Shown here: one piece after another, positions 1 through 37,011 of the stretch
How the letters are laid out: every line of letters starts with the position of its first letter
Numbering within the stretch: position 1 is the stretch's first letter
Source: a virus
Reading direction: 5' to 3' (one strand)
Virus record (IMG/VR): IMGVR_UViG_3300017917_005143
Span: 1-37,011 of that record
DNA length: 37,011 bases
The notes under the pieces: model-generated
What the model was told of the DNA's origin: nothing
Database searches by the model: none
What the model saw: only the letters and a program-made list of their open reading frames with translations
Translations under genes and position numbers: made by a program

Positions 1-766
1 CACCAGAAAATGTTACAGCAGTTTTATTGGTTAATGTTTGAGTTGCTGTTTCACCAACCAAACAATTTGTAGCGTTTATTGTACCATTAGTTACACTTCC
101 AGTTATCTGTGTATTAATTACAGGAGAGGTTAGTGTTTTATTAGTTAATGTTTGTGTAAATGCAGCTGTAACAAGTGTATCATTTGTAGTTAGCAAAGGT
201 ATTGTTATAATTCTATTTGCTACAATTGCAGAAGAAGCAAATATATTACTAAACGTATTAGCTGGGTTTCTTATTATAAAACCAGAACTTTGCACAGATA
301 CTGTATTTGCAGAAATTGTTGTAGCTGAAAAAATATTAAAAATACCAGTTCCAGAAAGTGTTAATCCATTTAACGAAGGAGAAGCAACTAAATTTACGAT
401 TGGAAAATTGCCTGTACCGCCTGTTATTATATTTGCTCCTTGTTGAACTCTAGTAATGTCATTTGTATCTGTTGTTGAAAATATGTTATAAAGATTTGTT
501 CCTCCAGAAAATAAAGTTGTAGCTGAAAAATTTCCAAAAACATTGGTATTTCCTGTAATAGTACCTCCTGTTAGTCCAAGGAATGAATTGGACCCATATT
601 CAAATACACTTATACCATCATACCCCCATAAACTTTTATCTGCAAGGTTTGATGCGAGCTCTCCAGCTCTTATGAAACTACTTTCATCTCCAGTAGTGCC
701 AGTTGGGATTTTACCAGGAACTGAGGTTCTTTTCGTTATTAAACGAGCATTTCTTAAATCTGCCAT
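1..766 (-). CDS. Tail-fibre-like protein, N-terminal part (3' end outside window)
   Basis: An open frame starts at 766 and runs off the left edge, giving about 255 residues that begin MADLRNARLITKRTSVPGK. It is rich in G, S, T and N and contains the SGGTNLYNIFSTT and TRVQQGANIITGGTGNFPIV modules, which also occur in the protein at 3058-4485 (for example TRVQPGTNTTTGGT). Its first residues also resemble that protein (basic ADLRNAR against AEIRQAR). I read it as a paralogous fibre or adhesin subunit of the virion. Catalytic motifs, a signal peptide and membrane segments are absent. A late-promoter-like motif lies 64 bases upstream. Its exact place on the particle is not shown by the sequence. 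Confidence 0.75.
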   Translation of the reverse strand, partial: MADLRNARLITKRTSVPGKIPTGTTGDESSFIRAGELASNLADKSLWGYDGISVFEYGSNSFLGLTGGTITGNTNVFGNFSATTLFSGGTNLYNIFSTTDTNDITRVQQGANIITGGTGNFPIVNLVASPSLNGLTLSGTGIFNIFSATTISANTVSVQSSGFIIRNPANTFSNIFASSAIVANRIITIPLLTTNDTLVTAAFTQTLTNKTLTSPVINTQITGSVTNGTINATNCLVGETATQTLTNKTAVTFSG

Positions 767-830
767 CTTGAATTATATAATCCTTAAGTTAATAGTCTAT
801 TTAGACTTAAAAAAATAGATGAAAATAATC

Positions 831-845
831 TATTATTAATAAATA
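831..845 (-). promoter_or_regulatory. Late-promoter-like motif for the 1-766 gene
   Basis: The minus strand reads TATTTATTAATAATA, 64 bases before the start at 766. It is back to back with the plus-strand copy at 902-915, so the 767-934 gap holds a divergent promoter pair. Confidence 0.45.
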
Positions 846-901
846 GTAAGTTATTTCTTTATTTAAAAAAAATAAACAAATTAAAAAAATTTTTTTCTAC
901 T

Positions 902-915
902 TATTTATTAATAAA
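902..915 (+). promoter_or_regulatory. Late-promoter-like motif for the tail tube gene
   Basis: TATTTATTAATAAA on the coding strand, 19 bases before the ATG at 935. It matches the recurrent consensus TATTTATWATAAA seen before most virion genes here. Confidence 0.6.
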
Positions 916-934
916 CAAAATAACAAATACTATT

Positions 935-1423
935 ATGGCTGACATGTTTAGACCTGTTCCTATAGAGCAGGAACCAAAAAGAAAGAATAGATTTGTGTTG
1001 GAGTTTCCTACAGAACTTGGTATTGAGTCATTCTTGGTACAAACCTCAGGAAAACCATCACTTGATATCAATGCTACTGAAATTCCATACATGAATACTT
1101 CAACTTGGGTTGCTGGTCGTTCAGTATGGCAAACTATTGACATTACATTTATTGATGTAATCGGACCATCTACAACGCAAAAGATTATGGAGTGGGTTAG
1201 ACTTCACTTTGAATCTGCTACAGGTAGAATGGGTTATGCAATTGGATATAAAAAGAATCTTGTACTTAAGGCTCTTGACCCAACTGGTGTAGAAGTTGAA
1301 AAGTGGACACTTATTGGATGTCAAATTACTAGTGCATCTTTTGATGACTATGACTATAGTGCTGATGACCTTGCGATGGTTAATATTACTATTCAGCCAG
1401 ATATTTGTCTTCTTGCTGCATAA
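935..1423 (+). CDS. 19: Tail tube protein (T4 gp19-like)
   Basis: This 162-residue protein matches T4 gp19 in length (163) and character. It has an N-terminal PIEQEPKRKNRFVLEFP segment, a central SVWQTIDITFIDVIGPSTTQKIMEWVR strand-helix unit, and a C-terminal region ending in AMVNITIQPDICLLAA. Hexamers of this protein stack into the tube inside the contractile sheath through which DNA passes. The ATG at 935 is supported by the late-type motif 19 bases upstream. A strong hairpin terminator follows at 1448-1488. It is transcribed opposite to the sheath gene and lies about 6 kb from it, whereas in T4 genes 18 and 19 are adjacent and co-oriented. Confidence 0.9.
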   Translation: MADMFRPVPIEQEPKRKNRFVLEFPTELGIESFLVQTSGKPSLDINATEIPYMNTSTWVAGRSVWQTIDITFIDVIGPSTTQKIMEWVRLHFESATGRMGYAIGYKKNLVLKALDPTGVEVEKWTLIGCQITSASFDDYDYSADDLAMVNITIQPDICLLAA

Positions 1424-1447
1424 TTAACTTTATTAATATTATTAACG

Positions 1448-1488
1448 CAAACCTTGAGTGCTATTGAGCGTTCAAGGTTTGTTTTTTT
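1448..1488 (+). terminator. Rho-independent terminator after tail tube gene
   Basis: A perfect 10-bp stem CAAACCTTGA/TCAAGGTTTG with a 14-base loop is followed by seven T residues. The next gene starts only seven bases after the T tract. Confidence 0.85.
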
Positions 1489-1494
1489 AGAAAC

Positions 1495-1884
1495 ATGGGG
1501 ATATTAAGATTATATAGAAAATTTTATTGTGTATCAACTTTTGGTGCAACAGACACATATAACCCAATAACACCAACTTCCGTTACAGCAGAAACTTATA
1601 TTGCAGGAACTGGTGGAACCAATTCTTCAACATTAATTGAAACGGGTATTAAATTAACAGAAGAAGAGGTTGGGATTTTTTATGCAGACCTAAATCCTAA
1701 GCTATATTCTTCAGATGTAACTTATGACCTTGTATTTTATGTACAATATACACCAATAGCTCCTGTTAATAAAAAAATAATAACAAGATTTAGAATTCAA
1801 CCATTTAATATAGCTAATCAACTTGATTTTGAAATTAATTCAAATAAATTTATTGAAATTGAGATATTAGGAACTTATAATTAA
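1495..1884 (+). CDS. Small beta-rich phage protein, function unknown
   Basis: This 129-residue protein is not recognised. Its composition is rich in T, Y, I and N with alternating hydrophobic residues, suggesting a beta fold. It has no Cys, no signal peptide and no transmembrane segment. It sits between the tail tube gene and a BppU-N-like gene, ten bases upstream of the latter, so a tail or baseplate accessory role is likely from context. The ATG lies only seven bases after the T run of the preceding terminator and has no late-type motif. It may therefore depend on read-through or an unseen promoter. Confidence 0.65.
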   Translation: MGILRLYRKFYCVSTFGATDTYNPITPTSVTAETYIAGTGGTNSSTLIETGIKLTEEEVGIFYADLNPKLYSSDVTYDLVFYVQYTPIAPVNKKIITRFRIQPFNIANQLDFEINSNKFIEIEILGTYN

Positions 1885-1893
1885 AACACCATT

Positions 1894-2253
1894 ATGCCAA
1901 CTAATAAAAATGAATTTACTATAAAAAGAAATGACACTTTACCATCACTTCAAGTTCAACTAATTGATAGAGGTTGTCTTGGAGGTAAAGAACCATTTAT
2001 TTTAGACGGTGTCACCGCTGTAACTTTCACTATGATTAGTAACTGCGGAGATTATAAAATTTTTGCAAAGCCAGCTCAAGTTATGTGCTATAGCGGAGGG
2101 ACTATCCAATATAACTGGGACTCAGAGGATACAAATGAATCTGGAAACTTTCTTGGAGAATTTCAATTACTATATTCTGATGGAAATAAATTATCAATAC
2201 CTCAAAATGGTCAAATAGAAATTTTAATACCCAAAGATATTAATCCTTATTAA
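1894..2253 (+). CDS. Tail/baseplate-type protein resembling BppU N-terminal domains
   Basis: The 119 residues follow the pattern of small phage domains like the N-terminal part of BppU. They start FTIKRNDTLPSLQVQLIDRG, followed by LDGVTAVTFTM, then YNWDSEDTNESGNFLGEFQLLYSDGNKL and IEILIP. The pairing of an (E)DT(x)nGxFxGEF strand with a polar ligand-like start is typical of that family, which joins receptor-binding or fibre parts to the tail. It is probably co-transcribed with the gene ending at 1884. Its 3' end overlaps the convergent DUF4326 gene by 14 bases. Family membership is judged by eye. Confidence 0.55.
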   Translation: MPTNKNEFTIKRNDTLPSLQVQLIDRGCLGGKEPFILDGVTAVTFTMISNCGDYKIFAKPAQVMCYSGGTIQYNWDSEDTNESGNFLGEFQLLYSDGNKLSIPQNGQIEILIPKDINPY

Positions 2254-2635
2254 TTTGTGTAAAAATATCAAGCTGAATCCCTGTTGTTTTATATGACAGG
2301 GATTTTTCTTTTATCTTCATTTCTATTATTTCCTTTATTACATCTCCATGGCAAGACTTAGGTTTGCAGTAACAAGAGATACATACTTCTTTCTCTAGAG
2401 CCAAAGTATATATTTGATTCAGTAAGTTACATACTTTTTCTTCTTTCTTTTCTATACATTCAAAAAGATATTTTCTAAAGCAATCAATACTCTCCTTCCT
2501 TGAATCTACTACAAACTGTGCAAGTGTTTCTCTATTTTTAATACTCGTATAAGGGTTGCCTAAAACTGAACCACGACCAATATAAATAACGTCCTCGTAT
2601 TTATCGGCATCTTTCTTATGAATAACCTTAATCAT
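2240..2635 (-). CDS. DUF4326 family protein
   Basis: This 131-residue protein carries both hallmarks of DUF4326: an N-terminal YIGRGSVLGNPY motif (about residues 18-29) and a C-terminal CYCKPKSCHGDVIKEII motif containing Cys and His. The family is small, common in phages and cellular genomes, and of unknown biochemical role; the Gly-rich and Cys/His motifs suggest a ligand or catalytic site. It is flanked by virion genes but has a host-type promoter (TTG-N20-TATATTTG), so it is probably expressed earlier than they are. That promoter lies so close to the ATG that the mRNA may be nearly leaderless. Its 3' end overlaps the convergent gene at 1894-2253. Confidence 0.85.
   Translation of the reverse strand: MIKVIHKKDADKYEDVIYIGRGSVLGNPYTSIKNRETLAQFVVDSRKESIDCFRKYLFECIEKKEEKVCNLLNQIYTLALEKEVCISCYCKPKSCHGDVIKEIIEMKIKEKSLSYKTTGIQLDIFTQINKD
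2276..2308 (+). terminator. Terminator of the 1495-2253 unit inside the convergent DUF4326 gene
   Basis: AATCCCTGT (2276-2284) and ACAGGGATT (2296-2304) form a perfect 9-bp stem, with T-rich sequence after it on the plus strand. It lies inside the coding region of the opposing gene. Confidence 0.7.
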
Positions 2636-2639
2636 AATG

Positions 2640-2670
2640 CAAATATATAATAAATTTTAATATAAATCAA
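2640..2670 (-). promoter_or_regulatory. Host-type (Bacteroidota-like) promoter for DUF4326 gene
   Basis: On the minus strand TTG (2670-2668) is followed by a 20-base spacer and TATATTTG (2647-2640), a full match to TAnnTTTG. The ATG begins four bases later. Confidence 0.6.
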
Positions 2671-2964
2671 TAACTACCTCCGTCAATTGTATCTCCAGTT
2701 GAAACTAAATTACTTGAATATACAGTTGATGCTGATACAATATTAAAAACAGAAACTCCTGAAACATAAATATTATCCATAGAAGCTCCAGTTATATTTA
2801 TAGAAGTTAATCCAGATTCAATTTGAAATATAAGTATTTCCTGATGTTAATCCTGATATTTGATTATTTAAACAATAAAAATTATCATTTATTGTCTTTA
2901 AAACTTCATCATACTTATAATGTGGATTTACTCTAACTTCTATATGCTTTGGGCATCCAGTCAT
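2667..2964 (-). pseudogene. Frameshifted small tail-fibre-like gene
   Basis: Frame 1 starts at 2964 (MTGCPKHIEVRVNPHYKYDE) and stops at 2818 after 48 codons. Moving into the +1 frame at that UGA gives an open continuation to 2667 with the same style of sequence (SGLTSINITGASMDN and a C-terminal TIDGGSY). The ending IDGGSY is shared with the intact neighbours (IDGGLY, IDGGSW), so both halves belong to one gene of about 98 codons. A one-base indel (biological or sequencing) is the simplest reading. A programmed +1 shift at AAU-UGA is possible but lacks a known slippery context. A late-type motif lies 19 bases upstream. Confidence 0.7.
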
Positions 2965-2983
2965 ATTTATATATTTGTGATGA

Positions 2984-2994
2984 CATTATAAATA
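2984..2994 (-). promoter_or_regulatory. Late-promoter-like motif for the frameshifted gene
   Basis: The minus strand reads TATTTATAATG, 19 bases before the start at 2964 and immediately after the upstream terminator. Confidence 0.45.
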
Positions 2995-2996
2995 AT

Positions 2997-3024
2997 AAAG
3001 ACAAATCTTTATTGCTTTGTCTTT
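2997..3024 (-). terminator. Terminator of the 475-residue fibre gene
   Basis: AAAGACAAA/TTTGTCTTT forms a perfect 9-bp stem with a 10-base loop, about 34 bases beyond the stop at 3058. The tail on the minus strand is TTTATTATTT rather than a pure T run. Confidence 0.6.
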
Positions 3025-3057
3025 ATAAATAGTAAAATAATATATTCCTCGTAAAAA

Positions 3058-4485
3058 TCAGTAAAGCCCTCCATCAATAACATCTGATTCTTTTATAACA
3101 AATAAACCATTTGGAGAAGAAACTGTACCACTTTCAGCAACTCTAATATTTCCTAAATTTGTTGTAAATGAACGATTAGTAAGACCTGTAGCAGCTCCTC
3201 TAATATCCCAGACAACATCTGTTCCAGCTGAACCTGAACCATCTTGAATTGACCATCCAGCTCCAAGAGAAGTTGATGCTGTTGATGCTGTTGGATTATA
3301 GTTAAGTTCAATTAAGTTATCCTCAATATAAAGCTCAGATGTAAATCCACTAATGGCTTGTCCTATAACAAGAACATCACCATAGATTGTAGCTGTTGTT
3401 CCAGTAGCTCCAATAGTACCAATCTGAATTTTTCCAGTCTTAAGTAAATTTGCTGCAGCATCATATTCAAATCCAGCTTCATCTGTAAGTCTTCCAGAAG
3501 CTCCAACATAAGTGACTCTACCAGCTGTCAAAGAAGAGTCTGTAAATCCTGTTGCTGATACCAATCCTGTAAATACAGGAGAATTTGCTACATTTATTAT
3601 TGGACTCGTTGCAGTTCCGCCAGTTGTTATATTTGTTCCTGCATTTACATTCGTAACCCCATCTACATCACCAATCTTTTGGAAAATACTATAAAGATTT
3701 GTTCCTCCAGAAAGAATTGTTCCGCCGCTTAGAGTTGTTGCACTTAATGAAGTAAACCTTCCAGCAGCAGCCTGAACATTTCCCCCAATTGCAGTTCCTG
3801 AGAATGTTATGTTATTTACAGAAGGAGAAGGTACTAAATTAACTGTAGGATTATGGTCTGTTCCACCAGTTGTAGTATTAGTTCCAGGTTGAACTCTAGT
3901 TATATCTGTTGCTCCTACTTGAGTTAAGAAAATATTATAAAGGTCTGTACCTCCAGAGTATATTGTTCCCCCACTGATGTTCGTTGCAGATACATTTCCA
4001 CCAGTTGAAGTTCCTGAAAATCTAATATTATTAAAACTTGGAGAATCAACAACATTAACAGTTGGATTATTAGCTGTACCACCAGTTGTTGTATTTGTTC
4101 CAGGTTGAACTCTAGTTGTCACACCTTGAATATCTGAAATATTTCCAAGAACAAATCCACTAGTTGTACCACTCAAAAACTTTCCATTAAGTCCAGTACC
4201 AGAAACTCCTCCATATGTAGATATTAATCCAGTCCCACCACTTATAATAAAATTATTGTTGATGTTTAATCTATTTGTAATCTTTTGATTATATATAGAT
4301 GAACCCACCTCAAAAATACCTGCTTGAGAAGATGTCTCAAAATCTCCACCAGTTACTCCAGAGAATCTAAGTACACCATTATATAGATTTACAAATGGCT
4401 CTCCAAATAAAGCATCTCCAGGTATAGAACCTCCATTAACCTGTCTATCTCTTACTTTTATTCTTGCCTGTCTAATTTCTGCCAT
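3058..4485 (-). CDS. Tail-fibre-like virion protein with internal repeats
   Basis: This 475-residue protein is G/S/T/N-rich. It begins MAEIRQARIKVRDRQVNGGS and contains repeated modules built on TRVQPGTNTTTGGT, NPTVN, SPS and FSGT, with SGGTxxYSGGTxLYxIF between them. The low-complexity beta-repeat style is typical of trimeric fibres or adhesins. The C-terminal 110 residues are less repetitive (ELYIEDNLIELNYNP, GWSIQDGSG) and may form the tip. It ends in VIDGGLY, a terminus shared with two neighbouring paralogues. The modules also occur in the 1-766 gene, so segments could be exchanged by recombination. A 20-base repeat at 3881-3900 and 4097-4116 is identical at the DNA level. Receptor or glycan targets cannot be read from the sequence. 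Confidence 0.75.
   Translation of the reverse strand: MAEIRQARIKVRDRQVNGGSIPGDALFGEPFVNLYNGVLRFSGVTGGDFETSSQAGIFEVGSSIYNQKITNRLNINNNFIISGGTGLISTYGGVSGTGLNGKFLSGTTSGFVLGNISDIQGVTTRVQPGTNTTTGGTANNPTVNVVDSPSFNNIRFSGTSTGGNVSATNISGGTIYSGGTDLYNIFLTQVGATDITRVQPGTNTTTGGTDHNPTVNLVPSPSVNNITFSGTAIGGNVQAAAGRFTSLSATTLSGGTILSGGTNLYSIFQKIGDVDGVTNVNAGTNITTGGTATSPIINVANSPVFTGLVSATGFTDSSLTAGRVTYVGASGRLTDEAGFEYDAAANLLKTGKIQIGTIGATGTTATIYGDVLVIGQAISGFTSELYIEDNLIELNYNPTASTASTSLGAGWSIQDGSGSAGTDVVWDIRGAATGLTNRSFTTNLGNIRVAESGTVSSPNGLFVIKESDVIDGGLY
3881..4116 (+). repeat. Direct repeat pair inside the fibre gene
   Basis: GTTCCAGGTTGAACTCTAGT occurs exactly at 3881-3900 and 4097-4116, with a diverged copy near 435-454 in the partial paralogue. 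It encodes the TRVQPGT module on the minus strand. Confidence 0.8.
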
Positions 4486-4497
4486 AATTCCTTATTT

Positions 4498-4511
4498 TTT
4501 ATTAATAAATA
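4498..4511 (-). promoter_or_regulatory. Late-promoter-like motif for the 475-residue fibre gene
   Basis: The minus strand reads TATTTATTAATAAA, 12 bases before the start codon at 4485. Confidence 0.6.
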
Positions 4512-4521
4512 TATATTTTTT

Positions 4522-4998
4522 TTACCAACTACCACCATCAATACAGCTACCTGATAAAATTAAATCAAATTCCGTAACCAACTTATTTCCAATCTCTAAC
4601 TGCGTTGTTTTAATCCTTGTTGATGCTGTAAAATTAACAGCCACACCATTAACTGTATTAAGACTTCTAAATCTCTTAAAAGAACTACCAAGGTCAACAA
4701 TATCATCTGATACTGGCTCAATTGTGGTTATAATATTAAGAGTGTCAGCAGTTGTATTTCCACTTAAATTATATTCACCTCCAGTACCTCCAGATAAAGG
4801 AAGAAATTTTCCCTGACTTGTTGATAAATTTGATATACTTTCTATTATATCTTCAATAGGGGTGGAACCAGAATAAATTGTTCCACCAGATAGCCTAGTA
4901 GAGTAAACACCCTCTGTAAATATTGTATCACCAGTAACAGTCCCACCTGACAGATTTAAAAATATTCTCTTTATTGGGTTAAAATACATTCCAGACAT
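4522..4998 (-). CDS. Small tail-fibre-like virion protein
   Basis: This 158-residue protein belongs to the same family as its downstream neighbour. It has a hydrophobic MYFNPIKRIFLNLSGGTVTG start, repeated SGGT motifs (LSGGTIYSGS, LPLSGGTGG), and a C-terminal block with DIVDLGSSFKRFRSLNTVNG, a sequence type often seen just before fibre tips. It ends CIDGGSW, matching the IDGG-x-aromatic terminus of two paralogues. It has its own late-type motif 14 bases upstream. I infer a virion fibre or fibre-attachment subunit; no enzyme motif is visible. Confidence 0.7.
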   Translation of the reverse strand: MSGMYFNPIKRIFLNLSGGTVTGDTIFTEGVYSTRLSGGTIYSGSTPIEDIIESISNLSTSQGKFLPLSGGTGGEYNLSGNTTADTLNIITTIEPVSDDIVDLGSSFKRFRSLNTVNGVAVNFTASTRIKTTQLEIGNKLVTEFDLILSGSCIDGGSW

Positions 4999-5012
4999 CT
5001 TATACTAAAACT

Positions 5013-5025
5013 TTTATTATAAATA
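5013..5025 (-). promoter_or_regulatory. Late-promoter-like motif for the 158-residue fibre gene
   Basis: The minus strand reads TATTTATAATAAA, the full consensus, 14 bases before the start at 4998. Confidence 0.65.
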
Positions 5026-5079
5026 GATAGCAAAATCATTTTAGACATAGTAAATACAAAAATCTTTTATTTTTCTATA

Positions 5080-5640
5080 TTAATTCGCAATCTTTTTTAT
5101 ATCTAAAATTTTTATAATAGAACTTGAATCATTTTTTAATACAATTTCATTTTCGTGCCACTGAATACTTCTTTGCCAAAGTGTATTTGGAATATCTATA
5201 TTATTTACTGATGTTTGAGCTTTTATAAGAAATATTTCTCCTTCTGATGTCTTCAATGGCTTAAGATAATCAAGCATCTGAAAGAAATCATCATTTTTAT
5301 ATTGTTCTGGATTTGAAAACCAACTTATTCCAAGATTATCTCTATTTAGGTCTTCAATTGACTTAAGCCTAATTAATCTATAAATAACAGGTTTATCTGG
5401 AAAACTACCAAGCTCAATTGGATATGGCTTGCTCAAAAATAGTTTGAAGTCGTCAACTGCACAACTAATTGCATCTTCTAAGTCTTCTGAATCATCCCAA
5501 CATCCACTTGATGAATAATCTCCCTCAAGACCCCATTTAGCAATACTCCTAAGCTCTTCATTAGAAAGATTAAATGAAGTAAATTCTGCAAATGACTCTT
5601 TTAATATTTCTCTTATTATTTTTCTTATATTAGAATTCAT
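5080..5640 (-). CDS. Candidate head-packaged ADP-ribosyltransferase-like protein
   Basis: This 186-residue protein has two parts. Residues 1-16 (NIRKIIREILKES) form a basic amphipathic helix with I9-R-E11 and L13-K-E15, which fit the (I/L)-x-E sites cut by T4-type prohead proteases. Residues 85-183 follow the R-S-E layout of ADP-ribosyltransferases: VIYRLIR (R88), GISWFSNPEQY (S106/S109) and a terminal HENEIVL (E163-x-E165) followed by a KILDI strand. T4 Alt is an ADP-ribosyltransferase that is packaged in the head, processed by gp21 and injected with the DNA, so a similar role is proposed by analogy. Sequence shows the motifs; enzymatic activity and packaging are inference. It lies 32 bases downstream of a second tagged protein, probably co-transcribed. 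Confidence 0.45.
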   Translation of the reverse strand: MNSNIRKIIREILKESFAEFTSFNLSNEELRSIAKWGLEGDYSSSGCWDDSEDLEDAISCAVDDFKLFLSKPYPIELGSFPDKPVIYRLIRLKSIEDLNRDNLGISWFSNPEQYKNDDFFQMLDYLKPLKTSEGEIFLIKAQTSVNNIDIPNTLWQRSIQWHENEIVLKNDSSSIIKILDIKKIAN

Positions 5641-5672
5641 ATATTAAAATTAACAAATTGTTTAACTATAAG

Positions 5673-6173
5673 TTAGTTAATCTTTTTTAATATTGGCTTA
5701 ATTTTATTTGAATTATAGATATATATTGATGCATTATCTACTAATTCATCATCCATTTTATATACATCATCTAAATTAGAAAAATAAACACCATAGCAAT
5801 TATCTCCATATTTAGTCAAAGCTTCTGTCGCAACATAAATCCACTCTATGTTATTATCCAAAAAGAAACTTTCTATTTCAAAAACTAAATCTACACTTTC
5901 ATCTTCTCCATTTAAATCTAAGCCATCTTCAAGCATTTCTATTTGATTTAAGTATTTTTTGGCTTCTGGATAATCGTTTTGTATAATTTCAAGAATTCTT
6001 GTAAATGAGCCAAAGTACTCATCTATAATTCTTCCATCATAATCATCATTAAATAATTTTGGACTACAATGTATACCTAAAAATTTATAAGATTTTATAT
6101 TATTTGGTCTTTCACTAAAAACTTCTAAAAATACTTCTCTAATTAAAGTTCTTATGTTTCTATTTTGTGTCAT
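5673..6173 (-). CDS. Unknown protein with packaging-like N-terminus, possibly ART/PARP-like
   Basis: This 166-residue protein begins MTQNRNIRTLIREVFLE, closely resembling its neighbour's first helix and containing I11-R-E13. The rest is acidic. Weak resemblance to PARP-like ADP-ribosyltransferases comes from FLGIHCSPK (H35), YGDNCYGVYFSN (127-133) and a C-terminal IYIYNSNKIKPI strand like the end of many ART domains. The usual third catalytic residue is not evident, so it could be inactive, divergent or unrelated. It precedes the better ART candidate in the same transcript, and joint delivery is plausible but unproven. The start is fixed by the only Met before the conserved helix. Confidence 0.4.
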   Translation of the reverse strand: MTQNRNIRTLIREVFLEVFSERPNNIKSYKFLGIHCSPKLFNDDYDGRIIDEYFGSFTRILEIIQNDYPEAKKYLNQIEMLEDGLDLNGEDESVDLVFEIESFFLDNNIEWIYVATEALTKYGDNCYGVYFSNLDDVYKMDDELVDNASIYIYNSNKIKPILKKIN

Positions 6174-6184
6174 ACTAATAAATA
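6173..6184 (-). promoter_or_regulatory. Possible late-type motif at the start of the 166-residue gene
   Basis: The minus strand reads TATTTATTAGTA directly abutting the ATG. The spacing is tighter than at any other site, so this is the weakest member of the set. Confidence 0.3.
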
Positions 6185-6217
6185 GTCAACAAATTATTTG
6201 ATTCTATTTTTAGAAAA

Positions 6218-7270
6218 TCACAATGCCTTCACAAACCCTTTAACCTCAGATTTATCAATCAATACAATTAAGTTAGCTCCAGAGTCTCTTGTAGACTTCC
6301 ATTTAGCTTCATTTAATTCTTGAAGCTCCAGGTCTACTCCATTCTTATTGTAAGTCCATGCAGACTTAATTTCAATTTGCTTATCCCTAAACTTAAAGTC
6401 CACATGATATGTGTGCTCAACTCCATTGAATGTATAGATAAAAGAATCTCCACTGCTAACCTCGCTCAATAATCCTTTTTCTTCTATGAGCTCAAGGAAG
6501 TATTTTTCGTAGGAACCATTATAATAAATTCCAGTGTCTTTGTATGATTTTATGTTAAATCTTGCTTTTTGATGTCTCTGAAACATCTCTCCATCCTTAA
6601 GGTGGTGGCTCACTCCAAAATTATCCATTGATGTATCTTTCTTTTTTTGTTTAATGTCTTCGTTCTGAGAAATATTGTCCACACCAAACCTTTCTTTAAT
6701 AGTTTTGTTTTTCTTATCCTTAACTTTTATATTTTGGGATACATTTTCAACTCCATATTTTTTAATAGTAGTTTCTTTTAATTTATCTCTATATTGTTTA
6801 AGTTTTAATGGATGTGAAACTCCATGCTCTTTTTCAAACTTATTTATCAACTTACTATTTAATTCATTAAAATAATTTACTCCATATTTTTCATAAAGAG
6901 TTTTATTTTGTTGCTCTCTATTACAATAAAATTCATCACCATATTTTTCCAACTTAGTTTCTTTACTCTTTTCCTTAATTGACTCAAGTTGAAATACGTT
7001 ATCAACTCCAAACTTCTCTTTAACAGCTTCCTTAGAGGACTTTATTCTCGCATCAATATTTTCTGGAAGAGCTGCCCAGTTCTTTCTACATTCCTCAGAA
7101 CAAAGTTGTCTTGTTTCTTTTTTTCTAACTTCAAAATCATTCTTGCAAAATAAGCAACTCCTAATTTCTCTACTATTTATTTTCTTAAGTTCATCAGCAC
7201 ACTTTCTGGAGCATGTTTTCATTCCATTTTTTGGATTCTCAATTCCGCAATTTAAACAATTTGTTTTCAT
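6218..7270 (-). CDS. Free-standing homing endonuclease with KYGV repeats and PD-(D/E)xK-like domain
   Basis: The 350 residues divide into three regions. Residues 1-65 hold two Cys zinc-finger-like units (CLNCG...CSRKC and CLFCK...CSEEC). Residues about 80-240 carry seven repeats of the K(Y/F)GVxNxxQ type, a DNA-binding repeat common in phage mobile endonucleases. The C-terminal 110 residues have a nuclease-like fold with YNGSYEKYFLELI, HVDFKF and QIEIKSAW, where D and E-x-K resemble a PD-(D/E)xK active site. Such genes spread by cutting alleles that lack them. It lies just beyond the sheath terminator with its own late-type motif, consistent with insertion between two transcription units. Confidence 0.75.
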   Translation of the reverse strand: MKTNCLNCGIENPKNGMKTCSRKCADELKKINSREIRSCLFCKNDFEVRKKETRQLCSEECRKNWAALPENIDARIKSSKEAVKEKFGVDNVFQLESIKEKSKETKLEKYGDEFYCNREQQNKTLYEKYGVNYFNELNSKLINKFEKEHGVSHPLKLKQYRDKLKETTIKKYGVENVSQNIKVKDKKNKTIKERFGVDNISQNEDIKQKKKDTSMDNFGVSHHLKDGEMFQRHQKARFNIKSYKDTGIYYNGSYEKYFLELIEEKGLLSEVSSGDSFIYTFNGVEHTYHVDFKFRDKQIEIKSAWTYNKNGVDLELQELNEAKWKSTRDSGANLIVLIDKSEVKGFVKAL

Positions 7271-7294
7271 ATATTTTCACTTTTAACCTATTGG

Positions 7295-7306
7295 TATCAA
7301 TAAATA
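7295..7306 (-). promoter_or_regulatory. Late-promoter-like motif for the 350-residue endonuclease
   Basis: The minus strand reads TATTTATTGATA, 24 bases before the start at 7270. Confidence 0.45.
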
Positions 7307-7332
7307 TACAAAAATTTTTTAAATAAACAAAA

Positions 7333-7356
7333 AAAGAGCATATTTCTATGCTCTTT
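7333..7356 (-). terminator. Terminator of the tail sheath gene
   Basis: AAAGAGCATA/TATGCTCTTT forms a 10-bp stem closed by a TTTC loop. On the minus strand it is followed by a T run, 43 bases after the sheath stop. Confidence 0.85.
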
Positions 7357-7398
7357 CTGTGTTTATTTATGTTTAAATAATTGAAAATCAGTTATTTA

Positions 7399-10080
7399 TC
7401 AGAAATCCTCAAATCTCGAACCTGTCGGTAATACCTGGAAAGTAAGGTCAATGAATTCAGCTGTTCTTGTAGGCTGAAGTTGAATCTTACCAACTAATGT
7501 ATTTCTATCAATTGTATCTGGAGTGTTATTTGAATCATCCATAACAACTTTGAACGCTGTAAGCCCTCTTTGATTTTGAATTTGAAGGAGTATTGGTTCA
7601 ACCTTAGCAAGGAACTGGTCTCTTAATGTTTGGTCATTTTGTTCAAACAATAATGTAAGAGATGCTGCAGATACCAATCTTCTAACTTGAAGTAATAATC
7701 TTCTAATATTAATTCTATCAAGAGCTGATTGTCTAACTTGAAGAGTTTTTTGTCCCCAAACAACAACTCCTTGTTGTACGAAGGTTGCAATTGGGTTAAC
7801 TCTACCTTGATAAAGAGTATCTCTTTGGTTGTTATTCAATCTAATATCTGCTCTAATAACTTGTGGTCCAGCAAGACCTCTGTTAAGACCTGCAGGAGCA
7901 AACCAAGGAGCTGCTACATTATCTGTAAGAGCATATGTTTGAACTGCCATCATTGTTGGAGCTTGATATGTATATTTACCTGAATTAGGGTCTTCAATTT
8001 GAATCCATGGCCAATAAGTAGCAGCATAATTACTATCTATTCCTGTAGCTTCAAGTCTTGCAACAACTTCTTCTGGAGTCCCTTTAATAGCTCCATTAGT
8101 AATCCTAGGAGCATCCATTACATAAATAACATCTGTTCTATCCTCTGCTATATCAAGAGCATATTTAATAATAGTTGAGTTATTACTAAAGTCAACACCT
8201 GGAGTTGATAAAACATTTATATCTACCACTTCTGGATTAGCCATTTCATCAAGAGCTAATTTAAAGGCATCTACATTTGATGTATAGGCATCAGTAAACT
8301 CTTCATAAACTTCTGTATATGTTTGATATTTATCCCATCCATCAAAACCTCCAGCAGGAACTAATGTGAATTTTAATTTATTTCTATCTACAAGAGTTTG
8401 TGCATCATTTGTATATCCAGTAAGAGAATTAATATTTCCACTAACAAATTCATTAGGATTTGCTGAATTTTCAAGGTGAAAACCTTTAATAACTCTTTTA
8501 TCATTTGACTCACCTCCCTCATATGCAAATAAATCAATCTCTAAATTTTTAACTGCATTCTTAGTAGAAACTTGATTACTTGTAAAATTCGTGTATCCAA
8601 GTTCAGATATCCCAAGGAACGTCTTAAATACTGAATCTCCAGAAAGATAACCTGTCTTATAGTAGATATCAGGTGAAGTTGTCCCTGAGATTCCAGACTC
8701 CCTTAAACTATAACCTCTAAATCCAGCAGGAACTGTATTTTTTGGGAAAGAAGGAGCAAGGTCTATTGTAATAAAGCTTGATTTTCTTGGATATTCCTCA
8801 TCAGTTGTACCTATTACCTTAGCTATGTAATTCGAGTCTTCTTCTCTAAGAGAAAGGTTAGACCATCTTTCAAGTGCTGTAGATGATGCAGTAGCATCTG
8901 TATCTTCAAATCTTCTTACTATAATATCAAATGTATAGTTATTTATATCAATATTTGCAATTGAAATCTTAATCTCAGCATTAGCAGAATCACCATCAGA
9001 AATAGTTTGTACTCTAAATAAATTCTTAACATCGCCACCTATAACTCTAGATACAACCCATGGTGTTACTGCATTTGTATAAGAATTAGCAAAATCAGTA
9101 TAAGAAACTTCATTTGTATAGACTATTTTTGGATTTATACCCTTAATTTCTTCTAATGAAGCAGCTTGTCTTATAAAGTGAGGATAAATCCTTTCAACAT
9201 AAAGATTAAGTGCCCCATCAATAACTTCTGGATTTTTTCCTAAAATTTTAACAATATAATCTTCTCTTGTCTCATCAAGTGAAACTGTAATTCCATTTGT
9301 TTGTGCTGTAAGTGGACCTGTAGCTGCACTTAATGTAAACGAACCAAGTGTTGATGTTATAGCGCCTATTGTAACTTCATCTTCTTGATTAAAATAAAAA
9401 TTATCAGTAATCTGATTTCTTTTACTTCTAAGCACAGCAAGTGTTGAGCCAGACTTAGAACCCTTAGGCTCAAGGTCTGCTATAGCAACTGACCATGTAC
9501 CAGCAGAAATATTAGTAATAGTATCATCAGTAACAGTAAGGCCAAGTAAATTAAATGCAGAATCAGCAGCAAGAGCTGTGTTAACCTGACTTGAAGTTAC
9601 ACCAGTACCACTAAATGAAATTATAACATCTGTCCCAGTTGTACTAGCACTTACTGTATCATCACTCATTAACACATCAGTTTGTGCTGTAAAATTATAA
9701 GTTGTTGCAGTAGCTAAACCAGTCTTAGTAAAAGTTAATCCATAATTAGTTGATGTTCCTGAATATGTATCAGAAGAATCTGCAACTATTAACCAAGCAG
9801 GTGAATTGGTAAATCCATTTTTACCAAGAACTCTTGTTACAACCAACTCATTAGATTGTGCTAAGAATGAATTTGCCACATATGGTAATGGAAAATCTGG
9901 GTCTGTTGAACCAAATCTAAGCAAATAATCATCTGTAGTCTTTATTTTAATTGGTTCAAAAGCAGGACCCTTAAGAGTCTTACCTACAACCCCTAACCTT
10001 GTAATACCTATTCTTGAAGCGAAGATTGTAAAATCTTGTTCTTTAGTAAAAACACCAGGTGAAACAAATATTGTTGCCAT
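7399..10080 (-). CDS. 18: Contractile tail sheath protein (T4 gp18-like)
   Basis: This 893-residue protein begins MATIFVSPGVFTKEQDFTIF and has the conserved sheath C-terminus: RRLLLQVRRLVSAASLTLLF, then NTPDTIDRNTLVGKIQLQ and TAEFIDLTFQVLPTGSRFEDF. These strands interlock neighbouring subunits. T4 gp18 is 659 residues, so about 230 are extra. Most of the excess lies around residues 100-300 in S/T/G-rich beta-type sequence (TYSGTSTNYGLTFTKTGLAT, TVSASTTGTDVIISFSGTG), probably protruding surface domains on the tail. It contracts during infection to drive the tube into the cell. There is no late-type motif directly upstream, so it is probably transcribed with the 104-residue gene 41 bases before it. 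Confidence 0.93.
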   Translation of the reverse strand: MATIFVSPGVFTKEQDFTIFASRIGITRLGVVGKTLKGPAFEPIKIKTTDDYLLRFGSTDPDFPLPYVANSFLAQSNELVVTRVLGKNGFTNSPAWLIVADSSDTYSGTSTNYGLTFTKTGLATATTYNFTAQTDVLMSDDTVSASTTGTDVIISFSGTGVTSSQVNTALAADSAFNLLGLTVTDDTITNISAGTWSVAIADLEPKGSKSGSTLAVLRSKRNQITDNFYFNQEDEVTIGAITSTLGSFTLSAATGPLTAQTNGITVSLDETREDYIVKILGKNPEVIDGALNLYVERIYPHFIRQAASLEEIKGINPKIVYTNEVSYTDFANSYTNAVTPWVVSRVIGGDVKNLFRVQTISDGDSANAEIKISIANIDINNYTFDIIVRRFEDTDATASSTALERWSNLSLREEDSNYIAKVIGTTDEEYPRKSSFITIDLAPSFPKNTVPAGFRGYSLRESGISGTTSPDIYYKTGYLSGDSVFKTFLGISELGYTNFTSNQVSTKNAVKNLEIDLFAYEGGESNDKRVIKGFHLENSANPNEFVSGNINSLTGYTNDAQTLVDRNKLKFTLVPAGGFDGWDKYQTYTEVYEEFTDAYTSNVDAFKLALDEMANPEVVDINVLSTPGVDFSNNSTIIKYALDIAEDRTDVIYVMDAPRITNGAIKGTPEEVVARLEATGIDSNYAATYWPWIQIEDPNSGKYTYQAPTMMAVQTYALTDNVAAPWFAPAGLNRGLAGPQVIRADIRLNNNQRDTLYQGRVNPIATFVQQGVVVWGQKTLQVRQSALDRINIRRLLLQVRRLVSAASLTLLFEQNDQTLRDQFLAKVEPILLQIQNQRGLTAFKVVMDDSNNTPDTIDRNTLVGKIQLQPTRTAEFIDLTFQVLPTGSRFEDF

Positions 10081-10121
10081 ATTGCTATTATTATTTTTTG
10101 TTAGTTACTTTTTTATATTTA

Positions 10122-10436
10122 TTATTCCTCATTATCGGTATAATTCTTTACTTCTTTTTGAATCTTTTCTAAAGAATCCTCTTCTTTATTTTTTTTATTA
10201 GATTTTGTTTTTTTAACTTTTTCAATTTCCTTAGATTCATTATTATCATTAGTATTAACAATTTCTGATATCTTAAGAAATCCTCTAATAAAATCTCCCT
10301 TGTTAATTATTTGTGATTCGTTATTAAGATTTAAAATTTCAACTGTAGTTCTAGCTGGAATCATGATTTTTACAGGCAATCCATTATCCTTAAAATTTAC
10401 ATAATTTGCTTTGTTTTTATTGTTCGTAATCTTCAT
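10122..10436 (-). CDS. Small virion-type protein with beta domain and charged tail
   Basis: The 104 residues consist of a beta-type N-terminal domain (about 1-58: ITNNKNKANYVNFKDNGLPV, then PARTTVEIL and KGDFIRGFLKI) and a K/E/N-rich C-terminal tail likely to be disordered or coiled. The domain resembles the small proteins at 27225-27497 and the N-terminus of the glycosyltransferase at 34166-35341: a polar strand, then PG/PA-(x)-T/E-V, then a charged turn and I-x-I. Its place between gp15 and the sheath gene with its own late-type motif suggests a tail or decoration role. No enzyme motif is visible. Confidence 0.6.
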   Translation of the reverse strand: MKITNNKNKANYVNFKDNGLPVKIMIPARTTVEILNLNNESQIINKGDFIRGFLKISEIVNTNDNNESKEIEKVKKTKSNKKNKEEDSLEKIQKEVKNYTDNEE

Positions 10437-10446
10437 CTATTCAAAC

Positions 10447-10459
10447 TTTATTATAAATA
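10447..10459 (-). promoter_or_regulatory. Late-promoter-like motif before the 104-residue gene and sheath
   Basis: The minus strand reads TATTTATAATAAA, the full consensus, 10 bases before the start at 10436. Confidence 0.65.
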
Positions 10460-10486
10460 GAATAAAAAAGATAAAACATCATATTT

Positions 10487-11203
10487 TTATCTTCTTTTCT
10501 CTGAAATTTTAATTAACACCTTATTAATTGTATTTACTTTTTCGAACTTAGTAGGGTCAACTATTTTACCTTGAACTAATAGTGGAATGTCAATTCTGTA
10601 AATTTTTTCTTGAGTAATATCTGTCTTATTATTTTCACTTGGGTCTCCATTTAATTTTGATGATATATTATACCCATTTATCTTCATATATCCTTGACCA
10701 TCTGAATACCCTTCTGAAAGAATCATTTCATAAAAAGTATTTATATCAACCATATAGTGTGTAAATAAACTAAGTGTATAACTAGTATCAACATAAGCTG
10801 GTTGAGGTATCTTATATAAATCATATCCCTTAAGAGTTCCATCAAAAATTGGAACCTTAACAAATTTAAATTTCATTTTATTTGGAATAGTTCTCTTGAG
10901 AGGAGATGTTCCAGGAACTACTGAATTTCTATATATTGTCATAAATGGCCTTGTAATTTCTTCTCCAAGCTCATTTCTCATTTCTTTCCAATTCATTTTC
11001 CTTTCAGCCCAAAGCTCTTGCGCAAGCCATACAATTGGAACTTTTTGTAGCAAGCCATGTTCATTTATCATACTTATTTCAAGCCCATCAATATAATCCC
11101 TTATACCTTGGTCAATGTCTTCTAACATCAGTTTTTGTGGAAGATAATTGAAGTTCTCAAAATCCCCATCCAACATCTTACTTATATTATCATTAATGGC
11201 CAT
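10487..11203 (-). CDS. 15: Tail sheath stabiliser/completion protein (T4 gp15-like)
   Basis: This 238-residue protein matches the T4 gp15 pattern. It has VPIVWLAQELWAERK, then EITRPFMTIYRNSVVPGTSP, then QPAYVDTSYTLSLFTHYMVDINTFYEMIL and a late YRIDIPLLVQGKIVDP strand. gp15 hexamers cap the sheath and tube at the top of the tail and bind the neck. T4 gp15 is 272 residues, comparable in length. It sits next to gp14- and gp13-like genes as expected for this module, but is separated from gp14 by a 400-base non-coding stretch. The start at 11203 is supported by a late-type motif seven bases upstream. Confidence 0.8.
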   Translation of the reverse strand: MAINDNISKMLDGDFENFNYLPQKLMLEDIDQGIRDYIDGLEISMINEHGLLQKVPIVWLAQELWAERKMNWKEMRNELGEEITRPFMTIYRNSVVPGTSPLKRTIPNKMKFKFVKVPIFDGTLKGYDLYKIPQPAYVDTSYTLSLFTHYMVDINTFYEMILSEGYSDGQGYMKINGYNISSKLNGDPSENNKTDITQEKIYRIDIPLLVQGKIVDPTKFEKVNTINKVLIKISEKRR

Positions 11204-11210
11204 TATATTT

Positions 11211-11224
11211 TTTTTTAATAAATA
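11211..11224 (-). promoter_or_regulatory. Late-promoter-like motif for gp15
   Basis: The minus strand reads TATTTATTAAAAAA, seven bases before the ATG at 11203. It stands back to back with the plus-strand host-type promoter at 11237-11268. Confidence 0.5.
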
Positions 11225-11236
11225 GTTTGAATTAAA

Positions 11237-11268
11237 TTTGAAATTACTTTTTTTATTTACTATATTTG
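11237..11268 (+). promoter_or_regulatory. Host-type promoter for the candidate ncRNA
   Basis: TTTG (11237-11240), a 20-base spacer and TATATTTG (11261-11268) match the Bacteroidota TTTG/TAnnTTTG consensus exactly. The predicted transcript start is near 11273, just before the first RNA stem at 11281. Confidence 0.65.
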
Positions 11269-11272
11269 TTTT

Positions 11273-11540
11273 GGCTTTTGCTCTGCATACCAGTTTTATT
11301 TTTGGGGGCGTTGCTTTCTGATGCAGAGATTTACACTGGAGATGGTAATATTACCAGGCTAGAGAAATATTAAAATAAGCGCTTTCCCCATAATCCGTTA
11401 GAGAAATCTAATTAGCTGTCCCTGCAGGTTTAAGTCTTTTACAAAAAAACGTCTAAGCATCCTCTCATACAGCACCTTTTTTCGAATGATTAAAAATCAT
11501 AAAAAAAGAGGGGGGATTATGGGGGGCGTTATCTTTTTAA
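11273..11540 (+). ncRNA. Candidate structured non-coding RNA, antisense in direction to the late operon
   Basis: This stretch between gp15 and gp14 has no plausible ORF. Its G+C content, counted at 89 of 240 bases (37%) for 11281-11520, is above that of its neighbours. Plus-strand pairings: CTCTGCAT/ATGCAGAG (11281-11288 with 11321-11328); CCAGT/ACTGG (11290-11294 with 11335-11339), which would form a pseudoknot with the first; a palindromic hairpin at 11343-11356; TTAGA-GAAA-TCTAA with a GNRA loop (11398-11411); a long-range perfect 11-bp helix CCCCATAATCC/GGATTATGGGG (11386-11396 with 11514-11524), extendable by two G-U pairs; CCTCT/AGAGG (11461-11465 with 11507-11511); and a hairpin at 11476-11508. 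The GNRA loop and G-U pairs favour the plus strand. A consensus host-type promoter lies directly upstream and a T run at 11533-11537. I do not recognise a known RNA family. Confidence 0.5.
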
Positions 11541-11568
11541 AATTTTTCCCTAATCTGGTAAAAGTATT

Positions 11569-11584
11569 TACTTAAATTTAAGTA
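11569..11584. repeat. Palindrome downstream of gp14
   Basis: TACTTAAATTTAAGTA is a perfect 16-base palindrome beginning 20 bases beyond the gp14 stop on the minus strand. It lacks a T tract, so it is a weak terminator candidate or a protein site. Confidence 0.3.
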
Positions 11585-11603
11585 TATTCTATAAGGAAAA
11601 AAT

Positions 11604-12176
11604 TTACCTAGCCTTAAACACATCTTCATCAACTTCTATAGCTGTTATAGTTATATAAAATCTTCTATCACCACCCCATGAAAATTCATTAGATATTTGA
11701 GAGTATCCATTATTTATTATCATATAATACTCATCTTTATACCCAATATAATCTCCATTATTTATATCATAAACTATAAGTTGATTTTGCTTATATTCAA
11801 CAAGGTCAAGTTCTTCAAGTTGTTCCATGTAAATATGAGCTGTAAATTGACCAAATCCCTTTTTAACAAGACCACCATCAGCCATATACTCTGGTTCAAC
11901 AGTCTCAACATTAATTCTACCTAATATTTTAACTTCTGGCTTCCAAACTTTTTGATATGATTTAGATTGTCCATATAAAGAATGTGTTTGTGTTTTTTTT
12001 AAATCCATTCTATATAGCATAAAAGACTCTTGAAGTATACTTTCAGAGATTTCTCTTCCAGCAGAACCAAAAAATGCCCTTTCTTTATCTCCAAAAAACA
12101 ATCCTATACCATCTGGTGTTCTTTCATCATTACTAAATCCATCAGGTTGTCTTCCTATTTCATTCAAATTAGCCAT
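11604..12176 (-). CDS. 14: Neck protein, probable T4 gp14-like
   Basis: This 190-residue protein directly follows the gp13-like gene with a 15-base gap, the T4 gene order. Recognisable elements are a disordered start (PDGFSNDERTPDGIGLFFGD), a central ESILQESFMLYRMDLKKTQT helix, and a beta-rich second half with YDINNGDYIGYKDEYYMIINNGY and RRFYITITAIEVDED. That layout is what is expected of the gp14 neck protein that seals the filled head and docks the tail. The sequence alone is divergent (T4 gp14 is 256 residues), so the call leans on order. The stop is TAG, unusual here. It has no separate promoter motif and is probably co-transcribed with gp13. Confidence 0.6.
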   Translation of the reverse strand: MANLNEIGRQPDGFSNDERTPDGIGLFFGDKERAFFGSAGREISESILQESFMLYRMDLKKTQTHSLYGQSKSYQKVWKPEVKILGRINVETVEPEYMADGGLVKKGFGQFTAHIYMEQLEELDLVEYKQNQLIVYDINNGDYIGYKDEYYMIINNGYSQISNEFSWGGDRRFYITITAIEVDEDVFKAR

Positions 12177-12191
12177 TTTATTTTATATTAA

Positions 12192-13388
12192 TTAGTAAAT
12201 CCATATTTTCATTGGAAGGAATGATAAAGACTTGTTTACCGATTCTTGAACAGATACTCGCTTCTCCATAATTCTATCATAAGAAAGCTCCTCAAGGTCC
12301 TTTTCAAGCTTATCTAATAGCCTTTGTTGGTCTTCTCTACCATTTGAAATAAGGTCGTCTTTATTTAGTGTTAATTCAGCCCCTGGAATTGGAAGCTGTC
12401 CATTAAATTTACCTCTAATACCAATTCCTAACAACTCCTTCGCAAGTGCTTGAGCATATTTTTTAACCCAAGTTTGAGCTACAGAATTAAGTTGACACCA
12501 CGTTATGTAATTAAGTTGTGCATCTCCTGGTCCAGATACAAGACCATTTCCTTGCTTAATACTTCCATCAGGATTTGTTGCACCTGTATAACCAGGATTT
12601 GCCGAATACCCACTAAAACTAGGATTACCATACATACCTGCTCTATCTCTATATGTATAGAACATAGTTCCTGGAGTTCCAGCTCCAGAACCTATTCCAA
12701 AATTTGTATTTCCAGAAAAATTATTATTTCTTGGAACTGGGAATAATTTAAGAGTTTTGGTTCCGTCAGCACCAGGTCTAAGCATATAATGATATTCAGC
12801 ACCTCTAACTCTATTTCTAAGCTCTGCTGCTTGCGCTGTCATAATAGTATCAAATACAGGCATTACACTATAAAGAGAATGCCCAGCAAAAGAAGCACCA
12901 AATTCACTAAATGCAATGTTATTAGCTCCAAATGGGTCAAGTCCAAATAAATTTATAAAAGCTGGTGTGTACCATAATATATCTATTACTTCTCTGTTTG
13001 CTGGAATTGTATAATCTTGAGTTCCAGCTGTTAATGCGATAGCATCAGTTTTAACTTCTCTAGTACCATTTGCTCCAAGACCTATTTGTTCACCTATTTG
13101 GTTTGCAAAAGAATTTTCAAAATACAACGAGTTTGATACATATTTAAGCGTAAAATCTACTTCAGAAGGTAATCCAAGCATTTCTCCAAGTCTATTTCTA
13201 AGAACCCAGTCATTTATATATCCAGAATACTCTTCAATTGCCTCACAAATACACTCTTCTATCTGCTCATCAACAAGTTCAACACCCATTACAGGCGCAC
13301 CAAGCTTCCTTCTAATCCTATTGAATATCCTATTTTTATCAGTCTCACTCATACAAGTAAGACATCCTTCTGCACAAAAAGAACTCAT
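12192..13388 (-). CDS. 13: Neck protein (T4 gp13-like)
   Basis: This 398-residue protein has the gp13 signature helix near its N-terminus, RRKLGAPVMGVELVDEQIEECICEAI, followed by EYSGYI. It also carries KYVSNSLYFENSFANQIG and the C-terminal YAQALAKELLGIGIRGKFNGQLPIPGAELTLN segment common to this family. gp13 joins the portal to gp14 at the head-tail junction. It is about 90 residues longer than T4 gp13 (309), with the excess in a G/S/N/Y-rich loop region (GSGAGTPGTMFYTYRDRAG, NPSFSGYSANPGYTGATNP). The start carries three Cys in MSSFCAEGCLTCM, a possible metal site. It begins 11 bases after the 94-residue gene's stop. Confidence 0.75.
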   Translation of the reverse strand: MSSFCAEGCLTCMSETDKNRIFNRIRRKLGAPVMGVELVDEQIEECICEAIEEYSGYINDWVLRNRLGEMLGLPSEVDFTLKYVSNSLYFENSFANQIGEQIGLGANGTREVKTDAIALTAGTQDYTIPANREVIDILWYTPAFINLFGLDPFGANNIAFSEFGASFAGHSLYSVMPVFDTIMTAQAAELRNRVRGAEYHYMLRPGADGTKTLKLFPVPRNNNFSGNTNFGIGSGAGTPGTMFYTYRDRAGMYGNPSFSGYSANPGYTGATNPDGSIKQGNGLVSGPGDAQLNYITWCQLNSVAQTWVKKYAQALAKELLGIGIRGKFNGQLPIPGAELTLNKDDLISNGREDQQRLLDKLEKDLEELSYDRIMEKRVSVQESVNKSLSFLPMKIWIY

Positions 13389-13399
13389 ATAATTATTTT

Positions 13400-13684
13400 T
13401 TATCCATTTAATGATTGCATGTAGTTAGGTTGAAAATGAGATTTAAAACCAACAAAAGTACCAGAATTAACTACTATTTTTGAAGCTACAACATCTACTT
13501 TTTGACCAGAAGTTGCAGCCCATGTAAATTCACCACCACCCATAGCAGTTATTGTTACACTTCCAGCTACAGCACAAAAAACTTGATGTACAGTAGATGC
13601 AGATATACCATTTCCAAGAACATCAATTCCATATGTTCCTGTAGTCATTGTTAATGCCTTATAGTTTGCGTTATGAAAAGCCAT
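13400..13684 (-). CDS. Small beta-rich virion protein, possible decoration or completion protein
   Basis: The 94-residue sequence is compact and beta-rich with a Gly/Ala/Thr bias: MAFHNANYKALTMTTGTYGI, then VAGSVTITAMGGGEFTWAATSGQ and a closing FVGFKSHFQPNYMQ. Small proteins of this kind beside head and neck genes are often capsid decorations or fibres, but I do not recognise a named family. It leads the transcript that continues into the gp13 and gp14 genes (gaps of 11 and 15 bases) and carries the late-type motif for all three, so it should be made in virion quantities. Confidence 0.6.
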   Translation of the reverse strand: MAFHNANYKALTMTTGTYGIDVLGNGISASTVHQVFCAVAGSVTITAMGGGEFTWAATSGQKVDVVASKIVVNSGTFVGFKSHFQPNYMQSLNG

Positions 13685-13692
13685 ATTTATTT

Positions 13693-13705
13693 TTTATTAT
13701 AAATA
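13693..13705 (-). promoter_or_regulatory. Late-promoter-like motif for the 94-residue/gp13/gp14 unit
   Basis: The minus strand reads TATTTATAATAAA, the full consensus, eight bases before the start at 13684. Confidence 0.65.
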
Positions 13706-13738
13706 GGTTAATAAAATTTGATTTATATTTGTTTTGAC

Positions 13739-13750
13739 TATTTATAGTAA
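13739..13750 (+). promoter_or_regulatory. Late-promoter-like motif for the helical-repeat gene
   Basis: TATTTATAGTAA on the plus strand, 15 bases before the ATG at 13766. It forms a divergent pair with the site at 13693-13705. Confidence 0.55.
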
Positions 13751-13765
13751 GAAAGATTTCTTTTT

Positions 13766-14377
13766 ATGATAAATTTTGATAGAGATAGATTTGATTATAT
13801 GACTACGAGTGAAAAAATTTCATTTGTAAACGACCTTGTTACCAAAAATACTTTGCTAACAAAAAAAGAAATGGAATATTTATCTCCAGAAAATAGAGAA
13901 AAATATTTATTTAATCGTGTCAGAACTTCAGATTGGCTTGAAGGTTATGAATTTGATAATATGTCAGATGAAGAAAAAAAGATTTATATGTCTCAGAAAA
14001 GATATCTTGAAAATATTCATATAAAAAATTTGAATGACGAACTTCAAAAAGATTATATAGATAGCGCTATTTCTTCAGGAGTTCAACTAACAAATGAAGA
14101 GTTTAATCAACTTAATAATGATGAATTAAGGAAATATTATGTTGAACAAAAACTTATACATTCAACAATAACTTTACTTACTTCAGAAGAATTAAGCTAT
14201 CTTGATTTAGATAAGCAAAAAAAGTACATAAATAACTTAAATAGAATGGGCATGGCTCCAAACCTAAGTGATTTTAAGTTTTTTAAGCCAGAGGCTATGA
14301 GGTATTATATGACTCATAATAGAGTTAATGAAATTAGAAGTATTGTTAGGTCAGAATTAAAAAAAATTTTGAAGTAA
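13766..14377 (+). CDS. Alpha-helical repeat protein, function unknown
   Basis: This 203-residue protein is built from about six helix-hairpin repeats of 25-28 residues following a pattern of L-(S/T)-x-E-E-x-x-x-L-x-x-(D/E)-x-x-(K/R)-K-Y-(I/Y). Clear copies are LLTKKEMEYLSPENREKYL, QLTNEEFNQLNNDELRKYYV and LLTSEELSYLDLDKQKKYI. Such solenoids usually bind protein. Its C-terminus EIRSIVRSELKKILK resembles the basic amphipathic helix found at the N-terminus of several other proteins in this window, which suggests a common docking or packaging signal. It has its own late-type motif and is divergent from the neck operon. No enzyme motif is visible. Confidence 0.6.
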   Translation: MINFDRDRFDYMTTSEKISFVNDLVTKNTLLTKKEMEYLSPENREKYLFNRVRTSDWLEGYEFDNMSDEEKKIYMSQKRYLENIHIKNLNDELQKDYIDSAISSGVQLTNEEFNQLNNDELRKYYVEQKLIHSTITLLTSEELSYLDLDKQKKYINNLNRMGMAPNLSDFKFFKPEAMRYYMTHNRVNEIRSIVRSELKKILK

Positions 14378-14584
14378 TAAAAAAAAGAATAAATTTGCAA
14401 TTAATAATAGATGGATTTGTTCTTGCGGAAAATATAAGCAAGATTGGGCACATTCATTTATGGTAAAATAATAGTTAAATATATGGCAAGATTTGCAATA
14501 CAACATGAGCCAACAAAGCGTTGAGACAATTGACTATTATCATATGTTTTAATAACTGCTTTACTAAATGTTTTAAATAAAAAA
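14378..14584. other. Non-coding stretch with possible gene remnant
   Basis: No gene is supported. Plus-strand codons at 14403-14466 read NNRWICSCGKYKQDWAHSFM and then stop. This is a zinc-ribbon-like C-x-C fragment with no start codon in frame, so it may be the remains of a gene disrupted near the endonuclease. A 13-codon ATG frame at 14475-14516 is too short to call. The minus-strand frame across 14458-14706 overlaps the endonuclease and is treated as chance. Confidence 0.3.
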
Positions 14585-14606
14585 GAGGAATTCGAAAGAG
14601 TTCCCC
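14585..14606 (-). terminator. Terminator after endonuclease, inverted copy of the capsid terminator
   Basis: GGAA/TTCC-type hairpin (plus strand GAGGAATTCGAAAGAG, then TTCCCC) with A-rich and T-rich flanks, usable in both directions. It matches the reverse complement of 16220-16241 at 21 of 22 positions. Confidence 0.75.
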
Positions 14607-14644
14607 TTTTTTTAAGATTATTAAACTTTCCTTTAACTTTTGGA

Positions 14645-16123
14645 TTAGCATTTATTAATGTTATCAATATAGAATTTATACTTTCCACAATCCCATATTC
14701 TATCATATCCTAATTCTTGCATTATTTCCCATTCTGTTTTTTCATCAGAATATATTTCTTTAAATCTATTTTTTAAAGAATTTTTACTAAATCCAAATTT
14801 ATGAAAGCGCTTATATCTTGATACTTTGGAATTATAATACATATAATCTGGCTTAATAATTTTACTTAATTTAAATCCATTTTTTGCATAAACATTTTCT
14901 TTTTCATCCGAATTCCATCTCAAATCCAAGAAAGTAAATAGTTCATGTAATTCATAATTTTTTTTTATAAACGATATAAATTTAGAGAAAATACCTACAA
15001 TATTATAATTTATATCTGATGCAAACCTTTTAATTTCATAAATCATTTTATTTTTATTAGCTTTTATATTTGAAGAAAGAGTCATAACTGACACTAATTT
15101 GTTTTCATAAAAAGCGCCTATATAAATATTACTTTTATCTTGACCTTGAATGTGATTTATGTCCAAAAAGTCATTTTTTTCCTTTGATGTAATTTCTCTT
15201 ATTGTGCATTTTCTAGCATAAATAGATTTTTTAAAACTTATATTTAGAATATTTTTTATTTTTTCTTTAACTATATTGTTTTTTAAAAACCACTCATCTT
15301 CCATTATATGAATAAGTTTATAACCTTTGGATTTACATATTTCAGTTTTATTTAAGTGGAAAAATTTACCTTTTTTACCATAATTTTCAGAATGATATAA
15401 ATTTCCATTAAATTCAAAACATATATTTTTTTCAGGTATGATAATATCAATTTCAACACCATCAAAAAAACTTCTATTGTTTTTTAAAATATTTATATTT
15501 AAATCTTCTTCTATAAAACTTTGAAGGTCCTTTTCTGGTTTTGATATAAAAATTTTTTTAATATTTTTAGAGGCAATTAATAAATTTGTTCTAGTCTTTT
15601 CTTTAAAAGATTTACTTGCATATTCACTTAATCCAAATTTATGTTTATATTCTTCTGGAGTAATATTGTGTTTAATTAAATGAGTATTAGTTAAATATCT
15701 TAATTTTTTATTACATATTTTACATGTTACATGATTATTTTTTTTAGATGTCTCATTTTCTTTTGATTTTTTATCTAAAAATGTTGTAAACTTAATAGAT
15801 TCTTCTGGAAACTCCTTTATGTATGACTCAACTGTCTTATTATGCTCTTTTTTTAAGTGAGTTGTATAACATCCGCTAATATTATTTAAATCAACAGTAT
15901 CCCACTTACAATATTTACATGTAAATTTTTCTTTATCTTCAATAACTTCAATTTTAAAAAATTGAGAATGCCAAAAAGTATTGTTTTCTTTTAAGAATTG
16001 TCTTCTTTTATAAGAAGATGGAATTTCTATGTTTAAAGATTTTAAATGAGTAGTTATAGAACCACTTCTATTTTCAATATCATAAAACTCTTTGCCAGTT
16101 ATGTTGCAAATTAATTTATCCAT
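14645..16123 (-). CDS. Free-standing homing endonuclease with zinc fingers and EFNG/YHSE nuclease core
   Basis: The 492 residues begin with three MucR/zinc-finger-like units (CNITGKEF...H, CKYCKWDT...HLKKEH, CKICNKKL...HLIKH). A VSR/EDxHD-type nuclease core follows at about 205-255: DGVEIDIIIPEKNICFEFNG followed by LYHSEN. The C-terminal half has YARKCTIREITSKEKNDFLD, FLDLRWNSDE and LGYDRIWDCGKYKFY, typical of phage mobile endonucleases. It sits directly after the capsid gene's terminator with its own late-type motif. Its last residues YIDNINK-C copy the capsid end YIDNINK-Y at both protein and DNA level, so capture of that end during insertion is likely. Target specificity cannot be read. 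Confidence 0.8.
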   Translation of the reverse strand: MDKLICNITGKEFYDIENRSGSITTHLKSLNIEIPSSYKRRQFLKENNTFWHSQFFKIEVIEDKEKFTCKYCKWDTVDLNNISGCYTTHLKKEHNKTVESYIKEFPEESIKFTTFLDKKSKENETSKKNNHVTCKICNKKLRYLTNTHLIKHNITPEEYKHKFGLSEYASKSFKEKTRTNLLIASKNIKKIFISKPEKDLQSFIEEDLNINILKNNRSFFDGVEIDIIIPEKNICFEFNGNLYHSENYGKKGKFFHLNKTEICKSKGYKLIHIMEDEWFLKNNIVKEKIKNILNISFKKSIYARKCTIREITSKEKNDFLDINHIQGQDKSNIYIGAFYENKLVSVMTLSSNIKANKNKMIYEIKRFASDINYNIVGIFSKFISFIKKNYELHELFTFLDLRWNSDEKENVYAKNGFKLSKIIKPDYMYYNSKVSRYKRFHKFGFSKNSLKNRFKEIYSDEKTEWEIMQELGYDRIWDCGKYKFYIDNINKC

Positions 16124-16153
16124 TTATCTATTTTTAAACAAAGTTAATAAACT

Positions 16154-16166
16154 TTTATTATAAATA
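16154..16166 (-). promoter_or_regulatory. Late-promoter-like motif for the 492-residue endonuclease
   Basis: The minus strand reads TATTTATAATAAA, the full consensus, 30 bases before the start at 16123. Confidence 0.6.
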
Positions 16167-16219
16167 CAATAAAAAAGTCATAACACCTAATTATGGAATA
16201 AAATTTAATAAAAAAAAAA

Positions 16220-16241
16220 GGGGAACTCTTTCGAATTCCCC
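16220..16241 (-). terminator. Terminator of the major capsid gene
   Basis: GGGGAA/TTCCCC stem around CTCTTTCGAA, with A-rich sequence on one side and T-rich on the other, 24 bases beyond the capsid stop. Confidence 0.85.
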
Positions 16242-16265
16242 CTTTTTTTTTATTAAATCTTTCGA

Positions 16266-17951
16266 TTAATATTTATTGATATTATCAATATATACAACTC
16301 CGTAGAATCTGTTGTTAACCATCTTCTTAGCGTAACGAGTCATGATACCTTTTCTTGGTGTGAAATCGTTAGGGTCAGTGATAGTTTGTGTCAACTGAAG
16401 AGGAATGTATGGTGCGTAGATGTAACCTGCTTCAAGGAAAGTATTACCTTTGTGTCCAAGAAGAACAATGTTTGCTGGTAAATAAGGGTCTTTGTATACT
16501 ACGTATCTTGAACCTAAGTTACCAATTTTTTCAACACCCAAGTTGTATTTTTCAGACTCTGGTTGAGCAGAACCATCAACGTGGAAGTATTCTAAGTCAT
16601 CAAAAATTGCTCCTGCCTCTGCAGAACATACAATCCAGTTTGCACCACCTCTAAGGGTTGCTTTATGAATTTGAGCAGAAAGCTCGTTAATTCTTGTGAT
16701 AAGAGTCTGGTTCCAGTCTTTTTGAGTTCCGAAGAAGTTCGCATTAGAAGAAAGTCCAGCGTAATCCCATCTTGCTTTGAATGGCGCACCATTAATAAGG
16801 TCGATGATAATCTCTCTATCAATTTCAGCTGCAACGTGCTCAGAAAGAAGAGCTGTTAACTCTGCCTCAGCATCAATTGAGTGATATGCTTCAAGGTTTT
16901 GAGCAAGCTCTGGAGTCCAGTGAGCTCTAAGTTTTCTTGTTACAGTATTTACAGTTACAGATGAGAATCTAATTGTAAGCTCAGCCATTTCTGATTTAGC
17001 CTCAAGGTCATTGTAAATTTGGTAAGCAGGAACTGCAGAAATAGTAAATGCTGCACCAAAGTTTGTACCATCATTAAGCATTGCTGGGTTGAAGTCAGAA
17101 CCGTATACACCAGCTGGTCTAAGGTCAAGAATAACTCTTGCAACACCACCTGCATATTGGTCTTGCGCCCAAGTTTGCACTGAAGAATAGAAAGGAATAT
17201 TACCACCTGCAGCTACAAGTAATTGATTTCCATTAGCTCCTGAATAATAAATATCAGTTACAGCAGAGAATCTTAATGAAGCTGAAGATTGTTGTTTAGA
17301 AGAATCAAAAGCATATCCACCTGAGTTAAGGTTAAATACCATATTGTTAAGACCACCAACCCATGCAGTAGCTGCAGAAGAAGATGTAACACCCATTGCT
17401 GTCTCACCTGTACCAAAAGACATATCAAATCCTTGGTTATTGTAGAAACGCTCATAAGCACTTGTATTAGCAAAATTAGGCCCTGCTTGACCATTTGCTG
17501 TATTTAATGGAGCAACAATATCTCTTGTTCCTGTACCATTAACAATTCCTGGAGGCATTGCATTATAAGAAGTGTCGTTACCATTGTAAGAAACTCTAGC
17601 ATCCATATAGAATAAAAGTCCTGAAGGAAGCGCTAAAGGCTGTACTGATACGATTTCGTTAGCAAGTAATCTTGAGAATACTCTTCTAACAATTGGGAAT
17701 GCTACTGTATCGAAACGACCTGCAGATGAGTCAAGAGTTACCTCGTTCAACATCGCTGCCGCTTGATTTTCAAGAAGCTGTGCTACGTTAGCAGCTTTAA
17801 TACCCTTCATTCTAATAGGGTTACCATTTCTATCGTAACCTTCGTCAAGAAGACCTGAGTCAGACCAAGAGTCTACGATTGCTTTTCTTTGTTCAGCCAA
17901 GTTTTTAAAGACTGTAAGTCCAACTTTACCACTGTTCAATAATTCGCTCAT
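16266..17951 (-). CDS. 23: Major capsid protein precursor (T4 gp23-like)
   Basis: This protein has 561 residues from the preferred start MSELLNSGKV at 17951; an upstream in-frame Met at 17978 would add nine residues but lies inside the leader downstream of the late-type motif. It contains gp23 signatures: TVAFPIVRRVFSRLLANEIVSVQPLALPSGLLFYMDA near residue 82, LTALLSEHVAAEIDREII, GGANWIVCSAEAGAIFDDL, and DPYLPANIVLLGHKGNTFLEAGYIYAPYIPLQLT. gp23 forms the hexamers of the head. T4-type protease sites fit L59-L-E61 and L68-N-E70, just before the first conserved block and close to the T4 cut after residue 65. It follows the scaffold gene as in T4. Confidence 0.95.
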   Translation of the reverse strand: MSELLNSGKVGLTVFKNLAEQRKAIVDSWSDSGLLDEGYDRNGNPIRMKGIKAANVAQLLENQAAAMLNEVTLDSSAGRFDTVAFPIVRRVFSRLLANEIVSVQPLALPSGLLFYMDARVSYNGNDTSYNAMPPGIVNGTGTRDIVAPLNTANGQAGPNFANTSAYERFYNNQGFDMSFGTGETAMGVTSSSAATAWVGGLNNMVFNLNSGGYAFDSSKQQSSASLRFSAVTDIYYSGANGNQLLVAAGGNIPFYSSVQTWAQDQYAGGVARVILDLRPAGVYGSDFNPAMLNDGTNFGAAFTISAVPAYQIYNDLEAKSEMAELTIRFSSVTVNTVTRKLRAHWTPELAQNLEAYHSIDAEAELTALLSEHVAAEIDREIIIDLINGAPFKARWDYAGLSSNANFFGTQKDWNQTLITRINELSAQIHKATLRGGANWIVCSAEAGAIFDDLEYFHVDGSAQPESEKYNLGVEKIGNLGSRYVVYKDPYLPANIVLLGHKGNTFLEAGYIYAPYIPLQLTQTITDPNDFTPRKGIMTRYAKKMVNNRFYGVVYIDNINKY

Positions 17952-17970
17952 TTTTAAAAGTTTTAATTTG

Positions 17971-17984
17971 TTTAACAATAAATA
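17971..17984 (-). promoter_or_regulatory. Late-promoter-like motif for the major capsid gene
   Basis: The minus strand reads TATTTATTGTTAAA, 19 bases before the preferred ATG at 17951. This placement argues against the earlier in-frame Met at 17978. Confidence 0.55.
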
Positions 17985-18039
17985 TGTTTAAAAAAGTGTT
18001 TTTCTATTTTTTTTTACTTTTTATAATAAAACATATCGT

Positions 18040-19341
18040 TTATTCATCATTTTTTCTGATTCCAGCAAGTTGTTTCATTCTCGAAACCTCTCTACTTTCA
18101 TATAGTGGTTGAGAAACACTTTTAACTGGTGTTGACTTAATAGTTGTACTCTTAATGCTCTTCTCAGGGTTTTTATTAACCTTGATTTTGTGTTCACTTA
18201 CAATTGATTTATAAAGTTTCTCAGCATCCTCTACAGTTTGACATTTATCGAACTGTTCAGAAATCTGAACCTTTTCATCAGTTGTAAGACCACCAGACAT
18301 AGCAACTTTGTATGCCATTACCAACTTAGCGTTATAGTCTTGCATTTGACCAAAATTTTCTTGAAGTTTAATAAAACTATTCTCAAACTTATTAAGTTCA
18401 GATTCTAGTTCTTCTCTCTCCAACTTTAAACTTTCGTTTTCCTTAATGAGCTCAGCTAATTTAGCCTCATATTGAGCTTTATTTTCATTTATTTCTTGTC
18501 TATGTTCAACACCTTGTCTTGGCATTTTTCCAAGTCTATTAGAGTGTCTTAAATTATGACCTACTCCATGCATTTCTTCCATAGTATCTTCAAAATCTGA
18601 TTCATCACCAACAATTTCAAGAACTTCATTTTCTGGTAATTCCATTTCATTGTTAACAACTTCAAAAGTTATTTCTTCAGCAACTGGAGCTGGAGCTGCC
18701 TCTGGAGCTGGTGCAGCTGGTGCAGCTGCTGCCTCTGGAGCAACTTCAGTATCATCAATTATATCAATTTCATCCCCACCTTCAGCACTCCCACCTAGCA
18801 TGCTCATCATTTGGTCCATTTTGTCCATAAGTGCCTGGAAAGGGTTTGCCATTGCTTCAGTACCATCAACACTTGACATTTCAGCCTCTTCTGGCGCTGT
18901 TGCCGCTTCTGGAGCTGGTGCAACTGCTGCCTCTGGAGCTGGCGCTTGAGCTGGAGCTGGATTTTCTTGCTCCTCGAAGTTAATTTCCTCTATCATTTCT
19001 TCTATTTGTGAATTATCAATTTCAATTTCATCTTCATCATCAGAGACTGTTATTTCCTCTGAATCTTCATCGTCAACATTTTCATTATCTTCAAAGTCTC
19101 CTTGAGCTTCTATGTCAACATTTCCATTATCATCAATTTTTATTGTAGTACCATCAGCATTAATAGTAACTTCTTCGTTAAGAGCTTCATCCTCTATAGA
19201 AGAATTAATAATTTCAATAACTTTTTTGTTAACATCTTCTTTAAGGTTTTTAGTAGCTTCGTCAATTGCAAATTTTTGAATCTCTTCAAATTGCTCCAAT
19301 GCTTCCTTAAGTGTTGATTTGTTAATTTTTTTATCGCTCAT
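18040..19341 (-). CDS. 22: Prohead scaffold/core protein (T4 gp22-like)
   Basis: The 433 residues are highly charged and helical. The order is an N-terminal helix (NKSTLKEALEQFEEIQKF), a long acidic stretch (SDDEDEIEIDNSQIEEMIEE), a Pro/Ala/Glu-rich linker (repeats of APAPEAA), a coiled coil at about 275-330 (KAQYEAKLAELIKENESLKL) and a basic C-terminus ending RMKQLAGIRK. Position between protease and capsid genes and this composition identify the scaffold that templates head assembly and is degraded by gp21. L11-K-E13 and several later (I/L)-x-E sites fit protease cleavage. The linker is unusually long compared with T4 gp22 (269 residues). Confidence 0.82.
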   Translation of the reverse strand: MSDKKINKSTLKEALEQFEEIQKFAIDEATKNLKEDVNKKVIEIINSSIEDEALNEEVTINADGTTIKIDDNGNVDIEAQGDFEDNENVDDEDSEEITVSDDEDEIEIDNSQIEEMIEEINFEEQENPAPAQAPAPEAAVAPAPEAATAPEEAEMSSVDGTEAMANPFQALMDKMDQMMSMLGGSAEGGDEIDIIDDTEVAPEAAAAPAAPAPEAAPAPVAEEITFEVVNNEMELPENEVLEIVGDESDFEDTMEEMHGVGHNLRHSNRLGKMPRQGVEHRQEINENKAQYEAKLAELIKENESLKLEREELESELNKFENSFIKLQENFGQMQDYNAKLVMAYKVAMSGGLTTDEKVQISEQFDKCQTVEDAEKLYKSIVSEHKIKVNKNPEKSIKSTTIKSTPVKSVSQPLYESREVSRMKQLAGIRKNDE

Positions 19342-19364
19342 AACTGTTGATTTAATAGCTTTGA

Positions 19365-19377
19365 TTTTTAATAAATA
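19365..19377 (-). promoter_or_regulatory. Late-promoter-like motif for the scaffold gene
   Basis: The minus strand reads TATTTATTAAAAA, 23 bases before the start at 19341. Confidence 0.5.
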
Positions 19378-19415
19378 TTATTAAATTTTATAAAAACTAA
19401 ATTTTAATATTTTTT

Positions 19416-20084
19416 TTATTTATTTTTCCAAAAATTACTATTTGCTAATTGATGTATTTTTTGAAAATTATTTATTTTTTCAGCTACACCTTCTGTAGTC
19501 AAAATTCCAGTAGACTTAGAAAGTGGAATCATTCCAACTCTAGTTGCCTTTTGACCCTTGCCTTCTTTAAATAAATAAGCTCCTGGTGTAGAAGGAGATG
19601 ATACAAAATCAAAAGCAATTAACTCAAAATCTTCTTGAACTATATCTTGGTCTCCTTTACTCTTTACAGAGCCAACTCCCCTTGAAGATATACCTAGCAT
19701 AAATCCTGCTTTAAGTAATCCTTTAAGTATTTGACCTGCAGGAGTCTCCTCTGCAATTAAAACTTTACCATAAAGGTCCTTTCCTTGCCACCACATCTCA
19801 GTTACTCTATGTGATACATTAGCTAGAGAAACTACTGCTGAATCAGGATGGTCAAGTTCCCCACCAGCTGTATGATTCTCAACAAGCTCCATATATTTTT
19901 CAACCTCTCTTCTTAATATATGTTCTGGATACACCCTACCATTTCTATTAAGTTGGTCTGCCTTTTGAAGGATACCAGTCATAATAAGTGGTTTACCAGT
20001 TTTTTCAGATTCTGTTATAAGCTCCTTAGGGCACTTAAATTCATAGAATTCAGATATAATATATTTTTCACTATTTGTTATCAT
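19416..20084 (-). CDS. 21: Prohead maturation protease (T4 gp21-like)
   Basis: This 222-residue serine protease of the herpesvirus/T4 prohead type has the expected catalytic segments: GGELDHP with H79, GISSRGVGSV with S133/S134, and FELIAFDFVSSPSTPGAY, where D159 may complete the site. T4 gp21 is 212 residues. It cleaves scaffold, capsid and packaged internal proteins after (I/L)-x-E, which is relevant to the several N-terminal tags in this window. It precedes the scaffold gene by 74 bases, the T4 order 21-22-23, and has its own late-type motif. Its C-terminal tail (KINNFQKIHQLANSNFWKNK) is likely the self-processed part. Confidence 0.9.
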   Translation of the reverse strand: MITNSEKYIISEFYEFKCPKELITESEKTGKPLIMTGILQKADQLNRNGRVYPEHILRREVEKYMELVENHTAGGELDHPDSAVVSLANVSHRVTEMWWQGKDLYGKVLIAEETPAGQILKGLLKAGFMLGISSRGVGSVKSKGDQDIVQEDFELIAFDFVSSPSTPGAYLFKEGKGQKATRVGMIPLSKSTGILTTEGVAEKINNFQKIHQLANSNFWKNK

Positions 20085-20094
20085 ATTTACGGTG

Positions 20095-20107
20095 TTTACT
20101 ATAAATA
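20095..20107 (-). promoter_or_regulatory. Late-promoter-like motif for the protease gene
   Basis: The minus strand reads TATTTATAGTAAA, 10 bases before the start at 20084. Confidence 0.6.
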
Positions 20108-20181
20108 TTATATTTTTTCAAAATTTATATATTTTTATACAAAAAAAATGTATTATATTATTTTATAATTTTATAAAAATA

Positions 20182-20739
20182 TTATTTATTTTTTTTTGAT
20201 ATGACTTTATTAGCTATTTCTAATAATTTATTCACCCTTTCAATAACCTCATTTAATTGATTTCTCTCTAGCAATCCTCTATTAATCATATCTTCGATTG
20301 ACATCCACTTTTTACTTTCTTTTTTTCTCTTTACATTAACATCTTTGAAATCTATATCATAATTAGATAATATTTCAATAACTCTATCTAGTGGAACTTC
20401 CCCATTAGCATATGCTACAGAAAGGTTATTTAGTTCACTTTCAGCATCGGTAACTATATCACCTGCATTCTTGGCTATGTTTAATAATTTTTCTATAGAA
20501 ATTTTTTTACCAACACTAGATTCATTTGATGGAACTTTATAGCCTTTTTCTTTTGCAATATTTATAGCAGCAGCCACTGCTCTATCATGACTATAGCCTT
20601 TATCTTTTTCTAAGTGACTTATCTCATTGCCTATAAATTTATTTGCTGAGTTTGAATATTTATTTTCATAAATAGAATTTAATTCATCATTAATTTGTTT
20701 AATCCTATTTTCAATTAATTCTTTCTTTGTAATTTTCAT
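20182..20739 (-). CDS. Unknown protein upstream of the prohead protease
   Basis: This 185-residue mostly helical, Lys-rich protein begins MKITKKELIENRIKQINDEL, containing L8-I-E10, which fits the prohead-protease site. A middle segment EISHLEKDKGYSHDRAVAAAINIAKEKGYKVP resembles short helical segments found in phage MuF-type or structural proteins (DxAxAIAxxxA pattern). In T4 the small prohead core genes 67 and 68 lie at this place just before gene 21, so a core or scaffold accessory role is suggested by position only. It has its own late-type motif 13 bases upstream. Confidence 0.55.
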   Translation of the reverse strand: MKITKKELIENRIKQINDELNSIYENKYSNSANKFIGNEISHLEKDKGYSHDRAVAAAINIAKEKGYKVPSNESSVGKKISIEKLLNIAKNAGDIVTDAESELNNLSVAYANGEVPLDRVIEILSNYDIDFKDVNVKRKKESKKWMSIEDMINRGLLERNQLNEVIERVNKLLEIANKVISKKNK

Positions 20740-20752
20740 TTTATTTAAATTA

Positions 20753-20766
20753 TTTTTAAATAAATA
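20753..20766 (-). promoter_or_regulatory. Late-promoter-like motif for the 185-residue gene
   Basis: The minus strand reads TATTTATTTAAAAA, 13 bases before the start at 20739, right after the upstream terminator. Confidence 0.45.
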
Positions 20767-20775
20767 GCAAAAAAA

Positions 20776-20802
20776 AAAGACTCCCTTTTACAGAGAGTCT
20801 TT
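20776..20802 (-). terminator. Terminator of the 170-residue gene
   Basis: AAAGACTC/GAGTCTTT stem with an 11-base loop. The minus strand continues into a long T run. Confidence 0.75.
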
Positions 20803-20820
20803 TAAAAAAAGAATATTAAG

Positions 20821-21333
20821 TTAAATTGATTTCTTTGATATTTTAAATTTATTACCATCTTTTAGAAAGTTAGAACTACCAATTATATTAGATATTTTAA
20901 CGGCCTCATCAAAAATTAATGTATTTTTTTTATTACTTATTGGTAATTTTACCTCTTTTTTTATATTAATTGTATGTAAATAAAGTTCAAGAGAAATAAA
21001 GTTTTTTTTATTATTGTAATTTATATTTTCTGGTATATTTTTTATATATATATTATCTTTTTCATTAATGAAGTACTCATTCTCCTTTAAGTAAAGTTTA
21101 AGCTCATTATTATATATGTTATTTAAATTTATATTTAACACGTCCTTTAATTCTTCTTGACTCTTAGATAACAATTCATTACTTGGCTTAACCCAGAAGC
21201 TTATAAATATATATATAGTTTCTGGAGCATCTCTATTTTCTACTGTACCAATTTTGACATTAATATTTTTATTTTCAAGCAAACCACCATCAATTTTAAT
21301 TTCTCTTGCTGTTCTTTTATTTTTAACTTCCAT
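20821..21333 (-). CDS. Unknown protein in the head-assembly region
   Basis: This 170-residue protein is Asn/Lys/Ile-rich and not recognised. It appears to be alternating beta strands and helices: EIKIDGGLLENKNINVKIGTV, then ETIYIFISFWVKPSNELL, then a helical LKDVLNINLNNIYNNELKLY, ending KISNIIGSSNFLKDGNKF. No signal peptide, Cys pair or nuclease motif is present. It lies between two genes that carry late-type motifs, with only a degenerate version of that motif upstream, and is closed by its own terminator. Head-region location is the only clue to its role. Confidence 0.55.
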   Translation of the reverse strand: MEVKNKRTAREIKIDGGLLENKNINVKIGTVENRDAPETIYIFISFWVKPSNELLSKSQEELKDVLNINLNNIYNNELKLYLKENEYFINEKDNIYIKNIPENINYNNKKNFISLELYLHTINIKKEVKLPISNKKNTLIFDEAVKISNIIGSSNFLKDGNKFKISKKSI

Positions 21334-21383
21334 ATTTTATAAATTCTTAATAAAGAAATATAATAAAATAAATTGTTTAAAAC

Positions 21384-21415
21384 AAAAAAAGTGATATTAT
21401 TTATCACTTTTTTTT
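21384..21415. terminator. Bidirectional-type terminator after the 273-residue gene
   Basis: GTGATA/TATCAC extended by an A run on one side and a T run on the other, with a TTATT loop, 33 bases beyond the stop at 21448. Confidence 0.75.
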
Positions 21416-21447
21416 GCAAAATATAAAATTATTATTATGATAATTAA

Positions 21448-22269
21448 TTATAACTCTTCTAGTGTTTGTTTTAAATCTATGCACTCAAGAATATAATCAT
21501 CAATTTCATTTGGAGAAACATGTGAAATTCTTTCTATTTTAGTTTTGAATTCCATTAAAATTTCATAATTTAACTTATCAATATTATCACTCTCAATTAT
21601 AGAATTTATCTTATTTATATTTTCATTTTTAATACTATTAAGATATTCTTCTTTTTTTGAATTTTCTGATGTAAGAATTGAAAGGACTTCTTTTTCGGAT
21701 TCATTAAGATGTTCATATCTCTTATTAAAGTTATTTACAGCTAATTTTGTCACAAATTTCCATGACTCTCCAAGGCTAGGTGAATCATCAACTTCTTTTG
21801 ACCCTTCCTCCTCACCAACTTCTCTTGTCAAATATTCAACAACCATATCATATGAAATACCCTCTTTTTCAAAATCAGAAAACGAAGGATTACAAACAGA
21901 TTCTATTAATGTATTTATTGATTCAAACAATTCTCCATTATATCTAGCCTCTACATGACTTACATCTGGATTGCCTAAAAACTCCTTTCTAAGGCTCATA
22001 TTTTCTTTTAATATATCTTGCCACTTGGAATTTTTAAACATATTAAGATTTTGATTTAAAAATCTTTCTGCCAATCTTTCTTTAGAAAAAGGTTTGCACT
22101 CTTGTATATTTTTATATATTAATTGTTGTTTTTTCAAATTAGGACTAGAGTTTGTTTTTTTAACAAAGCTATCTAGAGTATCACTTTTATTTTCTCTTAT
22201 AAGTTCCATTGAAGATAATCTTGTTATACTATCTCTTATTGCTCCAAAATTATAACTAATATTTTTCAT
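21448..22269 (-). CDS. Unknown helical structural-type protein
   Basis: This 273-residue protein is helical and acidic towards the C-terminus. The start MKNISYNFGAIRDSITRLSSMELIRENK includes I24-R-E26, fitting a prohead-protease site. Later parts are SKWQDILKENMSLRKEFLGN, ESINTLIESVCNPSF and KFVTKLAVNNFNKRYEHLNE, with a C-terminal coiled-coil-like end (LECIDLKQTLEEL). Position upstream of protease, scaffold and capsid genes, near where T4 carries portal and core genes, suggests a head-core or internal protein. No match to the portal is visible. Its promoter motif is back to back with the vWA gene. Confidence 0.55.
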   Translation of the reverse strand: MKNISYNFGAIRDSITRLSSMELIRENKSDTLDSFVKKTNSSPNLKKQQLIYKNIQECKPFSKERLAERFLNQNLNMFKNSKWQDILKENMSLRKEFLGNPDVSHVEARYNGELFESINTLIESVCNPSFSDFEKEGISYDMVVEYLTREVGEEEGSKEVDDSPSLGESWKFVTKLAVNNFNKRYEHLNESEKEVLSILTSENSKKEEYLNSIKNENINKINSIIESDNIDKLNYEILMEFKTKIERISHVSPNEIDDYILECIDLKQTLEEL

Positions 22270-22283
22270 ACTTTTAAATGTAG

Positions 22284-22297
22284 TTTATTAATAAATA
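22284..22297 (-). promoter_or_regulatory. Late-promoter-like motif for the 273-residue gene
   Basis: The minus strand reads TATTTATTAATAAA, 14 bases before the start at 22269. Confidence 0.6.
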
Positions 22298-22367
22298 TAC
22301 TAAAAAACATAATTAATTAATATTTTTTTTGTAAATTAGCATTTAAATTTTAAAAAAAAAAAGAATT

Positions 22368-24692
22368 ATGTCAAATTATTTAAATTCTGGTAATGGTAAA
22401 TTTTTTTACAATCAAAATGTTAAATCAGATTCTTCAGAGACAAAGGTTGTAGATATTTCATCTCACCATACCTTTATAATTGATTGCTCTGGTTCAATGT
22501 GGGGAGAGTTATCTCAAATTAAAAAAGATTTATATAACAAAATCTCCACAATGCTTAAGCCAAATGATTCAGTGACTATTATATGGTTTTCTGGAAAAGG
22601 TCAATATGGAGTTCTTCTTGAGGATTATCATGTAGATAGTGCTATTACTTTAACTAAAGTAAAAGACCTTATTGATAAGTATCTAACCACAGTAGGATTA
22701 ACTGCATTTAAAGAACCTATTATTGAATTAAAAGAAGTTATAAAGAGAGTTAATGGAAGAAATAAAGAAATGCTTCATACGATGTTTTTTTTAACTGATG
22801 GATATGATAACTGTTGGTCAACGAAAGAAATAATTAGTGCAATAGAAAGTGTCAAGGAGGAAGTATCAAGTGCTATAATAGTTGAGTATGGTTGGTATTG
22901 TAACAAAAAGCTTCTTAATGAAATGGCTACTGCTGTTGGTGGAGTTCATACTTTTAGTAAAAATTTTGATGAGTGTGAGCCTTATATTGAAAAAGCATTT
23001 ACTAGTAAAAATAATGTCAAGAGAAGATATGTTAAACTTGACCACGTTCCATATAACAAAGTAGTTTTTAATATTGTTGATGGAGATGTAATTACATATT
23101 TACCAAATGATGAAAATGAAATATTCGTTAGTGTTGATGGTGAGTTAAATTTATTTTATTTTACAGATACAAAGCCAAATTCTAATTTTATTGGTGATTC
23201 AGATTTTATCTCAGATTCAATACTTAGAGGAGATACTTCTAATGTTATTTTTGAAGGTTTATATGGTGCAGCATTCGCATACTCAAGAGTTAGTGATTAT
23301 AATATGGTTTCTGATATATTAAAATTATTAGGTGATGCTTATTTAATTACTGAGAAGGCAAATACTTTTGGTACTCAAAAAATCAATGAACTTGAGGCTA
23401 AATTCATTAATTCTATGAATAATATTAGTGCAAGATATATTGAAGGATACAATCCAGACCTTGAGCCAGCAGAAGATGCATTTTGTGTAATGGACATGCT
23501 TGAAACATTGATGTCAAGTGAAGAAAATGTTTGGTATCCAAGGCATGAGTCTTTTGGCTACAAGAGAGCTGGAGGTAAGGCTGTTGCTAAGAAGTCAGAT
23601 ATGACTCAAGAGGACAAGGATGAAATCAAGAAACTTACTGAAGCTGGAGATATTGCAGGTCTTCAAGCTAAGCTTCAAGAAGTTGGTGAAACAACAACTG
23701 AAACTTTGAAATTCCACTATAATGAGGAAATGCCCTCAAGTCCAATTTCAAACCTTACTTGGAACGAGACAAGGGCAAATCTTTCTGTTCAGGTAACATA
23801 TCAAGGATATGTTGAGCTTCCAGATAACAAATTTGGATTAGGACCCAAGTTTGATACTCACATCTTCAGAAACTATACAATCATTAAGGATGGTGTAATT
23901 CACACTTATGAGTTACCAGTTAGCTTAAACAAAGAAACGTTTGACACACTTCAGGCAAACGGATTACTTGATGGTGAAACCTGGGAAGCTGGTAAGATTA
24001 TGGTTCTTAATTTCTCTAAATTGCCTGTAATTAACAGACAAATGGTTAAATCTCTTTCTGCAGAGGCACTTTTCAAAAAATCACACGAACTTATCAAGCT
24101 TCAAGCTGCAAACTACGTTTTCGGTCAGTACAAGAAAAGATTGTTTGAAGGCGCAAGTAAAGGATTTCTTGACCTTTATGGAACTGAGGCTACAGAATGG
24201 CTTAAGGCTCTTGGATTAAGAGATTATGGATTTAACCCGCCAAGTGTAGTTGAGAAAATGAATGAGGAAATTGAAGTTAATACTCTTGAAGTTAAAATTA
24301 AGGGATTATCTACAGCTCCAACTAAGAAAGATTTCGATGCTCTTGAGAAGAAGTTACAAGCTGGTCTTGATGAAAGTTCTCTTTCAGGAAAAGAATTGCT
24401 CATTGCTCCTGCAATGAAAGAATTTAAAGCATTTGAGTCTACACTTAGTGGTCTTCCTGAGGAGTCTAGAAAAAAAATGATTGAGGAATGGATATATGCT
24501 AAGGCTGATTCATTTAGGGTAGCAAAGAATAAATTGATGGTTGAAATAGCTAAAGCTAAATTCTTAACTATTGTTGGAAAATCATGGTTCCAAGAATTTT
24601 CGAGCAGAGAAGATAATGAATTAACTCTCTTGCTTGATGGTTATGATACAACTTGTACTGTTATTGATAAGCAATCAACTATTAAGTTATAA
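22368..24692 (+). CDS. von Willebrand factor A domain protein
   Basis: The 774 residues begin with a vWA domain (about 25-215) with a complete MIDAS metal site: D39-x-S41-x-S43 (IDCSGSMW), T112 (GLTAF) and D144 (FLTDGYDN). The fold normally binds partner proteins through a divalent cation. Residues 215-330 look beta-rich, and about 395-440 and 590-760 are helical, the latter including KRLFEGASKGFLDLYG and a long coiled region. No signal peptide or transmembrane helix is visible. Cellular vWA proteins of this type often partner MoxR-type ATPases, but none is in the window, so the partner is unknown. It is on the plus strand without the late-type motif, closed by a shared terminator. Confidence 0.85.
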   Translation: MSNYLNSGNGKFFYNQNVKSDSSETKVVDISSHHTFIIDCSGSMWGELSQIKKDLYNKISTMLKPNDSVTIIWFSGKGQYGVLLEDYHVDSAITLTKVKDLIDKYLTTVGLTAFKEPIIELKEVIKRVNGRNKEMLHTMFFLTDGYDNCWSTKEIISAIESVKEEVSSAIIVEYGWYCNKKLLNEMATAVGGVHTFSKNFDECEPYIEKAFTSKNNVKRRYVKLDHVPYNKVVFNIVDGDVITYLPNDENEIFVSVDGELNLFYFTDTKPNSNFIGDSDFISDSILRGDTSNVIFEGLYGAAFAYSRVSDYNMVSDILKLLGDAYLITEKANTFGTQKINELEAKFINSMNNISARYIEGYNPDLEPAEDAFCVMDMLETLMSSEENVWYPRHESFGYKRAGGKAVAKKSDMTQEDKDEIKKLTEAGDIAGLQAKLQEVGETTTETLKFHYNEEMPSSPISNLTWNETRANLSVQVTYQGYVELPDNKFGLGPKFDTHIFRNYTIIKDGVIHTYELPVSLNKETFDTLQANGLLDGETWEAGKIMVLNFSKLPVINRQMVKSLSAEALFKKSHELIKLQAANYVFGQYKKRLFEGASKGFLDLYGTEATEWLKALGLRDYGFNPPSVVEKMNEEIEVNTLEVKIKGLSTAPTKKDFDALEKKLQAGLDESSLSGKELLIAPAMKEFKAFESTLSGLPEESRKKMIEEWIYAKADSFRVAKNKLMVEIAKAKFLTIVGKSWFQEFSSREDNELTLLLDGYDTTCTVIDKQSTIKL

Positions 24693-24711
24693 TTTATACA
24701 CTCAGAATAAG

Positions 24712-24736
24712 AAAGGGAGCCAAATTAGCTCCCTTT
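24712..24736. terminator. Shared terminator between convergent vWA and glycosyltransferase genes
   Basis: AAAGGGAGC/GCTCCCTTT forms a perfect 9-bp stem with a seven-base loop and T residues on the plus-strand side. It fills the 46-base gap between the two stops. Confidence 0.85.
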
Positions 24737-24738
24737 TT

Positions 24739-26061
24739 TTATTTTGTTTCTGCAAGTTCTTTATTTTGAACTTTCTTATCTTGTAAAATCCTCTTGTAGA
24801 ATTCAACCCTATCAGCTGTAACATTTGTAATATCATATTTATCCTTTACAAAATCATGAAGATTCTCCGCAAGTTCATGTCTGTATTCAGGGTCTTCAAT
24901 CACTCTCTTCATGTGTTTATACCAATCTTTCTTATCATTCTTAACAAGAAGCCCAGTTTTACCATCTTCTATTAATTCCTTATAAATCCCAAAGTCTTGA
25001 GCAATTAAAACTTTCTTTTTCATCCCAGCTTCAATTATTTTTAATTCAGACTTAACTTCATTGAATGCGTGTCTTCTGTTTTTTATTTGAACAGAGTGTG
25101 TTCCATTTGGCTTGTGGTGAATTATTTTCTCCTCAAATGTATCAATTAGTGGAGCAAGACATACATCGGTATAGTCATAGTGTTTTCCATACTGAGTAAG
25201 AGGAAGAGTCCATCTTCTCACATAATTTTTCATGTATTGCTCATCCTTATAGTCTTCTTGTTTTGGTTTTTGGATTTTATCAAGCCACTTATAATATTCT
25301 GGGTCATTGTCTCTATCTTTATAATTTCCTGTAAAAATCTCTTCAAATTTACACCAAACAGTCTCGTGAGGTAATATAGCTCTTGTTCTTCTTTCGTTGT
25401 TTGGCAACATTTCTGTAATGGTACCCCTTGTATCAAATCCACACATTATAATTTGAAATTTATCTCTAAGCTCATTATTGGACCAAAGTTGTTGAAATCC
25501 AGGTCTCATAAGCTCAAGGTCATGTAAGTGAGATGAGCCACCAATCCAAGAAATTCTACATTTATTAGAAACATTTTCTGTAGCCTCAGAAGTCCACATC
25601 TGATGCTCCATATTAAGAGCATTTGGAATTACAGTTACATTTTTATTGAATGGCTTTATATATTCTGCAAATATAGATGTTGTTGTGGTTACATAATCTG
25701 ATAATCTTAAATTATTTGAAATTTTTTCACTTAAATTTTCAGCCTTAACTATTTGATAAAGTGGGTGAGTTGTTGGCGGTTCCCAGAAGTCATCAATATC
25801 CATTACCAATATAGTTCCACTTTCTTTTATTTTAGAAAATAATTCAGCAGAAGTTTCGTATGGACCAATGTGTCTGTGAAAGTGAATTATATCGAAGCTT
25901 TGAAAATAAGCAATATTGTTTAAGTTTGGCTGATGATTAATCTCAACTTCAATTTCATCTCCAAAATGCTTTTGTATTGCTTGTGCTGGCCAAATATTTC
26001 GGTATGAACCAACTCCTTGCAGGTCTGATGGGACCATTAAAACTCTTATTTTTTTATTCAT
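24739..26061 (-). CDS. Glycosyltransferase, GT4-like (GT-B fold)
   Basis: This 440-residue protein shows two Rossmann-like halves. The N-terminal half has IRVLMVPSDLQGVGSYRNIW, FDIIHFHRHIGPYE and TILVMDIDDFWE. The C-terminal half has CRISWIGGSSHLHDLELMRP, YDYTDVCLAPL and a donor-binding segment ELKIIEAGMKKKVLIAQDFG followed by GKTGLLV, as in GT4 enzymes. Such enzymes move a sugar from a nucleotide-sugar to an acceptor; here the acceptor may be virion protein, DNA or a host surface glycan. It is the only minus-strand glycosyltransferase, the other five being at 32312-36828. Its ATG overlaps the stop of the upstream endonuclease by four bases (ATGA), so the two are probably translationally coupled. 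Confidence 0.8.
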   Translation of the reverse strand: MNKKIRVLMVPSDLQGVGSYRNIWPAQAIQKHFGDEIEVEINHQPNLNNIAYFQSFDIIHFHRHIGPYETSAELFSKIKESGTILVMDIDDFWEPPTTHPLYQIVKAENLSEKISNNLRLSDYVTTTTSIFAEYIKPFNKNVTVIPNALNMEHQMWTSEATENVSNKCRISWIGGSSHLHDLELMRPGFQQLWSNNELRDKFQIIMCGFDTRGTITEMLPNNERRTRAILPHETVWCKFEEIFTGNYKDRDNDPEYYKWLDKIQKPKQEDYKDEQYMKNYVRRWTLPLTQYGKHYDYTDVCLAPLIDTFEEKIIHHKPNGTHSVQIKNRRHAFNEVKSELKIIEAGMKKKVLIAQDFGIYKELIEDGKTGLLVKNDKKDWYKHMKRVIEDPEYRHELAENLHDFVKDKYDITNVTADRVEFYKRILQDKKVQNKELAETK

Positions 26062-26840
26062 AACTTATTTATTATTTTTTCTACCTCTTTTTCTTTATTT
26101 ATATTATAATCTTTTTCCCAAATTGTAAAAAATTTATAACCTTTTTTTTCCGCTAATTCTTTTTTTGTTTTATCTCTTTCCCAAAGTTCCCAAGCATAAA
26201 GCTGTTTTTTTTTGTTTAAAAAATTTTTATCATATTTTTCTGGATTACAATGCCAATAATCTCCATTAAATTCAATAATAACATTATAGTCAATTAGTAA
26301 GAAGTCGTATTTTAATGTTTCTATTAAAAATTGAGTTTTAACTTTAAAATTAAGTAACTCTAAAATTTCCTTAATTTCTTTTTCTGCATTAGAAACTGGA
26401 GCTGTCTTTAATCTTCCACCAATTAAACTTTTAATCATCGTACTCCTTTGAATTTCTTTTAAATAATCTAAACTTCCACTATCATATTTTTTCTTTAAAG
26501 CTTGAGATACTTTTTTTCTATTTTCTGGATTTGCCATTGCATTATCATTTCCACAAGACTTACCCCTTCTTGATTTTGAATTTTGTTTTTTTGATTTTTC
26601 AGAATGTTTTTTACCAAAAAATGGATTTTTATTGCCTATTCTACAACAAACATTACAACATCTTTTATTATTTTCAGCATTTCTTATGTTTCTCAAAACC
26701 AAATAACTCTCTTGAGCTTCATATTTTATCTCTTTTTTGCATTCTAAACACAATCTATATCCAAACCATTTACCATCTTCTTCATATACTTTATAAGTAT
26801 TAATCTCTAGTTCTAATTCTTCTTTTGTCCTCCTTTTCAT
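26058..26840 (-). CDS. Homing endonuclease with NUMOD3-like and VSR-like domains
   Basis: The 260 residues are laid out as follows: a Cys-rich start (CLECKKE, CCNVCCRIG), a NUMOD3-like stretch (NPFFGKKHSEKSKKQNSKSRRGKS and GNDNAMANPENRKKVSQALK) that binds DNA, and a C-terminal nuclease with AEKEIKEILELLNFKVKTQF, YDFLLIDYNVIIEFNGDYWH and a closing KKGYKFFTIWEKDYN, the VSR/EDxHD type. It sits between a 70-residue gene and a glycosyltransferase gene, overlapping the latter's start by four bases, which suggests precise insertion into an existing operon. No clear promoter motif is seen upstream, so read-through transcription is likely. Confidence 0.8.
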   Translation of the reverse strand: MKRRTKEELELEINTYKVYEEDGKWFGYRLCLECKKEIKYEAQESYLVLRNIRNAENNKRCCNVCCRIGNKNPFFGKKHSEKSKKQNSKSRRGKSCGNDNAMANPENRKKVSQALKKKYDSGSLDYLKEIQRSTMIKSLIGGRLKTAPVSNAEKEIKEILELLNFKVKTQFLIETLKYDFLLIDYNVIIEFNGDYWHCNPEKYDKNFLNKKKQLYAWELWERDKTKKELAEKKGYKFFTIWEKDYNINKEKEVEKIINKL

Positions 26841-26901
26841 ATTATTGTCGAATTGTCCTACTTCTAAATAATCAAAAGGAATTTTTTAAATTAAAATAAA
26901 T

Positions 26902-27114
26902 TCAACCTTTAATTTCTCCCCAAGTTTTTTTAAAATCATTGTCAGTTTTTAATTTTTCTAAAAACTCATCTTCGGAATACATTGAAAAACTTTTTGATGG
27001 AAATGGTAAGTTTAAATTAATTTCTTTTAAATTTATATTATCCATCATATCTACATTATCAACATACTGCTTATATAATGGATTATATTCTTCTTTATTT
27101 AATTTAAAATTCAT
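26902..27114 (-). CDS. Small acidic protein, unknown
   Basis: The preferred start is the ATG at 27114 (MNFKLNKEEYNPLYKQYVDN), giving 70 residues. The longer frame to 27159 would begin upstream of the predicted promoter. The protein is acidic with Met/Asp/Asn bias and ends DNDFKKTWGEIKG. It has no motif I recognise. It has a host-type promoter (TTG-N20-TATATTTT, one mismatch) 14 bases upstream and may lead the transcript through the endonuclease and GT4 genes. Confidence 0.55.
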   Translation of the reverse strand: MNFKLNKEEYNPLYKQYVDNVDMMDNINLKEINLNLPFPSKSFSMYSEDEFLEKLKTDNDFKKTWGEIKG

Positions 27115-27128
27115 AATTCTAATTTTAT

Positions 27129-27159
27129 AAAATATATAATTTGATTTACACAAAATCAA
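27129..27159 (-). promoter_or_regulatory. Host-type promoter for the 70-residue gene
   Basis: On the minus strand TTG (27159-27157), a 20-base spacer and TATATTTT (27136-27129), one base from TAnnTTTG. The ATG is 14 bases further. Confidence 0.45.
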
Positions 27160-27182
27160 TACTTAAATTAAATAAACAAAAA

Positions 27183-27205
27183 AAGAGGATGAAATTCATC
27201 CTCTT
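27183..27205 (-). terminator. Terminator of the 90-residue gene
   Basis: AAGAGGATGA/TCATCCTCTT forms a 10-bp stem around a three-base loop, 20 bases beyond the stop. The minus strand continues T-rich. Confidence 0.85.
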
Positions 27206-27224
27206 GCTTTAATTTAAGTGTCTA

Positions 27225-27497
27225 TTAGTTTCCTGAATAACCTTCAACATTTTTAACAGCATCTACAATATCCATCATAACTTGTCCTAGTGGTAGTTTT
27301 AATTCCGAATTATCAAACGACCTATCAACTTCGACAACACCCCTTCTTTCCTGTGCATCAAGAGGTCCAGTTAACCTATTTGAAGATAAAACTACCTCTC
27401 CTGGGTTTAGTATAATACCTGGATTCATTGCTCCGCCAAGAGCAATAGAAATTTTAACAGGTGATGAGCTTATGTTTTTAATTTTCCAAGTATTCAT
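27225..27497 (-). CDS. Small beta-domain protein, likely virion accessory
   Basis: The 90 residues start MNTWKIKNISSSPVKISIAL and continue GIILNPGEVVLSSNRLTGPLDAQERRGVVEVDRSFDN. The K-I-K-N-I-S start, the N/K-PGE-V-(V/L)-L turn and the later I/V-x-I strand match the N-terminal domain of the glycosyltransferase at 34166-35341 and, more loosely, the 104-residue protein at 10122-10436. This is one small fold reused three times. The ATG is preceded by 18 consecutive A residues, which could make its expression variable. No late-type motif is seen close by. Confidence 0.6.
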   Translation of the reverse strand: MNTWKIKNISSSPVKISIALGGAMNPGIILNPGEVVLSSNRLTGPLDAQERRGVVEVDRSFDNSELKLPLGQVMMDIVDAVKNVEGYSGN

Positions 27498-27498
27498 A

Positions 27499-27516
27499 TT
27501 TTTTTTTTTTTTTTTT
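27499..27516 (-). repeat. 18-base A tract at the ribosome-binding region
   Basis: Eighteen consecutive A on the minus strand (T on the plus), ending one base before the ATG of the 90-residue gene. It is the longest homopolymer I see in the window. Confidence 0.9.
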
Positions 27517-27552
27517 TAAATGTAATTATTTGACTTATTAAAATAAAGTTAA

Positions 27553-28668
27553 TTAACTTTTAATATAGCCTCTTGTTTTAGAAATCCTCTCTTTCGGAAT
27601 ATAATATAATTTATTTTCATGCTTCCATTCTTGAATTTCATTATTTTCCCTAACAAGCATTGTTGAATCTCCAGAGTTTATTTTATTATTTAACTCTTTT
27701 GGTAATACAACCTTTTCAAATCCAGTACCCTCAACTATTTCTCTCATTGTAATAGAAAGTTCAATTTCTTCATCACTTGTATCTTCATTTATATATTGAC
27801 CTTGTTCATTAGTTTGTGTATTTGTGTCTATTGCTCCAATAGCATAATTGGGGGTTGAATTTAATGCCTTCTCTGTATTTGTTAATAAAGAATCTTTAAC
27901 AATCCCCATAACAATATCATGCACAACCTTATCAAGGTCTAGTGAGCTCTTGATATAAGTTTCAAGTTCCCCTTTGGTAGTAGAGTCAATTTGTGGTAAT
28001 GATGGTTCTGTATATGGATTTTCTTTATATTCAGAGCTTCCTGCATAATCTGGAAGTGAATTTTTTTCTATAAATTTACTAGTGCCATTTGAATAATTAA
28101 ATTCTATTTCTCCAATTTCCTCAAATTTAGCAACATAAATTTTAGCTTTTGTCTTACCCTGTTCAATCCAGAGGTCATTCATTGATTTTTTTACATCTGG
28201 GTCATCCATAAGTCTCATTGACTTATAACTTAAATTTTCCCCTGTTTCATTTATATCATTATATCTAAATACAAATAATTCGCTAGGTTCAGCTTTTTTT
28301 AATATTTCTGGCAACTCTGGAGTATAACCCATTACTGGATTAGAAGGCATTTCAGTAGGGCTTGAGCCTGGGTTTATAAAAAAACTATTAGTATCTCCAG
28401 ATAAATTTACTTGTTGCTCTTCGTTATTTGTTATTTTGTTTTCACTTGGAAACTCCTTATCCATATTAACACTGGAAGGAATTTCAAAGCCATCATTTTC
28501 GTTTACAACAGTTGGGATTTCTTTTGTTTCTTCTCTTTTTTTAAATGCTATAATTTTATTTTTAATCCTTTCAATAGCATCTTCAGGAAGCGAACCTTCA
28601 AGATTTTCCTGTCTAATTCCGTTTGCTATTAACGTTTTTAGTTCTTCTATATTTATTTGTTTTGGCAT
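27553..28668 (-). CDS. Unknown acidic protein, likely virion-associated
   Basis: The 371-residue protein is not recognised. Order: a helical start (NIEELKTLIANGIRQENLEG), a disordered S/N/P/E-rich stretch (about 60-120, with NPGSSPTEMPSNPVMGYTPE), a folded middle with LFVFRYNDINETGENLSYKS and AKIYVAKFEEIGEIEFNYSN, then helical LETYIKSSLDLDKVVHDIVM and a basic end (RISKTRGYIKS). The mixture of disordered and beta segments is common for phage structural proteins. It has a strong late-type motif eight bases upstream, supporting late expression. It is divergent from PhoH. No active-site pattern is visible. Confidence 0.6.
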   Translation of the reverse strand: MPKQINIEELKTLIANGIRQENLEGSLPEDAIERIKNKIIAFKKREETKEIPTVVNENDGFEIPSSVNMDKEFPSENKITNNEEQQVNLSGDTNSFFINPGSSPTEMPSNPVMGYTPELPEILKKAEPSELFVFRYNDINETGENLSYKSMRLMDDPDVKKSMNDLWIEQGKTKAKIYVAKFEEIGEIEFNYSNGTSKFIEKNSLPDYAGSSEYKENPYTEPSLPQIDSTTKGELETYIKSSLDLDKVVHDIVMGIVKDSLLTNTEKALNSTPNYAIGAIDTNTQTNEQGQYINEDTSDEEIELSITMREIVEGTGFEKVVLPKELNNKINSGDSTMLVRENNEIQEWKHENKLYYIPKERISKTRGYIKS

Positions 28669-28676
28669 AATTTACT

Positions 28677-28690
28677 TTTATTAATAAATA
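28677..28690 (-). promoter_or_regulatory. Late-promoter-like motif for the 371-residue gene
   Basis: The minus strand reads TATTTATTAATAAA, eight bases before the start at 28668. Confidence 0.6.
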
Positions 28691-28718
28691 TTAAGTTTTT
28701 TATTAAATCAATAATACT

Positions 28719-28748
28719 TTGTTTTAATAAAAAAAATACGTATTATTG
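28719..28748 (+). promoter_or_regulatory. Host-type promoter for phoH
   Basis: TTG (28719-28721), a 19-base spacer and TATTATTG (28741-28748), one base from TAnnTTTG. The predicted start near 28754 excludes the in-frame ATG at 28746. Confidence 0.5.
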
Positions 28749-28766
28749 TTCAGAAATATTTTATTT

Positions 28767-29555
28767 ATGGCACAAAGAAAAAGACCTAGCAAAAGACTAT
28801 CAAAACTCAATCAAGAAGAAATTGATGAATTTATATCTCCAAAAGTTGATAGAGCTATTATTAATGAATTTGTAAAAATTAAGGAATTAGATTTTGAACT
28901 TACAAATAAGCAAAAACATCTTGTTAGAATATTAAAATCAAATAGTATAATTACTGTAACTGGACCTCCAGGTACATCTAAGACGTTTATTTCATGTTAT
29001 GCAGCAATTCAAGAGTTTCTTAAGGGTAAGTATGATAAAATAATTTTATGTAAGCCAACAGAAGTTTTATCTGGAACAAAAGACCCAGGAGCACTACCTG
29101 GAACTCTTGATGAGAAGATGTCTGTATATGCAGAATCATTTTTTGATGCTTTTGACGAATTTTTAGAGGCAAAAGATTTTAAACAACTTTGGGATAGTAA
29201 AGTTATAGAATTTAAACCAGCACAATTTTTAAGAGGACGTTCAATTAAGAATGCTTTTATAATAATTGACGAATTTCAAAATTTTGACTCAAAGGCTCTT
29301 AAATCAATAGTCACAAGAAAAGGAAGAAATAGTACAATTGTATTCATGGGAGATACAAGACAGAATGACATAAACAAAAAACATGTAGCTGTAGATGTAT
29401 TTAATCAATTAATTAATGAAATGGGAGAAGGGTGTGCTGCTTTTAAATTTGAAAGAGAGGATATCGTAAGGGACCCGCTATTAATAAAACTAATGGATTT
29501 GTGGGAGAAGTACGAAGATGAAGACAAGTGGCCAGACACAATAAAGGGTGCTTAA
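28767..29555 (+). CDS. phoH: PhoH-like ATPase
   Basis: 262 residues from MAQRKRPSKR. An in-frame ATG at 28746 lies inside the predicted promoter and is not used. It has a P-loop GPPGTSKT at 66-73, the PhoH segment CKPTEVLSGTKDPGALPGTL, Walker B FIIIDEFQNF (D168-E169) and sensor-type FMGDTRQND. The PhoH family binds ATP and is related to helicase or RNA-processing ATPases. It is very common in phages, though its role there is unsettled. Downstream are two small paralogous genes with a late-type motif, so the genes are close but probably timed differently. Confidence 0.9.
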   Translation: MAQRKRPSKRLSKLNQEEIDEFISPKVDRAIINEFVKIKELDFELTNKQKHLVRILKSNSIITVTGPPGTSKTFISCYAAIQEFLKGKYDKIILCKPTEVLSGTKDPGALPGTLDEKMSVYAESFFDAFDEFLEAKDFKQLWDSKVIEFKPAQFLRGRSIKNAFIIIDEFQNFDSKALKSIVTRKGRNSTIVFMGDTRQNDINKKHVAVDVFNQLINEMGEGCAAFKFEREDIVRDPLLIKLMDLWEKYEDEDKWPDTIKGA

Positions 29556-29580
29556 GGTTAAATTTTAATTTTTTTACCCC

Positions 29581-29593
29581 TATTTATAATAAA
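29581..29593 (+). promoter_or_regulatory. Late-promoter-like motif for the small tandem paralogues
   Basis: TATTTATAATAAA on the plus strand, the full consensus, nine bases before the ATG at 29603. It fixes that start over an earlier in-frame ATG inside phoH. Confidence 0.7.
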
Positions 29594-29602
29594 ATTAAAA
29601 TT

Positions 29603-29812
29603 ATGAATATAAGTTATTTTATACCAGGAACTCCAGATGATAAACCTAAAAAAGAAGATAAAGGATTGATTAGCCCAAATCAACTTAGAGAGAGTGCTCA
29701 AAAGAAAGCTTATAAAATAGAGCAATCTAAAAACAAAACTGGTCTTATGTCTAATAATTCAGGAAAGTTATTGACAGATGATGGAAGAGAAATATTTAAC
29801 GAAAATAAATAA
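29603..29812 (+). CDS. Small protein, first of two tandem paralogues
   Basis: 69 residues from MNISYFIPGTPDDKPKKEDK; the frame is open further upstream but the late-type motif at 29581-29593 supports this start. The body GLISPNQLRESAQKKAYKI and tail GKLLTDDGREIFNENK match the next protein's KGLIQPQDIKTPAKK and IKIDDGRQLLK. It is highly charged with no Cys, so it is probably a flexible helical linker or a virion-associated peptide. The function is unknown. A three-base gap separates it from its paralogue, implying translational coupling. Confidence 0.65.
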   Translation: MNISYFIPGTPDDKPKKEDKGLISPNQLRESAQKKAYKIEQSKNKTGLMSNNSGKLLTDDGREIFNENK

Positions 29813-29815
29813 GTC

Positions 29816-29977
29816 ATGAGTGAAGAAAATAAAAAACCAATTGACAAAGGATTGATTCAACCACAAGACATTAAGACTCCAGCAAAAAAAGTTGAGAGAA
29901 AAATAAGTCTTAAGAATGATATTGTCGAAAGAGATGGTGAAATAAAAATAGATGATGGTAGACAACTTTTAAAATAA
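29816..29977 (+). CDS. Small protein, second of two tandem paralogues
   Basis: 53 residues, MSEENKKPIDKGLIQPQDIK followed by TPAKKVERKISLKNDI and a C-terminal IDDGRQLLK. It aligns with the preceding 69-residue protein along its length (DKGLI-x-P at the start, DDGR at the end). It begins three bases after that gene's stop and is closed by the hairpin at 29997-30024. Duplication followed by divergence is the simplest explanation. No function is recognised. Confidence 0.65.
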   Translation: MSEENKKPIDKGLIQPQDIKTPAKKVERKISLKNDIVERDGEIKIDDGRQLLK

Positions 29978-29996
29978 TTGTATAATCCATAAAACT

Positions 29997-30024
29997 AAAA
30001 AAGCTCGATTAATGTCGAGCTTTT
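29997..30024. terminator. Shared terminator between convergent units
   Basis: AAAAGCTCGA/TCGAGCTTTT forms a 10-bp stem with a six-base loop and T-rich and A-rich flanks, between stops at 29977 and 30042. Confidence 0.85.
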
Positions 30025-30041
30025 TATTTTTTTATAGTTAT

Positions 30042-30701
30042 TTATTGAGGGTTTTTAATCAACTTCTTTATATTCTGAAGTTCTATACCACCATCTACTA
30101 TTTCTTCATACCTATCATTAATCTTTCTATATACTTTAAGTTTCCCACTTCCCCCAATACTAATATTTGGAATGGCTAACAGGTCTCCAGAAACTAACCC
30201 TGGAATATTAGTATCAACTATTCTATAGTTATTACCATCTTCCACTTGTTTTACAGCATCAATTTTAAATTTAGATGTCTCAATTCTTAGAGCCCAATCT
30301 TTTTTAAAATTTTCATTTTCAAATTCAGTCATATTTTGATTTTTGAATACACCCGCCCCTTTAGCAGCAACATCAACTATTTGACTATGTAAGTCACTTT
30401 TTTGTTGATTAAGAAGTTTAATTTTGGTATTATATCCATTAATAACTTTTGTAAGCGCATCCATTTGCTCAGACTTAATTCTACTCAATTCAGCAAAATC
30501 TTCTTTGCTAATTGCAGATTTTTCCTCGTTATTAAGCTTTTCTAGTTTTTTTTCAAAAAGACCAATAACATCGTTAACATCTTCCATGGAATGTTTAACT
30601 TTTTGGGATACATCTTTTAAAAAAGAAGCCTGAGATTCTTTTATAATTCTCAGGCTCTCTTTTCTAATCATGCTTCTAATGATTTTTTCTTTATCATTCA
30701 T
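30042..30701 (-). CDS. Coiled-coil protein with packaging-like N-terminus
   Basis: This 219-residue protein begins MNDKEKIIRSMIRKESLRII and continues KES, with I20-K-E22 fitting a prohead-protease site and KESLRI shared with the 124-residue gene of the same operon. Residues 25-130 are a coiled coil (MEDVNDVIGLFEKKLEKLNN, KIKLLNQQKSDLHSQI). The C-terminal 70 residues form a beta-type domain (NNYRIVDTNIPGLVSGDLLA, GSGKLKVYRKINDRYEEI). Last gene of a minus-strand trio, 11 bases after its neighbour. An internal head or core protein is a reasonable guess. Confidence 0.55.
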   Translation of the reverse strand: MNDKEKIIRSMIRKESLRIIKESQASFLKDVSQKVKHSMEDVNDVIGLFEKKLEKLNNEEKSAISKEDFAELSRIKSEQMDALTKVINGYNTKIKLLNQQKSDLHSQIVDVAAKGAGVFKNQNMTEFENENFKKDWALRIETSKFKIDAVKQVEDGNNYRIVDTNIPGLVSGDLLAIPNISIGGSGKLKVYRKINDRYEEIVDGGIELQNIKKLIKNPQ

Positions 30702-30712
30702 GAATGATTGAA

Positions 30713-31450
30713 TTATTTATTAATTTTAGCAAGAGCTTTCATTCTTTCAAGTTCCTTATTAAGTGCATTTTTTTGAGCAGGAGTCTTACCTTCGCTAAGT
30801 AATGTAGTACCTTTTTTTACACCTTCATGAACATGTTTATCCTTTTCCATGTAGTCATTGAATCTTGCTTCAGAATCTTGAGCTGGAGTCTCACCTTCAA
30901 TAGGCTCCTCAAGGTCTTCGTTTACTTTTTGAAAAGCCCCATCTTCACCGTCAGGTTGAATTTCAGCATACTCTTCGATTTCTTCTTCTGATTCTTCTTC
31001 GTCTTCAGAGTCTAAGTCAACAACTTCAACATCTTCAATTTCTTCTTCAGAATTTTCAGCACCCATTTTAGCATCAAGCTCTCTTCCAAGTTCAGCGAAT
31101 TTAGCCTCAAAATATCCTAATTCACCCTCTTCCATTTCACCTCCTACTTCTAGGTCTCCATCAAATTCCTCATCCTCCTTAAGATGGCTTCCAATTTTTT
31201 CAAATTTTTCATCATACTTTTTGTCAGCCTCACCAGCTCCAGTCCAACCAGTAGATTTAACACTCTTAAGACCTCCAGCCTCAACTTCAGAAAGAGTCTC
31301 AGGAAGATTTTTTAACTCTTTATCAATCGCTTCAAGTCTTGTCTTAATTTCATTAGCTCTTGAAGCATCTTTAGCCATAGAGGCATATTCTTCCTTAATT
31401 ATTTGCTGTAACTCAGCTTTTGTTATTTTAAATTTGCTGTTATTTTTCAT
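30713..31450 (-). CDS. Acidic virion-type protein with IIKEE N-terminal tag
   Basis: 245 residues. The start KITKAELQQIIKEEYASM is a helix of a type frequent in T4-like phage proteins and contains I18-K-E20. The middle is extremely acidic (EEEIEDVEVVDLDSEDEEES), and the C-terminus is basic and helical (QKNALNKELERMKALAKI). Charge blocks of this kind resemble prohead core or internal proteins that are cleaved during maturation. It sits between two other tagged proteins in one operon (gaps of 33 and 11 bases). No catalytic motif is visible. Confidence 0.55.
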   Translation of the reverse strand: MKNNSKFKITKAELQQIIKEEYASMAKDASRANEIKTRLEAIDKELKNLPETLSEVEAGGLKSVKSTGWTGAGEADKKYDEKFEKIGSHLKEDEEFDGDLEVGGEMEEGELGYFEAKFAELGRELDAKMGAENSEEEIEDVEVVDLDSEDEEESEEEIEEYAEIQPDGEDGAFQKVNEDLEEPIEGETPAQDSEARFNDYMEKDKHVHEGVKKGTTLLSEGKTPAQKNALNKELERMKALAKINK

Positions 31451-31483
31451 TATTCTTATTTTTTTGGTTTTTGTGATTATTTT

Positions 31484-31858
31484 TTATTTTTCAAGTTTAC
31501 TCTTAAGCATTTCTATCTCAGCCTTAAGTCTAGCATTCTCTTCAATTACATCTTCGTTAATTGATTTATTTTGTTCGCTTGAACCCATTTCATGTTCTAG
31601 TCTTGCTATATTTGATATATTTTGAAAATTACCATCAACAAACCCGTGTTTATGGGTGTCTGATTTGTCTCCTACGAATCCAAAAGAACCGCTCATACCT
31701 ATTTCTGAAAGTATTTTTTCACTTTCTTCATTCAGGGAACCAAGTTCTGAATTGATTTTTTTAATCTCTTCATATAATTCTTCCTTTCTTTTAATTCTAA
31801 GACTTTCTTTAAGAATCGCTTCTTTAATAGCGTTAGGGCTAACTTTTGATTTGTTCAT
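31484..31858 (-). CDS. Small coiled-coil protein with packaging-like N-terminus
   Basis: 124 residues: MNKSKVSPNAIKEAILKESL with I11-K-E13 and L16-K-E18, a helix to about residue 50 (YEEIKKINSELGSLNEESEK), a Gly-rich loop with two His (GDKSDTHKHGFVDG) and a C-terminal leucine-type coiled coil (EENARLKAEIEMLKSKLEK). It heads the trio and has a late-type motif nine bases upstream. A head-core or scaffold accessory role is inferred from the tag, composition and late promoter. Confidence 0.55.
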   Translation of the reverse strand: MNKSKVSPNAIKEAILKESLRIKRKEELYEEIKKINSELGSLNEESEKILSEIGMSGSFGFVGDKSDTHKHGFVDGNFQNISNIARLEHEMGSSEQNKSINEDVIEENARLKAEIEMLKSKLEK

Positions 31859-31867
31859 CTTTAATCT

Positions 31868-31881
31868 TTTTTTAATAAATA
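31868..31881 (-). promoter_or_regulatory. Late-promoter-like motif for the three-gene coiled-coil operon
   Basis: The minus strand reads TATTTATTAAAAAA, nine bases before the start at 31858. Confidence 0.55.
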
Positions 31882-31988
31882 TTCAAAAAAATTGATTTTC
31901 TTAATATAATTTTTTATTTTTAAAACAAAAAGTATTTACTTTCATATAAATAGAAAGAAAATGTATAAATTGTAAAATTATTTTAATT

Positions 31989-32315
31989 ATGGGAAAATTA
32001 TTAGATGTAAGTGCAGAAGAGTTTAAAAAAGTTATAGATTCAGAAGAGAATATTGTTGTTGTTGATTTTTGGGCAAACTGGTGTATTCCATGTAAAACTT
32101 TAGGTCCGATATTAGATGAATTATCAAAAGAAATTGAAGATTTAACTGTTATTAAGTTGAATGTTGATGATAAAGAGAATTTAGCACTTGCTTCGGAAAT
32201 TGGAGTAAGAAATATACCTGCTGTATTTTTGTATAAAAAAGGTGAGATTGTTGATAAATTTGTTGGTTTGAAGGATAAGAAAGGAATAGAATCAATTATT
32301 GAAAAAAATAGATGA
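31989..32315 (+). CDS. Thioredoxin
   Basis: This 108-residue protein has a full thioredoxin fold and active site: VDFWANWCIPCKTLGPILDE with C32-x-x-C35, then KLNVDDKENLALASEIGVRN followed by cis-Pro in NIPAVFLY, and a closing GLKDKKGIESII. The usual CGPC is CIPC here, which may shift redox potential. It reduces disulfides in the cytosol; in phages it can serve nucleotide reduction or polymerase processivity. It heads the operon of glycosyltransferases, overlapping the next gene by four bases. A weak host-type promoter is possible (TTG-N20-TATTTTTA at 31892-31922). Confidence 0.92.
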   Translation: MGKLLDVSAEEFKKVIDSEENIVVVDFWANWCIPCKTLGPILDELSKEIEDLTVIKLNVDDKENLALASEIGVRNIPAVFLYKKGEIVDKFVGLKDKKGIESIIEKNR

Positions 32316-33190
32316 GCCAAAAAATTAATGCAATAGTATTTTCAAATGATAACGCAGCACAATTAAGTCTTTTTCTTGGTAGTGTTTATAAAAATGCTCC
32401 AGGAGTATTTAACTTAAATGTAATATATTCATACACAAGTGATAAATATAAAAGTGGGTACGAAAAAATCTTAGATGACCTTAAATATGCTGATGTAAAC
32501 TTCTTAAGTCAAGAAGTGGATTTTAAGGAGCGGGTTCTTGAGATAATAAAAGATAGTGGAGAGTATTTTTCATTCTTTCTTGATGACGATATTATCTATA
32601 ACAAAATTGAACTTGCCGACATAACTGGCGAGCTTGAGTCTGATGATGATTTTGCCTGCTTCTCTCTTAGGCTTGGAGAAAACACAACACATTGCTATAC
32701 ACTTGGAACAAACAATGTATTACATGATATTAAGTTTAATGGCGAGCTTATGAGTTGGGATTGGAGTCTTCACTACCTTGACTTTGGATACCCTTTTGCA
32801 ATGGATGGTCATGTATTTAGAAAGTCAGATATTTTTAAGCTTGTAAAGAAATCAAACTTCACTTGTGTTGAGGAACTTGAGATGTCCTTATTTGACTTTA
32901 CTGAGATGTTTCCAAGAAATAAAATGGTGTCATACAGACAAAGTGCTCTTGTTGGAGTTCCGATTGGAAGAGTGCAACAATCAATTGAAGAGGAATTATC
33001 TGCAGCGCTTAAGAATGCTCAGGCCAGAATTATCAGAGGAAAAATGAATGAAAAATTCCTAAGCGATACTTTTATAAATTTAGAAACAATAGACTTTTCA
33101 GAAATTAATGGATGTCATCAAGAGCTTAATCTTGGAATTGAACTTAAGGAATCAATGGAAGAGGCTGTAAAACAAAGAGAAAATGAATAA
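32312..33190 (+). CDS. Glycosyltransferase-like protein (GT-A type)
   Basis: The 292 residues begin KINAIVFSNDNAAQLSLFLG, similar to GT2-type enzymes. The metal-binding region is FFLDDDIIYNKIEL, with D-D-D in place of the usual DxD. Later parts (SWDWSLHYLDFGYPFAMDGH, EELEMSLFDFTEMFPRNKMV) fit an acceptor-binding lobe. Similar proteins occur in other phage and surface-glycan loci; the sugar and acceptor are unknown. It overlaps the thioredoxin gene by four bases and the next gene by eight, so the operon is tightly coupled. The C-terminal 60 residues are helical and charged. Confidence 0.65.
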   Translation: MSQKINAIVFSNDNAAQLSLFLGSVYKNAPGVFNLNVIYSYTSDKYKSGYEKILDDLKYADVNFLSQEVDFKERVLEIIKDSGEYFSFFLDDDIIYNKIELADITGELESDDDFACFSLRLGENTTHCYTLGTNNVLHDIKFNGELMSWDWSLHYLDFGYPFAMDGHVFRKSDIFKLVKKSNFTCVEELEMSLFDFTEMFPRNKMVSYRQSALVGVPIGRVQQSIEEELSAALKNAQARIIRGKMNEKFLSDTFINLETIDFSEINGCHQELNLGIELKESMEEAVKQRENE

Positions 33191-33437
33191 GATAATTTTA
33201 GCATATTACATTAATATTGGTAGCATGAGTTCTGAAGAAACTCAACAGGTGATGAAAACCTTTCAAAATGAGATTAAGGACCAAGAGATGATTCAATATT
33301 TTATTCCTATAATAGATGGTGAAACCAGAATCGAATGTGTATACCCTAAATATGTCTTAGGCGAGCAAGTCGATGAAGAATTTAAAAGCGCAATTAGTAA
33401 ACTAAATGAACATATAAAAAAACTATCAAATGAATAA
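33183..33437 (+). CDS. Small conserved-type phage protein between glycosyltransferases
   Basis: 84 residues, MNKIILAYYINIGSMSSEET then a helical stretch and MIQYFIPIIDGETRIECVYP. The first strand, the MSxE helix and the YFIPI-x-DGETRIEC strand form a compact alpha/beta unit that I believe recurs in T4-like phages as an unnamed protein. No catalytic residue is obvious. It overlaps both neighbours by eight bases, so it is translated with the glycosyltransferases and may be an accessory factor. Confidence 0.6.
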   Translation: MNKIILAYYINIGSMSSEETQQVMKTFQNEIKDQEMIQYFIPIIDGETRIECVYPKYVLGEQVDEEFKSAISKLNEHIKKLSNE

Positions 33438-34173
33438 AATTAAAGTAATAACACCATTCTACAACCCAGGTAGGTTCCTGGAGCAATGCATATCTTCAGC
33501 TATTTCCCAGAAGTATGACAATTATGAAATTATTTTCGTAGATGATTGCTCTACAGATGGAAGTTACGATAAGTTACCAAAGGATGATGATAGAGTTACT
33601 ATAATTAAAAATGAAGCAAGAAAGACCGCTCTTGAGAACTTACACAATGCTATAATGCATCATTGTGACCCAGATGACATAGTTGTTATTATGGATGGAG
33701 ATGATTGGTTCCCTAACAAGAAAGTGCTTCAGTATATTGATGAGCAATATCATCAACATGATTGTTGGATTATGTACGGCTCTTCATCTTGGACTGATGG
33801 TAGAAAGTGTTGTTCATCTGAATATTCAAAAGAAGAATTTGAAAATTTGAGAAGAGCGCCCTTTAGAGTTTCTCACTTAAGAACATTTAGAGCAGGATTG
33901 TATCATAAAATTAAAGAGCAAGACCCAACATTTTCTTGCTTAAAAGATTCTAATGGCGAATTTTATAAGATGACATATGACGTTGCAATGATGTTGCCTT
34001 TATTAGAAATGGCTGGAAAAGAAAAAGTTGTGCATAATAAAAGTATTTTGTATATTTACAATAGAGAAAATCCTATTAGTGATGATAAGGTAAATCAACA
34101 GCTTCAATGGAATATTCATGCTGAAATTCTTAAGAAGCCTAAGTTTAATAAAATTTATAATTTTCATGTCTAA
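33430..34173 (+). CDS. GT2 family glycosyltransferase
   Basis: This 247-residue protein is a clear GT-A enzyme: KIKVITPFYNPGRFLEQCIS at the start, YEIIFVDDCSTDGSYDKL with the nucleotide-binding DD, and the metal-binding VIMDGDDWFPNKKVLQYI with a DGDD motif. It transfers a sugar from a nucleotide-sugar. The acceptor is unknown. The first 120 residues carry the family core, and the rest holds FRVSHLRTFRAGLYHKI and MTYDVAMMLPLLEMAG, as in phage and Bacteroidota glycan-locus enzymes. It overlaps genes on both sides, which suggests a single polycistronic message. Confidence 0.88.
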   Translation: MNKIKVITPFYNPGRFLEQCISSAISQKYDNYEIIFVDDCSTDGSYDKLPKDDDRVTIIKNEARKTALENLHNAIMHHCDPDDIVVIMDGDDWFPNKKVLQYIDEQYHQHDCWIMYGSSSWTDGRKCCSSEYSKEEFENLRRAPFRVSHLRTFRAGLYHKIKEQDPTFSCLKDSNGEFYKMTYDVAMMLPLLEMAGKEKVVHNKSILYIYNRENPISDDKVNQQLQWNIHAEILKKPKFNKIYNFHV

Positions 34174-35341
34174 AATTAAGAACATATCAAATTATAATAT
34201 TTCTATTTTTTATTTTAAAAATGGTAAATCAATTAGGTCTAATTTAAAACCAGGTGAAGAAGTATTATGCGATTCAAAAAAAACTCCTCAAATGATTTTT
34301 TTTGAAAATAATGGAAAAATATCTATAACTAATAATGAATTAACTCAACCTATTATTGATGTAATTATTACACATGGAGCAATATATCCAACACAAACAA
34401 TAACTAAAGAACAAAATTTAAATAACAATTTAAATGTAAAAAAAGAATACTCAATGGATAACATAATTGAGTTAGTTGAGAATAATTTTTTTGATTACAA
34501 AAATATTTTTGAAAACAATGTATCAGTTATATATGATGAAGATACAGTGTTTGATATTAGCTTAATAATTCCAATAAGAGGGAGAAATGATTTTGCAGAG
34601 CCTATGTATAATAGTTTTATTTCAGCTTCTGAAAAATCAGGATTGAAAATTTCTTATACAATGGTTGAGCATAGTGAAAACCCAGAACATTCAAAGTTTT
34701 GTAGGAATAACAAGTTAAATTATATCTGGATTAAGTCAGAGCCAGGAGAACTTTTCAATAAGTGCTTAGCACAAAATATGGGCGCTATTTTTTCTACTAA
34801 ATCAAAATATATATTATTTCATGATATTGATTGTCTAATGCAATCTGACTTTTTTATTAGATTACTTAAAAATATAGAAAACAAAAAAGCTAGAGCAATT
34901 CAAAATTTTACAGGAAGAAGAGTTTTATATATAAGTCCATATTTGACTAGTAAAGTTGTTAGTGGTGATTTTCCTATAGATGAATTAAGTATTAATTTAG
35001 ATGATATTACCCCTTCAAATATGGTTGGAGCGCCAGGTGGTTCTATAACAATTGAAAGAGATTTGTTTTTTGATATTGGCGGATATGACCCTGAATTATT
35101 TTTAGCTAATTCCCCAGAGGATGCTTTCTTTTGGGAAAAAGTTGATACAATTGATAAAATGCATGTATCTGATTCTCCAGATATTGAATTATATCATATG
35201 TATCATCTACCAACTTATAATGACAATCCACATATTAGTGAAATGCTTGATGTTCATAATGCATTTAAGTCATTGACTCAAGATTCTAAAATTGAGATTA
35301 TAAATTTAAAGTCCGAAATAATAAAAAAAATAAAAAAATGA
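34166..35341 (+). CDS. Glycosyltransferase with N-terminal beta domain
   Basis: 391 residues from MSKIKNISNYN at 34166, overlapping the previous gene by eight bases; a longer in-frame start at 34118 lies inside that gene and is less likely. Residues 1-75 are a small beta domain (KNISNYNISIFYFKNGKS, LKPGEEVLCDS, KISITNNELTQ) like the free proteins at 27225-27497 and 10122-10436. Residues 130-390 are a GT-A enzyme: DISLIIPIRGRNDFAEPMYN, LFHDIDCLMQSDFF as the DxD region, and GGSITIERDLFFDIGGYDPE followed by SPEDAFFWEK, the acceptor-side motif of GT7C-type transferases. The extra domain may tether it to a virion component. It overlaps the next gene by four bases. Confidence 0.82.
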   Translation: MSKIKNISNYNISIFYFKNGKSIRSNLKPGEEVLCDSKKTPQMIFFENNGKISITNNELTQPIIDVIITHGAIYPTQTITKEQNLNNNLNVKKEYSMDNIIELVENNFFDYKNIFENNVSVIYDEDTVFDISLIIPIRGRNDFAEPMYNSFISASEKSGLKISYTMVEHSENPEHSKFCRNNKLNYIWIKSEPGELFNKCLAQNMGAIFSTKSKYILFHDIDCLMQSDFFIRLLKNIENKKARAIQNFTGRRVLYISPYLTSKVVSGDFPIDELSINLDDITPSNMVGAPGGSITIERDLFFDIGGYDPELFLANSPEDAFFWEKVDTIDKMHVSDSPDIELYHMYHLPTYNDNPHISEMLDVHNAFKSLTQDSKIEIINLKSEIIKKIKK

Positions 35342-35937
35342 TTGAAGTTATTTATTATATAAATTTAGACCACAGAGAAGATAGGAGAATTCATATAGAG
35401 AGAACTCTTAAAGATTGTGGCTTAAAAAAAATATCTAAAAGAATTTCTGCTGTAAAAAGAGAAATTGGAGTACTGGGCTGTGTTGAATCTCACATTATAG
35501 CAATAGAAAATTTCATTGAATCAAATTTAAAATATGCCTTAATAATAGAAGATGATTTATTAATAAAAGATAAAGATAATTTTAAAAAAGATTTGTCTAA
35601 TATATTTGAAAATAAATTAGATTTTGATTTAGTCCAAATTTCTGGAAACCATCTAAAACTAGAAGATTGTGATTATGATTCTTTAAGAAAAGTAATTGAT
35701 TCTCAGACTACATCTGGATATATAATTACAAAAGACTTTGCTCCAATTCTTCTCAATAACTTTAAGGAATCTCTTGAATTAATGAATAAAGATGGAAAAC
35801 AACATGATAATTGTTTAGATATTTATTGGAAAAAACTTCAGCCAGAAAATAAGTGGTTTGCATTTTTTCCTGCTCTAGGAGTTCAAATGCCAGGATATTC
35901 TGATATAGAAAATAAAAATGTATTTTACAATTGCTAA
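35338..35937 (+). CDS. GT25-like glycosyltransferase
   Basis: 199 residues with the GT25 (LPS-type) pattern: YYINLDHREDRRIHIERTLK at the start, GVLGCVESHIIAIENFI, the DxD-like ALIIEDDLLI at about residue 70, and TTSGYIITKDFAPILLNN. It begins in the ATGA overlap with the upstream gene. GT25 enzymes add sugars to lipooligosaccharide or to proteins; here the acceptor is open. The length is a little below that of typical bacterial GT25 enzymes (about 250), with the C-terminal part shortened. Confidence 0.8.
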   Translation: MIEVIYYINLDHREDRRIHIERTLKDCGLKKISKRISAVKREIGVLGCVESHIIAIENFIESNLKYALIIEDDLLIKDKDNFKKDLSNIFENKLDFDLVQISGNHLKLEDCDYDSLRKVIDSQTTSGYIITKDFAPILLNNFKESLELMNKDGKQHDNCLDIYWKKLQPENKWFAFFPALGVQMPGYSDIENKNVFYNC

Positions 35938-35946
35938 ATAAATATT

Positions 35947-36828
35947 ATGGATGATGTTTTTATATTTGCAATTGCATATAATTGTGGTAAGGTTTTAAAT
36001 AAAATGCTTGAATCATTTCATGAGCATCATAATGCAAAGATTCATATATTTGGCACGTACAAGGATTTTAAGGATGCACTAAGGCATCAAAATAATGAGT
36101 ATATCGAAGTCTCAACTGATGAGAATCTTAAGGAATACTTTAAGCAAGGACATCTTGGTACTTCATACATTTGGACTAAAGTTCTTTCTGGAGAATATGG
36201 CTCATACAAAAAAGTTATTCAGATTGATAGTGATGTTATTTTTAGGCAAGAGTGTCTCTCTGATATTATTAATAAATTTGATGAAGGCTATGACTTAATA
36301 GGTCCAAGAAGAGCGTATAAGAGCATGCAAAATATTCCTTCTCACTTACCAGAAAGTCAGATAAAAAATCTTGAGGATGTTGTGAGTACATATTTTATTG
36401 GAGTTAACATTGATAAGATTAGTAAATATGACTTTAATACTCTACATAGAATGATTGTTGGATATCACAATCCTCTCGCACATGCAATCATCGACTTTTT
36501 TGACCCAGTATCTTTTGACATACTAAATAATGGTGGAAAAATTCACTATCTGGACTTTAAAGACTATGGCTCCTGCGATAATAATGGTAGTTTTGATAAT
36601 GGATTTCCTAAGATGAATGAATTATTCGACTTCGGAAATAAAATTATTCACTTTGCTGGAATCGGGTCAGGCCAAAATTTTGTAAACAATGGTTCAGGCA
36701 ATGTTACGCCTACTTATGTTGATTGGGCAAAAAAAAGGTTTTCTCTATATATGAAAGTGTTCTATAATGAGGACTTTAATTTTGAATACGAGAAAGAAGA
36801 TTATGAATTAATTAAAGAATATTTCTAG
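35947..36828 (+). CDS. Glycosyltransferase-like protein (GT-A, DxD)
   Basis: 293 residues. MDDVFIFAIAYNCGKVLNKM starts a Rossmann-like strand-helix, and KVIQIDSDVIFRQECLSDII carries the D-x-D motif. GVNIDKISKYDF and GKIHYLDFKDYGSCDNNGS are consistent with a nucleotide-sugar enzyme; the acceptor is unknown. It is the last gene of the plus-strand operon. Its TAG stop at 36826-36828 lies exactly at the border with GC-rich foreign sequence, so the natural C-terminus may have been replaced by the insertion. A late-type motif is not present; transcription is probably from upstream. Confidence 0.68.
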   Translation: MDDVFIFAIAYNCGKVLNKMLESFHEHHNAKIHIFGTYKDFKDALRHQNNEYIEVSTDENLKEYFKQGHLGTSYIWTKVLSGEYGSYKKVIQIDSDVIFRQECLSDIINKFDEGYDLIGPRRAYKSMQNIPSHLPESQIKNLEDVVSTYFIGVNIDKISKYDFNTLHRMIVGYHNPLAHAIIDFFDPVSFDILNNGGKIHYLDFKDYGSCDNNGSFDNGFPKMNELFDFGNKIIHFAGIGSGQNFVNNGSGNVTPTYVDWAKKRFSLYMKVFYNEDFNFEYEKEDYELIKEYF

Positions 36829-36876
36829 TCAATAACCCATCCACGCCAAGGTCGATGAATGGGCTTGCATTGCCAA
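36829..36876 (-). mobile_element. Right-end region of an IS200/IS605-type element
   Basis: Between the phage stop codon and the TnpB stop lie 48 GC-rich bases. On the minus strand CCCATTCA/TGGATGGG (36863-36856 with 36843-36836) forms an 8-bp hairpin with one pair that is G-U in RNA, typical of the terminal hairpin of the element and of TnpB guide RNAs. The exact border (36829 or a few bases off) is inferred from the jump in composition. Confidence 0.5.
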
Positions 36877-37011
36877 TCAGACGTGAGTCGTCTTGGGCTT
36901 AAGTGCGATTGAGCAATTGACGATACCCTGCCCATCAAGCAAGTTGCCTTGCGAGATGGGGTGCTTGCTCCTGCGAGCGATGTTAATTGCAGCATTGATG
37001 TCTGCATCATA
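36877..37011 (-). CDS. tnpB: TnpB (IS200/IS605 family RNA-guided nuclease), C-terminal fragment
   Basis: The 44 visible codons read YDADINAAINIARRSKHPIS then QGNLLDGQGIVNCSIALKPK, then TTHV and TGA. The D-x-D-x-N-A-A-x-N-I segment is the conserved third RuvC block and following helix of TnpB; the aspartate is part of the catalytic site. The rest of the gene lies beyond the right edge. G+C counted over 36841-37010 is 88 of 170 (52%), against 17 of 60 for a sample of the neighbouring phage gene, so this DNA is recently foreign or is an assembly join. TnpB uses an RNA from the element's right end whose guide is the flanking DNA. Confidence 0.75.
   Translation of the reverse strand, partial: YDADINAAINIARRSKHPISQGNLLDGQGIVNCSIALKPKTTHV

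Follow-up and report, generated by a model that had tools for sequence, protein, structure and literature searches.

The window, which is the whole stretch of DNA analyzed here, consists of 37,011 nt from a phage record in IMG/VR (IMGVR_UViG_3300017917_005143, positions 1 to 37,011). A 400-nt gap at positions 11204-11603 lies between two minus-strand virion genes, referred to as gene B and gene A. The genes and the late promoter-like element at the locus are listed below.

7399-10080: tail sheath gene.
10487-11203, minus strand: gene B, left flank, 238 aa, probable neck or tail-completion gene; a syntenic partner in relatives, without a named homologue.
11218-11225, minus strand: late promoter-like element CTATTTAT of gene B (ATAAATAG on the plus strand), back to back with the RNA promoter.
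11604-12176, minus strand: gene A, right flank, 190 aa, probable neck gene adjoining the head-tail adaptor Ad2.
12192-13388: head-tail adaptor Ad2-like gene (phrog_211).
16266-17978: Gp23 capsid gene.

The phage is T4-like as judged from its gene content (Gp23 capsid, tail sheath, and PhoH), and its capsid protein is 31-44% identical to those of Flavobacterium phage immuto, Rhodothermus phage RM378, and uncultured phages of 484-595 kb. These capsid matches and the TTTG/TAnnTTTG promoter described below point to Bacteroidota as the probable hosts of the phage clade. No relative of gene B was found in bacterial genomes in the host search, and a search for named relatives in 50,697 phage records gave no DNA match to the gap and no protein match to gene B. 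No tRNA or tmRNA was found. The element CTATTTAT occurs 14 times in the window against 5.5 expected, with many copies 15-20 nt upstream of minus-strand genes and distances of 15-28 nt to genes overall, and is kept in relatives; it is probably the late promoter of this phage clade. Written as ATAAATAG, it is seen at 6178, 10453, 11218, 13699, and 20760 (plus strand) and at 13738 (minus strand). The virion cluster also holds three free-standing homing-endonuclease-like genes at 6218-7270 (DUF7487), 14645-16123 (phrog_3339), and 26058-26840 (NUMOD3 with MTES_1575). Another gap of ~420 nt, at 2636-3057, carries a promoter-like TTTG-N18-TATATTTG at 2948-2977 (plus strand) and several TATAAATA motifs.

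The plus strand of the 400-nt gap carries a promoter and the parts of an RNA, followed by an A+T-rich tract:

11237-11240, plus strand: TTTG, -33 element of a Bacteroidota sigma-A-type promoter.
11261-11268, plus strand: TATATTTG, -7 element, N20 after TTTG; transcription start expected near 11273.
11281-11288, plus strand: 5' arm of hairpin P1, CTCTGCAT.
11304-11313, plus strand: S1, GGGGGCGUUG, in the P1 loop, nearly invariant, followed by nUUUC.
11321-11328, plus strand: 3' arm of hairpin P1, ATGCAGAG.
11334-11339, plus strand: conserved CACTGG.
11343-11348, plus strand: TGGTAA, 5' copy of a duplicated motif, within hairpin P2 (11344-11355).
11351-11396, plus strand: 5' strand of helix P3, with a UUACCAG closing part, an A-rich joint, and the pyrimidine strand M (11377-11396).
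11397-11509, plus strand: variable hairpins atop P3, including a GAAA-capped one at 11398-11411; dispensable, shortened in L046 and L066.
11510-11530, plus strand: S2, GGGGGG-AUUAU-GGGGGGCGUU, 3' strand of P3, with the only G runs of at least 6 in the window.
11534-11553, plus strand: U run, spacer, second U run, and CCCUAA.
11556-11561, plus strand: TGGTAA, 3' copy of the duplicated motif, at the 3' end of the conserved RNA sequence (TCTGGTA).
11561-11603, no strand assigned: A+T-rich tract (86% A+T), resembling an unwinding element.

The exact TTTG-N20-TATATTTG promoter named in the initial annotation can be read directly from the sequence. The pattern alone is not significant in the window (5 found versus 3.1 expected), yet it is conserved: TAnnTTTG is exact in 20 of 23 homologues, with a near match in the other 3, and the TTG-N20/21 spacing is found in 19 of those 20. 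The transcription start is expected near 11273 because the F. psychrophilum promoter box spans -12 to -5 (PMC9723704). P1 starts 10-14 nt after the box in nearly every homologue. The RNA is ~290 nt long, and its conserved 3' tail reaches ~11561; the region first delimited as 11237-11540 is real with its end placed slightly early, and the T run claimed at its 3' side is present at 11534-11538 and 11543-11547. No open reading frame is shared across the homologues of the gap, which rules out a protein-coding gap.

Relatives were located in IMG/VR via gene A and gene B, giving ~22 further contigs with the RNA between these genes and with flanking proteins down to ~50% identity. The RNA is conserved in ~24 other IMG/VR phage contigs, always in this position between the same two genes (the slot). 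A covariance model built from the 5' domain only was run over 36 records; 13 of them each yielded a single strong copy, in the slot every time, and G025 and G030, both outside the training set, each yielded a weaker copy in the slot (E 4e-4 and 1e-3). In these two records, foreign sequence parts the RNA from gene B or gene A and the RNA is nevertheless complete, which shows it to be neither a leader nor a trailer of these genes. Scanning IMG/VR DNA for the core GTTTT-N-GGGGCGTTGNTTTC returned 28 hits, made up of 19 slot contigs and 9 unrelated chance matches. Alignments of the variable part of the RNA are unreliable.

None of the Rfam 15 families gave a covariance-model score above its curated cut-off when the window and 34 related loci were scanned, and a permissive scan of the gap gave chance-level hits only. 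A known Rfam RNA is ruled out on this basis, in agreement with the initial annotation, which had recognized no family. The RNA has no Rfam 15 family and no relative among annotated phages, and a literature search turned up no account of it; it is apparently undescribed. A retron or diversity-generating element RNA was rejected because PF00078 was absent when 18 related records, several being incomplete, were searched, and a mobile RNA or group I/II intron because each record has a single copy, without exception in the slot. The idea of a mobile RNA relic is not supported, for the same single-copy, fixed location and the lack of a reverse transcriptase in the 18 phage records.

The 5' domain is built on P1, an 8-bp hairpin seen in 17 distinct helix versions in which 127 of 136 positions are paired; permutation gave a mean of 80.7 (sd 5.6), and 127 was never reached in 20,000 permutations. 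An independent count found 88% of cells paired, with 49 double changes versus 18.5 after shuffling and at most 51% pairing when the arms were slid. The comparative evidence that P1 is conserved by compensatory change is overwhelming. Its loop holds S1, nearly invariant among homologues as GGGGCGUUGnUUUC, and the loop core GGGGCGTT occurs twice in the window against 0.03 expected. The complement of this core is absent from the window outside the RNA, which leaves the antisense role once proposed without a target there. On the 3' side of P1 come UUUUACACUGG, hairpin P2 with UGGUAGU/UGGUAAU, the A-rich joint, and strand M. The H-type pseudoknot that had been drawn over 11281-11339 was not retained, as its second stem (CCAGU/ACUGG) is lost in most relatives.

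Helix P3 consists of M and the closing sequence paired with S2 and the tail (UCUGGUA). The perfect 11-bp helix between CCCCATAATCC (11386-11396) and GGATTATGGGG (11514-11524) can be read directly, and P3 covaries: double changes were counted at 13 pairs in the close group, versus 5.4 in shuffled data (0/500). The duplex energy averages -37 kcal/mol with a homologue's own M versus -22 with a shuffled M. For the second group (group b), formal P3 covariation is weak because S2 does not vary and the changes in M are mainly C/U exchanges opposite G, a pattern that fits plus-strand G-U pairing. Compensatory change was thus found in both P1 and P3 when relatives were checked for covariation. The hairpin TTAGA-GAAA-TCTAA (11398-11411) is present and its helix is kept in close relatives, but its GNRA loop is not conserved.

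G-U pairs, first taken together with the GAAA loop to favor the plus strand, stand at 94 versus 34 A-C over three alignments, with the P3 model made under plus-strand rules. Folding of 11269-11562 gave z = -2.9 for the plus strand and -3.9 for the minus strand, so energy alone cannot pick the strand. The good minus-strand fold and the late promoter-like motif of gene B in the gap would suit a structure that acts on the minus strand or in DNA, as a processing or pausing element in the gene B late transcript or as a DNA hairpin. This is very improbable, given a plus-strand promoter conserved at a fixed distance from P1, the G-U excess with a pairing model that favors plus-strand wobble, a lower fold energy on the plus strand in all 11 tested homologues, and an RNA that stays whole when parted from either gene. 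Taken from the compared sequences, the RNA encoded on the plus strand at positions 11273 to ~11561 is structured, non-coding, and conserved, has a promoter of host type, and is found in one T4-like phage clade. Covariation, promoter conservation, the lack of a shared frame, and absence from Rfam all support the initial annotation of a novel structured phage RNA, and that such an RNA exists is close to certain. With it, large T4-like phages of Bacteroidota gain a structured RNA that is well supported and lies outside Rfam.

The RNA also carries invariant G tracts, in S1 and in S2 (GGGGGG-N-GGGGGGCGUU across homologues), and duplicated motifs. Both S1 and S2 hold GGGGCGUU, and both are without the C in L091 and G030. 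The P2 motif is repeated in the 3' tail as UGGUAGU/UGGUAGU in most homologues, and as UGCUGAU/UGCUGAA in L066, UGCAAAU/UGCAAGU in L069, UGCAAGU/UGCAAAU in G025, AGAAAAU/AGAAAAA in L091, and AGAAUGA/AGAAUAU in G030. The true pairing of 5' and 3' copies was the best of 720 permutations over six lineages (with fixed anchors and limited offsets), and a seven-base comparison was matched in 0 of 20,000 permutations, with the positions in divergent lineages first picked by eye. A looser longest-common-substring window search for identity between the P2 arm and the tail was not significant, with two anchors mis-set. Group b keeps the copies identical though neither copy has an evident complementary partner; for this reason there seems to be a constraint on the identity of the two copies, beyond pairing with the middle strand.

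A switch or attenuator could use the same motifs, with M pairing first with the 5' module (S1 and P2) and then with the 3' module (S2 and tail), and with P3 and the U run terminating conditionally. S1 and S2, each with GGGGCGUU, can both pair with M, the tail repeats the P2 arm, and a U run follows P3. Such a device is nonetheless improbable: there is no plus-strand gene directly downstream, the next genes being on the minus strand, a terminator scan found none, and P3 is far more stable than the alternative.

Other relatives fill the slot differently. In at least eight records (L073:2124-2903, minus strand; L071, L076, L077, L080, L081, L089, and L142), the same promoter type and strand are found with a winged-helix protein of ~257 aa. 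Its matches, with weak scores, include four replication-initiation (O-like) families, namely phrog_678 (6 of 8 members), phrog_345 (best E 5e-5), phrog_270, and phrog_8102. Its predicted fold (mean pLDDT 78) is a generic winged helix only (MarR/CodY-like), with no PDB match at E <0.001 and unnamed phage proteins as the best viral matches. In a stretch of ~45 codons, chosen after viewing, 16 of 24 conserved residues keep their codon versus 24 of 94 elsewhere in the gene (Fisher p 5e-4). Such synonymous constraint on this stretch (ATACTATCAAAGGTAAGTCCAACTCGCTTATGCGG...GGTCAATTGCGAGTG) would fit an overlapping DNA or RNA element. Beyond the open reading frame there is another conserved stretch, ACTAACATACGGCG. 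The RNA and the slot protein never occur in the same record, many records being fragments.

Different structured-looking RNAs occupy the slots of other relatives (L057/L061/L062/L065; L068/L141; L139/L140/L146; L063), none in Rfam among those scanned. The first two sets (L061:2577-3000, L062:2577-3000, L065, and L057 versus L068:2343-2936 and L141) are two groups of large RNAs from more distant phages; on common motifs such as GGAA..GGCG..TTCCAA they may be one family. L139, L140, and L146, with a slot gap of 438-439 nt, have an RNA with GTTTACACTGACGGAAGTAGTGC and a T-rich hairpin near the 3' end, which looks like a distant relative of the window RNA. The L063/L090 slot (388-kb and 66-kb contigs) has AAGCGCCCCCTATAGATTCCC...GAGGGGGACTTTAGGGGGTGTT resembling the P3 of the window, and an extra minus-strand open reading frame of ~166 aa.

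With several unrelated-looking RNAs and a winged-helix protein in one position, the slot may be a general early-cargo (moron-like) slot, where certain phages carry RNAs and others a DNA-binding regulator. The window RNA would then act in trans early in infection, with the invariant GGGGCGUUG loop of P1 exposed for binding by a target RNA or by a protein of host or phage, and with P3 as a stabilizing arm. An invariant loop within a covarying hairpin fits this, as does a stand-alone unit that is whole despite gene insertions on either side. However, no target is present in the window, this reading predicts neither the unique paired G tracts nor the concerted change between 5' and 3' copies, and the RNA is never found elsewhere in the genome, as cargo RNA might be. 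A trans-acting RNA is a close rival, nearly as likely as the reading preferred here.

That reading, held tentatively as the most likely mechanism, is an R-loop or primer transcript acting in cis at a replication origin. It is rated highest because an upstream RNA copy matching the downstream template would explain the identity constraint, and because the locus combines a promoter, a non-coding transcript, G tracts, a T run, and an A+T tract, as transcript-primed origins do. Early timing, the R-loop, and priming are what we infer, starting from the observed RNA unit, fold, conservation, and motif duplication. Host RNA polymerase would transcribe the RNA early, and the 5' domain would fold and expose S1 (GGGGCGUU). 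As the polymerase passes the paired G tracts, the T run, and the A+T-rich tract, the G-rich RNA would remain annealed to the template as an R-loop, aided by the match between the 5' copies (S1/UGGUAGU) and the 3' copies (S2/UGGUAGU). RNase H would trim the RNA into a primer for leading-strand synthesis, and the long helix P3 would compete with, and might switch, the R-loop state. The slot of sister phages is taken by an initiator-like protein whose gene has a constrained nucleotide stretch. Precedents for a primer transcript are ColE1 RNA II (PMC5043065) and the mitochondrial LSP-CSBII R-loop (PMC6317783).

Several observations bear on the origin. The paired tracts G6-AUUAU-G6 are the sole G runs of at least 6 in 37 kb, and in two relatives of ~100 kb each no pair of G (or C) tracts of 5+ other than the homologous one is as close and as similar. 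The origin reading also draws on the slot protein of relatives, with its replication-initiation matches and constrained stretch, and on its never sharing a record with the RNA. The A+T-rich stretch after the T run is 43-108 nt with 71-94% A+T in relatives. T4 oriF and oriG consist of a promoter and an A+T-rich unwinding element, and T4 early synthesis mostly starts in late-gene regions (PMC3016281). The same combination in a late region is found here, as weak evidence, the whole phage being A+T-rich. Against an origin, neither the window nor two ~100-kb contigs showed a GC-skew switch at the slot, skew tracking gene orientation; the slot protein has weak initiator-family matches and a generic fold; strong RNA structure would be unexpected for a T4-type R-loop origin, as these require no particular sequence (PMC3016281); and the co-varying copies could also stem from alternative pairing with one middle strand.

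A wider proposal, rather unlikely as it stands, is an origin slot where a structured RNA primer and an O-like initiator protein swap between lineages under the same promoter type. A folded RNA primer would then anneal to its own template via duplicated G-rich motifs, and sister phages would use an O-like protein. To our knowledge, there is no clear precedent for truly interchangeable RNA and protein initiators. If the origin reading is right, this would be an RNA-for-protein exchange at an origin, and the mechanism a new variant of transcript-primed replication.

Among known systems, the large RNAs GOLLD, ROOL, and OLE are likewise structured and in some cases phage-borne, but the window RNA has no Rfam match, is ~290 nt long, and has another architecture. 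Lambda gene O with oriLambda shares two features with the slot protein, a winged helix (here with O-like matches that are weak) and nucleotide constraint on a stretch within the gene; it differs in that the slot protein scores are weak and iterons are not demonstrated. The RNA II of ColE1/pMB1 is, like the window RNA, a non-coding structured transcript of host RNA polymerase, the primer role being proposed here. RNA II also has stretches of G and a middle strand that can pair in alternative ways, resembling the window RNA. Unlike RNA II, the window RNA belongs to a phage rather than a plasmid, is ~290 nt versus 550, has no sequence homology to it, and has no RNA I counterpart seen: there was no RNAI Rfam match, and no internal minus-strand promoter in the RNA region by a scan that covers sigma-70-type and not Bacteroidota promoters. 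The mitochondrial LSP-CSBII region similarly has a G-rich block downstream of a promoter, and an R-loop forms at CSBII. CSBII consists of two G tracts with a short spacer and then a T-rich stretch, resembling the window RNA; its polymerase and genome are unrelated, and it is without a conserved long helix. T4 oriF and oriG differ from the window RNA, which has a conserved elaborate structure, G tracts, a host-type rather than MotA promoter, and a putative R-loop. They share with it an untranslated transcript in a late-gene region, a promoter followed by an A+T-rich tract, and T4-like gene content. If the origin reading is right, the R-loop determinants at T4-type origins, listed as open in a T4 review (PMC3016281), would become testable.
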